Source: Alphaproteobacteria bacterium (GTDB taxonomy: Bacteria; Pseudomonadota; Alphaproteobacteria; Rs-D84). From it: 60,179 bases of DNA. Location of the stretch: positions 1 through 60,179 of the forward strand of contig JAFRSF010000002.1 of assembly GCA_017427715.1 (NCBI GenBank), read 5' to 3'. A program made the translations under genes and the position numbers. The notes under the pieces are model-generated. The model saw only the letters and a program-made list of their open reading frames with translations, did no database searches and had not been told where the DNA came from. Each line of letters opens with the position of its first letter. Positions within the stretch are counted from its first letter, which is position 1. This document shows, piece by piece, positions 1 to 60,179 of this stretch.

Positions 1-16
1 CACACACACACACACA
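1..16. repeat. (CA)n dinucleotide tract, n at least 8
   Basis: Eight CA units open the window and may continue to its left. The sequence just after it (ACTAAGGCGTTGCT) recurs after a shorter AC run at 48106-48130, at the 5' end of another secreted-protein gene. The two genes read this shared sequence in different frames, as expected if the unit number changes by two or a multiple that shifts frame. Confidence 0.8.
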
Positions 17-530
17 ACTAAGGCGTTGCTTAGCATTTTTATTGTTCGTTATAATTCCATATAATTCTTTTGCACTTGATGCATGTGTGCCGAATGATTC
101 TGTGGCGGTTGTATTGACACCGGCAAGTGCATCTAGTGGTCCTACAGGCGTATGGGACAATAGTACACAAACATGGAAAGTTCCTTTTTCTTATGGGACA
201 GTACACGGAATTGCTGCATGTTTAAGTAGTAATTATGGAAAGAAACAAGGCGGAATATATAAAGAAAATAGTGGGATGTTGGTTGATAATGGCACCAAAG
301 TTGTCGGTGGTGAAGCAAACGGTAATCATTGTTGGTGTAAACTGACTTATCCTGTGGTGTCTTATTGGGTTTATGACAGCAGTTATGGTTATGCGGATGC
401 TGCAGGATGTACAGGTTATGGATATGGAACACCAGAGTATGGTTATGGTTGCGCGCAACGTTGTTCTGGACATGTTGGTGGTGGGCCAAGTTATTCAGTT
501 ATGGGTACGGCTTTGTTTAATGCAATTTAA
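1..530 (+). CDS. Secreted Cys-rich protein, 5' end outside window
   Basis: The reading frame is open to the left window edge, so the start is missing. The first visible stretch reads as a basic n-region followed by a hydrophobic core (LRRCLAFLLFVIIPYNSFA), a good signal peptide, so the mature protein of about 140 residues should be exported. It contains the motif GNHCWCKL, shared with the genes at 49037 and 49548 (GTYCWCKM, GQHCWCKI), and a Cys-rich C-terminus ending GTALFNAI. It is therefore a paralog of the DGR target protein, but its 3' end shows no similarity to the DGR template repeat. A CA dinucleotide run lies in or just before the signal-peptide region. The function is unknown. ligA follows 42 nt downstream with its own promoter. 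Confidence 0.7.
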   Translation, partial: HTHTQLRRCLAFLLFVIIPYNSFALDACVPNDSVAVVLTPASASSGPTGVWDNSTQTWKVPFSYGTVHGIAACLSSNYGKKQGGIYKENSGMLVDNGTKVVGGEANGNHCWCKLTYPVVSYWVYDSSYGYADAAGCTGYGYGTPEYGYGCAQRCSGHVGGGPSYSVMGTALFNAI

Positions 531-533
531 TAA

Positions 534-2555
<2,022 letters not shown>

Positions 2556-2569
2556 TCGTGGGGGCGATT

Positions 2570-4330
2570 ATGCGGAAAGATGATAAACACAAAGACAGCA
2601 AAAAAATCAAGCGGTCCTTTAAATCGTGTTTGTTGTCCTTTGTGTTCAATGTTGGGTTGATTGGTTTGGCTTTGGTTGGTCTGTATGTGTTATTTGTGTT
2701 TTTACAAATGCCATCGTTAGATTCTATTTTACATGAAACACGCGAACCAGCAATAATTTTTCTTGATAAAAATGGGACGGAAATTCGTTCAAGTGGGCGA
2801 ATAATGGGTGTACCTGTATCTGTGGATACTTTACCACCACACGTATATCAGGCGATTTTGGCAATAGAAGACAGGGGATTTTATAAACACGGGGCATTGT
2901 CGTATCGTGGTACATTTCGTGCATTGTTTGTAAATCTATTTCGGGGCAAATTTGCTGCTGGTGGGTCAACTATTACTCAACAGACAGCAAAGAATATATT
3001 CTTGTCGCGTGACAAAAAGGTATCAAGAAAAGTCCAAGAATTAATATTATCTTATTGGCTGGAAAACAGATTTACAAAAAATCAGATTCTGGATTTATAT
3101 ATGAATCGAATATCTTTGGTTGGGGGATTGCGCGGCATAGATGCCGCATCTTCGCTTTTGTTCGGGCATGGCGCAAATAAAATGACTGTGGCAGAAAGCG
3201 CTCAGATAGCGGCTATGTTAAAGGCACCCACAACATACAGCCCATTAAAAAATCCAGAACGTAATATTAAACGTGCGCGTGTTGTTTTGATTGAAATGGT
3301 GAAGCAGGGCTATATAACACTTGAAACTGCGCAACGTGCCGCCAGAGAATTGAAAGTGGCTAATGTTAAAACAGATAAAAATATATATCGATATTGGACT
3401 GATTTTGTTATGGATGAAATAGAATCAAGAATTGGAAACATAAATCAAGATTTATATGTTTATACCACTATGGATATAAAATTACAGGCACGTATTGCCG
3501 CAATTTTATCTGATAAAATTGGTGAATATCAGGGTGCAATAGTATCAATTTCTCGTGATGGTGCTATCCAGGCAATGGTTGGTGGGGATGATTATCAAGT
3601 CAGTCAATTTAATCGTGTGTTGGCTTTACGTCAGCCAGGTTCTACATTTAAACCAGTGGTCTATTTGGTTGCATTGGAACATGGTATGACCCCGGAATCC
3701 TATGTTAATGATTCTCCATTTGCAATTGGTGATTATAACCCCAAAAATTATAATGATAAATATTATGGTGATATAACACTGGCAAATGCTTTTGCACGAA
3801 GTGTTAATTCTGTGCCACTAAAATTGACAAAACAATATGGTATAGATTCTGTGTTAAATATGGCAGCGCGTCTGGGGGTTGGGAATAAACTGAAACGTGA
3901 ATATTCGACAGTTTTGGGTGCTTCAGAAATGAATTTACTGGATTTGACCACGATTTATTCAGTAATTTGGAATGATGGACAATCGGTCAGGCCATATTCT
4001 ATTACAAAAATAAAAAATGCCCAGGGTGATATAATTTACGACCGAAATCCATCTGAAGAAATCCAGATTTTATCTGATACAACTGTGGAATATATGAAAC
4101 AATTATTGTACGATGTTGTTGTAAACGGAACAGGAAAACGTGCATACGCTAAAAATGTATTTGGCGGTAAAACTGGAACCAGCAATAATAACAGGGATGC
4201 TTGGTTTGTTGGGGCAACGCCCGATTATGTAATGGGTGTATGGGTTGGTAAAGACGATTTTACCCCGATGTCTTCAAAGATAACAGGTGGCACATTACCA
4301 GCCACAATTTTCCACGATATTGTGAAATAA
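2570..4330 (+). CDS. Class A penicillin-binding protein (transglycosylase/transpeptidase)
   Basis: It polymerises and cross-links peptidoglycan at the outer face of the inner membrane. Order: a basic cytoplasmic N-terminus, one membrane helix (about residues 25-47), a GT51 transglycosylase domain with the catalytic-Glu motif AIEDRGFYKH and the second motif GGSTITQQTAKN, then a transpeptidase domain with SxxK (PGSTFKP), SxN (SVN) and KTG (GGKTGTS). At 586 residues it is shorter than PBP1a and ends soon after the KTG motif. The ATG at 2570 follows a G-rich ribosome-binding site (about 2558-2566); the upstream GTG at 2558 lies inside it. It sits directly behind ligA. Confidence 0.93.
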   Translation: MRKDDKHKDSKKIKRSFKSCLLSFVFNVGLIGLALVGLYVLFVFLQMPSLDSILHETREPAIIFLDKNGTEIRSSGRIMGVPVSVDTLPPHVYQAILAIEDRGFYKHGALSYRGTFRALFVNLFRGKFAAGGSTITQQTAKNIFLSRDKKVSRKVQELILSYWLENRFTKNQILDLYMNRISLVGGLRGIDAASSLLFGHGANKMTVAESAQIAAMLKAPTTYSPLKNPERNIKRARVVLIEMVKQGYITLETAQRAARELKVANVKTDKNIYRYWTDFVMDEIESRIGNINQDLYVYTTMDIKLQARIAAILSDKIGEYQGAIVSISRDGAIQAMVGGDDYQVSQFNRVLALRQPGSTFKPVVYLVALEHGMTPESYVNDSPFAIGDYNPKNYNDKYYGDITLANAFARSVNSVPLKLTKQYGIDSVLNMAARLGVGNKLKREYSTVLGASEMNLLDLTTIYSVIWNDGQSVRPYSITKIKNAQGDIIYDRNPSEEIQILSDTTVEYMKQLLYDVVVNGTGKRAYAKNVFGGKTGTSNNNRDAWFVGATPDYVMGVWVGKDDFTPMSSKITGGTLPATIFHDIVK

Positions 4331-4351
4331 TTAGAATGGCGGAAAAAATAC

Positions 4352-4520
4352 TTGACAAAAAAATCTCGATATTATATGATTCCCAACATCAACTTCAATG
4401 GGAGTAATTTCCAATGAACATGTTTGCGTTTAGTTTTTAAAACATTTTAACCACTTCAATCTATCAATTGACGGATTGTTGAAACAACTTTTATATAAAT
4501 AAATATAAAAAGGATTAAAA
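4352..4520 (+). promoter_or_regulatory. Promoter and about 130-nt leader of the ABC exporter gene
   Basis: TTGACA (4352-4357), a 17-nt spacer and TATGAT (4375-4380) form a near-consensus promoter. The leader is long for this genome. It holds an 8-codon frame at 4414-4440 (MNMFAFSF), preceded by GGGAG (4400-4404), and an imperfect inverted repeat around 4457-4486 (TTCAATC / GATTGTTGAA). This arrangement could regulate the exporter gene, but no known riboswitch is recognised. Confidence 0.55.
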
Positions 4521-6311
4521 ATGAGTTTAAAAATTAAAAAACCAGCTAATACGTTGGCTCTGCCGTCGTCGCTGTGGCAGTTTTATAGACAATATTTTCT
4601 AAAACCTTTCGGGTGGGTTTTGTTTTTGTTTGCACTGGCATGTTTATTGGATCATAGCAGTGGTATTGTTTGGCCATGGATGCAAAGATTAATAGTTGGT
4701 ATGTTTGAAAAAACAGTACCAGCGGGTATGACTTTGTTGGAATATTCAATGCCGACCATTTGGTTAGTGCTGTTTTTGAATATGTTTATGTCAACAATGG
4801 CGATGCTTGACAATGCAATGTGGTTTGATAATGAACCAAAACTTAGACGAAAAATTTCAGAAGTATTAACTAACTATGTTCATAAGCAATCTATGTCTTT
4901 CTGGACCAGTAAAATGTCTGGTTCTATTAATACAAAAATTAATTACGTTACTGACGGCGTGATGATTTTTAATATGTTTATAAACATTCTTGGCAGAATA
5001 ATGGTTGCACTTGTTAATGCAGGAATGTTATTTGCTTTGAACAAATATGTAGCATATATATTTTCTGGTGCTTTCGTTTTCCGTGTAATTTATATGTGTT
5101 TGTTAAGAAAACCTATTAAACAATCAAGCGAAGATGCATCTGAAGCGATGAGTTTTTTGAATGGTAAACTGGTGGACAGTTTTTCTAACTATGCCATTGT
5201 TAAATATTTTGCAGGTGCAAAAAAAGAAGAACAATCGCTGAAAGAACCAAGAACAAAGGCGGTAAAAACAAGGGTTTATGCACGTCGTATGCAAAGATTG
5301 TCTTGGGCAATACCAAATTATCTTTGGGATATATTGTTGGCAACAACAATTGTTTTGTGTGTAGTATTTTATCAACGTGGTCAAATGCAGATTAAAGATA
5401 TTGTTTACAGTATCTTTGTATATTTTTCTGTTATGGGTGCAATAAGTGGTATTATAAACATGATACCGGAACTTATCAGCAAAATTGCAGATGCCAAGAA
5501 AGCATATAAAGATTTAGTTGTGCCTATTGCAGTTGTTGATAAACCAAATGCACCGGATTTGGTGGTTAAACATGGTATGATTGAATTTAAACATGTTGCG
5601 TTTGGATATCGTAATCGTCCTGTGCTAAATGATTTGTTTCTGCGCATCAAACCAGGGGAACGAGTCGGTATTGTTGGACCAAGTGGTGCGGGTAAATCAA
5701 CACTCGTTCATTTGCTGATGCGGTTTTATGAACCAAAGCGCGGGCAAATCTTGATTGATGGTCAAGATATTAGCGATGTTACACAAGATTCGCTGCGTTC
5801 AAATATTGCGTTTATTCCGCAAGATCCATCCATGTTTAACCGGACAATTGGTGAAAACATTGGTTATGGTAAGTTTGGTGCGACCAAAGCAGAAATACGT
5901 AAAGCGGCGAAAAACGCATCTGCAGATGAGTTTATCATGGCAACGGAAAAGAAATATAATTCTTTGGTTGGTGATAAAGGCATAAAATTGTCTGGTGGTC
6001 AAAGACAGCGTATCGCAATTGCAAGGGCTTTTCTGAAAGATGCGCCAATATTGGTATTGGATGAAGCAACATCTGCGCTGGACAGTGAAACAGAAGTGGC
6101 AATCCAAGAATCATTTGAAAAATTGTCCAAAGGTCGTACAACAATCGCAATTGCGCACCGTTTATCTACATTACGTAACATGGACAGAATTATAGTGCTG
6201 GACAAAGGTGAAATCGTAGAGCAGGGAACCCATCAGCAGTTATTGCGCAAGAAAGGTAAATATTACCAACTGTGGCAAATGCAAAGTGGCGGATTTTTGA
6301 ATGAAAAATAA
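4521..6311 (+). CDS. ABC exporter, fused membrane and ATPase domains
   Basis: A 596-residue half-transporter of the MsbA/HlyB/Atm1 class, acting as a homodimer in the inner membrane. The N-terminal part (about 1-330) has several hydrophobic helices. The nucleotide-binding domain shows Walker A GPSGAGKST (about 386-394), a Q-loop (FIPQDPSMF), the signature LSGGQRQR (about 490-497), Walker B ILVLDEATSALD (about 510) and the switch His in AIAHRLSTL. The substrate cannot be read from sequence; the neighbours do not indicate lipid A, siderophore or peptide export. AAAAGG before the ATG supports the start. A strong terminator follows. Confidence 0.9.
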   Translation: MSLKIKKPANTLALPSSLWQFYRQYFLKPFGWVLFLFALACLLDHSSGIVWPWMQRLIVGMFEKTVPAGMTLLEYSMPTIWLVLFLNMFMSTMAMLDNAMWFDNEPKLRRKISEVLTNYVHKQSMSFWTSKMSGSINTKINYVTDGVMIFNMFINILGRIMVALVNAGMLFALNKYVAYIFSGAFVFRVIYMCLLRKPIKQSSEDASEAMSFLNGKLVDSFSNYAIVKYFAGAKKEEQSLKEPRTKAVKTRVYARRMQRLSWAIPNYLWDILLATTIVLCVVFYQRGQMQIKDIVYSIFVYFSVMGAISGIINMIPELISKIADAKKAYKDLVVPIAVVDKPNAPDLVVKHGMIEFKHVAFGYRNRPVLNDLFLRIKPGERVGIVGPSGAGKSTLVHLLMRFYEPKRGQILIDGQDISDVTQDSLRSNIAFIPQDPSMFNRTIGENIGYGKFGATKAEIRKAAKNASADEFIMATEKKYNSLVGDKGIKLSGGQRQRIAIARAFLKDAPILVLDEATSALDSETEVAIQESFEKLSKGRTTIAIAHRLSTLRNMDRIIVLDKGEIVEQGTHQQLLRKKGKYYQLWQMQSGGFLNEK

Positions 6312-6316
6312 AAAAT

Positions 6317-6340
6317 ACCCACGTTTGTGGGTGTTTTTTT
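6317..6340. terminator. Bidirectional intrinsic terminator
   Basis: ACCCAC-GTTT-GTGGGT followed by GTTTTTTT on the plus strand; the minus-strand side is also T-rich. It separates the ABC exporter gene from the convergent gene ending at 6353 and could serve both. Confidence 0.85.
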
Positions 6341-6352
6341 GTTATACAAATG

Positions 6353-6634
6353 CTATCTACCACGGCCACGCATTTCGTCCAACCTTTCAATGATACGTTC
6401 TTTCAAGCGTTCAAATTTGCTACGATTGAATAAATTTGGTTCATACGCCTTTACCTGTTCTAATAAATCAAGCATCATTAAATTATTCGCGGTTAACGTT
6501 TGTATAGCAACATTTTGTCCCTGAATCGTACGATCTTTGGAACGTAACATGCCTTCGATAATCGCCAATTTTTGTATCAGTTCTTCCCTGCTTAAATCTT
6601 CATTTTTCATATCAATCAATTTTGGTATCATCAT
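6353..6634 (-). CDS. Small helical protein of unknown function
   Basis: A 93-residue protein starting MMIPKLIDMKNED. It is charged and predicted to be mostly helical or coiled-coil (heptad-like LIQKLAIIEGML, then LMMLDLLEQV) with an Arg-rich end. It has no signal peptide or membrane segment. The start at 6634 is chosen because AAAGG lies 5 nt upstream; a frame extending to 6661 lacks such a site. It stands alone, convergent with the ABC exporter gene. I recognise no family. Confidence 0.55.
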   Translation of the reverse strand: MMIPKLIDMKNEDLSREELIQKLAIIEGMLRSKDRTIQGQNVAIQTLTANNLMMLDLLEQVKAYEPNLFNRSKFERLKERIIERLDEMRGRGR

Positions 6635-6715
6635 ACACACCTTTGTTTTATACAAAACCAAAATAGCAGTTTTTTCAACGATTTCAAGATTTTTTTATAA
6701 ACATATTTATTTAGT

Positions 6716-6744
6716 TTGCTTTTTTATTTTGGGATTGCTATGCT
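6716..6744 (+). promoter_or_regulatory. Promoter of the flippase-like gene
   Basis: TTGCTT (6716-6721), a 17-nt spacer and TATGCT (6739-6744). The predicted start of transcription near 6751 leaves a leader of about 23 nt before the ATG at 6774. Confidence 0.55.
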
Positions 6745-6773
6745 GATGGCACGATGGATTAAGAAAAAAAATC

Positions 6774-7787
6774 ATGTCAGTGAAAGCAAAACGTTTATTA
6801 AAAAAACTTATTAGGTATGCAGGTCTGTTTTTCTTTGTTCTGGCGGCAGGCATGCTGTATTGGCAATTACGTCATTATTCTTTGCGTGATATTGCACATG
6901 CATTGTTAAATATTCCTATGCATAATTTGATTTTTGCGTGTATTTCTTGCTTTGTTGGGTATTTGGCATTGTCTTTGTATGATTATCTGGCGCTGGATTA
7001 TGTTGAACGCAAGGTTTCTTGGTGGAAATGGATGTTGGCCGGAATGTTGGGCTTTGCAATCAGCAATAATGCAGGAAATGCATTGGTCAGTGGTGGTGCG
7101 ATTCGGTATCGTTTGTATACACGGTGGCGTGTTCCGGGCGGCGACATTATCAAAATGTTAACTTTTTCAGGTATAACATATTTCTTGGGTGCGGCGGCGA
7201 TTGCAATTATTGGTTATTTCTTGGTTCCACATGAAATGTTTGCGAATTCTGTTGGTATAAATGGTCTGTTTGCAACCTGTGTAGTTTTGGTGTTGTTATA
7301 TTTTGGATTGACTGTATTTTTCAGAAATAAAAGTTTAAAAATTGGTCAGATTTTATTCAAAGTACCAACAACCAAGACAGCAATTATTCAGATGATATTG
7401 GGAATTGCGGATTCTGTGTGTGCCGGTTTGGTGTTGTATTTTTGTATTCGTACATACATAGATATGCCGTTTGCTGTGTTTATCGGATTGTATGTAATTG
7501 CTATGGTTGCGGGTGTTTTTAGTCAGGTTCCAGGTGGTATCGGGGTTTTTGAATCTATATTTATGGTCGTTCTGCCTGATGATGTCGACAAAGCCAGCAT
7601 TTTTGGCGCATTATTGGCATACAGAATTATATACTATCTGTTGCCTTTGATTGGGGCGGGTGGTTTATTCTTTGTATATGAACGTTGGTTGCGTGCGCGT
7701 ATGAAACGTTGGCTGGCTGAGGCAAAACAAAAATTACCAAATCTTGCATTTCCGCATAAAAAACATAAATTACAAGACAACGAATAA
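6774..7787 (+). CDS. Lysylphosphatidylglycerol synthetase/AglD-type flippase-like membrane protein
   Basis: A 337-residue polytopic membrane protein with about eight hydrophobic helices. It resembles the UPF0104/MprF-flippase transmembrane domain: the conserved stretches SGGAIRYRLY in the first half and QVPGGIGVFE in the second half are typical. Family members move or modify lipids in the inner membrane. No soluble lysyl-transferase domain is attached, so the catalytic half of MprF is absent and the substrate is unknown. The C-terminus is basic and cytoplasmic. It has its own promoter and is followed after about 200 nt by the RNase E gene. Confidence 0.8.
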   Translation: MSVKAKRLLKKLIRYAGLFFFVLAAGMLYWQLRHYSLRDIAHALLNIPMHNLIFACISCFVGYLALSLYDYLALDYVERKVSWWKWMLAGMLGFAISNNAGNALVSGGAIRYRLYTRWRVPGGDIIKMLTFSGITYFLGAAAIAIIGYFLVPHEMFANSVGINGLFATCVVLVLLYFGLTVFFRNKSLKIGQILFKVPTTKTAIIQMILGIADSVCAGLVLYFCIRTYIDMPFAVFIGLYVIAMVAGVFSQVPGGIGVFESIFMVVLPDDVDKASIFGALLAYRIIYYLLPLIGAGGLFFVYERWLRARMKRWLAEAKQKLPNLAFPHKKHKLQDNE

Positions 7788-7995
7788 AAACACCTTGCCT
7801 TTGGCTATATCGTCTGCTATCCTGTTATTTGCTGTATAAAATGGGGTGAATAGTTGATATTTTTATTCTCACTGTTTTCAATGATACGAATTGTGCTTTT
7901 GGTTATCGCGGCATATTTCCTTGGCATGGGCTGGACGGCCCCATGGGAACGTATTATGTCCATTTCATACGCCGATAAAATAAAAGGATTATTAA

Positions 7996-9795
7996 ATGTC
8001 AAAAAAGATATATGTGGATGGTGTTCATCCAGAAGAAACGCGGGTAGTGGTGGTCGATACTGCTACGAATCGTGTGTCTGATTTTGACGTAGAAACAACG
8101 ACCAAGCCACAGATAAAAGGGAATATTTATCTGGCAAAGGTTATACGTGTTGAACCGTCGCTTCAGGCAGCGTTCGTAGATTATGGAACAGGTAAAAATG
8201 GTTTTTTACCGTTTTCTGAAATCCATCCTGATTATTATCAGGTCACACCTGAACAAAAGAAAAAATTGATTGAATTGGCTCATGCGAACATCGTTGATGA
8301 CGATGATGACCCAAATGACGAAGAAGACGAAATCGCAGAATATGATGATCACAGTGCTGGCGAAGATAACAAAGAGTTTTTGAAACGTGCAAACGAATTC
8401 AAAATCCAAGATGTTATAAAACCAAAGCAGATTTTATTGGTCCAGGGTGTCAAAGAAGAACGCGGACAAAAAGGCGCATCAATGACAACATATTTGTCAT
8501 TGGCGGGTCGTTTTGCTGTGTTGATGCCTAATTCCAGAAAACGTAACAGTTATGGTGTATCCAAGAAAATATCTGACAAAGCGGAACGCGCCAGATTACG
8601 TGAAATATTACATTCTTTGAAAATACCAAAGGGTATGACTGTGGTTTTACGTACTGCCGCCCAAGATGCTGGTTCAGACGAAATCACCAAAGATTATGAA
8701 TATCTGACGTCTTTGTGGAATGAAATACGTAAAACAACATTGGAATCTATCGCGCCCGTGACAATTCACACAGAAGATTCTTTGTTGCGCCGTGTCGTTC
8801 GTGATTTTATATCTGACAAAGAAGATATTATGTATGTTCAGGGCGAAGAAGCATTTAACGAAGCCAAATCTTATTTTCAGCAAATGTATGGTCGCGCACC
8901 ACGCAGACAGTTGGTTCAATACAAAGATGCGGCTGTACCATTAATGACCAAGGCCGGAATTGAAAAACAATTGGAAGGCCTGCACGGTCCATACGTGACA
9001 TTGCCGTCTGGTGGATCTATTGTTATCAATCAGACAGAAGCAATGGTCACAATTGATGTTAATTCTTCACGCGCAATCAAAGAGAAAGATATTGAACAAA
9101 CCGCATTAAATACCAATTTGGAAGCAGCCGAAGAAATCGCATTACAATTAAGATTGCGTGATTTGGCTGGTATTGTTGCAATTGATTTCATTGACATGGA
9201 AGATGAAAAGAACAATCGCAAATTGGAACAAAAAATGCGGGAAATTATGAAGCACGACAGGGCGCGCACCCAGGTTGCAAAAATCAATGCATTTGGTGTA
9301 TTAATGTTGTCACGTCAAAGATTGCGCAGCAGTTTTATTGAATCTTCGTATGTCACATGTCCACATTGTATGGGGGCGGGTGTTGTACCAAGCATTCAAA
9401 CTGCATCAATTATATTGTTCCGTCACTTACAAGAAAAATTGTTGGCAAAGGCGGCACAGAAAATTATTATGACCGTGCCAAGTGATGTCGCGATTTACTT
9501 GTTGAATCAAAAACGCGCTGAATTGGCATCTATGGAAAAAGAATTTGAAACTGAAATAGTCATTGTTGGCGATGACAGTTTGATGAACATAGACCAATAT
9601 TCTATCCAGCGTGTGGCGGCAGAAAACGTCAAAACAGACGATGTTTTAACTGCCCACGAACCATCAACTGATGCAAAAAAGAAAAGTGCAGAACATACAG
9701 AGGCAAAACGCATAACAACAACTGCACCGCGTCATCGTAAACCAATCAACAAAGCACAAAAGAAAAAATCTTTGTGGAAAAAATTGGTTGGATAA
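7996..9795 (+). CDS. rne: Ribonuclease E/G
   Basis: An endoribonuclease for rRNA and tRNA processing and mRNA decay. The S1 RNA-binding domain spans about 35-150 and carries an acidic insertion (DDDDDPNDEEDE), a feature of alphaproteobacterial RNase E. The metal-binding catalytic aspartates are D354 (TIDVNSS) and D397 (AIDFIDM), spaced 43 residues apart as in E. coli RNase E. The zinc-link CPHC is at about 455-458. At 599 residues it keeps the catalytic half with a short basic tail and lacks the long scaffold region, so it is intermediate between RNase E and RNase G. AAAGGAT before the ATG supports the start. Confidence 0.93.
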   Translation: MSKKIYVDGVHPEETRVVVVDTATNRVSDFDVETTTKPQIKGNIYLAKVIRVEPSLQAAFVDYGTGKNGFLPFSEIHPDYYQVTPEQKKKLIELAHANIVDDDDDPNDEEDEIAEYDDHSAGEDNKEFLKRANEFKIQDVIKPKQILLVQGVKEERGQKGASMTTYLSLAGRFAVLMPNSRKRNSYGVSKKISDKAERARLREILHSLKIPKGMTVVLRTAAQDAGSDEITKDYEYLTSLWNEIRKTTLESIAPVTIHTEDSLLRRVVRDFISDKEDIMYVQGEEAFNEAKSYFQQMYGRAPRRQLVQYKDAAVPLMTKAGIEKQLEGLHGPYVTLPSGGSIVINQTEAMVTIDVNSSRAIKEKDIEQTALNTNLEAAEEIALQLRLRDLAGIVAIDFIDMEDEKNNRKLEQKMREIMKHDRARTQVAKINAFGVLMLSRQRLRSSFIESSYVTCPHCMGAGVVPSIQTASIILFRHLQEKLLAKAAQKIIMTVPSDVAIYLLNQKRAELASMEKEFETEIVIVGDDSLMNIDQYSIQRVAAENVKTDDVLTAHEPSTDAKKKSAEHTEAKRITTTAPRHRKPINKAQKKKSLWKKLVG

Positions 9796-9813
9796 AATAA
9801 AATAAAAATATAA

Positions 9814-9871
9814 AACACCGTCAACACTTGTTATACGAATTTTTAACAAAGTGTAATTGACGGTGTTTTTT
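9814..9871 (+). terminator. Long-hairpin terminator after RNase E gene
   Basis: AACACCGTCAA (from 9814) pairs with TTGACGGTGTT (ending 9867). The inner arms CACTTGTTA and TAACAAAGTG extend the stem, and a T-run follows. It is unusually long for an intrinsic terminator in this window. Confidence 0.8.
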
Positions 9872-9931
9872 GCTTGTAATGTAGATTGACAATAGGGTAT
9901 AATTAAACAAGGACAAGGGTGGGGATATAAT

Positions 9932-11035
9932 ATGCAAAAATATAAATATATCAAAGTATTATTAAGTTGTTTGTGCATAATTATGCCGGGGCTGGTTTCG
10001 GCTGATATAAATACGTTGTATTTACAAGAAGGAACCGCCGTTTTAAAGGGAAGTGAATATAGTAGTAGAACGATTTGTAGTTCATATCCTTTTAAACAAA
10101 AATATATTGGTTATGTATGTAAGGGTAGCGATGGTATCAGTTTAGGTAAAACAGTGAAAGAAACAGATAAAGCAGACCAAGATTATGGTTTGACGTTTTG
10201 TACAAATGGTTTTTGGCCTAATTCGGATAGAACGAAATGTGAAATGGCTACGGATGAGAATAGTACTGTACACAATTGTGAAGCCGGTTATATGTCTTGG
10301 AAAGTCCTTAACATGGGTGATAAAGACGAATGTATTAAATGTACAGATGCAAATTTACAGAAAGCATTATCTGTATTGCCAGATGATTTGTATCCAGATA
10401 AAACTGTAACAAATTATTACTGTAATGGTGGAAAATATAGACAGCCGCATAGTGGGGACGACCGGGTACCTAGGGGTTTGTCCAAATGTATGCCTGTGAA
10501 TAATCAGATAGCATCTTATTCAAATGCAGATCATTCTGGATGTGAAGGAGTTGTTGCTTCGTCAACGTCTTCGTCGTCAGACACATCCGATGATTCTGAC
10601 ACGTCTAATACATCGTTCACAGATACTTTGGATGTTACATGTAACAAAGGCGAAGTATACTTTAATCCAATGCAAAAATGCGTACCATGTACATCAAATC
10701 CGGGATGGATAAATTATGCGCAAGAGGGCAGATATTATTGTGCTGGTGGTACATGGGCGGCTGGTACAACCATAGATAAACAAATAACAAAATGTCCGCG
10801 TGGTTCATGGCCAAATGCTAGTTTAGATGGTTGTGATTGCAGATGGGGTGAAAAAGACATTAAAAAATGTAAATTACAGAAGAAAACAGCAGCCCAATGT
10901 GAATGTAAAGATATGCAATTAAAAAAAGACGATTTGTATTATGGACCACAGGGCAGAAGTGCGCCGCTGTATAAACAATGCTGGACCAAAACAAGTGATG
11001 CTGCATACAAAGCATGTATGGGTTTTGATAATTAA
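9932..11035 (+). CDS. Secreted Cys-rich protein of unknown function
   Basis: 367 residues with a clear signal peptide (MQKYKYIKVLLSCLCIIMPGLVSA, cleavage near residue 24). The mature part has about 30 cysteines in short CxxC and CxxxxC groupings, like the other surface proteins of the window, and a Ser/Thr/Asp-rich linker near residues 205-230 separating two Cys-rich halves. No catalytic motif is visible. Extracellular or surface location is inferred. A promoter-like TTGTAA-18 nt-TATAAT lies just upstream (about 9876-9903) and GGTGGGG precedes the ATG. An intrinsic terminator follows at 11229. Confidence 0.75.
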   Translation: MQKYKYIKVLLSCLCIIMPGLVSADINTLYLQEGTAVLKGSEYSSRTICSSYPFKQKYIGYVCKGSDGISLGKTVKETDKADQDYGLTFCTNGFWPNSDRTKCEMATDENSTVHNCEAGYMSWKVLNMGDKDECIKCTDANLQKALSVLPDDLYPDKTVTNYYCNGGKYRQPHSGDDRVPRGLSKCMPVNNQIASYSNADHSGCEGVVASSTSSSSDTSDDSDTSNTSFTDTLDVTCNKGEVYFNPMQKCVPCTSNPGWINYAQEGRYYCAGGTWAAGTTIDKQITKCPRGSWPNASLDGCDCRWGEKDIKKCKLQKKTAAQCECKDMQLKKDDLYYGPQGRSAPLYKQCWTKTSDAAYKACMGFDN

Positions 11036-11255
11036 ATATTATAAGAATATAGCATATTCTCGAACAACCCGTGTGCAGATTCCCCGCCCCGTCTTGATGT
11101 CCGCGATGCGTCCATCAATCCATCCGTCTTCACTTCGTTACGCCGTGACTTCGCCCCGCCATGGGTGGGGAATTAGTGTGATTCCAGCCCAAGTACATAT
11201 TCCCCATCATTCGAATCTAGACCAAAAAAAACACCACCAAATCGGCGGTGTTTTT
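11036..11255. other. Gene-free GC-rich stretch ending in a terminator
   Basis: From 11070 to 11210 the sequence is GC-rich compared with its surroundings and carries CCCCGCC / GGGTGGGG arms, resembling the repeats at 26465-26510. No coding signal is convincing. ACACCACC-AAATC-GGCGGTGT followed by T's (11231-11255) is a probable terminator serving the gene at 9932. Confidence 0.55.
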
Positions 11256-11271
11256 ATAACTGTTATGTTAA

Positions 11272-11415
11272 TTATTTGCCACAGCTGCCAATCCATTTAG
11301 AAATAGAAATATCTTTGTGTAACAAGAAATCATATTCGCAGTTGCCAGATTTATAAGAACCTGTTCAGGCGGCCAATGTCAAAACAGCAAATAATGCTAA
11401 TAATACTTTTTTCAT
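11272..11415 (-). pseudogene. Small lipoprotein gene with TGA at the lipobox Cys codon
   Basis: A perfect ribosome-binding site (AAAGGAG) precedes ATG at 11415. The frame reads MKKVLLALFAVLTLAA, then TGA (11365-11367), then TGSYKSGNCEYD and on to a normal TAA after 47 codons. The TGA falls exactly where a lipobox (LTLAAC) needs cysteine, a one-base change from TGC or TGT. Downstream codons remain clean and include two Cys. TGA is used as a normal stop elsewhere in the window, so a nonsense mutation is the simplest reading. A sequencing error is possible, and recoding is less likely. The neighbouring lipoprotein at 41394 has an intact TGT at this position. Confidence 0.7.
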
Positions 11416-11482
11416 ATTTTCTCCTTTTAGGTTTCATACCCAGGTTTCATTATGATATATTTCCCATACGTTTTCAAGTTTT

Positions 11483-12781
11483 TTATTTTTTTAATATATC
11501 GCCGGATTTAATGTATTCAGGGGAACCCTTTTTCGCTTTTTTGCGCGCCAACTTAGCATATTTTTTGGCGTTTTTTTCGTCTTTATTCATTTTATAAAAC
11601 TCTGCCATTGCCCAATCAGATGTTGCGCTATCTGACACGCGTGCCAAAATCCAATATGCCAGGGGTGATGGTTCGTTTAATATAACCCGTCTGCATAATT
11701 CGCCAGCATGTTCTTTGTCACCGCTTTTGTTACGTTCAGCCAACACCACCGCCAAAGCGGTTTCAATTTGCGGCGCATTATTTGATAATGTTAAACTTTG
11801 TTTATACGCGTCCACACTGTCATCGTAATGCCCGTATTGATATTCTATGTCGCCCAACATTTCATAGAAATAGGGCGATTTTGGGTGTCGTTTAATCAAT
11901 GTTTGAATACCTGTTTTTGCGGTGCCCAAATTGCCTGCACGCATATTAGCAATTGCACGTGCATAAATCGCAGCATCTGATTTATCTTTGTATGGATACA
12001 AAGTCAAAACTGTTTTGTCGGTATCCAAATACCCAATCAATTTAGCACGCAGAATATCGTAATTTGTTTTTTCTTTGGCAATCTGATTTTTAGATTTTTT
12101 TGGTGTGTTTTTTAATTTGCCAATTTTGGTTTTTGCGTTATTTAATCTTTCACTGGTTAATGGATGATTTATTCTGTTCGGGTTAATACGTGTTTCAAAT
12201 GCGCCCTGAATATCATGCATTTGTTGAAAAACTTCTATTAATCCGTTTGGATCTTCGTTTGCTTTGACCATTAAATCAACTGCCAAATCATCAGCCATTC
12301 GTTCTTCATCTCGTGAAAAAGACAACATAGATTGTTGTGCAACACCAGCAGAACCGGCTAACACCCCGGCACCCGCAGACGGATTGCCACCTGCCACCAT
12401 CAATCCGATGCCCAGCGCCTGAATAATCATGGTTCGCATCATTTCGGCCTGCATTTTATCTGCGATTTGTATCATGTGGCCGCCGATTGTATGTCCCAGT
12501 TCATGCGCCACCACTGCGCGCAATGCGTTTGGTGATTTAATTTGTTTTAGTAATCCTGTATAAATAAATACATCTTCGCCACCACGAACAAAGGCATTAA
12601 AACTGTCATCGTTGATGATATATATTTTTAATCTGTTTTCTGGAATATTGGCGGCTTTGGCAATTGGTTTAATAATTTCTGTAATACCATATTCAACTTC
12701 TGTATCGTTAATTAATGTTGCACCATTTGCATTACACAGCAATCCGATTATTGTCAAAAAAAATAACATTATACGTTTCAT
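11483..12781 (-). CDS. M48-family periplasmic zinc metalloprotease with TPR-like tail (BepA-like)
   Basis: 432 residues with a signal peptide (MKRIMLFFLTIIGLLCNANG). The zinc-binding motif HELGH is at 93-97, with the downstream Glu in the motif EERMADDLAVDLM. The second half (about 260-420) is helical with TPR-like spacing. This resembles BepA/YfgC-type proteases that check outer-membrane protein assembly in the periplasm, which fits bamA elsewhere in the window. The start codon directly follows the recG stop (TAAATG), so translation is probably coupled. Confidence 0.88.
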   Translation of the reverse strand: MKRIMLFFLTIIGLLCNANGATLINDTEVEYGITEIIKPIAKAANIPENRLKIYIINDDSFNAFVRGGEDVFIYTGLLKQIKSPNALRAVVAHELGHTIGGHMIQIADKMQAEMMRTMIIQALGIGLMVAGGNPSAGAGVLAGSAGVAQQSMLSFSRDEERMADDLAVDLMVKANEDPNGLIEVFQQMHDIQGAFETRINPNRINHPLTSERLNNAKTKIGKLKNTPKKSKNQIAKEKTNYDILRAKLIGYLDTDKTVLTLYPYKDKSDAAIYARAIANMRAGNLGTAKTGIQTLIKRHPKSPYFYEMLGDIEYQYGHYDDSVDAYKQSLTLSNNAPQIETALAVVLAERNKSGDKEHAGELCRRVILNEPSPLAYWILARVSDSATSDWAMAEFYKMNKDEKNAKKYAKLARKKAKKGSPEYIKSGDILKK

Positions 12782-14848
12782 TTATGCACCTGCGGTTACA
12801 GAACAACCAAAAATCTGACGTAATTGTGCCGCCCAGATTTCATCATCGCTATTATTATTCATTGCAGCGGTCTGCGCCAATTTGAATAAATCCCTGTGTT
12901 CACGATAATTTACGAAATGGTATTGAATCCAACCACTTTGTTTAGTTCCCAGCAATTCGCCAACACCACGCATCATTAAATCTTGTTCAGCAATCACAAA
13001 TCCGTCTTCGGTTTCGCATAAAATATCCAATCTCTTTAATCCATCTGGGGTTATTTTATTACTATAAAGCAGTACACAATAAGATTGCTGTGAACCGCGT
13101 CCCACACGACCGCGTAATTGGTGCAGGGCAGCCAGCCCAAATCTTTCTGCATTTTCAATTACCATAATGGTCGCAGATGGAACATCAATACCGACTTCTA
13201 TGACAGTGGTAGATACCAAAATACGCATTTTAGAATCAGGGTCCGCAAACTGTGCCATTACTTTATCGCGTTCTTTTTTGTCCATTTGACCATGGCATAA
13301 TCCAACATGCGAAAATCTTGTGTTTAATTCTTCAAATCTAGATTGGGCAGCGGTCATATCAGACATTTCTGATTCTAACACCAATGGACATACCCAGAAT
13401 ACTTTTGCTCCCTTTTCAATTTGTGGTGCAATTCTGTCAATCAATGCATTTACACGCAAGGCCGGTATTTTAGATGTTTTAATTGGAATACGACCAGCCG
13501 GCTTTTCATTTATAATAGATATGTCCATATCTCCGTAAATTGTCATAGATAATGTACGCGGTATCGGTGTAGCGGACAGCGCCAACATATCCGGGTTACA
13601 TCCTTTTGTACGCATGTTGGTACGTTGTTGTACACCAAATCTATGTTGTTCATCGATTATAACCAATCCCAAATCTTTGTACATAACATCATCTGAAAAC
13701 AAAGCATGGGTACCAATGGCTATCTTCGTGCGCCCTGATTTTAAAGAAATTAATTTTTCGTTACGTGATGTACCTTTGTCCCGACCGGTCAACACATCAC
13801 ACACTAAACCCAATTTTTCACACATTGGCGCAAGTTTCGAATAATGTTGTTGAGCCAAAGTATCAGTTGGTGCCAGCAAAACACTTTGCGCACCACTTTC
13901 TGCCATTTTCACAGCTGCGGCCATTGCGACCATTGTTTTTCCGGAACCTACGTCACCTTGAACCAGTCGCATCATTGGTACTGGTTTTCGAAAATCAGCA
14001 AATATTTCATCGATTGTGCGTTGCTGGGCATTAGTTAATTGAAACGGCAGAATACTATAAAACTTGTCCATTAAATCATATTTTTTTGTGCGAATTGCGC
14101 GTTGATTTTTTTGTTCTTGTCGATTGCGTCTGTTGATGGCAATGGCGGTCTGATGTGCAAATAATTCACAGTAAGCCAACTTTGCCATATAGGTTCCGTT
14201 TGGTGTCAAATCTTCATCTGTTTCAGGATAATGCACATGTTCCAAAGCATCCAGAAATTCTAACATTCTTTCAGAACAAACATACGCGGAAATACGTTCA
14301 TGTATTATCTTAAAAATCTGGTCACGAACATTAGAAAATGTTTTTTGAGTTAAACCTTCGCCAGATGGATAAATTGCCTGATGTTTCGGAATCTTGTAGG
14401 CATTTTCGGGTGTTTCTATAAAATCAGGATGATTTATAATTGCGCCACTATTATGCGAATAATCCAATTTTCCACTGACAATACGCCATTTACCGATTGG
14501 CAATTTTTCAGTCCAATAATCCAAATAATTCACATTAAAAAATTGTATTGTGACGGGTGCAGCAAACTTATCTGCACATACAATTTGTGTTGGCCGTCTG
14601 CGACCACGAAATATACCGCCACGTTTATGGGATTTTACCATCAAAGATATTGTAATAGTGTCGCCCGTTTGTGCGTTTGTCACAGAATCCAATATTTCAC
14701 GTGGTCGTACATAAGATGGTGCGTGCAACAGAAAATCCAAAACCCGCCGTCCATTCAGAACTTCGTTAAACTTTGATGCCAGCACAGGTCCAACCCCATG
14801 TATGAATTGCAGGTCTGTATTAAAAAAATCAAAGATTTCTTTGTCCAT
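12782..14848 (-). CDS. recG: ATP-dependent DNA helicase RecG
   Basis: A branch-migrating helicase for stalled forks and recombination. The N-terminal wedge (OB-fold) domain covers about 1-230. The helicase motifs follow: Walker A GDVGSGKT, DEQHRFG (motif II), SATPIPRT (motif III), TTVIEVGIDVP (motif V) and QLRGRVGRG (motif VI). The length of 688 residues is typical. I use the ATG at 14848 (MDKEIFDFF): it lies 7 nt after a promoter-like -10 box and no Shine-Dalgarno supports the two upstream candidates. The M48 protease gene follows without a gap. Confidence 0.94.
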   Translation of the reverse strand: MDKEIFDFFNTDLQFIHGVGPVLASKFNEVLNGRRVLDFLLHAPSYVRPREILDSVTNAQTGDTITISLMVKSHKRGGIFRGRRRPTQIVCADKFAAPVTIQFFNVNYLDYWTEKLPIGKWRIVSGKLDYSHNSGAIINHPDFIETPENAYKIPKHQAIYPSGEGLTQKTFSNVRDQIFKIIHERISAYVCSERMLEFLDALEHVHYPETDEDLTPNGTYMAKLAYCELFAHQTAIAINRRNRQEQKNQRAIRTKKYDLMDKFYSILPFQLTNAQQRTIDEIFADFRKPVPMMRLVQGDVGSGKTMVAMAAAVKMAESGAQSVLLAPTDTLAQQHYSKLAPMCEKLGLVCDVLTGRDKGTSRNEKLISLKSGRTKIAIGTHALFSDDVMYKDLGLVIIDEQHRFGVQQRTNMRTKGCNPDMLALSATPIPRTLSMTIYGDMDISIINEKPAGRIPIKTSKIPALRVNALIDRIAPQIEKGAKVFWVCPLVLESEMSDMTAAQSRFEELNTRFSHVGLCHGQMDKKERDKVMAQFADPDSKMRILVSTTVIEVGIDVPSATIMVIENAERFGLAALHQLRGRVGRGSQQSYCVLLYSNKITPDGLKRLDILCETEDGFVIAEQDLMMRGVGELLGTKQSGWIQYHFVNYREHRDLFKLAQTAAMNNNSDDEIWAAQLRQIFGCSVTAGA

Positions 14849-14855
14849 GTTATAC

Positions 14856-14885
14856 ATGTTAGCAGACAAATGTGATTTTGTTCAA
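14856..14885 (-). promoter_or_regulatory. Predicted promoter of recG, leaderless type
   Basis: On the minus strand, TTGAAC (14885-14880), an 18-nt spacer and TAACAT (14861-14856) end 7 nt before the chosen ATG. It sits just downstream of the ackA terminator. Confidence 0.5.
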
Positions 14886-14886
14886 T

Positions 14887-14912
14887 AAAAAAACTGGCGG
14901 TTTTCCGCCAGT
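14887..14912 (-). terminator. Intrinsic terminator after ackA
   Basis: ACTGGCGG-AAAA-CCGCCAGT followed by seven T's on the minus strand, 22 nt after the ackA stop codon. Confidence 0.85.
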
Positions 14913-14933
14913 CATTTTTATGCGTATCGCAAA

Positions 14934-16175
14934 TTAATTCGCAAAAGAATAATTCATCTTTAAATGGTCAGGGTTGTAGGTACCATTGATAATTGCCAAA
15001 GTATCTTCAACAATGACTAATTCTTCATTTGTTGCAATCATCATAATTTTTACAGGGCTGTCGTCAGTGCTAATAATTGCTTCTTCAACACCTTTGCGTG
15101 CAACAGCATCTTCGTTTTTCTTTGGGTCTAATTTGATGCCCAAACCTTCCAGACCTTTGCAATATTGAGAACGCAAATAAGCATCATTTTCACCCACACC
15201 CGCAGTAAATACGATTGCATCAACATGACCAAGTTCAGCCATAAATGCACCAATATATTTGCGTACGGTGTGTGCTTCCATGTCAATAGCCAAACGGCAT
15301 TCTGACATAGATTCTTTGTTTGCTTCAACATCACGACGATCCGAGAAACACTTTGTAATACCCATTAAACCAGAATCTTTGTTCAAATGTTTCTGCATTT
15401 GTTCCGTGCTTAATCCCAATTTCTGCATTACATATAACACAACACCAGCATCTAAATCACCACAACGGGTTCCCATGATTAACCCAGCCACAGGTGTCAT
15501 ACCCAAAGATGTATCAACAGCAACACCATTACGAATTGCCGCTGCGGATGCGCCAGAACCAATATGCAAAGTAATTAAATTACATTTATCTGCAGGTTTA
15601 CCAAGCATTGCGGCTGCGCGTTTAGAAACGTATAAATGGGATGTTCCATGGTAACCATATCTGCGAACTTGTAAGTTTTTATACCATGCTTCTGGAATAG
15701 CATATCTAAAAGATTCTTCTGGCATGGTGTAATAAAATGCTGTATCAAATACTGCAACCTGTTTGGCATTAGGTATTAATTGTTGTGCAGCAACAATACC
15801 GACCAGCGCAGCAGGATTATGCAGTGGTGCAATATCTGATAGTTCATCAATTTTTTTCATAACTTCATCATTAATTTCCACAGAAGAATTAAATTTTTCA
15901 CCACCCAAAACAACACGATGACCAACACCACGTATTTCTGTAATATCAACAGATGCATCATGCAACATACCAACGACAGCATTTAATGCATCTTTGTGGT
16001 CTTTCATAACGATTTCTTTTCTGTCTTTGTGTCCGTCTGGATATTTTTGAGTGATAGAAGAATCTGGTAATCCGATTTTTTCAACCAAACCACCCACAAC
16101 GACTTTTTTTGTATCTGCATCAAAAACTTGATATTTCAGGGAAGAAGAACCGCAATTCAGAGCAAGTATGTACAT
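14934..16175 (-). CDS. ackA: Acetate kinase AckA
   Basis: It interconverts acetyl phosphate plus ADP with acetate plus ATP, the last step of acetate fermentation. The 413-residue protein starts MYILALNCGSSSLKYQ, the typical phosphate-loop N-terminus. YHGTSHLYVS, the HIGSGAS nucleotide loop and FTAGVGEN are family signatures. The start at 16175 has AAAGGA upstream; an 18-codon extension upstream has no support. No phosphotransacetylase gene is adjacent, so its partner must lie elsewhere. The gene is monocistronic, with a terminator after it. Confidence 0.95.
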   Translation of the reverse strand: MYILALNCGSSSLKYQVFDADTKKVVVGGLVEKIGLPDSSITQKYPDGHKDRKEIVMKDHKDALNAVVGMLHDASVDITEIRGVGHRVVLGGEKFNSSVEINDEVMKKIDELSDIAPLHNPAALVGIVAAQQLIPNAKQVAVFDTAFYYTMPEESFRYAIPEAWYKNLQVRRYGYHGTSHLYVSKRAAAMLGKPADKCNLITLHIGSGASAAAIRNGVAVDTSLGMTPVAGLIMGTRCGDLDAGVVLYVMQKLGLSTEQMQKHLNKDSGLMGITKCFSDRRDVEANKESMSECRLAIDMEAHTVRKYIGAFMAELGHVDAIVFTAGVGENDAYLRSQYCKGLEGLGIKLDPKKNEDAVARKGVEEAIISTDDSPVKIMMIATNEELVIVEDTLAIINGTYNPDHLKMNYSFAN

Positions 16176-16302
16176 GATTTTATCCTTTTGTTTTGTTAGA
16201 ATTATATTTTTACGGCAACAGAATAGCAAACAAATTGAACTGTTTCAATAATAAACTGATAAAAAACAATTGATAACAAAGATATTGACTATTGTATTTA
16301 GT

Positions 16303-18894
16303 TCAATTTCTACCATTTTGATTATACATATTAAGCGACAAATTGGTTTGTGCTTCGGTTCGGCCCTGCAAGTCATTCCAATATTCTTGAAGTATTAAGA
16401 CCTTGTTCAAGTTTTTTCTATCCCAACTTGTCAATGCTGCATTCATCGCTTTAATTGTTTTATTTATATCCTTGATATCTTTTTCTGCATTGTTAAATTT
16501 TTCTATCTTATTTGTAACGCTAACATATTCTTGGTTTTTTGCTGTTGCGTTATCATATTGTGTTTGGGCCGTTTTATATTTTTGGTCCGCTGTTTCATAT
16601 TCTTGGCTATATGTTTCGTATTCTTGTTCTAAACGCAGGTATTCATCGTACTGACTTTTGTGTTCTGTGCAAAAAGTTTGTGCCGCTTGAATCTTTTTGT
16701 AACGTTCTGAATTTGGATCGCTGTCTTGTTGTTCTAAATCTTTAAGATGGTGTTGTTTTTTGAGATTTTCAACATTTTGTTGTGCTATTTGGTCAGCAAG
16801 TGCTTTTTGTGTATCAGCATCGGTTTCCTTTGCTTTTGCATCTTCCAAAGATTTTATCAATTCTTTTTGATCCTGTATATCTTTTCTAAGTTGTAGTTCA
16901 TCTTTTTTATCAACAATCCGTTCGTACTGTTCGTATTCGTCCTTGACATTCTCTAGTTTTTTCATTTGTTCTTCGTGCTGTTTTAAGCGCTCTGCAATCC
17001 GATTTCGTTCGGTTTCAGCTGTTTCTATATCTTCTTTATATTTGGTAAATTGGTTTCCTCCCAGTATAGTGTCTTTTTGTGTTTCCAAGTTTTTTACCAA
17101 ATTTTTTATAGATTTTTCATCACTAATGCCCAATTGTTGTAATTGTTGGGCTTTCTCTTGTGTTTTTTTGTTGATAAGATTCTGAATGTCTTCTCTGGAA
17201 TTGGAACTGGCATGTTCAGTTACCCTGTTTTGTTCTGTATTAAAGGCCTTTGATAATAATCCGCTTTGATTATCTTTACCCGAAAATGTTCTGCCAGATA
17301 AAAAATAATTGTTTCCAATAAATGTCACAGCATAACCAATACCCATAAATGCGGCTTTGACACTTTTGTCAAAGGCAGATGTCACAAATTTTATAGCATC
17401 GTTGTTTTTATTCCATGATAAATCTTTGTCTGAAAAAATGGTAAAATCTGTCTGTTTTATTGTATCCATAATTTTACTGGTCAGCATACCATATTTCATA
17501 GCCGTCATAATTTCCATCGCAGTTTTGGCTTTATCCACAGCGTCTGGGTCATTATTATTTGGGTCTGCGGCTTTCAGTATAATTTGTTCAATGACGCATT
17601 TCATTTGTTTTGCATTTCGCCATGCACCGTCAACAGCATTTGGGATATCTGCTTTGATAGCATTCATGGTTTCAACAAACCAATCAAAGTGTTGTTCCAC
17701 AGTTTTATCAGAAAGTTTTTTCTTTACATCAGCAGATTTATCTAACAAAGTATTTAAACCATCTGCGGGTTTTATTCCCAGTTTATCAATTTGTTTAAAC
17801 AATTCTTTGGCTTGCGAGCTTTTAAATGCAGGTATGCTGCGTAATTCTTTGTATTTGTCAATTGTGTCCCTGTATGTATCAGCAGTCCATTTTTTTAATC
17901 GTTGCAGTGGTGTACGAACATCTTCAACTTTGGGTTTTATATAATCGTCACTTTTAGAATCTTGCCATGGAATTCTTGATTCTGCTTTTTCCACCCTTTC
18001 TGTTATTTTGTATAATCCGTCATATTTTTTATATTTTTCACGAACAGATTTGTCGTAATACAGGGTGTTTAAAAATTCGTTGATTGGCGCAATACCATTT
18101 GGACCCTTTTTTACGAAATCTTTAAGTGCTGTATCGTCTATTTTTGAAAAAGCATCTTCTTGGGTAATGACGTTTAATGCTTCGTCTATATTAAGTAATG
18201 CTTGCTGGTTCCGGTAATCTTCACCTCCTGCTATGGTAGGTTGATTTAAATATTGCCCCAAGGCCATAGAAATTTGTTTCAGTTTATCTCGTGCTTTGGT
18301 GTCTGTTCCATACTTTGGGGGTGTGGCAGTATTTTCCTTAATAAACTTGTCTAAATCCCGGATGTTGTCAAATTGTTTGCTGTTGCTGTCATCAATTTTG
18401 GTTGTGTTTCTTACAATCCAATTCTTTATTTCCGTTCGACGATCAGAAGTGTTTAAAAAGTTAAGAAGTTTGTTTATACTATTTTTACATTCATCAGTGG
18501 CCTGTGGAAGTTTAAAGTACGGTTTATCACCGACCATCCATCTGTCAATAAACCTAAGAATGTTTGTATCTCTGGGTTCTCTATAATCCACAGAATGGCT
18601 TTTTAAATCAGACAAAGTCAGAGTCATAGCTCTGTATATTTTATCTTGCAGTTCTGTTTGTAGTAATTCTTCTTCGTCTTGTGGGTCAGGCAGGTTTTTT
18701 GCCCTGTATTTACCAGGGGCAGTTGGATCTGGTTCTAAAAAATCTATAAACCATCTTTCTTGCTCTGCAGTCAGCAAGCCCTTTTCTTTTTCATCAAGCA
18801 ATCTGGCCATAACATTGGTGTTTTCCACCATTGCCTTAGCATGCAAGCGTCTATAATACTTCTTTAGATAATCACCGTATTTATTATCTGCCAT
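16303..18894 (-). CDS. Large coiled-coil protein of unknown function
   Basis: 863 residues, hydrophilic, rich in Lys, Glu, Gln and Asp. Residues about 1-480 are helical and charged. A single hydrophobic patch (AAFMGIGYAVTFIGNNYFL) lies near residue 530, and the last 330 residues are long coiled coil with heptads (for example LEQEYETYSQEYETADQ). There is no signal peptide at the N-terminus (MADNKYGDYLKKYY). The composition resembles cytoplasmic or secreted effector-like scaffold proteins of host-associated bacteria, but no family is recognised. GGGG lies about 9 nt before the ATG. It has no obvious operon partner. Confidence 0.75.
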   Translation of the reverse strand: MADNKYGDYLKKYYRRLHAKAMVENTNVMARLLDEKEKGLLTAEQERWFIDFLEPDPTAPGKYRAKNLPDPQDEEELLQTELQDKIYRAMTLTLSDLKSHSVDYREPRDTNILRFIDRWMVGDKPYFKLPQATDECKNSINKLLNFLNTSDRRTEIKNWIVRNTTKIDDSNSKQFDNIRDLDKFIKENTATPPKYGTDTKARDKLKQISMALGQYLNQPTIAGGEDYRNQQALLNIDEALNVITQEDAFSKIDDTALKDFVKKGPNGIAPINEFLNTLYYDKSVREKYKKYDGLYKITERVEKAESRIPWQDSKSDDYIKPKVEDVRTPLQRLKKWTADTYRDTIDKYKELRSIPAFKSSQAKELFKQIDKLGIKPADGLNTLLDKSADVKKKLSDKTVEQHFDWFVETMNAIKADIPNAVDGAWRNAKQMKCVIEQIILKAADPNNNDPDAVDKAKTAMEIMTAMKYGMLTSKIMDTIKQTDFTIFSDKDLSWNKNNDAIKFVTSAFDKSVKAAFMGIGYAVTFIGNNYFLSGRTFSGKDNQSGLLSKAFNTEQNRVTEHASSNSREDIQNLINKKTQEKAQQLQQLGISDEKSIKNLVKNLETQKDTILGGNQFTKYKEDIETAETERNRIAERLKQHEEQMKKLENVKDEYEQYERIVDKKDELQLRKDIQDQKELIKSLEDAKAKETDADTQKALADQIAQQNVENLKKQHHLKDLEQQDSDPNSERYKKIQAAQTFCTEHKSQYDEYLRLEQEYETYSQEYETADQKYKTAQTQYDNATAKNQEYVSVTNKIEKFNNAEKDIKDINKTIKAMNAALTSWDRKNLNKVLILQEYWNDLQGRTEAQTNLSLNMYNQNGRN

Positions 18895-19033
18895 AATTAT
18901 TACCCCTAGATATTTTTATCTTTTTCGTTGTAGCAATTGTATCATTTTTTTGGGTTTTGTTCAAGTTTTTTGTCATTTTTATGTGGTTTTTGTTCCTGTC
19001 AAAAAAATGAAACGTTGGGTATATATTTATAGC

Positions 19034-19651
19034 ATGAAAATTATAAATATTCTTTTGAAAATGATACCTTATATTTTGTCTATTGTGGGCGGAATAATTG
19101 TTTTTGATATTTCCCAGAATTATATGCATGCAGCGGGTTGGAAAGATTTGATGGATAATATTGCTGCATCACTGTTGGCCATACCTTTGGTGTTTTTATT
19201 TTATGATTATTCAAATTATTTGATTACAAGACGTGTGCATAAACATATGCACAATAACATAATTAATTCTGTGGATTCCTATCTGTTTAAAATATTGACA
19301 CAGATTAAAAATATAGCCAATCTGCCGCGTATAGAGGTTCCAATGCAAGATTTAAATTTAAACTATAAAAAATTGAATTTTAATATACGATATCTGCATA
19401 CGTTGCGCAAACAATTGCATGAATTAGAAGATTTACTTTATAAATCGGATAAAATAGAAGTATTAGACCCCCAACATACCCAGATTTTGTCTTTCATAAC
19501 CCAAGAATTGAATCAGATTTTAAACGAATGCAAATATCACAATTCACCACGTGAAATCGCTAGATACTTGGAAACAACTTTGTCAATGATAGATGATTGG
19601 TTTTATGCTACTGGATACACCAGCAGAACAAAGCAGAAAAACAAAGAATAA
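19034..19651 (+). CDS. Membrane protein with two helices and helical tail, unknown
   Basis: 205 residues starting MKIINILLKMIPYILS. Two hydrophobic segments (about 8-28 and 45-65) are followed by a cytoplasmic helical domain of about 130 residues, rich in Leu, Lys and Asn. No motif is recognised. The start is uncertain: ATGs at 19007 and 19034 are both in frame and neither has a good ribosome-binding site. I prefer 19034 because it gives a conventional membrane N-terminus. It is followed by tRNA-Lys. Confidence 0.6.
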   Translation: MKIINILLKMIPYILSIVGGIIVFDISQNYMHAAGWKDLMDNIAASLLAIPLVFLFYDYSNYLITRRVHKHMHNNIINSVDSYLFKILTQIKNIANLPRIEVPMQDLNLNYKKLNFNIRYLHTLRKQLHELEDLLYKSDKIEVLDPQHTQILSFITQELNQILNECKYHNSPREIARYLETTLSMIDDWFYATGYTSRTKQKNKE

Positions 19652-19726
19652 ATTAATAATGTTGCCCAAAACATTTTTTTAAAAAAAATCTTGATTTTAT
19701 GTTTTTTATATGTCAAAATGTTGCCC

Positions 19727-19750
19727 GAACCCAACGCAGAAATGTATAGA
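19727..19750 (+). promoter_or_regulatory. Probable promoter of tRNA-Lys
   Basis: TTGCCC, an 18-nt spacer and TATAGA end about 10 nt before the first base of the tRNA. The -35 match is moderate. Confidence 0.45.
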
Positions 19751-19759
19751 AAGGTTTCT

Positions 19760-19835
19760 GGAGGCATAGCTCAGTTGGTAGAGCAAATGACTTTTAATCA
19801 TTGGGTCCAGAGTTCGAATCTCTGTGCCTCCACCA
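19760..19835 (+). tRNA. tRNA-Lys(TTT)
   Basis: 76 nt with encoded CCA. The acceptor stem GGAGGCA/TGCCTCC pairs fully, the D-loop contains AGTTGGTA, the anticodon loop CTTTTAA gives anticodon TTT, and the T-loop is TTCGAAT. Confidence 0.97.
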
Positions 19836-19841
19836 CGATTG

Positions 19842-19866
19842 AAACCACCGTTTGGTGGTTTTTTCA
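19842..19866 (+). terminator. Terminator after tRNA-Lys
   Basis: AAACCACC-GTTT-GGTGGTTT followed by T's, 6 nt after the tRNA 3' end. Confidence 0.8.
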
Positions 19867-19902
19867 TTTTTGCCCGCAAACATATTAATTAATGGTAAAC
19901 AA

Positions 19903-20478
19903 ATGATAGAAACACGACAAAACAACCCACAAATCTGCGCCATTGTGGCAGTGGGTCCCGATAATGTTATTGGGTTAAATGGAACTATGCCGTGGCATTC
20001 GCGGGCGGATTTTTACCATTTTAAAAAAATGACGGTTGGTTTTCCCGTAATTTTCGGTAAAAATACTTTCTTTAATTTACCAAAATATCCATTACCAAAG
20101 CGGTTGAATATAGTATGCAGTTCATCATATAAAAACGAAAATATGGGTGATTATGTGCGTGCTTCGTCTCTGGAAGATGCTGTGAAATATTGCGCAGGAT
20201 TTGAAAGATTGTTTGTTTGTGGGGGTGGGGCGCTTTATAAATATTCTTTGGAACAAGATTATATTGATACCCTATATTTGACTAAATTAATTGCGCCAGA
20301 ATTGTCTGAACAAATTGCGAAAAATCCCACGTTGTATACCCGTTTTCCTGTTGATATCACGATGTTTTTAAATTCAGACAAATGGCGTGCGCAACAAATT
20401 GTTTATCCAGCGGGTACTTTACCCCAAGAAAACACCGATATAATCGCACAATTTTTTAAATGTGTCAGAACACGCTAG
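19903..20478 (+). CDS. folA: Dihydrofolate reductase
   Basis: It reduces dihydrofolate to tetrahydrofolate with NADPH. 191 residues starting MIETRQNN. Family signatures: AIVAVGPDNVIGLNGTMPWH at the N-terminus, the catalytic acidic residue in RADFYHFKK, and the NADPH-binding stretches GFPVIFGKNTF and FVCGGGALYKY. The C-terminal part is slightly longer than the E. coli enzyme. I use the ATG at 19903; the upstream frame runs through the tRNA terminator. No thyA is adjacent, but a damaged thymidine kinase gene lies at 52 kb. Confidence 0.88.
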   Translation: MIETRQNNPQICAIVAVGPDNVIGLNGTMPWHSRADFYHFKKMTVGFPVIFGKNTFFNLPKYPLPKRLNIVCSSSYKNENMGDYVRASSLEDAVKYCAGFERLFVCGGGALYKYSLEQDYIDTLYLTKLIAPELSEQIAKNPTLYTRFPVDITMFLNSDKWRAQQIVYPAGTLPQENTDIIAQFFKCVRTR

Positions 20479-20511
20479 GTGTTTTGTCTTTTTATAGTGT
20501 ATGCGCATTTA

Positions 20512-20540
20512 TTGACACGCCATGCCATTTATGATACAAT
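20512..20540 (+). promoter_or_regulatory. Strong promoter, nearly leaderless
   Basis: TTGACA (20512-20517), a 17-nt spacer and TACAAT (20535-20540). The ATG at 20550 is only 9 nt after the -10 box, leaving a 5' leader of about 3 nt. Confidence 0.7.
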
Positions 20541-20549
20541 TTGAACATT

Positions 20550-21569
20550 ATGAAAAAAGATGCCTACGAAAAAGCCAAACAGAAAATACTTCGTTTATCA
20601 GAAGAATCTGTGATTCCTGGTGTTCATTCTTTGGATTACGTTATGGGCGTAAAAGACATGTCTGAAACAGACCGTATTTTTTATGAAGCATATAAACTTT
20701 ACGGGAACAGGGATCATACATGGCAATATTTTAAACAGATGTTCAAAGGTGATGTGCAACAAATGCAGAAAACCGTTAAAAACTGGAAAACTTGGGATGA
20801 AATAAACAAATTGCCAGAAGGGCAAATGCCTGTAGCCAATTATTCTACGTATAATCCGAAAATTGCCCAGTTAGAAATGGAAATAGAACAAAAATTAAAA
20901 TCAAAAAATCTGACAGACAAAGAACGCAAACAATTTATCAAAGAATATATGGAAAAGATGTATAATTTGATTAACATGGAAAATGGTGATTTTGTAGTTG
21001 CTGAACGCATCGATTTGTATCGTAAAATTATAATTGAAAACCCTGATATGTTGCAGAAAGCCGTAAGTTTTTATTTCTTAACCCCGGCAGAAAGAATTGA
21101 ATTTGTAAAAAACTTGTTGGACAAAAGTGCAGAACGGTTTGGTGTGCCGAAATCAGAGGTTGTACAAATTGAAAAACTGCCTTTGAAAACACGTTTTAGT
21201 TTATTTGGCACAGTGGCAGGTTATGATAACGAAACCAATATTTTTTATATTCGTGGCGAAGAACGTGATTTGGTAAATATGCTAGAAATAATTGTACATG
21301 AAAATGGACATAGAATTGATTTTTTTAATCCAAATATGGGTATGATAGGAACCCAAATATTAAAATGGTCTAATCCAAACTATATTCGTTGTGATAACGT
21401 TTTGTCACCAAAATCACGTAATTTGTATTTTAAAAATCCTACTGAATTAAGTTCTTATTACTTGGGTGAACCTGTGGCTGCGGCATTAACAAAAGCGGTT
21501 GATGATATTAAATTTCCAAAAGGAAAGTCAATATTATCAGTTATTAAGAACATATTTGTACGTGATTGA
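20550..21569 (+). CDS. Putative metallopeptidase-like protein (HENGH motif), unknown
   Basis: 339 residues, no signal peptide and no membrane segment. The N-terminal 200 residues are helical and charged. The second half carries IIVHENGHRIDFF (HExxH at about 248-252), the zinc-binding pattern of gluzincin metallopeptidases, followed by TELSSYYLGEP about 50 residues later, which could supply the third ligand. A similar pattern occurs in anthrax-lethal-factor-like and phage-associated peptidases, but no family is assigned with confidence. The start at 20550 fits the strong promoter just upstream. The stop is TGA. Confidence 0.65.
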   Translation: MKKDAYEKAKQKILRLSEESVIPGVHSLDYVMGVKDMSETDRIFYEAYKLYGNRDHTWQYFKQMFKGDVQQMQKTVKNWKTWDEINKLPEGQMPVANYSTYNPKIAQLEMEIEQKLKSKNLTDKERKQFIKEYMEKMYNLINMENGDFVVAERIDLYRKIIIENPDMLQKAVSFYFLTPAERIEFVKNLLDKSAERFGVPKSEVVQIEKLPLKTRFSLFGTVAGYDNETNIFYIRGEERDLVNMLEIIVHENGHRIDFFNPNMGMIGTQILKWSNPNYIRCDNVLSPKSRNLYFKNPTELSSYYLGEPVAAALTKAVDDIKFPKGKSILSVIKNIFVRD

Positions 21570-21740
21570 TATCCAAAAAGCATAATTTGAAGTCATTCCA
21601 TTGTAGTATGACTGGCGTTTTACGTAGAATAAAAAGTAATCACAGATAACAGGTCTTGTTTTTCTTGATTTTTGAAATATTTATAGTAATGATGATTATA
21701 TCAGCGTATTTTGTGCAACCTTTAACCAAAAGGATTGAAT

Positions 21741-22580
21741 ATGCAAAAACGATATACAGACCTGAAAATGTTTGAAAAACAATCGATGGTTGATTTATAC
21801 GGAGCTGATTTATCACTGATTAATGATTTAATTTTTACCCAATATAATAAAATTGTAAATCTGTCTGGTGCTACAGGTCTGCATGGCATCGTGGATTTAA
21901 GTCGTGCCGAATATATAGATTTAAGTTTAACTGATTTAAAAAATGTAAAAACACTGTTGTTAAATCCAAACGCACGCTATGTCCAAATATCTGGTGTAAC
22001 TGGTTTAAGTGGTGTATTGAATTTAAGTCATGTAGACAGCTTATATTGCAAAAATATAAATCTAGCATCTGTTAATATCAGATTTAATCCGAACGCAAAA
22101 AAGATTAACCTTGCATTTGCACGCAACGCCACAGGCACCTTGGATTTTGGTAACGTTCAAGAGTTATGTTTGGCTTCGATGGACTTGTCCAATGTAACAA
22201 CTCTTAAACTGAATCCTAATGCTAATTTAATAAACTTAAGCGGAACCAAAGGTCTATCTGGGACGTTGTATTTTAATAATGTTGCGGCACTGTATTTCAA
22301 CTTTGCTGATTTATCTGGTGTGTCTGAGATAAAATTTAACAAACACGCATCGGTGATTGATTTGGCTGCAACCAAAGGTTTACATGGGGTACTGGATTTT
22401 GGTCATTCTCGATTGGTCAACCTGCGTAATGCAGATTTATCCAAAGTGACCAAGATAATTTGTGGTGCAAACACGAATTTAAAAGATTTACCGACAAATT
22501 GGCATGGTGAAATTGTTCGTTTGGGTGCAACAGTAAATAAAAAAGTACAAGACACAAAAAGAGAGACACGCGGTAGATAA
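21741..22580 (+). CDS. Repeat protein with five units of about 41 residues, solenoid-like
   Basis: 279 residues with no signal peptide. From about residue 33 a unit recurs five times: (N/D)LSG.TGLHG.(L)DL, then a variable stretch, then (A/T)DLS.V..L..NPNA. In each unit the beginning resembles NLSGTKGLSGTLYF and the end LKLNPNANLI. The regular Leu/Asn/Gly spacing suggests a beta-solenoid or leucine-rich-repeat-like fold used for protein binding. The ribosome-binding site AAAGGA precedes the ATG. The gene is monocistronic. I do not recognise the exact family, and an effector role is only a guess. Confidence 0.7.
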   Translation: MQKRYTDLKMFEKQSMVDLYGADLSLINDLIFTQYNKIVNLSGATGLHGIVDLSRAEYIDLSLTDLKNVKTLLLNPNARYVQISGVTGLSGVLNLSHVDSLYCKNINLASVNIRFNPNAKKINLAFARNATGTLDFGNVQELCLASMDLSNVTTLKLNPNANLINLSGTKGLSGTLYFNNVAALYFNFADLSGVSEIKFNKHASVIDLAATKGLHGVLDFGHSRLVNLRNADLSKVTKIICGANTNLKDLPTNWHGEIVRLGATVNKKVQDTKRETRGR

Positions 22581-22623
22581 AATCTTATAGCGCAGTGTAT
22601 GTAAAAATGATACACTATGACGC

Positions 22624-23547
22624 ATGTTGTTAAATATATTTTTATTACTAGTGGGCTTTGTTGTATTGACGTATGGGGCGGATATGTTCATAGACGGTTC
22701 TTCTGCACTGGCCAGACGTTTTCATATTCCTGAAATAGTAATTGGTTTAACAATCGTTGCTTTGGGTACCAGTTTATCCGAAGCATCGGTTTCAATTGCA
22801 TCTGTGTTGCATGGTTCTAATGGTGTTGCAGTTGGAAATATATTGGGTTCTAACATCGCAAATATTTGGTTGGTGTTGGGATTAACTGTGACAATATCTG
22901 CGTTGACAATACGAAAAAACACAATTAAATACGAAATACCCTTTGTATGTTTTATCACAATATTATTGATGTGGATGGGCGGTTTTTATGGACAAATTTC
23001 CCGCTGGGGTGCTGGATTATTAATCATTTTATTTTTGTTGTTTCTAATATATTTACGAACTGTGGGGATACGGGACACAGAAACAGAAATCGATATCAAA
23101 GAAATGTCAGGAATAAAAACCATAATGTTTCTATTGGTTGGATTAGCATTGGTTATTTATGGCAGTAATTTAATAGTTGATTCATCTGTTAATATTGCAC
23201 GGATTATGAAAATATCTGAACGCATAATCGGATTAACAATTGTCGCTTTTGGCACCAGTTTACCAGAATTGGTGACCTGTATAGTGGCAGTGTTAAAAAA
23301 ACGTTCTGATTTAGCAGTCGGAAACATCATTGGTTCAAACATAGTGAACATATTATTTGTTTTGGGTGTCACGGGATTAATACGACCAATTTTGTTTGAA
23401 CATGCGTTTTTAACAGATGCCACGATTGCGGTTGTTGCAACTGTTATGTTGTGGTTATTTGCGTTTCCGCATCATAAATTATCACGTGGTTCGGGTGTGA
23501 TATTTTTAATGTCTTATTTGTTTTATGTTGCATATTTGTTTGTATGA
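22624..23547 (+). CDS. Calcium/sodium antiporter, CaCA family (YrbG-like)
   Basis: 307 residues with about ten membrane helices in two inverted halves, each bearing an alpha-repeat. Half one has VALGTSLSEASVS and GNILGSNIANI; half two has VAFGTSLPELVTC and GNIIGSNIVNI. The G(T)SxxE motifs carry the cation-binding Glu. It exchanges Na+ or H+ for Ca2+ across the inner membrane. No ribosome-binding site is visible. A TACACT box 7 nt before the ATG suggests another leaderless start. Confidence 0.9.
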   Translation: MLLNIFLLLVGFVVLTYGADMFIDGSSALARRFHIPEIVIGLTIVALGTSLSEASVSIASVLHGSNGVAVGNILGSNIANIWLVLGLTVTISALTIRKNTIKYEIPFVCFITILLMWMGGFYGQISRWGAGLLIILFLLFLIYLRTVGIRDTETEIDIKEMSGIKTIMFLLVGLALVIYGSNLIVDSSVNIARIMKISERIIGLTIVAFGTSLPELVTCIVAVLKKRSDLAVGNIIGSNIVNILFVLGVTGLIRPILFEHAFLTDATIAVVATVMLWLFAFPHHKLSRGSGVIFLMSYLFYVAYLFV

Positions 23548-23634
23548 AATAAGAAATATGCCGCTTCCCCACCCAATTCTCCCCTTAGTTTTAATTCTTC
23601 CTATGGCACAGCCCGCCACATATTAACTCCCCCG

Positions 23635-23660
23635 GTACGTCCGTAGGACGGGAGGGAGGT
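23635..23660. repeat. Left copy of a GC-rich inverted repeat flanking the 24040 gene
   Basis: The reverse complement matches 26382-26407 at 25 of 26 positions (ACCTCCCTCCC.TCCTACGGACGTAC). The two copies flank the surface-protein gene in opposite orientation. Confidence 0.8.
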
Positions 23661-23675
23661 ACCACAACGCAGTTG

Positions 23676-23789
23676 TGTCATGCTGAACGAGCAAAGCGAG
23701 TGTGAGCATCCAGGTCAATAAAAAAAAGTAGTTCGGCTATGCCGAACACCTTAATTAACCTGGATTGCCACGCTGCGCTCGCAATGACA
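23676..23789. repeat. Palindromic interspersed element
   Basis: Imperfect inverted arms begin TGTCATGCTGAACGAGC (23676) and end GCGCTCGCAATGACA (23789), each with CCTGGAT/ATCCAGG toward the centre. A small perfect hairpin GTTCGGC-TAT-GCCGAAC (23731-23747) sits between them. The arms resemble the palindromic elements described in Rickettsiales genomes, by memory of their look rather than by a search. Confidence 0.7.
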
Positions 23790-23829
23790 CAGCCCATAGG
23801 GGCTGTTTGTCGTGGCAGTATTAAACCCT

Positions 23830-24000
23830 TGTACAAAAAAGGTACGTTTAAAATCAAGTACTTTTTTCTGTTATGTTTAACTTTGTTAATAAATACAAAA
23901 AATCATTAGAACCATTGATAATCAAGGCGTTCATGATTTTTTAATAAAAAATTAAAATTTGGTTTGACTCTTGTATTTTAAACGTACCTTTGTGTAACAA
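23830..24000. repeat. Inverted-repeat pair upstream of the surface-protein gene
   Basis: Left arm core AAAGGTACGTTTAAAAT (23838-23854) is exactly inverted at 23975-23991. Imperfect similarity extends both ways to about 30 bp. The spacer is about 111-120 bp and AT-rich. The right arm ends 40 bp before the start codon at 24040. It could be an invertible segment, a small non-autonomous element, or a regulatory structure. Confidence 0.65.
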
Positions 24001-24039
24001 TTTTTCCAGGATGGAAAGACAGATTTCATAGGGTTTTAA

Positions 24040-26382
24040 ATGTTGTGGGCGTGTAAAAAATTGTTACAAAATGTATGTTTTGGATTGATATTCGTGTCAA
24101 TGTTGTTTTGTTGTTCTGCGTACGCGGTTGATTGTGCAAGTAATGAATTTAAATATATTGATGCTAACAACAACGAAACATGTATAGAAAACAAATTTCA
24201 AATCACCACCACAAACGATACAGACAAATTCGTATTTAACATGTCTGCTAAGGGAACCTTTTACATTGATTGGGGTGATGGAAATGTTGAATTAATTGAC
24301 CGTGCAAATACGACCACTATGACCGAATATTCACATGATTATGCATCTGCCAACGAATATATAATAAAATTCGGCGGCCTTGCTACGGGGTATAACAATG
24401 CCAGTTCTTATCCAGCCATGTCGTTTGGGGTAATAGTTGGTATTGGTTCTGGTACAGAGCGTTCTACAAACAATACACCAACCAAAATATATGCGATATA
24501 TGGCCAGTTACCAAAATTGTTTCCAACAATTGGTAATGGTAATACAGGTTTATTGCAGCCAAAGTTTGCCGATTTATTTAATGGTGCATCCAATTTAGTT
24601 GGCAATATACCATCTGATTTATTTAGTGGTTTGTCCGGAGCATTTGTTAATTACATGTTTACCAGAACATTTAAGAATTGCAGGGGGTTGACGGGTGCAA
24701 TACCGGAAAATCTGTTTTCTGGTATTACAGGTTCATTAAGACATAGCATGTTTTTTCATACGTTTTATGGTTGTTCGGGGTTAAACGGAACAAATATTGA
24801 TGACCCGGATAATCCAGGAATGAAATATGCAATACCACCAAATTTATTTGCTGGTATATCATCTGGAACATCTGGTGCATATTATGCGTTCGCTTCTACA
24901 TTTCTGGGGTGTAATAAATTATCCGGAACAATACCATCAACTTTATTTTCCAGCGTATCAGGTGGTCCTGTGGCTCACATGTTTGCTCTAACTTTCTATG
25001 GTTGTACAAGATTAACCGGTGCTATTCCTAAAAAACTATTTTGGGGTGTTTCTGGAACGTTATCAAATAATGTTTTTCAAGATACTTTCATGAATTGTTC
25101 TGGTTTAACAGGTGCAATACCAGAAGATTTATTTGGACATGTTATTGACGGTGTTTATTATGGAATCAGTGGACAACCAAAACAATATGCATTTTCTAGA
25201 ACTTTCTATGGTTGCACCGGCTTAACCGGTCCGATACCAGAAAATCTTTTTGGACGCGTGGTTAATAACACATATTATGGGCTTAGTGGCAATATAGAGA
25301 ATTATTCTTTCTATGCAACATTTTGGAATTGCAAAGGTCTAACGCAAATACCAGCCAATCTTTTTGGAAGAGTTGTTAATGGCGTATATTATGGTGTGAC
25401 GGGTACCAGCAATTATGGTTTATGTAATACTTTTGGTAGTGGTGGCTTTACATCAATCCCAGAAAATCTGTTTGTAAAAAATGTTGGCGGCACATGGTAT
25501 GGTATTGTCGGAACACCAAAGCAGTATATGTTTAGTGGTACTTTTTCATATAATAATTCTTTAAAGGGAAAAATCCCCGACAATTTATTTGCCGGCATAT
25601 CTGGTGTGTTAGAAACAAACGCGTTTTATCGCACATTTTACAGTTGCACAAACCTGGGTAAAGATTCAGTTGGTGGGACAAGCAGATATTTTATTCCACC
25701 AGAATTATTTGCTGGTATTGATGATACCGATTATGAATCGGGACCAATGAATGGCATTTTTAACAACACTGGTTTGTTAACATCTTGCCCGAATAATTAT
25801 TATAAAATGTCTACACCATTCCAAGTTGATTGGGCAAACAGAGTCGCTTGCAACGCATGTCCAACAGAATATCCTGATTCTGTATCTGGTTCAACATCTA
25901 TTGACCAATGTTATGCTGATATAAATTATTATGATTCTGATAAAACTACTTTGCTAAACAATGCCCAGATTTATTATGATTCAAATAATGTTTCTGGTTT
26001 TGGTTTTCCAAATTACACACCGGTTAAACCAGATGGTGCTTTTATAGAATGGGATGATGTGAACGGTAGTGCGATTGATACGAGTGGGACGTTTACTGGT
26101 GACCAGTCATTTTATGCTAAATGGCGGTTTAATTGTGATTCAGATAAATGGATGTATTTTAATATAGAAAACAATGAAACCACGCGTATGTGTTTATGCA
26201 ACGATAAACGCACTGAACATACATTGGTGATAAATCATGGTGGTGATACATATCATGCGATGTTGGTACCTGAAAGTGAACACGATTATACGATAAACAG
26301 CAACACACAACGTCATCTGAAAGTGCAAATGGGTAATACGATATACAATGCGTATGATGCATCAGTGTTGTTTGGGGATTAA
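24040..26382 (+). CDS. Large secreted repeat protein (BspA-like surface protein)
   Basis: 780 residues with a signal peptide (core LIFVSMLFCCSAYA, cleavage near 32). Residues about 50-110 look like a PKD-type beta sandwich (FYIDWGDGNVEL). From about 185 to 590 there are about ten tandem units of the form TFYGCTGLTGPIPENLFG, which resemble BspA-type leucine-rich repeats used for adhesion. An InlB B-repeat-like piece follows (TFTGDQSFYAKW). The C-terminus ends YNAYDASVLFGD, a domain shared with the protein at 52608. An exposed surface adhesin is the likely role. The stop codon touches a GC-rich repeat. Confidence 0.8.
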   Translation: MLWACKKLLQNVCFGLIFVSMLFCCSAYAVDCASNEFKYIDANNNETCIENKFQITTTNDTDKFVFNMSAKGTFYIDWGDGNVELIDRANTTTMTEYSHDYASANEYIIKFGGLATGYNNASSYPAMSFGVIVGIGSGTERSTNNTPTKIYAIYGQLPKLFPTIGNGNTGLLQPKFADLFNGASNLVGNIPSDLFSGLSGAFVNYMFTRTFKNCRGLTGAIPENLFSGITGSLRHSMFFHTFYGCSGLNGTNIDDPDNPGMKYAIPPNLFAGISSGTSGAYYAFASTFLGCNKLSGTIPSTLFSSVSGGPVAHMFALTFYGCTRLTGAIPKKLFWGVSGTLSNNVFQDTFMNCSGLTGAIPEDLFGHVIDGVYYGISGQPKQYAFSRTFYGCTGLTGPIPENLFGRVVNNTYYGLSGNIENYSFYATFWNCKGLTQIPANLFGRVVNGVYYGVTGTSNYGLCNTFGSGGFTSIPENLFVKNVGGTWYGIVGTPKQYMFSGTFSYNNSLKGKIPDNLFAGISGVLETNAFYRTFYSCTNLGKDSVGGTSRYFIPPELFAGIDDTDYESGPMNGIFNNTGLLTSCPNNYYKMSTPFQVDWANRVACNACPTEYPDSVSGSTSIDQCYADINYYDSDKTTLLNNAQIYYDSNNVSGFGFPNYTPVKPDGAFIEWDDVNGSAIDTSGTFTGDQSFYAKWRFNCDSDKWMYFNIENNETTRMCLCNDKRTEHTLVINHGGDTYHAMLVPESEHDYTINSNTQRHLKVQMGNTIYNAYDASVLFGD

Positions 26383-26578
26383 CCTCCCTCCCATCCTACG
26401 GACGTACTCCCCCCAAGGGGAGAATTAATATGGGGGGCTTCGGACTACCGCCCAAAGGGGAGAATTACAATTCCCCGCCCGTGGCGGGGGGGACCGCTTG
26501 GGGTGGGGCGGGTATTCCGGTATATTCTTTTATCTGAACGTCTGGCACGATGTTTTGTTCAATGTGATACATTTGTGC
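26382..26578. repeat. GC-rich repeat region after the surface-protein gene
   Basis: 26382-26407 is the inverted partner of 23635-23660. AAGGGGAGAATTA occurs twice (near 26414 and 26454), and its complement occurs at 23573. CCCCGCCCGTGGCGGGG (about 26474) can fold. The block is far more GC-rich than neighbouring genes and non-coding. Confidence 0.7.
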
Positions 26579-26607
26579 TTGACTTTCATATCAATTTGTG
26601 ATATTAT
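26579..26607 (+). promoter_or_regulatory. Promoter reading into the phage-like cassette
   Basis: TTGACT (26579-26584), a 17-nt spacer and TATTAT (26602-26607). Predicted start of transcription is near 26614. Two terminator hairpins follow before the first cassette gene. Confidence 0.65.
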
Positions 26608-26633
26608 ATGCAGTATCAAGAGTAGAAATTATG

Positions 26634-26693
26634 TCCGCACATTGTGCGGATTTTTTTATTCGATTTTTATGCGCACATATTGTGCGTTTTTTT
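26634..26693 (+). terminator. Two tandem terminators between promoter and cassette
   Basis: Hairpin 1: TCCGCAC-ATT-GTGCGGA plus seven T's (26634-26657). Hairpin 2: CGCACA-TAT-TGTGCG plus T-run (26672-26693). The stems share the core GCACA..TGTGC, so alternative pairing between them is possible. Either a short RNA of about 45-80 nt is made here, or the pair gates entry into the cassette. Confidence 0.75.
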
Positions 26694-26722
26694 ATTAAAA
26701 AAACAATGGGGGGACAACCATC

Positions 26723-27133
26723 ATGCAATTAACACTGATTCATAATCCAGATGATAAACAAACTGTGTTATATAAATTATCGCGTGTCGTTTATGCTGAA
26801 ACTGGTGCGACATCGCTACAAATCGTAGAAGCAATGGCATCTATGATTTACAATATTCATATTAAATATGGAAAATCGTTTGATGATATATCAACAGATT
26901 CTGATTTATTCGAATCGCTAAAACCAACATCTAAACGACATGAATATTTGAACACAGACGCATCTGACAACAAATTTCAAATGTGTTTGCGTGTCGTTCA
27001 AAAAATGATGAACGGTAATTTACCAGATTCAGTGTTTGGTGCAACAATATTTCATCACACAGATGTTATGCCAAAATGGGCTGTTTCACGTGGCTATATT
27101 GCAGAATATAACGATTTATTGTTTTATCTGTAA
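26723..27133 (+). CDS. Phage cell wall hydrolase (SleB/CwlJ-like)
   Basis: 136 residues, no signal peptide. VVYAETGATSLQIVEAMASM matches the conserved catalytic-Glu region of Hydrolase_2 (SleB-type) enzymes, and FGATIFHHTDVMPKWA with GYIAEYNDLLFY matches the conserved C-terminal region. These enzymes cut peptidoglycan and act as endolysins in alphaproteobacterial phages. A G-run (26707-26713) lies upstream of the ATG. It is the first gene after the two tandem terminators. The holin-like gene follows 20 nt downstream, forming a lysis pair. Confidence 0.8.
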   Translation: MQLTLIHNPDDKQTVLYKLSRVVYAETGATSLQIVEAMASMIYNIHIKYGKSFDDISTDSDLFESLKPTSKRHEYLNTDASDNKFQMCLRVVQKMMNGNLPDSVFGATIFHHTDVMPKWAVSRGYIAEYNDLLFYL

Positions 27134-27153
27134 TTGTTTAAAAGGATTTTAAT

Positions 27154-27375
27154 ATGAATAAAATAATCAAAGGTGGATATTTAACTGGTCGCAAAACTTA
27201 TGTGATTTCTGCGGTTGGAATTATGTCTGCATTGGGGGCATATTTAATTGGCGAAGAAGATATTTTTTCAACTTTGCAAACAATTTTTACATTGGGCGGT
27301 ATTTATTTTTTGAAACAAGAATCATCAACCAAAGGAAAAAACAATGGAACAAATACCAGACAAATTTCTAGATGA
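27154..27375 (+). CDS. Holin-like small membrane protein
   Basis: 73 residues with two short hydrophobic segments (about 16-33 and 42-58) and a charged C-terminus, the usual form of a small phage holin. AAAAGGA precedes the ATG. It overlaps the scaffold gene by 32 nt and follows the cell wall hydrolase, which supports a lysis role. The sequence alone does not prove it. Confidence 0.6.
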   Translation: MNKIIKGGYLTGRKTYVISAVGIMSALGAYLIGEEDIFSTLQTIFTLGGIYFLKQESSTKGKNNGTNTRQISR

Positions 27376-28000
27376 AAATGGACAATTAAACACGTCTGCA
27401 TTAATAAAATCATATTGTGAATTGGAAAAAAAGATGGGAACGATGGTGTCTGTTCCCAAAGCAGACAGTGATGAAACGACAAAACAAAAATTTAATCATG
27501 CGATTGGCGTTCCTGATAATGCAAATGAATATCCAAATAATGCATTATTAGATGACGAATCGGTGCGTGAAAAATTTCATAAAATTGGTTTAACAAAAAA
27601 ACAAGTTGAAGAAATTTATAACATCGCTGAACAATTTTTACAACCAACAATAAAAAATTTATTTCAAATGCAAACTGAAACAAATGCAATAAATGAATTA
27701 AAAAATTTCTTTGGCACAACAGAAAAAATGAACGAAGCAATGAAAGAAATAAATGCATTTGGTGAAAGATTTTTACCACGTGATGCATTTGATGAATTGT
27801 GCGCTACACCCCAGGGAATCCAAGGCATATACAAGATGATGCAATCAATAGAACCAGAAGTTTTTACAGATAAAAACACAATAAAAAATCTAACTGATGA
27901 TGATTTAAGAACGATGATGCGTGATCCAAAATATTGGCGTGATCATGATGAAGAATATATAAGAAAAATAGAAAGTGGTTTCAAAAAATTATATTCATAA
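27344..28000 (+). CDS. Phage capsid scaffolding protein
   Basis: 218 residues, acidic and helical. The N-terminal part contains QKFNHAIGVPDNANEYP and a segment with KIGLTKKQVEEIYNIAEQF, both typical of podovirus scaffold/capsid-assembly proteins, with a coiled-coil middle and a basic C-terminal end. Scaffolds guide procapsid assembly by binding the capsid protein, whose gene lies 640 nt downstream. The start overlaps the holin-like gene. Confidence 0.75.
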   Translation: MEQIPDKFLDENGQLNTSALIKSYCELEKKMGTMVSVPKADSDETTKQKFNHAIGVPDNANEYPNNALLDDESVREKFHKIGLTKKQVEEIYNIAEQFLQPTIKNLFQMQTETNAINELKNFFGTTEKMNEAMKEINAFGERFLPRDAFDELCATPQGIQGIYKMMQSIEPEVFTDKNTIKNLTDDDLRTMMRDPKYWRDHDEEYIRKIESGFKKLYS

Positions 28001-28052
28001 AATAACTTTTTATTCTTTACTAATTGATTTGATTCGTATAAAATATAAACTA

Positions 28053-28073
28053 AGAACAAAATAATTTTGTTCT
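28053..28073. promoter_or_regulatory. Perfect 21-nt palindrome before the H1-like gene
   Basis: Arms AGAACAAAAT and ATTTTGTTCT surround a single A. An AT-rich promoter-like stretch (TATAAAATATAAAC) lies directly upstream. It could be an operator for a dimeric repressor or a leader hairpin. No second copy was seen near the XRE regulator gene. Confidence 0.6.
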
Positions 28074-28099
28074 ATCCAAAAACTTAAAAGGAGAGAATT

Positions 28100-28393
28100 A
28101 TGTTCTTTGGTTCTAAGAAAAAATGTGCATCTGCAAAGCCAGTTGCAAAACCAGCCGCAAAAAAAGTTGCTGTTAAAAAAGTAGCCGTTAAAAAAACTGC
28201 TGCAAAAAAACCAGTTGCTAAAAAAGCACCTGTTAAAAAAGTTGCAGCGAAAAAAACAGTTGCAAAAAAAGCACCTGCAAAAAAAGTTGCAGCAAAAAAA
28301 CCAGTTGCAAAAAAAGTAGTTGCTAAAAAAGCACCTGCAAAAAAAGTTGCAGCAAAAAAACCAGTTGCAAAAAAAGTTGCAAAGAAAAAATAA
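28100..28393 (+). CDS. Histone H1-like Ala/Lys-rich DNA-binding protein
   Basis: 97 residues made almost entirely of AKK and VAKKP repeats (for example [12 protein letters not shown]), strongly basic, resembling the C-terminal tail of histone H1 and bacterial H1-like proteins. Such tails bind and condense DNA without sequence preference. It sits between the scaffold and capsid genes but has its own leader (AAAGGAGAG ribosome-binding site) and its own strong terminator, so it is an independent transcription unit. The long Phe/Ala frame on the opposite strand is a by-product of the repeats. Confidence 0.8.
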
Positions 28394-28427
28394 TGAATCA
28401 ACGCATATGATTGCGTAATGTTATTTT

Positions 28428-28459
28428 ATCCCCAGAATCTTTGATTTTGGGGATTTTTT
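28428..28459 (+). terminator. Terminator after the H1-like gene
   Basis: ATCCCCAGAATC-TTT-GATTTTGGGGAT, a 12-bp stem with one G-U pair, followed by TTTTT. Confidence 0.85.
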
Positions 28460-28471
28460 AATGATGAATCT

Positions 28472-28508
28472 TTCAGTCAGATTTTGTTATGGTCTGACTG
28501 AATTTTTT
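28472..28508 (+). terminator. Second terminator before the capsid gene
   Basis: TTCAGTCAGA (28472-28481) pairs perfectly with TCTGACTGAA (28493-28502), followed by a T-run. It lies only 13 nt after the previous one. Confidence 0.8.
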
Positions 28509-28635
28509 ATCAGGACAATCCGTTTGTGGACCCGTTTTATTTTGTTTTATGGCGCAATATATTTGCATAACCATTAACCAAAATGTATGTCGCCCGTATT
28601 TGGGCAATATTCACACTTTAACAAAAGGATTTCTT

Positions 28636-29463
28636 ATGTCTTTATCTGTAGATCAAGTTTTTATAAAACAATTTGAAGCAGATGTTCATTTGGCTTATCA
28701 GCAAATGGGAACAAAATTGCGTTCTACAATTCGCAGCAAAACCGGTGTTACAGGCACTTCTACAACATTTCAAAAAATTGGCAAAGGCATTGCCAGTACA
28801 AAATCTCGTCATGGCATTGTACCTGTGATGAATTTGAATCATACACCTGTGGAATGTGTCTTGCAGGATTATTATGCAGGTGATTGGATTGATGCTTTGG
28901 ATGAATTGAAAACCAATGTTGATGAACGCCGTGTTGTTGCATCTGCTGGTGCTTATGCATTAGGGCGCAAAACAGATGAATTGATTATTGCTGCAATGAA
29001 TACAGCAACACAATATGTTGGTGATTATTCAACAGGTTTAACAAAATCATTGATAATGAACGCGCTTGAAAAATTAAACGAAAACGATGTGCCAGACGAT
29101 GGTCGCAGATTCGCAATAGTTGGTGTTCATCAATGGAATGAATTGATGGGATTGACTGAATTTGTGTCTGCTGATTATGTTGGTAATGCAACACCATTGA
29201 TTGATGGGTGCGAATCCAGAAAATGGATGGGGGTTAATTGGATTTTATGTAATTCATTACCTTTGGCAAATTCAGATGAACGTGATTGCTTTATTTATCA
29301 TGCATCCAGCATTGGTCATGCGTGTGGTCAAGAAGTTAAAACAGATATTACATGGCATGGCGAACGTGCGGCACACTTTATCAGCAACAGCATGTCCCAA
29401 GGTGCCGTATTGATTGATGCAGAAGGTATTGTTCGTATTAAATGTGATGATAACGCCGCTTAA
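28636..29463 (+). CDS. Phage major capsid protein
   Basis: 275 residues starting MSLSVDQVFIKQFEADVHL. The pattern (GSKLRSTIRSKTGVTG-like N-terminal region, KTNVDERRVVASAGAYALGRKTDELII in the middle) fits the podovirus capsid family found in T7-like and other alphaproteobacterial phages. Its position between scaffold and gp11-like adaptor genes agrees. AAAAGGA precedes the ATG at 28636. It forms the HK97-fold shell if made. No frameshift is seen. Confidence 0.82.
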   Translation: MSLSVDQVFIKQFEADVHLAYQQMGTKLRSTIRSKTGVTGTSTTFQKIGKGIASTKSRHGIVPVMNLNHTPVECVLQDYYAGDWIDALDELKTNVDERRVVASAGAYALGRKTDELIIAAMNTATQYVGDYSTGLTKSLIMNALEKLNENDVPDDGRRFAIVGVHQWNELMGLTEFVSADYVGNATPLIDGCESRKWMGVNWILCNSLPLANSDERDCFIYHASSIGHACGQEVKTDITWHGERAAHFISNSMSQGAVLIDAEGIVRIKCDDNAA

Positions 29464-29489
29464 AATAACACAACCAAAAGGAAAATCAA

Positions 29490-29720
29490 ATGGCATTTCA
29501 AAATAAAAACTTATCTGTGATCGCATACGCAAACGGGTTTACTTTGTGGCATTACAAAGCGAACGAAACGTTGGCAACGATAACAACATCTGGATACTTT
29601 TCCAGTATTCACACATTGATGAACACAGGTGATATTATTTTAATCAACGGTTCTAATGGAACAACTTTGAAATCTATCTCTGTTTCAGATGGTGTTGTTT
29701 CGGTTGCTTCTTTGTCATAA
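29490..29720 (+). CDS. Small phage structural protein
   Basis: 76 residues, beta-rich (SVIAYANGFTLWHYKA, then GDIILINGSNGT). Proteins of this form often lie directly after the capsid gene in podoviruses and may be head decoration or head-fibre bases. AAAAGGA precedes the ATG and the spacing to the capsid gene is 26 nt. The role is inferred from position. Confidence 0.6.
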   Translation: MAFQNKNLSVIAYANGFTLWHYKANETLATITTSGYFSSIHTLMNTGDIILINGSNGTTLKSISVSDGVVSVASLS

Positions 29721-29741
29721 AGATGCGTAATGATGTTTTAC

Positions 29742-29768
29742 AACGGGTCGTCAAAACGGCCCGTTTTA
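29742..29768 (+). terminator. Terminator inside the structural cassette
   Basis: AACGGGTCG-TCAAA-ACGGCCCGTT-like hairpin (one G-U pair) followed by TTTAT. It lies between the small structural gene and the gp11-like gene. Confidence 0.65.
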
Positions 29769-29787
29769 TATTAAATAGGTATAAAAT

Positions 29788-30306
29788 ATGTTTACAAAAA
29801 TAGATTTATGTTCAATGGCATTGTTGAAAATAGGCGAAAAACCCATACAATCTTTAAGTGAAGATTCTGCATCTGCTCAACTGGCCAGAACGTTATTTGA
29901 TGCGGTGGTTGATACATTGTTGTCTATGTTTCCATGGCGTTTTGCAACACAAAAAATTACATTAACCAAAAATACAGATGGTGATTTTGTTATTCCTGCA
30001 AATGTTTTGCGTGTAATAAAAAACGAAGGCAAAATAACAGGTAACAAAATTATTTCGCCAACAGATACGTTGGAAATTATCGCAGTAGTTAGAACAGAAC
30101 CAGAATTATTTCCTGGATATTTTGCAACACTGGTTGCAACAAAACTGGCGACAGAGTTTTGTATTCCGTTAATTGGCGATGTAAATGTATTCAAAATGAT
30201 GACTGCTTTGTACGAATCAGAATATCAATCTGCAAAGTTTATAGACAGCACCACATCTAATCAAGCAAACATAGATGATTTTTCTTTAATAGATTCTAGA
30301 TTTTAA
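29788..30306 (+). CDS. Tail tubular protein A-like adaptor (gp11-like)
   Basis: 172 residues. The opening FTKIDLCSMALLKIGEKPIQSL and LARTLFDAVVDTLLSMFPWRFA are typical of the head-tail adaptor (gp11/tail tubular A) of short-tailed phages. It joins the portal to the tail nozzle. The nozzle gene follows 16 nt downstream. Start by ATG at 29788 with GGTATAAAA just before. Confidence 0.8.
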   Translation: MFTKIDLCSMALLKIGEKPIQSLSEDSASAQLARTLFDAVVDTLLSMFPWRFATQKITLTKNTDGDFVIPANVLRVIKNEGKITGNKIISPTDTLEIIAVVRTEPELFPGYFATLVATKLATEFCIPLIGDVNVFKMMTALYESEYQSAKFIDSTTSNQANIDDFSLIDSRF

Positions 30307-30322
30307 CCCAAGGAGTTTTATC

Positions 30323-32035
30323 ATGGGAAACTTTCTTAAAACACAAAGTATTTTTTCTTGCGGTGAAATATCACCAGATTTTTATGCGCAAAATAATATA
30401 CACGGTGTTGCCAAACTAGAAAATATGGATGTTTTGCAATCTGGGGGTGTAAATCGTAGACCCGGATTGAAAACCATTGGTAATACACATAATGATGCCA
30501 TAATGATTCCGTTTCCAATAAACGAAACAGAAAAATATTTATTGATATTTTATGACAGGGCAATAGATATATATTATAACAATACGAAAATAGAAACAAT
30601 GGCTGCGCCGTGGCGGACGGCTGATTTGCGTACATTGCAATATGCACAAAGATTTAACACAATATTTTTTGTTCATCCAAATTACAGACCATACGTTTTA
30701 ACTAAAAAAGCGAACAGTTTTGATTTGTCTGTTTTTCAGTTTCACGTTAATTCAGATCTTAGTGTAAATATTCCTTTTGTACGTTTTGAAGAAACAGCGG
30801 GTATTTCTTTGATAATTACCAGCAGTGATATTGATTTGAATCATGCCACGTTTACAGCCAGTGCAGATTATTTTACTGCCAATTCTGTAGGACAAAGAAT
30901 AAATGCTATTTCAAAACAATGGGTTGTTGAATCTGTTCAAAATGCACGTGTGGCAATCGTATATACTAACGGAGATTTTTCATTTCCAGGCAGTCCTGTA
31001 TACGCATGGTCTGAAAGTGTTTTTTCAAATAGACGGGGTTGGCCCAGTTGTATAACATTTCATCAAAATAGATTAGTTTTTGCCGGGACACCGTCTTTGC
31101 CAAATGCAGTGTGGTTGTCGAAAACGGGGGATTATTATAATTTTGATGTTGGCACAGGTCTTGATGATGATGCGATTTATACAACATTGTTGTCTGCACA
31201 ACATCATAATATATGCACTTTGGTCAGCAGTGATAAATTACAGGTTCTTACATCCATTGGTGAATGGGCAATTTCAGGAAATCCGTTGACACCATCGTCT
31301 GTAAATATCAAACAACATACATCTGTTGGCAGCATGATGAATAGATATCTGCCACCACAACAAATAGAAGGCAGTACTGTATTCATATCAAAATCAGGCA
31401 AAGACATTCGTGAATTAGATTTGGATGCATTGGGTGAAAATTATAATGCAACAGATTTATGTGTGTTTTCTAAACATCTGATGAACAATCCAATCAGTAT
31501 GGCATATGATGCAAATCGTCATAAATTATTCATAGTAATGTCAAATGGTGATATGGCTTTGTTGCATAAATATTCTAATACAGATATATCTGCATGGGGA
31601 ACGTATAAAACAGATGGACAATTCAAATATGTATGCGTTTTCGATGATGATGTATATGTTATTGTGCAAAGACAAAATGTAAATATGCTTGAAAAATTTG
31701 ATGAAACCTGTCTTTCTGATTCTGTTTCGTACAATTTTTCATATAAAATATCTGGTTGCCCGATTATTGCAAATAATCACAGCCCGAAAAAAATTCGTAT
31801 TCGCAAGATATCATTGCGTGTAATGAATACCAAAACACTGTTTGTAAACGAACATCGTATAAAACTGCCTGATTATATTTATGCGAATAATAATCCGGGA
31901 TACAATGGCGATGTATCAATCAATTTGTTGGGCAGTGAATATAACACGATGCAATCTTTGTGGTCTGTATCCAGCAACGAACAATTACCAGCAACAATAT
32001 TGTCTGTCAGTGTGGATGGATGGTATCAAATATAA
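30323..32035 (+). CDS. Tail nozzle / tail tubular protein B-like
   Basis: 570 residues. The N-terminal motif FSCGEISPDFYAQNN followed by LQSGGVNRRPGLKTIG is the usual opening of the podovirus nozzle/stabilisation family (TxGxLSP...GGVxRRPG). The rest is beta-rich, as expected of a propeller-like tail protein. AAGGAG precedes the ATG at 30323. The frame is intact throughout. Confidence 0.8.
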   Translation: MGNFLKTQSIFSCGEISPDFYAQNNIHGVAKLENMDVLQSGGVNRRPGLKTIGNTHNDAIMIPFPINETEKYLLIFYDRAIDIYYNNTKIETMAAPWRTADLRTLQYAQRFNTIFFVHPNYRPYVLTKKANSFDLSVFQFHVNSDLSVNIPFVRFEETAGISLIITSSDIDLNHATFTASADYFTANSVGQRINAISKQWVVESVQNARVAIVYTNGDFSFPGSPVYAWSESVFSNRRGWPSCITFHQNRLVFAGTPSLPNAVWLSKTGDYYNFDVGTGLDDDAIYTTLLSAQHHNICTLVSSDKLQVLTSIGEWAISGNPLTPSSVNIKQHTSVGSMMNRYLPPQQIEGSTVFISKSGKDIRELDLDALGENYNATDLCVFSKHLMNNPISMAYDANRHKLFIVMSNGDMALLHKYSNTDISAWGTYKTDGQFKYVCVFDDDVYVIVQRQNVNMLEKFDETCLSDSVSYNFSYKISGCPIIANNHSPKKIRIRKISLRVMNTKTLFVNEHRIKLPDYIYANNNPGYNGDVSINLLGSEYNTMQSLWSVSSNEQLPATILSVSVDGWYQI

Positions 32036-32049
32036 AAAGGAGATTTAAT

Positions 32050-32397
32050 ATGGGACAATTGATATCAGATGTAACCAAGGTTCTTGATTACAAAGAATCC
32101 AAAAGAAATGCTGAAAATGAACGTCAAAAGATTTTGGCAGATATTGCAGCAGATGAAAGAACAAAAAATAATTTAATAAAAAAGGTTTTAGCGGGACAGC
32201 GCGCAAAATATGGTGCCAGTGGTAATTCGGGTAACAGTTTTTCTGAAAATGCTGTATTAAAACGTTTGCGTGATGAAACTGCAGAACCATACGAAACTAA
32301 ACGTCAAGAAAACATTGATAAAATCATAAAAACAAAGGTAAAAAAACCTAACTTGTTAAAAAATTGGTTATCCAGTATAGATAAAATAGCAGGATAG
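32050..32397 (+). CDS. Small charged phage protein, possible internal virion protein
   Basis: 115 residues, helical, Lys/Glu/Asn-rich, with a Gly/Ser-rich hinge in the middle (GASGNSGNSF). AAAGGAG precedes the ATG at 32050. Its place between the nozzle and terminase genes suggests an internal or ejected protein, but no motif proves this. Confidence 0.55.
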   Translation: MGQLISDVTKVLDYKESKRNAENERQKILADIAADERTKNNLIKKVLAGQRAKYGASGNSGNSFSENAVLKRLRDETAEPYETKRQENIDKIIKTKVKKPNLLKNWLSSIDKIAG

Positions 32398-32438
32398 GGT
32401 GTTGATGTACAATATAAAAAAACAGGTGAAATATACAA

Positions 32439-33041
32439 ATGTTGACAACTTCTGCGGCATTTAATTTTTTGGATGCTTGGAACGCGATATTAGGTTTTCA
32501 AACACCAGAGCATCATAAAACAATAATGCAATTTCTGATAGACGTGTTAAACGATACACCTCACCGGGGATTATTGAATGCATTCAGGCATTCTGGAAAA
32601 TCAACGGTTGTTGGTATATTTGCAGCATGTGTGCTGTATCATATACCAGAAACCAGAATATTGATATTGTCTGCTGAAAGTGGTCTGGCATCGCGGATGG
32701 TTTCCCATATTAAAAACATTTTGGAAAACCATCCTTGGTGTGTTGATATTTTACCTGATGTAAAAAAAGAATGGGGCAGGCACAAAATAACAATAAAACG
32801 TCCCATAGGAATCAGAGAACCTTCTGTTATATGTCAGGGTATATCTGGCAATATTACTGGTATGCGATCAGATTTGATAATTTGTGATGATGTAGAAGTT
32901 CCAAACACATGTAATACACAGCACAAAAGAGATAATTTAAGAGAAAGATTACGTGAGTTAGATTTTATATTATCTCCGCATGGTACAATGATTTATATTG
33001 GAACCCCACACACCAAAGATACAATATATCAAATTGCGTGA
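32439..33041 (+). pseudogene. Phage terminase large subunit, N-terminal ATPase half
   Basis: 200 residues. Walker A-like RHSGKST (about 47-53), Walker B LIICDDVE (about 145-152) and the coupling motif IYIGTPHTKDT near the end make a complete terminase ATPase domain. The frame stops at TGA (33039-33041), right after DTIYQIA. The nuclease domain lies on the same strand at 36330-37178. If residues after TIYQI are joined to the downstream half, the result is a normal full-length terminase. So a 3.3 kb block interrupts one gene. The half-protein could still be made, because its promoter side is undamaged. Confidence 0.85.
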
Positions 33042-33046
33042 TTTGT

Positions 33047-33685
33047 TTATTTATGTGAAATAACTGCGCGCAATTTGGATAACATTTCTTGACCAGTTTC
33101 CCCGAACATAGGTAAATACATTTCAAAATCCAACATGTTTGCCTGAATCAAAGCGCGATTACGTTCTGTTGTTGGTTCTGATATTAATTTTTGTGCGGTA
33201 TCCCAATTATTATATGCGCGGGCTGTACGTGAAACTGTATCCCATTTAGTTAATAAATCATTATTGCCAGCCAAAGCGGTTTTTATATCATCAATCCAAC
33301 CGCTGCCAAATTTTTGAACAAATGGCAGCCGTTTAATTTTATCCAGATTTTCTGGATTTGGTGCAAAGTCATCCAGCATATTTTGTAACTCTTGGATTTC
33401 GTCTTCAGTCAAAGATGAATTTATTTCTGCACCAAACATCATACCACCATAAGGCAGCAAATTGTTATCAATAGAATCCATAGGGGTCTTGCCACTGCGC
33501 AAATTGTTAATATGTTCAACCAATTTATCCCCAGTAGGCAAAGCAGACAATGCAGTTAAAACATCTTCTTCGTCAGATTCTTGCAGAAATACCTGGTTAA
33601 CGGCTGCCCAACCGCCGGTTATTACGTGTTCTTGGCGATATAGATTCAATAACCGTTGTGCTGTAACGACAATATGTTGTTGCAT
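33047..33685 (-). CDS. Unknown protein in the block that splits the terminase
   Basis: 212 residues, acidic, mostly helical, without signal peptide or membrane segment. GGGGGG lies about 8 nt before the ATG at 33685. It follows the XRE regulator gene by 27 nt, so they are probably co-transcribed. Its stop codon lies 6 nt beyond the terminase half's stop on the opposite strand. I recognise no family. It could be a partner or effector of the regulator. Confidence 0.6.
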   Translation of the reverse strand: MQQHIVVTAQRLLNLYRQEHVITGGWAAVNQVFLQESDEEDVLTALSALPTGDKLVEHINNLRSGKTPMDSIDNNLLPYGGMMFGAEINSSLTEDEIQELQNMLDDFAPNPENLDKIKRLPFVQKFGSGWIDDIKTALAGNNDLLTKWDTVSRTARAYNNWDTAQKLISEPTTERNRALIQANMLDFEMYLPMFGETGQEMLSKLRAVISHK

Positions 33686-33712
33686 ATATTATCCCCCCTG
33701 GTGACAAGATTG

Positions 33713-34720
33713 CTATTGCATGACAATCATAACAATTTTGTGCATTACTTTTCCGGTAATCTTTTCTTCTGGATTAGATAAGTGACCATATAATTTGCCT
33801 TTGCTGTCTTGGCATACCAAAGCAATTTGGGCGACAATTGAACTGTCTTCGGTCAAAGTATCAAAATCATCTTCTAAAAATACTGCTAGATCACCAACGG
33901 ATGGGGTTGTATTTGCATCGGCAAACACATAAGATTTTTCTGGTATAAATCCACCCAATCTTTTGGAATTTGGTATTACAGCATAAACGTCACAACAACC
34001 TTCCAAAGAGGCCGGTGCAACAATCATAGATTCATCAGATTTTTTGAATTTGATGCTTTTACCAGAAGGTGTTCCAAACACAGGAACCAATTTTTTACGT
34101 GCGTTGTCATACATCTGCGCCCCATACAATCCGCAACGACTATCTAAACTGGATGCAGGATTACAGGGTTCCAACACAGATTTTACACGTTCTTTGACTT
34201 TGTTAATTTGTTTGTTTAATTCACCAGATTTGTACAATCTGGTAATTTCATCAAACAGGCCGGACGTTGTGTACCCAAATGCCTTGGCTAAATCATCAAT
34301 TTCGTTTTCGTATACTTCGCGTTGTCCAACTTCAACTTTGTGATACACAGACAAAGTCATGTTTGCATCCTTGGCGGCTTCTGCAATGGTTTTGTCTGCC
34401 AATTGACGAATTTTACGCAATCCGCTGCCGAATATTTTTAGACCGCTACCTTCGTTGTCTGTTAAACGACGTTTGATTTCGTTTTGCCATTTATCCGCAT
34501 ACGCATCGGTTTCATGAATGAATAAATCAGATAATTTGCATCCCAAAATAGAACATACGTTTAATAACTGTTTTTGATTCAGTCGGCGTACACCCTTTTC
34601 AATTTTGGATACAGCAGACAAAGATAAATTAGAACGTCTTGCCAATTCCGTCATTCGCATACCTTTGCCAATACGGATACTTCTGATGTTATTAGGAAAT
34701 ATAATTTCTTCTTGGGCCAT
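33713..34720 (-). CDS. XRE-family regulator with two HTH domains and S24-like C-terminus
   Basis: 335 residues. The first helix-turn-helix is about 8-65 (MTELARRSNLSLSAVSKIE); a second one lies at about 100-155 (IAEAAKDANMTLSVYHKVE). The last 130 residues resemble the S24/LexA fold: IPNSKRLGGFIPEKSYVFAD followed by VGDLAVFLEDD aligns with the GDSMEP...GDLVLV pattern, with Ser kept but the motif degenerate. Such proteins repress phage or SOS-type promoters and may self-cleave. AAGGAG precedes the ATG and a promoter lies at 34749-34777. Its place inside the phage cassette makes it a candidate regulator of that cassette. Confidence 0.75.
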   Translation of the reverse strand: MAQEEIIFPNNIRSIRIGKGMRMTELARRSNLSLSAVSKIEKGVRRLNQKQLLNVCSILGCKLSDLFIHETDAYADKWQNEIKRRLTDNEGSGLKIFGSGLRKIRQLADKTIAEAAKDANMTLSVYHKVEVGQREVYENEIDDLAKAFGYTTSGLFDEITRLYKSGELNKQINKVKERVKSVLEPCNPASSLDSRCGLYGAQMYDNARKKLVPVFGTPSGKSIKFKKSDESMIVAPASLEGCCDVYAVIPNSKRLGGFIPEKSYVFADANTTPSVGDLAVFLEDDFDTLTEDSSIVAQIALVCQDSKGKLYGHLSNPEEKITGKVMHKIVMIVMQ

Positions 34721-34748
34721 AGCAAACTCCTTGAAATACGTTGTTTAA

Positions 34749-34777
34749 ATGATAGTCAATTTTTATTATTTTATCAA
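34749..34777 (-). promoter_or_regulatory. Promoter of the XRE regulator gene
   Basis: On the minus strand, TTGATA (34777-34772), a 17-nt spacer and TATCAT (34754-34749), about 28 nt before the start codon. Confidence 0.6.
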
Positions 34778-34786
34778 GAAAAATAA

Positions 34787-36331
34787 TTATATAAAATCGT
34801 CTGGGACATCACTGACATCAGGAACCGCAGAATTATCAGAATCTGACTGTGAAACAAATTGATTGTTGTGTTCTTCTGGTACAGGATGTAGTTCAAATTG
34901 GTTAAGATTGTCAAACAGATAATACTCACCAATGAAACTTAGATGCACAGTTTCTGGTTTTCCATGACGGTTTTTAGCAATGATAATATCCGCTTTGTTT
35001 TTTGAATTATCAAATCTTTTTTGCCAATTTTGCATAGCGTTTTCAGATGCGGTCCCTGATAATTTTTGGTCTGGTGCGCGGTCTTTAAGATAATATTCTT
35101 CGCGATAGGTAAACATAACAATATCCGCATCTTGTTCAATAGAACCAGATTCACGTAAATCTGATAACACAGGTCTTTTATCATCGCGTTGTTCAACACT
35201 GCGCGATAATTGGGACAAAGCAATCACAGGAACATCTAATTCTTTGGCCAAAATCTTTAATCCACGCGTAATTTCAGATAATTCTTGAACACGATTGTCG
35301 TTATGCTTTCCACCAGGTGAAGTCATTAACTGTAGATAATCAATAACAATCAAAGCAATTCCGCCAGATTGGCGTGCAATACGGCGTGCGCGTGTTTTTA
35401 TCATGGCTACAGACATATTTGCGGTATCATCTATGATTAAAGGCAATTTTGACAAAGCACTAGCATACTGTGACATTTTCATAATTTCTTCGTCCGTCAA
35501 ATTACCTTCGCGCATATTTGATGCAGGTACTTTGGACTGAGATGACAGTATGCGCTGAGCCAACTGTTGATGAGACATTTCTAAGCTAAAGAACATAACA
35601 GCACCACGATATTGATTATTAGCACGTCCGTTAAATATTGCATTTGCAGCATTGAATGCGATATTCATGGCCAGTGTCGTCTTACCCATACCAGGACGTC
35701 CAGCAATAATCAGCAAATCCGAATGATGCAATCCACTGATGGATTTATCTAATTCATCAAGGCCTGTGGTTAAACCTGATAATTTGCCGTCTGCTTTGTA
35801 TGCGATTTCCGCTTCTGCCAAAGCACCTTTTAATGCATCTGCCAAAGATACAACATTGCGTTCTGATTTGCCAGTAGAAGCCAGATTGAACAATTGTTGT
35901 TCTGCTGTTTCTATCTGTGCATTGACAGTTTTATCCAGGTTTTCAGTATATGCATCATCTATCATGCTGTGTCCAAGATTGATTAAATCACGGCGCCTGG
36001 CGGAATCAAAAACGATTTGTGCATAATGTTCAACATTTACCACCGTTGAGCCAGCTGATGCCAATTTGGATAGATATTCAACACCACCGACACTGTCCAG
36101 GACACCTTGCTGTTCAAGATATTTTTTTATTGTGATGATATCAAACGGAATGCCGGATTCGAATTGGCGCAAAGCCAATTTATATATTTCTTGGTGTGCA
36201 GGATGTGAAAAATGTTCAGGCAATAAAAAATCTGATACAGATTCCAAAGCGCGATTGTTCATCAAAACCGCAGCCAAAATTGCTTGTTCGGCTTCTAGAT
36301 TCATAGGTAAAGTTTTCGGAGTAAAGTCCAT
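34787..36331 (-). CDS. dnaB: Replicative DNA helicase DnaB
   Basis: 514 residues. The N-terminal domain opens MNLEAEQAILAAVLMNNRALE, the cellular DnaB signature. The RecA-like domain carries Walker A GRPGMGKTT, Walker B ALIVIDYLQL, and the DnaB motif ALSQLSRSVEQR and DLRESGSIEQDAD. It unwinds DNA at the replication fork and loads primase. The sequence looks like the alphaproteobacterial chromosomal enzyme rather than a phage helicase, so it may be the cell's essential copy. Its start codon overlaps the start of the terminase C-half on the other strand, and its promoter lies inside that half. Confidence 0.93.
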   Translation of the reverse strand: MDFTPKTLPMNLEAEQAILAAVLMNNRALESVSDFLLPEHFSHPAHQEIYKLALRQFESGIPFDIITIKKYLEQQGVLDSVGGVEYLSKLASAGSTVVNVEHYAQIVFDSARRRDLINLGHSMIDDAYTENLDKTVNAQIETAEQQLFNLASTGKSERNVVSLADALKGALAEAEIAYKADGKLSGLTTGLDELDKSISGLHHSDLLIIAGRPGMGKTTLAMNIAFNAANAIFNGRANNQYRGAVMFFSLEMSHQQLAQRILSSQSKVPASNMREGNLTDEEIMKMSQYASALSKLPLIIDDTANMSVAMIKTRARRIARQSGGIALIVIDYLQLMTSPGGKHNDNRVQELSEITRGLKILAKELDVPVIALSQLSRSVEQRDDKRPVLSDLRESGSIEQDADIVMFTYREEYYLKDRAPDQKLSGTASENAMQNWQKRFDNSKNKADIIIAKNRHGKPETVHLSFIGEYYLFDNLNQFELHPVPEEHNNQFVSQSDSDNSAVPDVSDVPDDFI

Positions 36332-37178
36332 GTCTTTTAGATTAAACGAAAATTTAAATAATTCAATACCTTTTTTAATTGGTTATAAGCAATTAAAGAT
36401 ACCCATTATGGATAATGCTGGAAATCCGGCATGGCCAGAAATGTTTTCTTTGGAAAAAATACAAGAATTACAACAAATTGTTGGTCATAGACATTTTTCT
36501 GCGCAAATGATGTTAGAATACATCCCTGATGAAAAAGTTTGTTTAGATCCAGGTGCATTAACATTTTATGATGATGATTTGGATAATCGAACATGTCTGT
36601 TGGGACAACACAGAATTACAGGGTGTTGTACATATTGGGACCCTTCTTCTGGACGCAGCGCGTCAGACGGCAGTGTATGCGTATTGGTTTATCGTGATGA
36701 TAAAAATCGAACTGCTTTTGTTCATGATATATTGTATATGGTTGTTTCTGATGATGATGTTCATCCTTTGGCAACACAATGTGAAAATGTTTTGTCATTT
36801 ATGCAGAAACATAAACTGAACACAATAGGTATAGAAATAAACGGTATCGGCAATGCGTTACCGGAAATACTCAGAAATATCGCCACTGCACAGCATTTTT
36901 CAATACATATTTTACAAATTGCTAATCACACTAAAAAAGAAACAAGGATATTAAATGCAATAGAACCCATGTTGACCACGGGGCGCTTGTTCATGCGAAA
37001 CACAATTAAACAATCCATGCTGTTATCTGAAATGTTATCTTGGATCCCAGTTGGTTCCAGAGAACACGATGATGGTTTGGATGCCTTGGCTGGTGCGTTG
37101 GCTATGCAGCCATCACCAATCAGACCTATGATAAACCATAATGGTTTAATCAAAGCAAATACAGAATTTAAAATATAA
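36330..37178 (+). pseudogene. Phage terminase large subunit, C-terminal nuclease half
   Basis: About 282 residues. It contains the link GYKQLKIPIMDNAGNPAWP, then an RNase H-like nuclease domain with acidic motifs YWDPSSGRSASDGS, TIGIEINGIG and HDDGLDALAGAL. It continues the ATPase half at 32439-33041. It has its own possible start: ATG at 36330 with GGAG 8 nt before, so it may be translated separately. The frame is open further upstream, but that part is antisense to dnaB. Portal gene follows 20 nt downstream. Confidence 0.82.
36339..36366 (-). promoter_or_regulatory. Predicted dnaB promoter, inside terminase coding sequence
   Basis: On the minus strand, TTGAAT (36366-36361), a 16-nt spacer and TAATCT (36344-36339). 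The dnaB ATG follows after 7 nt, again a leaderless arrangement, with no Shine-Dalgarno. Confidence 0.5.
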
Positions 37179-37198
37179 TTAAACAAAAGGAAAAATAA

Positions 37199-38422
37199 AT
37201 GCAAAAAAATCTTATGCAATTATATAAGCGCGCGTTAGATGAACGCAGTATCTGGTTGAACCGTTGGCAAACGGCAATGCGCTATACTATTCCGACCAAT
37301 GATACGGATGTTGCAATGTTGTTTGATGCAACTGCAGCAGATGCCGTAGATAATTTGGCTGCTTCGATGTATTCATTGTTGACACCGCCAGAATCCTTGT
37401 GGATAAATTTGGTTCGTGAAAGTGATTTATCGCCGAATGCAGAAATTGCGACAGATATGTTGCGTGCGCATTTGAACGATTCTAATTTTTATACAACAAT
37501 TCATCAATGTTATACAGATTTGGTTGTTTTAGGAACAGCATGTTTATTCATGGCAGAAAACCCAATTGGAGCAGATTCTGCATTTTCTTTCACGGCAATT
37601 CCAATGACAGATATTGCAATATTGCCAAATGCAGTTTTTCATACGACATCCATGCCTGCATGTGAGATAGCAGAAAAATATCCACATTTTACAATGCCCG
37701 AAAAATTGCGAGAATTGATTAAAAACAATCCAGAAACCCCAATTCGATTGGTTCAAGCATTGATAGGTAAAGATTTTACTGCTTGGCTGGATGTCGGCGG
37801 TGATATAGAAAATAATATTGTTTCCACAGGTGTTTTTGAAACAAATCCATATATAATATTTCGGTGGTCTGTAGTCAGTGGTGAATTATACGGACGCAGT
37901 CCAGTATTGCGCGCATTACCAGATATAAAAACAGCCAATAAAGTTGTCGAATTAGTATTAAAAAATGCGACAATAGCAGTCAGCGGTATCTGGCAGGCGG
38001 ATGATGATGGGGTTATTAATTTATCTAATATCAATTTAACACCTGGAGCAATCATCCCCAAAGCAGTAGGCAGTTCTGGTTTAACACCGTTGTCAAGTGG
38101 TGCGGATTTCGATGTTTCTCAAATAGTACTGCGTGATTTGCGTGACAGAATCAGACATACGTTGCTGGCAGACAGATTGGGATTATTGTCTGACAAAGAA
38201 ATGACAGCGACAGAAATATTAGCGCGCAATTCGGATATGGTTCGCATTTTAGGTGCCACGTACGGTCGTTTATTACATGAATTTATTCGTCCTATGTGTG
38301 AAAGAGGGCTTCAAATATTATCGCGGCGTGGTTTAATAGATAAAATATCTTTGCACAGCGATGCAGAATTAAAATATATTGCCCCAATTGCTCAAATGGC
38401 ACGCGAAGAAATGTCTATCTAG
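37199..38422 (+). CDS. Phage portal (head-tail connector) protein
   Basis: 407 residues. The N-terminal pattern LYKRALDERSIWLNRWQTAMRY with DATAADAVDNLAASMYSLLTPP is typical of T7-type (gp8) head-tail connectors, which begin by mentioning an early helical pair and a large-subunit clip region. It is somewhat shorter than the usual 500 or so residues. The portal forms the dodecameric DNA channel to which terminase docks, consistent with the neighbouring terminase half. AAAAGGA precedes the ATG. Confidence 0.83.
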   Translation: MQKNLMQLYKRALDERSIWLNRWQTAMRYTIPTNDTDVAMLFDATAADAVDNLAASMYSLLTPPESLWINLVRESDLSPNAEIATDMLRAHLNDSNFYTTIHQCYTDLVVLGTACLFMAENPIGADSAFSFTAIPMTDIAILPNAVFHTTSMPACEIAEKYPHFTMPEKLRELIKNNPETPIRLVQALIGKDFTAWLDVGGDIENNIVSTGVFETNPYIIFRWSVVSGELYGRSPVLRALPDIKTANKVVELVLKNATIAVSGIWQADDDGVINLSNINLTPGAIIPKAVGSSGLTPLSSGADFDVSQIVLRDLRDRIRHTLLADRLGLLSDKEMTATEILARNSDMVRILGATYGRLLHEFIRPMCERGLQILSRRGLIDKISLHSDAELKYIAPIAQMAREEMSI

Positions 38423-38432
38423 GATTATAATC

Positions 38433-38633
38433 ATGCAAGATATAGAAAAACAATATGTGCGAACTTTTGCTACGAATTGCGGCAAACAAGTGTTGGCTCA
38501 CTTGCGTTCTTTGACCATAGAACGCATTGTTGGGCCAAATGTATCAAACGAAGATTTACGATGGTGGGCGGCGCAAAATGCGTTAATTCATCATATTGAA
38601 AATATGATTAAAAAAGGAAACAACCCAACATGA
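38433..38633 (+). CDS. Bbp19-like small phage protein
   Basis: 66 residues. YVRTFATNCGKQVLAHLR followed by ALIHHIENMIKKG resembles the Bbp19 family, small proteins conserved beside podovirus portal genes. The start at 38433 has AGGA about 10 nt before. It overlaps the next gene by ATGA, so translation is coupled. Function is unknown. Confidence 0.7.
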   Translation: MQDIEKQYVRTFATNCGKQVLAHLRSLTIERIVGPNVSNEDLRWWAAQNALIHHIENMIKKGNNPT

Positions 38634-38890
38634 GAAAACAACAAACTTTAAACGGTCTAATAGATACTTTACGGGACAGTTGGTTTTTAATTGCCTTTGT
38701 ATCTGGTGTTATTTATTGGGTTGCACGTCAAGATTCGTCTTTATCAGAATTGTCACGACAAAATGAACGAATAACAGCACTGGAAAATAGAACTACAATA
38801 CTGGAATCAGGTATCGGACAATTACAATTAAAAATAGATGGAATCAAAGAAGATGTTACTTTGATAAAAAGTGCAGTGATTAAAAATTAA
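38630..38890 (+). CDS. Membrane-anchored coiled-coil protein at the cassette end
   Basis: 86 residues: a basic N-terminus, one membrane helix (about 16-32), then a coiled coil (ELSRQNERITALENRTTILE) to the end. This form is seen in phage lysis accessory proteins (spanin- or XhlA-like), but no family is assigned. Its stop codon overlaps the stop of the convergent host gene at 38887, leaving no space for an attachment site. Confidence 0.6.
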   Translation: MRKQQTLNGLIDTLRDSWFLIAFVSGVIYWVARQDSSLSELSRQNERITALENRTTILESGIGQLQLKIDGIKEDVTLIKSAVIKN

Positions 38891-39240
38891 ATGGCATTTT
38901 TTGCCCAATATATTTTATGACCACAAACAACAATAACATCAAATCTGGCATTGCCAGTCCAATGTTTGTTTATTAAATAGGTTTCTGCGGCGCGGCGTAA
39001 TCTGACAGATTGTGCCGGGGTAATCGCGTCCCATGCAGCATCGGTTGTTTTACGAGATTTGACTTCTATAAAAACAATAGTATTTTTGTGTCGTGCAATA
39101 ATATCTATTTCTGCACGATTGGTATTTTTGCCGGTTATATATCTGTTTTGTAAAATATGATAGCCGTGAAACCGCAGAAACCATCTTGCGATAAATTCAG
39201 AAAACAGACCAATTTGATAAGATGTTCGTTTAAAACGCAT
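38887..39240 (-). CDS. YraN-like (UPF0102) endonuclease-fold protein
   Basis: 117 residues with a restriction-endonuclease-like core: RAEIDIIARHKNTIVFIEVKSRK carries the E..D...EVK catalytic pattern of the UPF0102/YraN family. The biochemical role is not settled; it is usually a housekeeping chromosomal gene. I chose ATG at 39240 (MRFKRTSYQIG). This overlaps the 3' end of the upstream gene by 11 nt. It is the first host gene right of the phage cassette. Confidence 0.8.
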   Translation of the reverse strand: MRFKRTSYQIGLFSEFIARWFLRFHGYHILQNRYITGKNTNRAEIDIIARHKNTIVFIEVKSRKTTDAAWDAITPAQSVRLRRAAETYLINKHWTGNARFDVIVVCGHKIYWAKNAI

Positions 39241-40018
39241 ATGGCTTTGCCTGGAAATTATTTCGTGCTGCTTGGATGTTATTTGCAGAATCATTTGCAT
39301 TTAATCCATTATCAGACAAAACCAATTGCCCATAATATGCTTTCATCATCGGGTCAAAAGCGTTTTCAGAAGAAATCCATTTGTCTTCATCTGAATTCGG
39401 GGTACCGTATTTATCCAAGACACCTTGCCAAAAAGATAATATTTTCTTTTCACGCTGATTTGCAAACTTTTCATTTGCACCTTCTATGGTATTAACATCA
39501 TTATTATATACGATTTTCCATACAACATTATCAGTGGCATTGCTGGTAAAATACACATCAATGGTTTCGCCAGTAAATTGTCGTTCTAAATGTATCTCAG
39601 ATACATACAACAGTCCACGGTTTCGTGCCAAAGAATAAATACATTTTTCCAGTTTTTCTGGTGTAAAAATCCTGTTTTGCCGACATTCATAATCCAGATT
39701 ATATTTCCAATCTTTGTTTATAGTGTAAATAACGCTGTTGTTTCTGCGTGGGGCATATAAACCAGAACCATTGAAAAATAAATTGTTCACTTCATCATAT
39801 GACATACCCAACATAATACCAGCAATATCAAACTGGCTAACATTTACAACACTGGCCCCAGAATTCAAAGATACTTTTTCAATATCCATACTTTCTGAAT
39901 CGCCGCCGTCTTCGACAATTGCGAAATTATCAAAAGAAAATTCATCTTCTTCAGCATAAACCGTCCCACCAGAAAATATCACTGTACACATCAACAATAA
40001 AAACCAGATTTTCTTCAT
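39230..40018 (-). CDS. Secreted protein of unknown function
   Basis: 262 residues with a signal peptide (MKKIWFLLLMCTVIFSGGTVYA). The mature part is acidic and has two Cys (about 120 and 134) likely to be disulfide-bonded. FDIAGIMLGMSYDEVNNLF recalls short domains seen in periplasmic proteins with an opening 'GI.lGms..eV', but no function follows from it. It is the last gene but one of a run with the VirB8-like genes. Confidence 0.65.
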   Translation of the reverse strand: MKKIWFLLLMCTVIFSGGTVYAEEDEFSFDNFAIVEDGGDSESMDIEKVSLNSGASVVNVSQFDIAGIMLGMSYDEVNNLFFNGSGLYAPRRNNSVIYTINKDWKYNLDYECRQNRIFTPEKLEKCIYSLARNRGLLYVSEIHLERQFTGETIDVYFTSNATDNVVWKIVYNNDVNTIEGANEKFANQREKKILSFWQGVLDKYGTPNSDEDKWISSENAFDPMMKAYYGQLVLSDNGLNANDSANNIQAARNNFQAKPYAF

Positions 40019-40032
40019 AATATTTTCCTTTG

Positions 40033-40653
40033 TTAAAATGCGACATCCGTTACTTCGAACATAAATAATCCTGCTGGGTCGCCACCTGTTTCAAGATATT
40101 TACGTACATTTATATTGGGATTGATACCTGGTAAAAATCGAACTTTTAAATTAATAATTCCAATATCGTCTATGACATCAGCATTCATTTTATTGGATTG
40201 GGTCCATGTACGCGTAAAATAGGGTACAGCAACCCATCCAGAATCTTTGATTGGTTGTATTTTGGATGTATCGACCCACACATTGCGGAACATCTTGCCT
40301 TTTGCCATAACATCTATGTTTTTTGCCTCTGTATTCAGCCAGTCAGTATAAACTTTGGATACAGACAAATCTTTGATAATTTGGGTTTGTTCTTTTGTCA
40401 CAGTTCCAGGAATAACTTTGAAATATTCAGCAACATATTTTTGAATCAGTTTGTTCCTTAAACCGTCCGATTTTAAATCATTCAGATTTTGCAAAGGACC
40501 GACACGTGTATTTGGTCTGTTGCCAGTTTGAAAAATATAGGTTTCTATAACAGTTTGTTCATTTGCCCTGTATGTTAAAACAACGATGAACACAGTAGCC
40601 AATATGATTGCTAATAAACAGATTCCCATGAAAAACGATTTTAATTTGTTCAT
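40033..40653 (-). CDS. VirB8-like inner-membrane protein, copy 2
   Basis: 206 residues: a short cytoplasmic start, a membrane helix (about 8-28) and a periplasmic domain with LRNKLIQKYVAEYFKV and, later, TWTQSNKMNADVIDDIG and NLKVRFLPGINPNINVRKYLE. Topology and helix-plus-beta pattern are like VirB8/TrbF periplasmic domains of type IV secretion systems. No other secretion gene is present in the window. I treat this as a tentative resemblance only. It is 6 nt from its upstream neighbour. Confidence 0.45.
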   Translation of the reverse strand: MNKLKSFFMGICLLAIILATVFIVVLTYRANEQTVIETYIFQTGNRPNTRVGPLQNLNDLKSDGLRNKLIQKYVAEYFKVIPGTVTKEQTQIIKDLSVSKVYTDWLNTEAKNIDVMAKGKMFRNVWVDTSKIQPIKDSGWVAVPYFTRTWTQSNKMNADVIDDIGIINLKVRFLPGINPNINVRKYLETGGDPAGLFMFEVTDVAF

Positions 40654-40659
40654 TTAATT

Positions 40660-41367
40660 TTATAACCCCGGTTTAACCACCATTCTGTACGCATTAAAAT
40701 CCTTTACATAATATCCCAATGTTGCTGGATAACGACCTTTGTCATCATGCCCCAATTCTATGAAAGCCAACACATCAAATTTCTTATTCACAGATGATTC
40801 TAATTCCACATATGATTGCCATAAACCCGCTTTGCTGTTTTTATTTGTTGGTGGTGTAATCAGTTGAGATTTAACCATAATTGTTTCGGATGCCTGGTCA
40901 ATGCGGTCGCGATATTCGGGCATAACATTGTTATAAAACTGTTGAAATAATTCTTGGGATGACACACAAAACAATGCGCAATTATAATTATGTGGGTTGT
41001 ATTGATCAGTACTTTCACAATCAAAAGATTCACAGTTTCGCCATCTGGATTCGTTTATCGAATTATTTTTGTTAATGGAAAACCAATGTATAACATAATT
41101 TCTGACCAATGATTCTTGGATAATTCTGTCATGGCTGATTTTAAGGTTTTTTTCTGGATACGCAACCACCGTCCAGTCAGATGTCAAAGAATCAGAAGAT
41201 ATCAAAAACGGATAATTTCTTTTTGAATTGTTTAATAATAAAACCAACCCGCATGCAACAATAATACAAAAGAACACAACAGCAATCCATATAGAAACAC
41301 TACGGGAAAAAGCGATGGTTTTTCCAGCAGGGAAAGTCGATGTGTCAAAATCGTTTGGGTAATTCAA
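40660..41367 (-). CDS. VirB8-like inner-membrane protein, copy 1
   Basis: 235 residues. Cytoplasmic N-terminus, a membrane helix (about 24-45), and a periplasmic domain with SLVRNYVIHWFSI (like the R.YV..RE motif of VirB8), a Cys-rich insert (NCESFDCES ... NCALFCVSS) and FQQFYNNVMPEY. Like the next gene, it looks like a VirB8-type periplasmic (NTF2-like) fold. The four-Cys insert is unusual. Both are co-oriented with bamA. Confidence 0.45.
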   Translation of the reverse strand: MNYPNDFDTSTFPAGKTIAFSRSVSIWIAVVFFCIIVACGLVLLLNNSKRNYPFLISSDSLTSDWTVVAYPEKNLKISHDRIIQESLVRNYVIHWFSINKNNSINESRWRNCESFDCESTDQYNPHNYNCALFCVSSQELFQQFYNNVMPEYRDRIDQASETIMVKSQLITPPTNKNSKAGLWQSYVELESSVNKKFDVLAFIELGHDDKGRYPATLGYYVKDFNAYRMVVKPGL

Positions 41368-41393
41368 TTAATCCCCCCACAATTTGCCGAAAA

Positions 41394-41549
41394 TTATGCT
41401 TGATAAACCAAAATACAAGCACAAGGACTTAATTTTAATTCATTATTGTCGTATCCGATTCCGACCGGTTCACGATCATAAATCTGACCACATCCAGCAA
41501 TTCCAAGACCAACAATTGCCAATATGCAAATCACCAGAACTTTTTTCAT
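41394..41549 (-). CDS. Small lipoprotein
   Basis: 51 residues. Signal peptide with lipobox LGIAGC (Cys codon TGT), then a short tail with two more Cys (SPCACI). The start at 41549 has AAAGGAG upstream. It lies between bamA and the VirB8-like genes. Its size and form match the damaged lipoprotein gene at 11272, and entericidin- or BamE-like small lipoproteins. The function is unknown. Confidence 0.7.
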   Translation of the reverse strand: MKKVLVICILAIVGLGIAGCGQIYDREPVGIGYDNNELKLSPCACILVYQA

Positions 41550-41612
41550 GTTTCTTCTCCTTTCTTTTCTAAAGTATAAGAAAAATCTATCCCCCCAGTC
41601 AAGCCAAAACAA

Positions 41613-43883
41613 TCAGAACTGTGTCGCAAAAGACAACAGAAACCGTTGTTCTTGGTCGTATTCGTTTATCTTTAATGGCCAACCCCATGAAAAATTCATT
41701 GGTCCCATAGGCGTATTCCAATAAATCCCCACACCCACAGATGTACGCCAATCGTCATCTATTATGTTTGGTTTACCATTAAATTCATATTCGCGTCTTG
41801 GCGGTTTGCCCAAAATACCATAATCAGCGAACACAAAACCTTTGATTTGATATTCGTCTGGAATAAATATCGGAAAGTTTAACTGTGTTGACCCATTTGC
41901 TTTCCATAACCCACCTAAAGAATAACTTCTGTAATACCAGTTTCTTGAACCAATACCAGCGACATCAAACCCACGCAAAGAATCACCACCCAAGAAATAA
42001 CGATATACACGTGGAATATAATTATCTGATTCCAAAGATTGTATATAACCCAAATCCCAAGAAGTGCTTAATTGCCATCTGTCATCAAAGAATTTGACCA
42101 TGGCGGTTATATCAGCATTATATCGCATAAACGTATTTGTTCCACCGAACCCGGTATAAGATGCCCCTAAATCCCCCACAATACCTGTATGAGTATTTTG
42201 TTGGAAATTAGTGTTAAGATTGTAATATCTTAGGTTCGTTCCCAACGTATATAAATCGGCTTTGTGCCACCCACCCAATTGTAAATCATAGTTTTGGTCA
42301 AATGTTGCTGATAAACGTACACTTTGTGTCCAATGATCTGTCAAACGCCAGCCCAAACGACCAGATATTGAAAAAGAATCCCTATCATATCCATAACCAC
42401 CTAATTTAGAATATTTATATTGGGTATAAGAAACATCAAATCCACCAGATAATTCGCGATTAAACAAGAAAGGTTCTGTAAAACTGAATACTGCCTGACG
42501 TTGATATTGTGCAATAGAACCTTTGATTTGAACAATTTGTCCACGTCCCATAAAATTATTTTCTGTAATTCCTGCATCAACCATAAAACCGTTAATAGAT
42601 GACCAACCAAATCCACCAGACAATTCACCAGTTGGTTGTTCTTCTATTTTTACATCTAAATTCATCATATTTGCATCAGCCAATCTAGTTGGCACCATTT
42701 GAACATTTTTGAAATAACGCGTTCTCATCAAGTTTTGTCGTGCAGTTTCAGTTGTTTGCAAAGAAAATGGATCGCCTTCACGCATAGGCATATGATGTTC
42801 AATAACATTATCAAAAGTACGTACATTGCCCAATAAATTAATATTGTTTATATAAATACGATGAGTTTTATTTATTTTAAAATCCAAATCCACAATTCTC
42901 GTGTCTTCATGTTTATTTGGAACAGCATCAACATTTATAAACGCATAACCATAATCTGCAATTGCGCCACGCAACGCATTTATAGATGCATCAATTTCAT
43001 CTATGTTATAAATATCCTTTTTTGATACAGTCAAAATCTTTAATAGTTCTTTTGTTGGGACATCTTCAAACGGGTTGTCTATGCTAATTTCACCGATTTT
43101 ATATTGATTACCTTCGTCAACGGTATATTTTACAGAATAATATTCACGAGTGGGGGTAAATTCACCTTTGGCATCTGTGATACGAAAATCCAAAAAACCA
43201 TTTCGCATATAAAATTGATGTAATAACTGTTGATCGTATTTAATTCTGTCTTCATCGTAAACATCAAATTGTGTCATAAATCGCCACCACGCATGTTCAC
43301 GAGATAATATTTCGCCGCGTAACGTTCTGGCACTGAATTTTTTATTATTTTCAAAATCTATGTCACGAATATAAGTCGGATGTCCTTCTGTTATTTCATA
43401 AACAACATTAACACGATTATTATCTAAATCTATTTTCTTTGGGTTGATTTTTGTTCCGAAAAAACCCTTGCGCTGGTACAACGTTAACATCCTTTGTACA
43501 TCTGCACCGATTACAGATATATCATAAGAAGTACGTTCTTTGGTCTTTATTTCTTTTTTTAAATCATCAGTGTCAATTTCATCGTTTCCTTCTATGGTCA
43601 CCATGTTAATAACAGGTGCTTCTATGACCGATATTTTCAACACATTACCATTTAATTGTGCATTTACATTTGAAAAATATCCACTGGATTGCAGTTTTTT
43701 TGCAACATTGTTAATTGTTTCAGAATTAACATTATCACCAATTTTAACATCAGATAAAATACGCACGGATTCAGCATCCATTCGTTGATTACCTTTTACG
43801 TCTATTCTGGAAACAACTGTGGCATTTGCAATATTACAGATGCCAATTAAAAATATTAAAAATAATAATTTATTTTTCTGCAT
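41613..43883 (-). CDS. bamA: Outer membrane protein assembly factor BamA
   Basis: 756 residues with a signal peptide (core LLFLIFLIGICNIANA). Five POTRA domains fill about 22-345, followed by a beta barrel whose last strand ends in FLLSFATQF with a C-terminal Phe. The characteristic RGF motif appears as LRGFDV (about 660) and SGGFGWSS starts the barrel. It inserts beta-barrel proteins into the outer membrane. The start codon lies 1-2 nt after the rseP stop, so it is coupled to it. Presence of bamA shows this is a Gram-negative cell with outer membrane proteins. Confidence 0.95.
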   Translation of the reverse strand: MQKNKLLFLIFLIGICNIANATVVSRIDVKGNQRMDAESVRILSDVKIGDNVNSETINNVAKKLQSSGYFSNVNAQLNGNVLKISVIEAPVINMVTIEGNDEIDTDDLKKEIKTKERTSYDISVIGADVQRMLTLYQRKGFFGTKINPKKIDLDNNRVNVVYEITEGHPTYIRDIDFENNKKFSARTLRGEILSREHAWWRFMTQFDVYDEDRIKYDQQLLHQFYMRNGFLDFRITDAKGEFTPTREYYSVKYTVDEGNQYKIGEISIDNPFEDVPTKELLKILTVSKKDIYNIDEIDASINALRGAIADYGYAFINVDAVPNKHEDTRIVDLDFKINKTHRIYINNINLLGNVRTFDNVIEHHMPMREGDPFSLQTTETARQNLMRTRYFKNVQMVPTRLADANMMNLDVKIEEQPTGELSGGFGWSSINGFMVDAGITENNFMGRGQIVQIKGSIAQYQRQAVFSFTEPFLFNRELSGGFDVSYTQYKYSKLGGYGYDRDSFSISGRLGWRLTDHWTQSVRLSATFDQNYDLQLGGWHKADLYTLGTNLRYYNLNTNFQQNTHTGIVGDLGASYTGFGGTNTFMRYNADITAMVKFFDDRWQLSTSWDLGYIQSLESDNYIPRVYRYFLGGDSLRGFDVAGIGSRNWYYRSYSLGGLWKANGSTQLNFPIFIPDEYQIKGFVFADYGILGKPPRREYEFNGKPNIIDDDWRTSVGVGIYWNTPMGPMNFSWGWPLKINEYDQEQRFLLSFATQF

Positions 43884-43884
43884 T

Positions 43885-44946
43885 TTAATTCAACCTAAAT
43901 ACGCGCGCTATATCGTTCCACATAGTGAACAAAAATAACAACATGATTAAAATCCAACCACAAACGATTGTGATATCCATTGCTTTGCCGTCTAATTTAC
44001 GATGAATAATTGCTTCTATGAACAATATCAGCAAATATCCGCCGTCTAATACAGGCAAAGGTAACAAGTTTATTATCCCCAGATTCACAGATAATAACGC
44101 AATAATAGCCATGAAAGCAAAGAAACCCATTTCCAACGCATGTCCAGAAACCTGTGCTATTGTAATGAAAGACCCTAATTGTTTTGAAGATCTTTCACCT
44201 GTGATAATTTGCTTTAATACAACCAACAGATTTTTTGATTGATAATATGTTTCGCGCAATCCTGAATACAATGCGTTAAAAAATGGTTTCGTGTGTGCTT
44301 CGGTTTTTTTGCTGCCATCTGCGATTAATCCCCAACGTGGGGCAGGTGATAATTGCACATTAATCAGTTTATTTTTACGTGCAATCATAACATTTGCATT
44401 GTGTTTAGAAGATATTTCTTTGGCGATAATTAATTCGCCCCAATTATCAATGTGTACGTTATTTATCTTCATAATAACATCGCCTGGTTTTATACCTGCA
44501 TTAAATGCGATACTGTTTCGAACAACTTGTCCAATGACTGGTAATTGCAATGTGCGTGGACGAAACATGAAATCAGCCGAATACAGCAACCATGCCAGCA
44601 TAAAATTCATGACCACCCCAGCAGCAATAATTATAAACTGTTTCCAGGCGGGTACAGACAGATAATGTCCCACTTTCTTGGCTGGGGGTAAATCTGCATA
44701 TTTTTTGCGATGAAACATATCTTCTTGACCATAAATAGAAACATATCCACCCAGCGGTAAACAGCACAGTTTCCATACCGTACCATGTTTATCAGTCCAT
44801 TTAAATAATGGATGACCAAATCCAATAGAAAACGCATCAACACGAACACCGGCCCATCGTGCAGCCATAAAATGACCTGCTTCGTGAATGAATACAACTA
44901 TACCCAACACTACCAATAATGCAACAACAGGTAAAATTATATGCAT
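43885..44946 (-). CDS. rseP: Site-2 intramembrane zinc protease RseP
   Basis: 353 residues with HEAGH (FIHEAGHFMAARWAGVRV) in the first membrane helix and the second zinc ligand in PLPVLDGGYL. One PDZ domain lies between (about 120-200, PGDVIMKINN). It cleaves anti-sigma factors and remnant signal peptides in the inner membrane. It lies upstream of bamA, as in most alphaproteobacteria. No dxr gene separates it from cdsA, unlike the common order. Confidence 0.93.
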   Translation of the reverse strand: MHIILPVVALLVVLGIVVFIHEAGHFMAARWAGVRVDAFSIGFGHPLFKWTDKHGTVWKLCCLPLGGYVSIYGQEDMFHRKKYADLPPAKKVGHYLSVPAWKQFIIIAAGVVMNFMLAWLLYSADFMFRPRTLQLPVIGQVVRNSIAFNAGIKPGDVIMKINNVHIDNWGELIIAKEISSKHNANVMIARKNKLINVQLSPAPRWGLIADGSKKTEAHTKPFFNALYSGLRETYYQSKNLLVVLKQIITGERSSKQLGSFITIAQVSGHALEMGFFAFMAIIALLSVNLGIINLLPLPVLDGGYLLILFIEAIIHRKLDGKAMDITIVCGWILIMLLFLFTMWNDIARVFRLN

Positions 44947-44970
44947 GATTTTTTCATCTCCATCGTGTTT

Positions 44971-45651
44971 TTACTTTATAATAAACCAAATCAAAGGCAG
45001 AACATAAATCCAACCATCAAATCTGTCCAGTATTCCGCCATGTCCTGGTAATAAAGTACCAAAATCTTTGATTTCAAGTTTTCTTTTTATAAAACTGGCA
45101 GTCAAATCACCATATTGTGATAATAATGAAATACTGATACCGATGAAAATCGCATTTTGTACAAAGCCGCCAAACAATTTGTAATATAACAGCGACATCA
45201 AAGTGCCACAGATAATACCGCCAATTTGTCCGGCCCATGTTTTATGTGCTGATATTTTTTCCCATAATTTGTCGCCACCAAAAATCGAGCCAAACAACCA
45301 GCCACCAACATCAGCCCCAACAATTATCATCAACAACCACAACATCAATAATGGTCGACCTGCAACAGAATACACAGATATCAACATCAAAACCAATAAA
45401 CAAACAAATACTGACACAGGCAAAACATTCTTTTGAACAATTTCACTTGGTGTATTTTTAATAGATTTTACCAATTCGTAAATACACCCCATTACAACAA
45501 ATATTCCCAGCCATCTTATTGCATGGAAAGGTGCAACCGATAACAAAGGTATTCCATATTTTTCAAGTGATACAGCAACACAAACAATGGCAAGCATCAC
45601 AGTCGCTGTTATAACACGCAAAGCAGTATTAGACATTTCAGATAATTTCAT
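44971..45651 (-). CDS. cdsA: Phosphatidate cytidylyltransferase CdsA
   Basis: 226 residues with about seven membrane helices. The C-terminal signature LLPGHGGILDRFDGWI is the family's catalytic motif with both Asp residues. It makes CDP-diacylglycerol from phosphatidate and CTP for phospholipid synthesis. The start codon overlaps the uppS stop (ATGA-like overlap of 4 nt). It precedes rseP by 24 nt. Confidence 0.94.
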   Translation of the reverse strand: MKLSEMSNTALRVITATVMLAIVCVAVSLEKYGIPLLSVAPFHAIRWLGIFVVMGCIYELVKSIKNTPSEIVQKNVLPVSVFVCLLVLMLISVYSVAGRPLLMLWLLMIIVGADVGGWLFGSIFGGDKLWEKISAHKTWAGQIGGIICGTLMSLLYYKLFGGFVQNAIFIGISISLLSQYGDLTASFIKRKLEIKDFGTLLPGHGGILDRFDGWIYVLPLIWFIIK

Positions 45652-46406
45652 TTTTTATTCCCCAGATAATTTTTCTTTTTCCCGCCACCAAAACGTCTAT
45701 CGCGTTTCGTGTATTCGTCTAAAATATGTTGCCATAATTTTTCAGATTTTACCAAATCGGGCCAATGTTCAGGTATGAATAATAATTCCGCATACGCAAG
45801 TTTCCACAGCAAGAAATTAGATATTCTGTGTTCGTTGCTGGTACGAACCACCAAATCAATCGGCAGTAAATCACCAGTATCTAAAAACGTTTCAAAAGTA
45901 TCTTTATCTACATGATTACCAGTGTCAATTGCCGCATTAACTGCACGAACAATTTCATCTTGTCCGCCATAGTTTAATGCAAAAACAACTGTGCCACCTG
46001 TGTTTTCTGCGGACATCTTTTCCAGTTTATCGCACACATTAGCCAATTTTTTAGGCAATCTTTCGCGGGATCCAACGATACGATAGCGCAAATTTTTTTT
46101 GACCCCATTTTCCAGATTATTTTTCATTTCTGTATAAAATAAATCCATCAGAAAATCGACTTCTTCTTTTGATCTGGACCAATTTTCAGTAGAAAAAATA
46201 AAGAAAGTCATTGTTGAAACACCATGTGCAATAAACCAATCTACCATATTTGAATGGCTAGCAAGACCTGCTTGGTGTCCCATCAAAGGTGGTAAACCAT
46301 GATTTTCGGCCCATCTGCGGTTGCCGTCACAAATGAAAGCAATATGGTTGGGTATTTTCACAGGTGTTGATTTTTCAGATGTTTTTTTCTTCAAAAAATG
46401 TAACAT
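45648..46406 (-). CDS. uppS: Undecaprenyl (polyprenyl) diphosphate synthase UppS
   Basis: 252 residues. IAFICDGNRRWAENHGLP carries the catalytic Asp and P-loop residues; GHQAG, FIFSTENWSRSKEEV and the C-terminal SNFLLWKLAYAEL with RDRRFGG are family motifs. It makes the undecaprenyl carrier for peptidoglycan. The start at 46406 has AAGGA upstream; the frame extending to 46565 overlaps frr and lacks support. It overlaps cdsA by 4 nt. Confidence 0.93.
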   Translation of the reverse strand: MLHFLKKKTSEKSTPVKIPNHIAFICDGNRRWAENHGLPPLMGHQAGLASHSNMVDWFIAHGVSTMTFFIFSTENWSRSKEEVDFLMDLFYTEMKNNLENGVKKNLRYRIVGSRERLPKKLANVCDKLEKMSAENTGGTVVFALNYGGQDEIVRAVNAAIDTGNHVDKDTFETFLDTGDLLPIDLVVRTSNEHRISNFLLWKLAYAELLFIPEHWPDLVKSEKLWQHILDEYTKRDRRFGGGKKKNYLGNKK

Positions 46407-46428
46407 TTTTGAATCCTTGTTGGTTTCG

Positions 46429-46989
46429 TTATACAGACATAATGTCGGTTTCTTTTTGTTTGGCAATTGCATCAACTTCAGCACTACGACCATCAAAAAC
46501 TTTTTGTAAATCTTCTTCGTACCTGTGTTGTTCGTCTTCTGAAATTTCTTTATCTGTACCAGCACGTTTGATTTTATTCATAGCGTCCTGGCGAATATTA
46601 CGCATAGATATCTTTGCTTCTTCTGCATATTTACCAGATACTTTGGTTAATTCGCGGCGGCGTTCTTCTGTCAAAGGTGGCAAATTCAATCTAATTACAC
46701 CACCAGCAGTCATAGGATTTAATCCCAAACCAGAATCACGAATCGCTTTTTCAACAGCGGGTGCATTAGAAACATCCCATACAGTGACAGACAAAGTTTG
46801 ATTGTCTGGTGTAGATACTGTTGCAACTTGGTTCAAAGGCATTTCAGAACCGTACACCGGCACACGAACCCCGTCCAGCAAATGCACAGAAGCACGACCT
46901 GTGCGTAAACCTGCGTATTCGTTTTGTAATACTTCCAAAGTTTGGGCTGTTTTTTGTTCTACTTCGGCTTTTAATGAATTATAATCCAT
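46429..46989 (-). CDS. frr: Ribosome recycling factor Frr
   Basis: 186 residues. LRTGRASVHLLDGVRVPVYG is the RRF signature, followed by the helix with RDSGLGLNP and the C-terminal RREL.K coiled-coil arm. It splits post-termination ribosomes with EF-G. AAGGAG precedes the ATG. uppS follows 22 nt after the stop, opening the envelope gene run. pyrH, which usually precedes frr, is not visible: tRNA-Ala lies upstream on the other strand. Confidence 0.95.
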   Translation of the reverse strand: MDYNSLKAEVEQKTAQTLEVLQNEYAGLRTGRASVHLLDGVRVPVYGSEMPLNQVATVSTPDNQTLSVTVWDVSNAPAVEKAIRDSGLGLNPMTAGGVIRLNLPPLTEERRRELTKVSGKYAEEAKISMRNIRQDAMNKIKRAGTDKEISEDEQHRYEEDLQKVFDGRSAEVDAIAKQKETDIMSV

Positions 46990-47038
46990 AGAAATCTCCT
47001 TGTTGTAATAGTGTTCAAAGAAAGATTAGCAAAATGAT

Positions 47039-47067
47039 TTGACATTTGGCAAGAAGAAATATAAAAT
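47039..47067 (+). promoter_or_regulatory. Promoter of tRNA-Ala
   Basis: TTGACA (47039-47044), a 17-nt spacer and TAAAAT (47062-47067), 24 nt before the mature tRNA. Confidence 0.7.
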
Positions 47068-47091
47068 AAATCACACATATGATAGATTATC

Positions 47092-47167
47092 GGGGTTGTA
47101 GCTCAGTTGGTAGAGCACTTGCATGGCATGCAAGGGGTCGTCAGTTCGAATCTGATCAGCTCCACCA
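47092..47167 (+). tRNA. tRNA-Ala(GGC)
   Basis: 76 nt with encoded CCA. Acceptor stem GGGGTTG/CAGCTCC holds the G3:U70 identity pair. Anticodon stem CTTGC/GCAAG, loop ATGGCAT with anticodon GGC. T-loop TTCGAAT. Confidence 0.97.
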
Positions 47168-47179
47168 TTAAAATTGTTG

Positions 47180-47210
47180 GCTCGCATAAATAAATGCGGG
47201 CTTATTTTTT
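47180..47210 (+). terminator. Terminator after tRNA-Ala
   Basis: GCTCGCAT-AAATAA-ATGCGGGC followed by TTATTTTTTG. A second hairpin with T-run (GCACC-TTTC-GGTGT, 47268-47290) lies further on. Confidence 0.7.
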
Positions 47211-47293
47211 GTTGTATTTCTGTACATCTTAGTAGGTTCTCATCTGACCCTTGCGCCTAAATAAAAAACGCACCTTTCGGTGTTTTTTTATTT

Positions 47294-47313
47294 ATGGGGC
47301 GGGTGACCAGATT
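47294..47313. repeat. 20-bp copy of the tRNA-His 3' end
   Basis: It is identical to 47736-47755, the 3' end of tRNA-His including CCA, in the same orientation. The two copies are 442 bp apart and flank the GIY-YIG gene, an att-like arrangement. Confidence 0.85.
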
Positions 47314-47376
47314 GATTTCGCTTTGCTCAATTCCCCTTGGCTCGTTCGCGTTGCTCACCGGCATACTATGATGCAA

Positions 47377-47616
47377 TCAAAAGTGATTTTTACAAAACTT
47401 ACGACCAGAGTGAGTTTTTAGATATATTTCAAAGTTTTTCGCTTTTTGCTCATCATCAAAAGCAATATAACTTTTAATTCTCCATGGTTTGTATTTATTG
47501 GTATGTATAGATTGTCCAGTATTATGTTCTTTTAATCTTTGTTTCAAATCGTTTGTGTAACCAACATAGAAAGTATCGGTATAATTAACTGATTGTAATA
47601 TATAAACGTAGTACAT
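47377..47616 (-). CDS. GIY-YIG domain protein (UPF0213-like)
   Basis: 79 residues forming one GIY-YIG nuclease domain: YYVYILQS and FYVGYTNDLKQRLKEHN give the two strands, the Arg of DLKQRL and the Asn-Gly stretch follow, and PWRIKSYIAF and the Glu in FEIYLK complete it. Single-domain relatives (UPF0213/YhbQ) are common and their targets are mostly unknown. The gene lies between two copies of a tRNA-His 3' end and ends in TGA. Confidence 0.85.
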   Translation of the reverse strand: MYYVYILQSVNYTDTFYVGYTNDLKQRLKEHNTGQSIHTNKYKPWRIKSYIAFDDEQKAKNFEIYLKTHSGRKFCKNHF

Positions 47617-47736
47617 TATTTGGCCCGTCTTTTTGTCTTGTTTTTTTATAAAAAAATGCGACCAAAAAGCCGCGGCATTCCGTTTTGCAACGCATCAAAT
47701 CCGCTCGATCGCGGCTTTGCTGACGGCAAAGACGGA

Positions 47737-47814
47737 TGGGGCGGGTGACCAGATTCGAACTGGCGACATTTGGTACCACAAACCAACGCTCTAACCAACT
47801 GAGCTACACCCGCC
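47737..47814 (-). tRNA. tRNA-His(GTG)
   Basis: 78 nt counting the extra 5' G and encoded CCA. The G-1:C73 pair is typical of tRNA-His. Anticodon stem TTGGT/ACCAA, loop TTGTGGT with anticodon GTG. T-loop TTCGAAT. Confidence 0.96.
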
Positions 47815-47821
47815 AAAAAAA

Positions 47822-47898
47822 TGGCGCGCCCAGAAGGATTCGAACCCTCAACCTTCTGATCCGTAGTCAGATGCTCTATCCAATTGAGCCATGGGCGC
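47822..47898 (-). tRNA. tRNA-Arg(ACG)
   Basis: 77 nt with encoded CCA. Acceptor GCGCCCA/TGGGCGC, anticodon stem TCTGA/TCAGA, loop CTACGGA with anticodon ACG (read as ICG). It is 7 nt upstream of tRNA-His on the same strand, so they are co-transcribed. Confidence 0.96.
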
Positions 47899-47969
47899 AA
47901 CGGTCTTATATTTTATACGGTTTTATTTATTTTGCAAGTAAAAACGAAAATATTTTGTGATAAAAAAAC

Positions 47970-47998
47970 TTGAAACAAATAAATTAAATTATTACAAT
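47970..47998 (+). promoter_or_regulatory. Promoter of the secreted-protein/DGR-target run
   Basis: TTGAAA (47970-47975), a 17-nt spacer and TACAAT (47993-47998). It gives an 85-nt purine-rich leader before the GTG at 48090, with several AGGA-like sequences. Confidence 0.65.
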
Positions 47999-48089
47999 CT
48001 ATATCCGAAAAAGGACAGAGGACAAAATAGGAATACAGGGAAAACCACAGACAATACCACGCGAAGAGAGAAAAAAAGGACCTAAACCC

Positions 48090-49022
48090 GTGAAAGCCGC
48101 AGAAACCTACACACACACAACTAAGGCGTTGCTGAGCTTTTTTGTGTTTGTCTTGGTACTATGTGATTTTGCGCGATGTGCGACAATCAGTGGTCCGGTT
48201 ATAACATTAAATCATAATACAAATCCGTCTCAGGGTAATTGCCCAAATAATTCGTATGTAATAACATTATCAGACACTGCGTATAATAATATGTTATTTG
48301 TGCATGGAATGAATGTTTGTCCCAGCGGTTATTCTAGAATAAAATTGAATGGCGTGACAATTGGCACTGCTACGACAACATTTACACACAATACAACATC
48401 TTCTGGTACATGCAGAAACGGGTATAAACAAATACCATTATTGGTGAACACGACATTTAGTAAATATTACAACAAAAATTGTGTAGACGGCACTGCGTAT
48501 ACGTATCGTCCTGATAATCCGCCTGAAATAGTGCCTGCATATGATGGTGTAATCTTTGGTACACAAATACAAACATGTGAAAACGGATATTTAAATAATG
48601 GTACGTGTGTTTCGTATCAACAGGGAAATTGTCCAGATAATTATCAGGGCATGGCAATAAATGCAAATACGATTATCGCATTAAATAACGGCAATTGCAA
48701 CAGCGGATACACAAAAATAGAAATAGAAAGTCCGTGTCAGGGTGCAGCAACGACATCATCGACATGTATGAAGTTGTGCGAATCGGGTTATGCATATACC
48801 GCGAATGGGACATGTGAAAATATTCAATGTCCATATGGTGGTGGTGTATTTGAATCTGGGGTTGGGCGCAATTATCAGATGTATTCCGGTAAACAAACAA
48901 CCCCGACAATAACGGCCAGGGTCGGTTCAGGTAAATGCTATATCAATTTGGCACCAGGTGCTGCAACTGGCAACGCAATAAATATACGAATGAACGGTAC
49001 AACATATCATTTAACAGATTAA
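48090..49022 (+). CDS. Secreted Cys-rich protein upstream of the DGR target
   Basis: 310 residues starting with GTG (AAGGA lies about 10 nt before). The signal peptide (core LLSFFVFVLVLCDFARC, cleavage near 32) follows an AC-repeat-encoded Thr/His stretch. The mature part has repeated Gly/Asn/Tyr-rich units with a CPxxY/CxxGY pattern (for example CPSGYSRIKLNG, CRNGYKQIPL, CNSGYTKIEI) and ends with a segment (INLAPGAATGNAINIRMNG) resembling the shared C-terminal domain of the window's surface proteins. Function is unknown. The paralogs at 49037 and 49548 follow in what is probably one operon. Confidence 0.75.
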   Translation: MKAAETYTHTTKALLSFFVFVLVLCDFARCATISGPVITLNHNTNPSQGNCPNNSYVITLSDTAYNNMLFVHGMNVCPSGYSRIKLNGVTIGTATTTFTHNTTSSGTCRNGYKQIPLLVNTTFSKYYNKNCVDGTAYTYRPDNPPEIVPAYDGVIFGTQIQTCENGYLNNGTCVSYQQGNCPDNYQGMAINANTIIALNNGNCNSGYTKIEIESPCQGAATTSSTCMKLCESGYAYTANGTCENIQCPYGGGVFESGVGRNYQMYSGKQTTPTITARVGSGKCYINLAPGAATGNAINIRMNGTTYHLTD

Positions 49023-49036
49023 GCAAAGGAGAACTA

Positions 49037-49531
49037 ATGAAAAAACTTATAATAACATTATTTGTATGCGTTGTATACGGCATGCCAACTTATGGTGCAA
49101 ATGTATGTGCAAAAACTGGTACGTATATCGGGGTGTTAAAAAAGGATGTCAATGGTACAGTTTCTGCGACAGATATGACAACCAAATCATGGAAAATATT
49201 ATTTGATTATGACGGGGACAATGTTAACGAAAAAATGATAACAGGTCTGGCATCGTGCAATGGTATAACAGGGACATTTGGGATTTCTGTTACCAATTTA
49301 TACACAGATGCATCAGATGTTGGTACATATTGCTGGTGCAAAATGGAACCTGTTATTACGTATTATACAGCAGAAAACAAACGACCGACCGGAATAACAT
49401 CATATTGGACATTTTTACAGACGTTTAACAGCGAAACTAATTGCGCCAGTGATTGTACATCCGAATGTGCAGATGCTGTTGCCAACAATACAAGTGATTT
49501 TCGTTATAAATTATTTGAAGCAATCTGGTAA
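49037..49531 (+). CDS. Secreted Cys-rich protein, non-diversified paralog of the DGR target
   Basis: 164 residues with a signal peptide (core LIITLFVCVVYGMPTYGA). It shares GTYCWCKM and the C-terminal pattern DCTSECADAVANN...FRYKLFEAIW with the DGR target 17 nt downstream. Its 3' end is AT-rich and unlike the template repeat in DNA sequence, so it is not under the DGR. AAAGGAG precedes the ATG at 49037. Confidence 0.75.
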   Translation: MKKLIITLFVCVVYGMPTYGANVCAKTGTYIGVLKKDVNGTVSATDMTTKSWKILFDYDGDNVNEKMITGLASCNGITGTFGISVTNLYTDASDVGTYCWCKMEPVITYYTAENKRPTGITSYWTFLQTFNSETNCASDCTSECADAVANNTSDFRYKLFEAIW

Positions 49532-49547
49532 ATTACGGGGGAATGAA

Positions 49548-50030
49548 ATGAATAAATATATAAATAAAATAATATTTGTGACATTATTAATAATTGCAAT
49601 TTATCCGGCATACAGTGCGGTTGATATGTGCGTGGCAGATAATTCAACGGCAATTGTATTGGACCCATCGATTGGTGGATCAAATTATAGCAGTAACTCT
49701 ACCACAGCAACATGGTGGACAGTCTTTAATTATGGAACAATTGTGGGTGTATATGCGTGTCTAAGCAGCAAGCAAAACCTGAGCCAATACAATGTGTATA
49801 GCGCAAATAATGGTGTTTTGGTGGATAACAACGTAACAGTTACTGGCGGTGAACAAAATGGTCAACACTGTTGGTGTAAAATAACACACCCGGTGGCTTC
49901 GCTTTGGGGGTTCAACAGCTCGGGCAGTTCGTTGTCGGACTGCGTTTCGCATTGCGCGAATAACTGTGGCAACACCGTCCGGAGCTACGCGGCTTTCCGT
50001 TCTGCGTTGTTTGGTTCGGTCGCGTATTGA
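49548..50030 (+). CDS. DGR target: secreted Cys-rich protein with variable C-terminus
   Basis: 160 residues. A signal peptide (core IIFVTLLIIAIYPAYSA) is followed by a Cys-rich domain with GQHCWCKI. The last 45 residues are encoded by the variable repeat. Residues that differ from the template are 124, 126, 135, 143, 145, 146, 147 and 149; the three Cys (132, 136, 140) and the hydrophobic ending FRSALFGSVA are encoded without A in TR and so are shielded from mutation. The fold is not an obvious C-type lectin. Export makes an exposed or secreted ligand-binding protein likely. ATG at 49548 follows GGGGGA. Confidence 0.85.
   Translation: MNKYINKIIFVTLLIIAIYPAYSAVDMCVADNSTAIVLDPSIGGSNYSSNSTTATWWTVFNYGTIVGVYACLSSKQNLSQYNVYSANNGVLVDNNVTVTGGEQNGQHCWCKITHPVASLWGFNSSGSSLSDCVSHCANNCGNTVRSYAAFRSALFGSVAY
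49891..50023 (+). repeat. DGR variable repeat (VR)
   Basis: It begins CGGTGGCTTCG and ends GGTTCGGTCGC, identical boundaries to the template. Changes from TR: AAC to AGC (codon 124), AAC to GGC (126), AAT to CAT (135), AAC to ACC (143), CAG to CGG (145), AAC to AGC (146), AAC to TAC (147), ACT to GCT (149). All nine substituted bases are A in TR. It is much more GC-rich than the surrounding genes. Confidence 0.95.
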
Positions 50031-50078
50031 TGTCCGTTGGGGCGATATCACGTGTGGCGAAAGGGGCGAATGGACGTT

Positions 50079-50136
50079 TACGCGCAGCGCGTAGCACGTA
50101 GAACGACCCCCCTTTGGGGGGTGCGGCATAAGCCGC
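50079..50136. promoter_or_regulatory. Hairpins downstream of VR
   Basis: Three hairpins: TACGCGC-A-GCGCGTA (50079-50093), CCCCCC-TTT-GGGGGG (50107-50121) and GCGGC-ATAA-GCCGC (50123-50136). DGRs of phage BPP-1 type need a hairpin or cruciform just after VR for efficient retargeting, so one of these is a candidate. Confidence 0.55.
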
Positions 50137-50175
50137 GGGGGGAAAAGACCCACCCATGGTGGGAATTCTATTTAG

Positions 50176-50247
50176 TTTTTGTTGTACCCGTATGACGGTC
50201 AATACGGTAAATACAACAAAAAGGGTTGCACACCGTAACGGTTGTGC
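50176..50247 (+). promoter_or_regulatory. Structured region just before TR
   Basis: TTTTTGTTGTA (50176-50186) pairs with TACAACAAAAA (50212-50222), extended inside by CCGTAT/ATACGG. A second hairpin GCACACCG...CGGTTGTGC (50228-50247) follows directly. It may be the 5' boundary of the template RNA or a terminator for the target operon. Confidence 0.5.
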
Positions 50248-50279
50248 GTCATGACCCATTTGTGGGGTTACTTTTTGTT

Positions 50280-50412
50280 CGGTGGCTTCGCTTTGGGGGT
50301 TCAACAACTCGAACAGTTCGTTGTCGGACTGCGTTTCGAATTGCGCGAATAACTGTGGCAACAACGTCCAGAACAACGCGACTTTCCGTTCTGCGTTGTT
50401 TGGTTCGGTCGC
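50280..50412 (+). repeat. DGR template repeat (TR)
   Basis: 133 nt, identical in length and ends to VR. It holds 24 adenines, mainly in AAC/AAT codons in the VR frame, the usual design that lets one codon become many while avoiding stops. It does not begin with a start codon and is not expected to be translated. TR is followed by CCTTGGG where VR has GTATTGA, giving the usual difference at the 3' initiation site. Confidence 0.95.
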
Positions 50413-50640
50413 TCCTTGGGTAAGGTAATAACTTTGCCACCTAAGACAAAGTTTGGCTAACCTGCAGGACAAAGCGTTGAAACGCTTTTCAGATGTCCGT
50501 ATCAAGATATCTGTTTTATAATGCCTTGCACATCAAAGGCGGGGTGTGTAACCTGTCCTGACCAGACGAATACAATGCGCAGGGGATATCTGGACTAGTA
50601 ATTTGGTGTGTATCGTGATGAACGTCCTGGATATCCAATT
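50280..50640 (+). ncRNA. Predicted TR-containing template RNA
   Basis: After TR come three hairpins: AACTTTG...CAAAGTT (50430-50453), GGACA AAGCGTT...AACGCTT TGTCC (50467-50498) and GGATATC.GGAC...GTCC..GATATCC (50584-50636). No convincing protein frame covers 50413-50669. DGR reverse transcriptases copy a TR RNA whose 3' part is structured and required for priming, which this region fits. Exact ends are not known. Confidence 0.6.
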
Positions 50641-50669
50641 TTAACAATTTTGAACAAAGGACAATATCA

Positions 50670-50996
50670 ATGACATTGGATGAAATTAAAAATTTAAACA
50701 AAGACAAATGTCCAAAATTTTCTTCTTTTATGAAAAATCAACTGCCTATGCCCGGAATAAAGAAACATCTTGATGAAATTCTGAACCGGGAAATCACAGT
50801 GGTTGATTATAGATTACGCAAATCTGTACAAAAAAGTGGGACTGAATGTTTACAAATGCAATTTATCATGGATAACGAAGTATGTGTATTATTTACTGGC
50901 AGTTGCGTTTTAATCAATCAAATTCAAGAAGCAAAAAATAATATACCATTTGCAGGAACAATTGTCAAAATTGACAGGTATTATTCGTTTTCTTAA
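50670..50996 (+). CDS. DGR accessory protein candidate
   Basis: 108 residues between TR and the reverse transcriptase, in the place of Avd. AAAGGA precedes the ATG. Unlike the four-helix Avd, the second half is beta-rich (TECLQMQFIMDNEVCVLFTG, then GTIVKIDRYYSFS), suggesting a small nucleic-acid-binding, OB-like fold. The RT start follows 18 nt after the stop, so the two are probably translated together. I cannot name the family. Confidence 0.65.
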   Translation: MTLDEIKNLNKDKCPKFSSFMKNQLPMPGIKKHLDEILNREITVVDYRLRKSVQKSGTECLQMQFIMDNEVCVLFTGSCVLINQIQEAKNNIPFAGTIVKIDRYYSFS

Positions 50997-51014
50997 AATA
51001 ACAAATATAGAAAA

Positions 51015-51989
51015 ATGAAAACTTATAAACATTTATGGGAACAATTTATTTCCAAAGAAAATTTCGATTTAGCTGCTAGAAAAGCAATCAAAAGCAAAAA
51101 ATCAAAGAAAGAAGTTCAAATATTTTTGGCACACAGCAAAGAATATCTTGATAAATTAAGAAACGATTTAATTATTGGAAAATACAAAACTTCCCAATAT
51201 AAAACTTTTACTATATATGAACCTAAAGAGAGATTGATTTATAAATTGCCGTTATACCCGGATCACATAGTGCATCATGCGTTAATCAATATTTTGGGGC
51301 CAATTTGGCAAAAATCTTTCATTCATGATTCTTATGCGTGCATTCCAGGACGCGGATTGCATGCGGCATCACAAAAGATGATGCATTTTATGCGTCGTAA
51401 TGAATATGTACTGCAATGTGATATTCGCAAATTTTACCCCAGTATAAATCATGAGATTATTATGAATATTTTAAAACGTAAAATTCATGATAATCGTATA
51501 TTAAAGATATTAAATGAAATAATCTGGTCTGTGGGTGGACAAACAAATCTGCCGATTGGTAATTTAACCAGTCAGTGGTTGGGAAATGTTTATCTGAATG
51601 AATTAGACAATTTTATCAAACAAGATTTACATTGTCGTGATTATATCAGGTATTGTGATGATTTTTGTGTGTTTGATAACGACAAACATAAATTACATTT
51701 TTGGGCTAAATGTATATGTGTATTTCTGAAACAAAATATGAAAATGAATTTATCTAGATGTAATATTCATAAAACAACAGACGGGGTTTGTTTTATAGGT
51801 TATCGGCATTTTAAGCATTTTATTTTAATAAAACAAAGCACTGCATATAAATTAAGTAAACGCATAACAAATATCATAGAAAACAAACATTTTAATCCAA
51901 AATCCATCGGACAAATGGCTGCGGCATACGGTTGGACAAAATGGTGTTGCAGTTATAATTTCAGAAACAAAATAAAAATATTCAAATAA
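51015..51989 (+). CDS. DGR reverse transcriptase
   Basis: 324 residues, a single RT domain with no maturase, endonuclease or RNase H part. Catalytic Asp D136 lies in LQCDIRKFYPSIN, the second pair in YCDD (D215-D216). Motif 4 reads IGNLTSQ (181-187), the [IVL]GxxxSQ form typical of DGR RTs rather than QGxxxSP. GYRHF marks motif 7. The Cys in YCDD is uncommon among bacterial RTs. It would copy TR RNA with errors at A and replace VR in the target gene. No Shine-Dalgarno is obvious, consistent with coupling to the accessory gene. Confidence 0.93.
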   Translation: MKTYKHLWEQFISKENFDLAARKAIKSKKSKKEVQIFLAHSKEYLDKLRNDLIIGKYKTSQYKTFTIYEPKERLIYKLPLYPDHIVHHALINILGPIWQKSFIHDSYACIPGRGLHAASQKMMHFMRRNEYVLQCDIRKFYPSINHEIIMNILKRKIHDNRILKILNEIIWSVGGQTNLPIGNLTSQWLGNVYLNELDNFIKQDLHCRDYIRYCDDFCVFDNDKHKLHFWAKCICVFLKQNMKMNLSRCNIHKTTDGVCFIGYRHFKHFILIKQSTAYKLSKRITNIIENKHFNPKSIGQMAAAYGWTKWCCSYNFRNKIKIFK

Positions 51990-52003
51990 TTCTTGGGGAA
52001 TAT

Positions 52004-52587
52004 TTATTTCGTCTTTTGCAGGGCGGCTTGCTTAAACATATTAAAATGTTTACGGCACAGGGATTTATACTGTGATGCTCCAACTTCAATTTGTGGCCCA
52101 TTTATAACCAATGTGCCATTTGCATTAAATCTAGCATTATGCGATGCGCGATTTGGGCAACCTGGATGTTGACATACAGTTTTTATTTCTTCTGTTGATG
52201 CATCTACTTCCAGTAATCTTTGTGATGCAGGGAACAAATGTTCGTTGCTGTCCGTTTTCAAACCATAACATATAACAGTAATTTTTGGGTTGTAATCCAC
52301 AATTTCCACCAATCTGTCAATATCAGCAGCAGAAAAGAATTGTACTTCGTCAATCAGCACAAATTGTGTGTCAGTTTTTGGTGTAAAGTTTTGCAAATCT
52401 TTTAATGCAACACATGGTTCTTTTAAACCAACCCTGGATACGACATAATTAATTGCATCACGATTATCAGTCAAAGGTTTAATAACTTCATATTTGCACC
52501 CCGTTTGTTTGTATTGATATGCTTGCATGCATAATTGTGCAGATTTTGAAGCCGCCATAGCCCCATAAACAAAATGTAACTAGCCAT
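52004..52587 (-). pseudogene. tdk: Thymidine kinase, frameshifted near the start
   Basis: Thymidine kinase (TK1 type), phosphorylating thymidine. VLIDEVQFF carries the catalytic Glu region, CQHPGCPNRASHNAR a zinc-binding part. The expected start is ATG at 52587 (after AAAAGGA) reading M-A, then a frame change: the kinase frame continues LHFVYGAMAASKSAQL but is preceded by TAG (52582-52580). One base missing in codon 3 explains this. The first in-frame ATG (52558) would lose part of the P-loop. So the gene is inactive, or the base was lost in sequencing. Confidence 0.75.
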
Positions 52588-52607
52588 ATTTAATCCTTTT
52601 TATTACG

Positions 52608-53195
52608 TTATTCGCCATAATACAGCACAGAATTATCAAATGCTGTGTAATTGGTATTGTTGTATTTAATATGCAGTTTTTTATCGCTGTCCAGTGTCAT
52701 CACATTGTTTTCATTGCTTAAATTGGCATAGTATTTTTCGTTACCAATCTTGATGACCAACACAGGCCCATCAACAGGTCTTTCTTGATGCATATACATG
52801 ATTCCGCCGCCAACATGTAAAATACGTCCGCAATCCCCCAGTTTTTTGGAACCAGCCGGTGATTTAAGATTATCTGGGCATGTTTCTATACCCTGGGTCA
52901 TGGTTTCGCTGTATTCAAATCCTGTATTTGGTGCATCGGGACCAGGGCAGAAACTGTTTGCTGGACAAGGTTGGGCGGTTTCGCTTTCTTTTGGAACATA
53001 TTGTCCAGCACCGCAAGAAATCACATTTCGGCGCCAACGTGCAATATATTGAACTGTTCCAGATGTAATATTACCAATCGAATCACCAAAACAATTGGCG
53101 GTTGATGCATCTGGTGCAATGGCGGCACCGTCCGCAAACGCATTTGTTGCGAACATGCTGCATACCAATAAAAATGTCATCAACCACCGTTTCAT
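52608..53195 (-). CDS. Secreted Cys-rich protein with shared C-terminal domain
   Basis: 195 residues, signal peptide (core WLMTFLLVCSMFATNAFA). A Cys-rich segment (CGAGQYVP ... CPANSFCPG) looks like the ephrin-receptor-like/GCC2-GCC3 type repeats. The C-terminal 70 residues end in NYTAFDNSVLYYGE and match the end of the surface protein at 24040. It lies just after tdk and before the InlB-repeat genes, all on the minus strand. Confidence 0.7.
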   Translation of the reverse strand: MKRWLMTFLLVCSMFATNAFADGAAIAPDASTANCFGDSIGNITSGTVQYIARWRRNVISCGAGQYVPKESETAQPCPANSFCPGPDAPNTGFEYSETMTQGIETCPDNLKSPAGSKKLGDCGRILHVGGGIMYMHQERPVDGPVLVIKIGNEKYYANLSNENNVMTLDSDKKLHIKYNNTNYTAFDNSVLYYGE

Positions 53196-53216
53196 TGTTA
53201 TGTTTATCCTATTTTA

Positions 53217-54035
53217 TTATGGTAATGTTGTGATTTCTTCAACGTCCCAACCATCAAATGTATAACCTTTTTTGGTCGGTACAGTTGGAACATTAAATGT
53301 TGTACCATAATTGCAAGTTGCAGGGGCTGTCGGATTTGCCGAACCACCATCTGTATTCCAGCTTAATGTAATGGTATTAGGTGTTTCGCAACCCGTTGCG
53401 GTACCAGTTGCAGCCGCTGCACCCCCAGTAAATTGAAATTCATCTTCTCCATTATGATTATATCCAGCGTCACAAGTCACAGTATATTGACACGCATTAC
53501 CTACAATAGTTGCAGTACTTAAATGACTATGTTCGCCGTCTGTATAGGCACAATCTTGGTAATTTGCATACAGTGTGATGGCATTTGATGTTGTATTGTT
53601 ATCATCAAATGTCGTCGTGTTAGATGGCAATACACCAGATGCCGGTATGTTAAGATTTTGGTCGGTACTTGAAAAATATCCAGTAAACACCGCGCCAGAT
53701 TTGGTCGGTATTGTGACATTGGTAATCTCATTACCGGTTGTTGCGGAACTATTTGAATACCATCCAGTATTATACTTTTCATATATCGTTCCTGAACCGC
53801 CAGAACCGCCATTTGTCGAATCGTCTAGTGTGATAGTATATATTTTTGGTTCCCACAATGCCTTTAGATATACAGTGGCACCATCATCAGATGTCAATAA
53901 TACCCCATCATTACAACCGGCGGTTGTATCATTTGCACCAATATTTGCAATATTATCACCCGGTGTTGGGTCATCAGCGAATGCCGAACCAACGGTCAAT
54001 GCAATAATGCTGGTTAATAACAGTGTTCTTTTCAT
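53217..54035 (-). CDS. Secreted InlB B-repeat protein
   Basis: 272 residues with a signal peptide (MKRTLLLTSIIALTVGSAFA). It holds at least two Listeria-Bacteroides (InlB B) repeats: ALWEPKIYTITLDDS opens one, and YTFDGWDVEEI closes the last. Cys pairs surround the middle (CQYTVTCDAGY). It is co-oriented with the larger homolog at 54066, 30 nt upstream. Surface or secreted location is inferred; function is unknown. Confidence 0.75.
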   Translation of the reverse strand: MKRTLLLTSIIALTVGSAFADDPTPGDNIANIGANDTTAGCNDGVLLTSDDGATVYLKALWEPKIYTITLDDSTNGGSGGSGTIYEKYNTGWYSNSSATTGNEITNVTIPTKSGAVFTGYFSSTDQNLNIPASGVLPSNTTTFDDNNTTSNAITLYANYQDCAYTDGEHSHLSTATIVGNACQYTVTCDAGYNHNGEDEFQFTGGAAAATGTATGCETPNTITLSWNTDGGSANPTAPATCNYGTTFNVPTVPTKKGYTFDGWDVEEITTLP

Positions 54036-54065
54036 TTTTTCATCCTTTCGTTTTTCCTTTTGTTA

Positions 54066-57000
54066 TTATTGTTTATCTTCGATAATTCCACGACCGGGTT
54101 CATTCACCACATCCCATCCCACAAAATTATAGCCATTTTTCGATACTGTCTGGACAGGGTTAATCGTCCCACCGTATTGGCACGATGGCGCACCATTCGT
54201 TCCAGTTATTCCATTATCATTATTCCAGTCCAAATAAATCGTATTAACATCCCATGTTGCTGTACACTGTGCATCAACCGCGACATTATAAGTCGTATTG
54301 TTTGTCAAGCCCGTATTTGGTGCGCCATCCGTACCATCAAGATATTTGCATGCCCATCCAGTGAAATGATGACCGGTCTTGGAACAGTTCGCACCATCAG
54401 TATTTGCAACTGTGAATGTTGTTCCGAATGTTTGAGTTATGCTTTGTGGTGGTGTACCTGTGGCGCCCGTACCGCAATCATAAATAACATTGTAATTGAC
54501 CGCACCCCACTTAGAATAAAACCATTTTGCACCCGTTGAACCCGCTGCAATCGCGATAATGGTCGCAGGATTGGTCTGTGGTTGAACGTAATTAGTATCT
54601 GTAATGGTACAAGAATCACCACCGGTTTGTTGTACACTATCATACCTGCACCAACCAGCAAATCCATACCCGTCTTTGATTGGGTTATTCAATTGAACAT
54701 TATCAGCAGCCGTATATGTTGGCGGATTTGTCACCCCAACTGGCAGATTTTGACCATCAGAATCATATGTAATCGGATAATCTATTGCGTTACAATTCGC
54801 ATTAACAACGGCAACATTGGCATTACCGGTTACGCTAAAGTTCGTTGCACCACCCGATGTACCATCTTGACTGTACCCAGAATTACATGTAACGGCACAA
54901 GTGACTTTGTTAGTGTCATAACTGATAGTCGGAACACCTGTTCCATTTGTCACATTACATGTCGCCAATTCACACTGTGGGTTATATGTTCCACCCCCAG
55001 ATGTCATTAAATATCCACTGTCACAACTGGTGATGTAATAACAGGAACTCTGAATATCGTCATTTATACAATCTAGATTGCAACTGCTATGTTCACTGCC
55101 TGCACAACTCTTTATCCACCTGGCATAAAGAGTTGTGTTGGTTGAAAATAATGTTTCTCTATTGGTTAAATCCCCGGTATTTGGTATAGACACAAACTCA
55201 TTTGACATCGTGAAATGTCCGGAACCATCATTTTCAAACCCAGAATAATAATATCCTTTAAAATTGTAACCAGAACGTTCCGGTGGTGTTATGCTGGTGA
55301 TTGCCGTCCCAGTAAGGGATGGATTATCATAAAACCCAACACCATAATGTTCGTATATTGGTCCATTTGTTCCACCGGTTCCGTTGTATTTATTCAATGT
55401 AATCGTGTATACAATTGGTTCCCAATCTGCATAAAGATACAGGATACCATTTTGCAAATCGCTTGAATTAAATAATGTCGCATTGGCATTTGCCGGACCA
55501 TATGGACTGGTCGAATTTGCTGCGCTGGTCGTTATATTTGTACTGCTACAGTTTGTGGGACCAGATTCATTATATGTACATTTTTTCCAACCATTAAGGT
55601 TATAACCAGTCCTTTGTATGTTTGGGGTTGTAGTAATATAAAAATTATTGTTTGTTCTATAGCACCAATATGTGTCGGAACCAGCACCCGCCTGTGTTGC
55701 AGCACAAGTTTGCGCATAAACACTGGCATCTTCCCGATAAAACACAGAAACATTTTTATATTCAAATGAATTACCACCAAATGTGACGTTATCAGCATTT
55801 GCTTGAAAACTCACAGATGCATGACATTGCGATTTTGACGAAGCGCCTTTGACGCAGGGTGTCGAATCATCGTCTGGTGTTTGATGTCCATAACAAGAAT
55901 ATGTACGTGGAAACTTGCCAGATGTTTCAGTTGAACAAGAGTTTATTCCTTGGTCTGATGTAGATTGTGCAAAAGACCCACCTTCGCAGTAAGAATGTTG
56001 TGGACAAACTGCGCATGTTGAACTGTTCGCTGGTAAATAAGTTCCTGCTTCACACGTTATAGGAAAGAAACAATCGCCACCATTTGGAAAATATACTGAC
56101 TCGCCATCTCTGATATAAACAAGTCCATTTGAACCAGTACCGGCCTTAGGATTTGTTGCATATCCATTACACCACATTTGTCTGTTAGTCATATTAAAAG
56201 CGCTACCACATGTTGTTCGTGCTTTGGCAGCTACCGCTGCTTTGAATGAATCTGATAAAGCGGGGGTCGTTGAACCATCATTCCCAGGCCATACTATGCG
56301 TGCAAAAGGCGTGGTATCGTTTTCTGAACATTTAAAAGATATTTCATAACCCCACATTCGTTGATCAACAGTAGACGTTTTATTATAAAAATACTGAAAA
56401 CCAGGGTTGTCTGTCAAAGTCCCTATCAAGCTGCTAACACCACCTACGGGAAAAGTACTAATTATTGATTTGTTATCATTAGAATTTAATAAATCAACAA
56501 GAGATGCACCCGTTTTTGTTACCCAAAAAGTATTTCCATAAGCACTTCCTGCTGATTTTTGTGCTTCAATCAATCCTGCTCTTTTTCGACAAGCCAAAAT
56601 TGATTTGCTAGATGTTGTTGTGGGAAGCGCGCTGACTCTACACACCATATAAACACGGTTCTGATTTGGATAACTTAAATCAGGTGCCAACCAAAATGTG
56701 TCTGTATACCAGTTACTATCTAGCCCCTGAACAGCCAGAGATGGGGTACAATACAATGTGATATTACTATTAACATTGACGGTCCAACCTTCCTTTATAA
56801 CACGACCAGAAAAGCTTGAATTTTCAGTATCTGAACCAATTGGCATATCAGATATTTGTTGTTCAATACATGTCCAATAAGCAAGTTCTTGACCAATGGC
56901 GCATTTACTTGCAACGGTAGGAAATGTTTCTCCAGATGCCGTCGTAAAAGAACCAACAGCCCCACCAGGACATTGATAAGTGACATTAAGATCGTAAGCC

Positions 57001-57092
57001 CAACCAGTAACAGATAGAAACAACCCCACCAACGTGGCAGATAACGTTTTTAATAATCCATTAAATATTGCGAAAAACTGGCTCTTTTTCAC
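54066..57092 (-). CDS. Large secreted InlB B-repeat protein
   Basis: 1008 residues, signal peptide (core LSATLVGLFLSVTGWA). The first 370 residues look like a beta-rich adhesive domain. Then a Cys-rich segment (CPQHSYCEGGSF) and about six InlB B repeats follow: examples are LYADWEPIVYTITL, KDGYGFAGWC, KTGHHFTGWA and KNGYNFVGWD. The repeats form small beta domains used by surface proteins of host-associated bacteria. The gene ends without an anchor motif. Together with 53217 it looks like an operon of exported repeat proteins. Confidence 0.78.
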   Translation of the reverse strand: MKKSQFFAIFNGLLKTLSATLVGLFLSVTGWAYDLNVTYQCPGGAVGSFTTASGETFPTVASKCAIGQELAYWTCIEQQISDMPIGSDTENSSFSGRVIKEGWTVNVNSNITLYCTPSLAVQGLDSNWYTDTFWLAPDLSYPNQNRVYMVCRVSALPTTTSSKSILACRKRAGLIEAQKSAGSAYGNTFWVTKTGASLVDLLNSNDNKSIISTFPVGGVSSLIGTLTDNPGFQYFYNKTSTVDQRMWGYEISFKCSENDTTPFARIVWPGNDGSTTPALSDSFKAAVAAKARTTCGSAFNMTNRQMWCNGYATNPKAGTGSNGLVYIRDGESVYFPNGGDCFFPITCEAGTYLPANSSTCAVCPQHSYCEGGSFAQSTSDQGINSCSTETSGKFPRTYSCYGHQTPDDDSTPCVKGASSKSQCHASVSFQANADNVTFGGNSFEYKNVSVFYREDASVYAQTCAATQAGAGSDTYWCYRTNNNFYITTTPNIQRTGYNLNGWKKCTYNESGPTNCSSTNITTSAANSTSPYGPANANATLFNSSDLQNGILYLYADWEPIVYTITLNKYNGTGGTNGPIYEHYGVGFYDNPSLTGTAITSITPPERSGYNFKGYYYSGFENDGSGHFTMSNEFVSIPNTGDLTNRETLFSTNTTLYARWIKSCAGSEHSSCNLDCINDDIQSSCYYITSCDSGYLMTSGGGTYNPQCELATCNVTNGTGVPTISYDTNKVTCAVTCNSGYSQDGTSGGATNFSVTGNANVAVVNANCNAIDYPITYDSDGQNLPVGVTNPPTYTAADNVQLNNPIKDGYGFAGWCRYDSVQQTGGDSCTITDTNYVQPQTNPATIIAIAAGSTGAKWFYSKWGAVNYNVIYDCGTGATGTPPQSITQTFGTTFTVANTDGANCSKTGHHFTGWACKYLDGTDGAPNTGLTNNTTYNVAVDAQCTATWDVNTIYLDWNNDNGITGTNGAPSCQYGGTINPVQTVSKNGYNFVGWDVVNEPGRGIIEDKQ

Positions 57093-57201
57093 GAATATCC
57101 CTTTCCTTGAATCTAATCATAGAACAAAATCATAAATATGGTCAAGTTATAAATATTATTTTTGATTTTGTTTGAAACAAAAAAATGATACAATACGACA
57201 T
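57093..57201 (+). promoter_or_regulatory. Divergent promoter region; TACAAT 7 nt before the M23 peptidase start
   Basis: TTTGTT (about 57167-57172), 16 nt and TACAAT (57189-57194) precede the ATG at 57202 by only 7 nt, without a Shine-Dalgarno. The large repeat-protein gene starts on the other strand at 57092. Confidence 0.5.
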
Positions 57202-57996
57202 ATGAATAAAAGTTATTTGTTTTTTTTAATAAATATGGTTGTCATATCAAACTGTTGGGGCGACAGTTTGTTAAAACCAACGTATTTTCCAACAACTTTT
57301 AATGATTTGTCTTTTACTGAACGGGTGGCTGTTATCAAAGAAGGTTATGAACCGTACGAATCGGAATTTGATGCTGATGGTCGTTGTGTTAAAAATTGCG
57401 CTTATACCGGAATTACCCTTAAACAAGAACAGGAACGTAGTATAGTTGAGACACAAAATGCGTTGGCTGAATCTATAAAATATGAACAAGAACAACAGAC
57501 ACAAAAATTATCTGTTGATGTAAGCAATATTGTATCTGCGACAGGTTGTGCAAATAGAAATCCTAATATTAAATCAGGGTCTGGCGTACCATGGGGTGAA
57601 CCAGTTATTGGTATGCCACGAATATCTTCACCATATGATTTAAATCGCGTTCATCCAATTACCGGTAAAAATAAACCACATTACGGCATTGATTATGCTG
57701 TGGGTATGGGAACTATGGTGTACAGCCCAGCCAGTGGCCGTGTAGTGCGTGTCTGGAACGATAAATCTGGTTGTGGATACGGTGTAAAAATAAGGCACGA
57801 TGATGGTACCTATGCTGTGTATTGTCATCTTAGTGATGAAATACTGGTATCCGAAGGTGACAATGTATCAGCGGGATGTGGCATCGCTAAATCGGGTAAT
57901 TCAGGTGGCTCAACAGGTCCGCATTTACATTACGGTTTAAAAAATAAAAATGATAATTTTATCAATCCAGCCAGTTATACTGGGCGTGGTTATTAA
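57202..57996 (+). CDS. M23 (LytM) family zinc peptidase
   Basis: 264 residues with a signal peptide (core LFFLINMVVISNCWG). The LytM domain lies at about 150-260: zinc ligands in HYGIDY and HLHYGL, with GNSGGSTGPHLHYGL the usual ending. It cuts peptidoglycan cross-bridges in the periplasm. A charged Gln/Glu-rich linker (about 65-105) joins the domain to the signal. Its stop overlaps the Smr gene's stop on the other strand. Confidence 0.88.
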   Translation: MNKSYLFFLINMVVISNCWGDSLLKPTYFPTTFNDLSFTERVAVIKEGYEPYESEFDADGRCVKNCAYTGITLKQEQERSIVETQNALAESIKYEQEQQTQKLSVDVSNIVSATGCANRNPNIKSGSGVPWGEPVIGMPRISSPYDLNRVHPITGKNKPHYGIDYAVGMGTMVYSPASGRVVRVWNDKSGCGYGVKIRHDDGTYAVYCHLSDEILVSEGDNVSAGCGIAKSGNSGGSTGPHLHYGLKNKNDNFINPASYTGRGY

Positions 57997-58370
57997 TTTG
58001 ATTTTTTTGTTTTGTGAAATCTAACAGAAAAACTGCCGTTGTTTAATGGTGTAAAAGAAATAATTCTGTGGGAAATAATACTGTCGGTTGCCCATTGTTG
58101 AAATTTTTGTTTTAATATTCCGCTGGCGCCCGTAATGACAGTTGCGGAACGTGTTTCGGAATCGGCAACCTGTACCAGCATATCCCATGCTTCTTGTTCT
58201 GTGTGATTATGAAAATCAATTGTAATATGTTCTGGGATTGTTGCGCTGGGTTTTGGAATTCGTGTTGATAAATGCAAAGATTTTCGCACCGATTTTTTTG
58301 TTTCTTTGTCATCGGGCTGAAAATCTTCGCCAATCATCTTTGCTATATCAGAATCATTTAATTGTTTCAT
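57993..58370 (-). CDS. Smr-domain protein
   Basis: 125 residues. ITIDFHNHTEQEAWDMLV and TVITGASGILKQKFQQWA match the Smr (MutS2 C-terminal) nuclease-like domain; the usual DLHG reads DFHN here. Such proteins bind or cut nucleic acids or act on stalled ribosomes. The start at 58370 follows the alaS stop by one base (TAAAATG), so it is translationally coupled to alaS. Confidence 0.8.
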   Translation of the reverse strand: MKQLNDSDIAKMIGEDFQPDDKETKKSVRKSLHLSTRIPKPSATIPEHITIDFHNHTEQEAWDMLVQVADSETRSATVITGASGILKQKFQQWATDSIISHRIISFTPLNNGSFSVRFHKTKKSN

Positions 58371-58371
58371 T

Positions 58372-60179
58372 TTATTCAGCCAGTGCGCCAACAGACATGG
58401 TTATACGACGAATACCAGAACTTATCGATTTTTCTTTGTTTATACGCGCGCGCATAATTTCGCCTGTATGATAAACATGTGTTCCACCGCATAATTCACA
58501 AGACACATCACCTGCAGTTATCACACGAACTCTGTCGCCATATTTTTCACCAAATAACGCCATCGCACCGCGTTTTTTTGCTGATTCTATGTCCATTTCT
58601 TCGTGTGCAACTGGTAAATCTTCGGATATCCATTGGTTAACCAAATCTTCAACAGCTTGTTTTTCTTCTGCGGTCATTGCGCGACCGAAAGAAAAATCAA
58701 AACGCACAGAATCTGGTGAAACCTTAGACCCACGTTGTTCAACATCTTCGTTCAAAACATGACGCAGTGCCGCCTGTAATAAATGGGTTGCGGTATGCGC
58801 GCGTGCAATTTGTTGGCGATTTGCTTGATTTATTTCAGGCATAATTTTATCACCAACTTTGATTGATGCAGTTAAAACACCTTTTTGAATGACTAATCCG
58901 TTAACGCGATTCGTTTCGGTGACGTTCATAACAACTTTGTCATCAATTTTAAATACACCCATATCACCAACCTGACCACCTTGTGTCCCATAAAAAGGTG
59001 TGTGGTCTAAAACAATTTCAACCTCATCATTTTCGTTTGCAGATTTTACAAATTGTTCATTATGTAATATTGCTAATACAGTTGCTGTTTTATCTGTCTT
59101 AGTTTCATATTTTTCAACATCCACAGTATCCGGTAAATCATTTTGAGATTCCCATAATAATTTAGTTCCGCGTGTGTCTGCGCGTGAACGTTCTTTCTGT
59201 TCAGTCATGCATTTTTCAAATCCATTTACATCAATATCTATTTTTTTATCACGCAAAATCATTTGTGTTAAATCCAGTGGAAAACCGTATGTGTCAAACA
59301 ATTTAAACGCTACGTCACCAGGTAAAACACCATTGTTTACTTTTGGTAATTCAGATTCCAATAATTTCATACCGTTTTGCAACATGTCCGTGAAAGAGTT
59401 TTCTTCGTTGCGAATAATTTCAACGACACGTTGCTGCTGAGTTTTTAATTCTGGATATGCATCGCCCATTTCAGTAACCAAAGCAGGGTACAATTCAGAA
59501 AGTAATGCACCGCGATGTCCCAATATTTGACCATGACGCATGGCACGTCTTAGAATACGGCGAATTACATAACCACGGTCAGCATTGCTTGGAATTACAC
59601 CATCAGCGATTGCAAAACCAACAGCACGCAAATGATCTGTAATAATTTTGAAACTTGGTTTGTTTTCGTCTGTTTCTTTGACACCAGTTAAATCGGAAAC
59701 TGCACGTTTTAGATTTACAAATAAATCAGTGTCATAGTTATCAAGTTTGTTTTGTAAAACAGCCGCCCATCTTTCAAGACCAGCACCAGTATCTATGTTT
59801 TTCTTTGGCAAAGGAGTTAAATTTCCGTTCGCATCGCGGTCGTAAGTCATAAATACATTGTTCCACAATTCAATGAAGCGCCCGCCATCTTCGTCAGGAC
59901 TACCTGGTAACCCACCAGGAACATCTGGACCAAAATCGTAATGTATTTCTGTACATGGACCACATGGACCCGTGTCACCAATTGCCCACCAGTTATCTTT
60001 GTCGCCCAGACGAATGGCATCTTTGCCAGTTAACTTTTTCCAAATTTCTGTTGCTTCATCATCACTGTAATGTGTTGTCACAACCAATCTATTTGGATCC
60101 AGACCAATAACTTTTGTTAAAACTTCCCATGACATAGCAATGGTTTCTTCTTTGAAATAATCCCCAAAGGACCAGTTAC
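58372..60179 (-). CDS. alaS: Alanyl-tRNA synthetase, 5' part outside window and C-Ala domain absent
   Basis: The frame enters from the right window edge (reading FGDYFKEET before MSWEV). It covers the end of the aminoacylation domain (GPCGPCTEIHYD), the tRNA-recognition region, and the editing domain with HxxxH (ARAHTATHLL) and CxxxH (CELCGGTHV). It stops after SGIRRITMSVGALAE, where normal bacterial AlaRS continues with the DHHA1/C-Ala domain of about 180 residues. The Smr gene follows at once, so there is no hidden continuation. Confidence 0.92.
   Translation of the reverse strand, partial: NWSFGDYFKEETIAMSWEVLTKVIGLDPNRLVVTTHYSDDEATEIWKKLTGKDAIRLGDKDNWWAIGDTGPCGPCTEIHYDFGPDVPGGLPGSPDEDGGRFIELWNNVFMTYDRDANGNLTPLPKKNIDTGAGLERWAAVLQNKLDNYDTDLFVNLKRAVSDLTGVKETDENKPSFKIITDHLRAVGFAIADGVIPSNADRGYVIRRILRRAMRHGQILGHRGALLSELYPALVTEMGDAYPELKTQQQRVVEIIRNEENSFTDMLQNGMKLLESELPKVNNGVLPGDVAFKLFDTYGFPLDLTQMILRDKKIDIDVNGFEKCMTEQKERSRADTRGTKLLWESQNDLPDTVDVEKYETKTDKTATVLAILHNEQFVKSANENDEVEIVLDHTPFYGTQGGQVGDMGVFKIDDKVVMNVTETNRVNGLVIQKGVLTASIKVGDKIMPEINQANRQQIARAHTATHLLQAALRHVLNEDVEQRGSKVSPDSVRFDFSFGRAMTAEEKQAVEDLVNQWISEDLPVAHEEMDIESAKKRGAMALFGEKYGDRVRVITAGDVSCELCGGTHVYHTGEIMRARINKEKSISSGIRRITMSVGALAE

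Follow-up and report, generated by a model that had tools for sequence, protein, structure and literature searches.

Two nearly identical repeats beside a reverse transcriptase (RT) gene, in the genome of an alphaproteobacterium, raise the question of whether this organism runs a diversity-generating retroelement (DGR) and, if so, which protein it diversifies. The stretch of DNA that we analyzed, here called the window, is 60,179 nucleotides long. The genome is small, as a sequence-only reading of the window had supposed, with 1.01 Mb in 37 contigs; excerpts of PMC12306168 give genomes near 0.9-1.0 Mb for Candidatus Enterousia, order Rs-D84. The titles of 2 of 7 RT relatives agree with the alphaproteobacterial assignment. 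Since record titles of RT relatives name goat rumen, water buffalo reticulum, and similar sources, the bearer is likely of animal-gut origin. The locus encodes a 310-aa Cys-rich protein, a paralogue, and the target with its variable repeat (VR), followed by the template repeat (TR), a spacer, a 108-aa accessory protein, and the RT:

48090..49022, plus strand: first gene of the likely operon, Cys-rich product secreted by eye, with a GTG start in a shared leader (ORF list; leader pattern with 0 mismatches at 48090)
49037..49531, plus strand: target paralogue, 164 aa, without VR (E 1.8e-5, 30% identity to target; alignment)
49548..50030, plus strand: target gene, 160 aa, Cys-rich, signal peptide by eye, VR forming the last ~45 codons (ORF list, alignment, model)
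49891..50023, plus strand: VR, 133 nt (repeat alignment, genome search)
50106..50122, plus strand: GC-rich inverted repeat 3′ of VR, 7-bp arms, 3-nt loop (item I16 of 18 pairs, low threshold)
50280..50412, plus strand: TR, 133 nt (repeat alignment, genome search)
50413..50669, plus strand: TR-accessory spacer, with a structured covarying RNA core at about 50461-50636 (33 pairs, 16 with double changes)
50670..50996, plus strand: accessory gene, no Avd match, predicted OB-like fold (profile searches, model)
51015..51989, plus strand: RT, 324 aa, with IGNLTSQ and YCDD motifs (profile, structure, and tree comparisons)

The target had been placed in an operon with secreted paralogues. This stands in part: the gene at 49037-49531 is a paralogue, and the product of 48090-49022 is a further Cys-rich protein, for which we found no Pfam family at E 1; a single operon is suggested by gene order and spacing. 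Farther out, the minus strand carries a 1008-aa Cys-rich protein, secreted by eye (54066-57092), and the adjoining 53217-54035 has a similar C terminus. A small ORF on the minus strand, 47377-47616, presumably resembles a GIY-YIG family protein. We also considered a prophage. The RT has PHROG matches, but the neighbors look chromosomal, with genes that we take to be rseP-, cdsA-, uppS-, and frr-like, tRNAs, and thymidine kinase, so a phage origin is unsupported.

We aligned VR and TR over 133 nt without a gap. They differ at nine positions, and all nine are adenines in TR (6 A>G, 2 A>C, 1 A>T), which is the adenine-only pattern read from the sequence alone. Since TR holds 24 adenines in 133 positions, the chance of nine out of nine falling on adenines is about 5e-8. 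We found no third copy of VR or TR in the genome, where three further matches span just 16-17 nt. Remote VRs were rejected, as no stretch exceeded 17 nt, with three contigs reading N at the inspected ends. The inverted repeat at 50106..50122 is a candidate counterpart of the stem-loop 3′ of VR in the BPP-1 DGR.

The RT was then the enzyme to classify. Both of the motifs ascribed to it, IGNLTSQ and YCDD, lie in frame. Its best solved match is 8ub7 (E 2.1e-40), which we take to be the Bordetella phage DGR RT, and the next is 5hhj, "Retron-type reverse transcriptase" (E 4.7e-20). With NCBIfam models it scored 114.2 bits for TIGR04416 (cut-off 300) and 64.1 for retron_St85 (cut-off 235). In a tree of 28 RTs, whose deep branches are weak and which flags p00, BPP-1, and some others for their long branches, 15 gut alphaproteobacterial RTs selected from 36 form one clade (99/98). 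This clade is nested in the starred clade (100/99) with the RTs of vir525, crAssphage LMMB, and Bacteroides phage p00; neither of the two group II rows belongs to this starred clade, in which the window RT lies. The window RT clusters with DGR RTs and not with those of group II introns or retrons. The scores and the tree led us to reject a group II intron, retron, or defense RT.

The spacer between TR and the accessory gene, judged by its alignment, is a covarying RNA. Among 20 aligned spacers out of 27 loci (five long ones and two near-duplicates were omitted), 95.7% of cells are paired across the 33 pairs and 16 pairs changed on both sides, against 32-49% paired in slid controls; the structure was derived from the alignment on which it was scored, which favors it. 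None of 500 shuffles reached the covariation score; in further pair types the alignment does not exceed the shuffles. No Rfam family was found for the spacer, the 6 listed matches all lying over or just beside tRNA genes. With a TR/VR pair beside an RT, differences at TR adenines, an RT of the DGR clade, and a structured spacer RNA, the locus is a complete DGR by every feature testable here, as had been proposed.

In BPP-1 (mtd, avd, TR, brt) we find the same TR/VR layout, adenine-specific change, TR-RT spacer, and DGR RT, the two RTs being 29% identical (tblastn). BPP-1 differs in its CLec tail-protein target, in having Avd before TR, and in its phage bearer, whereas the window locus looks chromosomal, with a predicted OB-like accessory after TR and a predicted helical, Cys-rich target. 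Caudoviricetes sp. vir525 (host Methanosarcinales, BK063673) has an RT 43.5% identical to that of the window and a homologue of the accessory (profile E 4.8e-28). It differs in that its VR protein has a GG.W-type, CLec-like C terminus, and its accessory comes after the RT, whereas the window accessory comes before it.

Which protein fold would be mutated? We modeled the target with a pLDDT of 87.8, and ten-residue blocks from residue 41 scored 88-98. In the model the VR region folds into a strand at residues 121-125, followed by two helices, 129-146 and 148-156; both long helices come after the strands, and VR lies on them. According to excerpts of PMC10743442, CLec targets of DGRs carry VR on a β-hairpin and loops, a placement not seen in this model. 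Helix 129-146 holds eight mutable residues (131, 135, 138, 139, 142, 143, 145, and 146) within a 160-degree arc; of 43758 subsets, 54 cluster as tightly or more so. The mutable residues are predicted to line one face of the helix, flanked by conserved Cys 132, 136, and 140 (i, i+4, i+8).

A search with the target model against PDB and BFVD gave no fold match, no Pfam family was found for the target itself, and its profile led to no solved structure at E 1. The target had been described as Cys-rich and not lectin-looking, with a signal peptide; the latter can be read by eye, and there is no C-type lectin chain among the listed fold matches and none by profile. On these grounds, which are an absence of match and not proof, we hold a C-type lectin target to be less likely. 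It is unlikely, in our view, that this is an ordinary DGR with a divergent C-type lectin as its target, misread by fold search and model. In favor of such a reading, Roux 2021 (PMC8144416) expected uncharacterized VR domains to be new C-Lec variants. VR sits at the C terminus, as usual, and CLec-like motifs occur in 32 of 61 VR frames from viral DGRs with the same accessory, although the patterns are loose. Against this stand the helices that follow the strands with VR on them, the listed fold matches without a CLec, and the target-family motif, found in 0 of the 61 viral VR frames. Compared with three CLec-like viral target sets, the target profile gave 0.10-0.29% probability, in a test of low power that also missed one viral-set pair. 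In Roux 2021 (PMC8144416), cellular targets resemble ours in mostly having an N-terminal signal peptide or membrane segment and in being thought to bind outside substrates; they are unlike it in that annotated VR regions are systematically C-Lec folds. DGR variable domains are mostly or systematically C-type lectin folds in excerpts of PMC8144416, PMC10907252, and PMC10743442. If a helical scaffold can bear as many as 14 randomized positions, the lectin fold would be dispensable, and protein libraries would gain a new natural template.

Avd is a four-helix bundle. The small accessory gene that had been noticed between TR and RT encodes a protein whose model is strand-rich, b-b-b-a-b-b following an N-terminal helical part, and has no such bundle; its fold is predicted to be OB-like. 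In an excerpt of PMC10053308, Avd is tied to PF05635, and we found 0 matches to PF05635 at E 1 in this genome (among 14 control genomes, 2 had a match, in neither case above the cut-off). The BPP-1 Avd query likewise had 0 matches at E 10 in this genome; of two records with an annotated Avd, this query recovered the protein in one, so it may overlook a distant Avd.

To what extent does the accessory travel with DGR-type RTs? We located viral loci by the accessory alone (91 confirmed by scan, 80 kept, forming 51 clusters at 90% identity). A DGR-type RT is present at 76 of the 80, on the same strand in 76 of 76; it lies before the accessory in 72, after it in 2, and in one frame with it in 2. 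A repeat occurs at 62 of the 80, filtered on an adenine share >0.75, so these repeats show existence and not bias. Of 7 viral accessory members tested, 4 match phrog_19665, a family of unknown function, and the accessory profile has a weak match (i-E 1.8e-4) to the C terminus of the Bacteroides phage p00 RT. Reportedly, Wu et al. in NAR in 2018 name further DGR accessory proteins. From these sequences, the OB-like accessory appears to represent a large family of DGR RT partners, most of them unnamed, which opens a direct test of Avd's role. The two viral contigs with RT and accessory domain in one frame (L264:3020-4291 and L266:1082-2356) have identical accessory ends and may come from one virus.

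In cellular genomes, the accessory gene occurs in 52 of 201 genomes of the order (E ≤1e-5) and in 39 genomes of the genus. We examined wider stretches for 40 of the 56 listed accessory places. An RT match is present at 38 of these 40 relatives' loci, 35 on the accessory's strand and three on the opposite strand, and two loci are without an RT. These five loci, together with fold evidence that is moderate, leave some room for the accessory being an unrelated neighbor and the RT working without a partner; with the RT beside the accessory in 76 of 80 viral loci, always on the same strand, we hold this to be improbable. In two relatives the accessory matched in two pieces, one of them with an internal TGA (G111:C5:64105-64456 and G043:C13:441-769), possibly from decay or sequence error.

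We then turned to natural alleles. Protein P0046, from another public source (longest contig 126 kb), is 94% identical to the window target. The two differ at 10 of 160 residues, and the residues outside VR are identical. Of the 44 VR codons that we compared, 14 have an adenine in TR, and all 10 differences fall in these; changes to adenines of the window's TR would alone yield every one of the 44 P0046 VR residues. This comparison is at the protein level, for one further allele, with the window's TR and not P0046's own as the reference. A third protein, P0047, is 86% identical to the target; it has differences outside VR too, and it was left out of allele scoring. In relatives we chose the VR/TR pair by protein motif only, blind to adenines. 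A pair was obtained at 26 of 41 loci, our own included. Of the 365 substitutions in these pairs, 342 lie opposite an adenine of TR, a base that accounts for 18.4% of TR positions. Among related sequences, the variation bears the adenine mark that the sequence-only reading had set as a check. At the other 15 loci, some of them cut by contig ends, no pair was obtained. An earlier count, 350 of 374 over 27 loci, was filtered on adenine bias and is not counted as evidence; three duplicates (L022, L024, and L025) and L023, whose contig begins just before the accessory gene, had been left out before it. One locus, L132:4973-5108 (the same as L022:3630-3765), has a VR one base short of its TR and hence a target frameshift, which is either a real off-allele or an assembly error.

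Could this be a relic, a DGR that once worked and is now inactive in this lineage? Open frames alone are no proof of activity, and the short VR of L022/L132 and the internal stops in two relatives' accessory frames would fit such a loss. Yet two alleles identical outside VR differ at 10 VR codons, all parts are open, and the RNA is conserved. We regard a relic as very unlikely.

The target belongs to a larger family. Members turn up in 124 of 151 genus genomes at E 1e-5; as many as 26 matches were counted per genome, 26 being the scoring cap. The family is therefore wider than the DGR, the accessory being found in 39. In its own genome, 16 protein matches to the target are listed; two are the target itself and TR, leaving 14 further ones. 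In 12 paralogues the part that matches VR is the least alike: mean identity there is 22%, compared with 60% over the 20 residues before it. Gene conversion or recombination with these 14 further matches, in place of mutagenic retrohoming, is scarcely credible as the source of the VR differences, given changes confined to TR adenines, no other TR-like DNA >17 nt, and paralogues that diverge widely in the VR region.

Many of the likely secreted-protein genes, numerous members of the target family among them, share a leader with an (AC)n tract, seen at window positions 1-16 and 48109-48118 and at contig ends L008-L019 and L035-L099 of this genome (G000). Two features in the window carry it:

1..530, plus strand: target paralogue at the contig edge, beginning inside an (AC)n tract (protein match, leader comparison)
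48109..48118, plus strand: (AC)5 tract in the 5′ coding part of the first gene, in frame as assembled, a candidate phase-variation tract (frame test)

Of the readable contig ends, 19 of 68 break in or at this leader, so the assembly was cut at (AC)n tracts; 6 further ends are masked. The half-leaders at these ends read ..CCGCAGAA..CT(AC)n on one side or (AC)nAACTAAGG.. on the other. Dinucleotide-repeat contingency loci have a short repeat just past the start codon, and the repeat number sets the frame. The window leader is like them in that its repeat is near the start and the frame depends on the count. The first-gene tract is in frame at 5 and 8 repeats and runs into an early stop at 3, 4, 6, and 7. 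In all three complete leaders a 5′ coding repeat sets the frame, as in a phase-variable gene: (AC)5 is in frame in the DGR operon, while the remaining two leaders, one of which belongs to a target paralogue, have (AC)10 and are out of frame. It is unlike contingency loci in that it recurs on several paralogues and also heads a DGR operon, in its first gene; the switching of frame by (AC)n repeat number is putative. The leader pattern was found in 4 of 156 genus genomes, fewer than the 6 that matched its reversed control, so the leader is established for this genome only.

Taken together, we think it very probable that this DGR works with an RT that copies TR RNA at error-prone adenines and a cDNA that replaces VR of a predicted secreted, Cys-rich protein, changing a predicted helix face. 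The OB-like accessory likely takes the place of Avd, binding TR RNA or cDNA. As to cellular function, we infer that the mature target would be an exported binding domain, its helix face randomized to follow a changing ligand, and that the (AC)n tract in the first gene may switch the operon and the wider paralogue family on and off. With more reserve, we favor a broader reading, in which reduced-genome gut alphaproteobacteria moved DGR hypermutation from a C-type lectin to a disulfide-braced helix with one randomized face, using an RT with an OB-fold partner instead of Avd, within a phase-switched family of secreted paralogues that diversifies the same surface. If targeted hypermutation is indeed joined to repeat-tract-controlled paralogues, a genome of 1 Mb would hold a rich system for antigen or ligand variation.

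The locus had been thought to look new. It is not new as a class and, since the cassette recurs in related genomes of the order, it is not unique to this genome. Its unusual features are the target scaffold and the accessory, and that both occur together with a repeat-tract leader. The sequence-only reading had overlooked three things: an accessory without recognizable likeness to Avd, the covariation of the spacer RNA, and the (AC)n tract that the first gene of the operon has in common with many paralogues. In the excerpts of the literature that we read (PMC8144416, PMC12875486, PMC10053308, PMC6642488, PMC10743442, PMC10907252, and PMC12306168), neither the target nor the accessory is reported, nor any DGR from this lineage.

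Two minor observations concern the leader and the target family. At one contig end (G000:C33, L093), a leader copy has GTTGTAAAA in place of the GTG start, so the gene behind it may lack a start. In two relatives, the target-family domain lies inside open frames of ~4050-4110 aa (G067:C11:7170-7508 and G095:C2:7289-7609), which suggests that this domain is also used in giant surface proteins.
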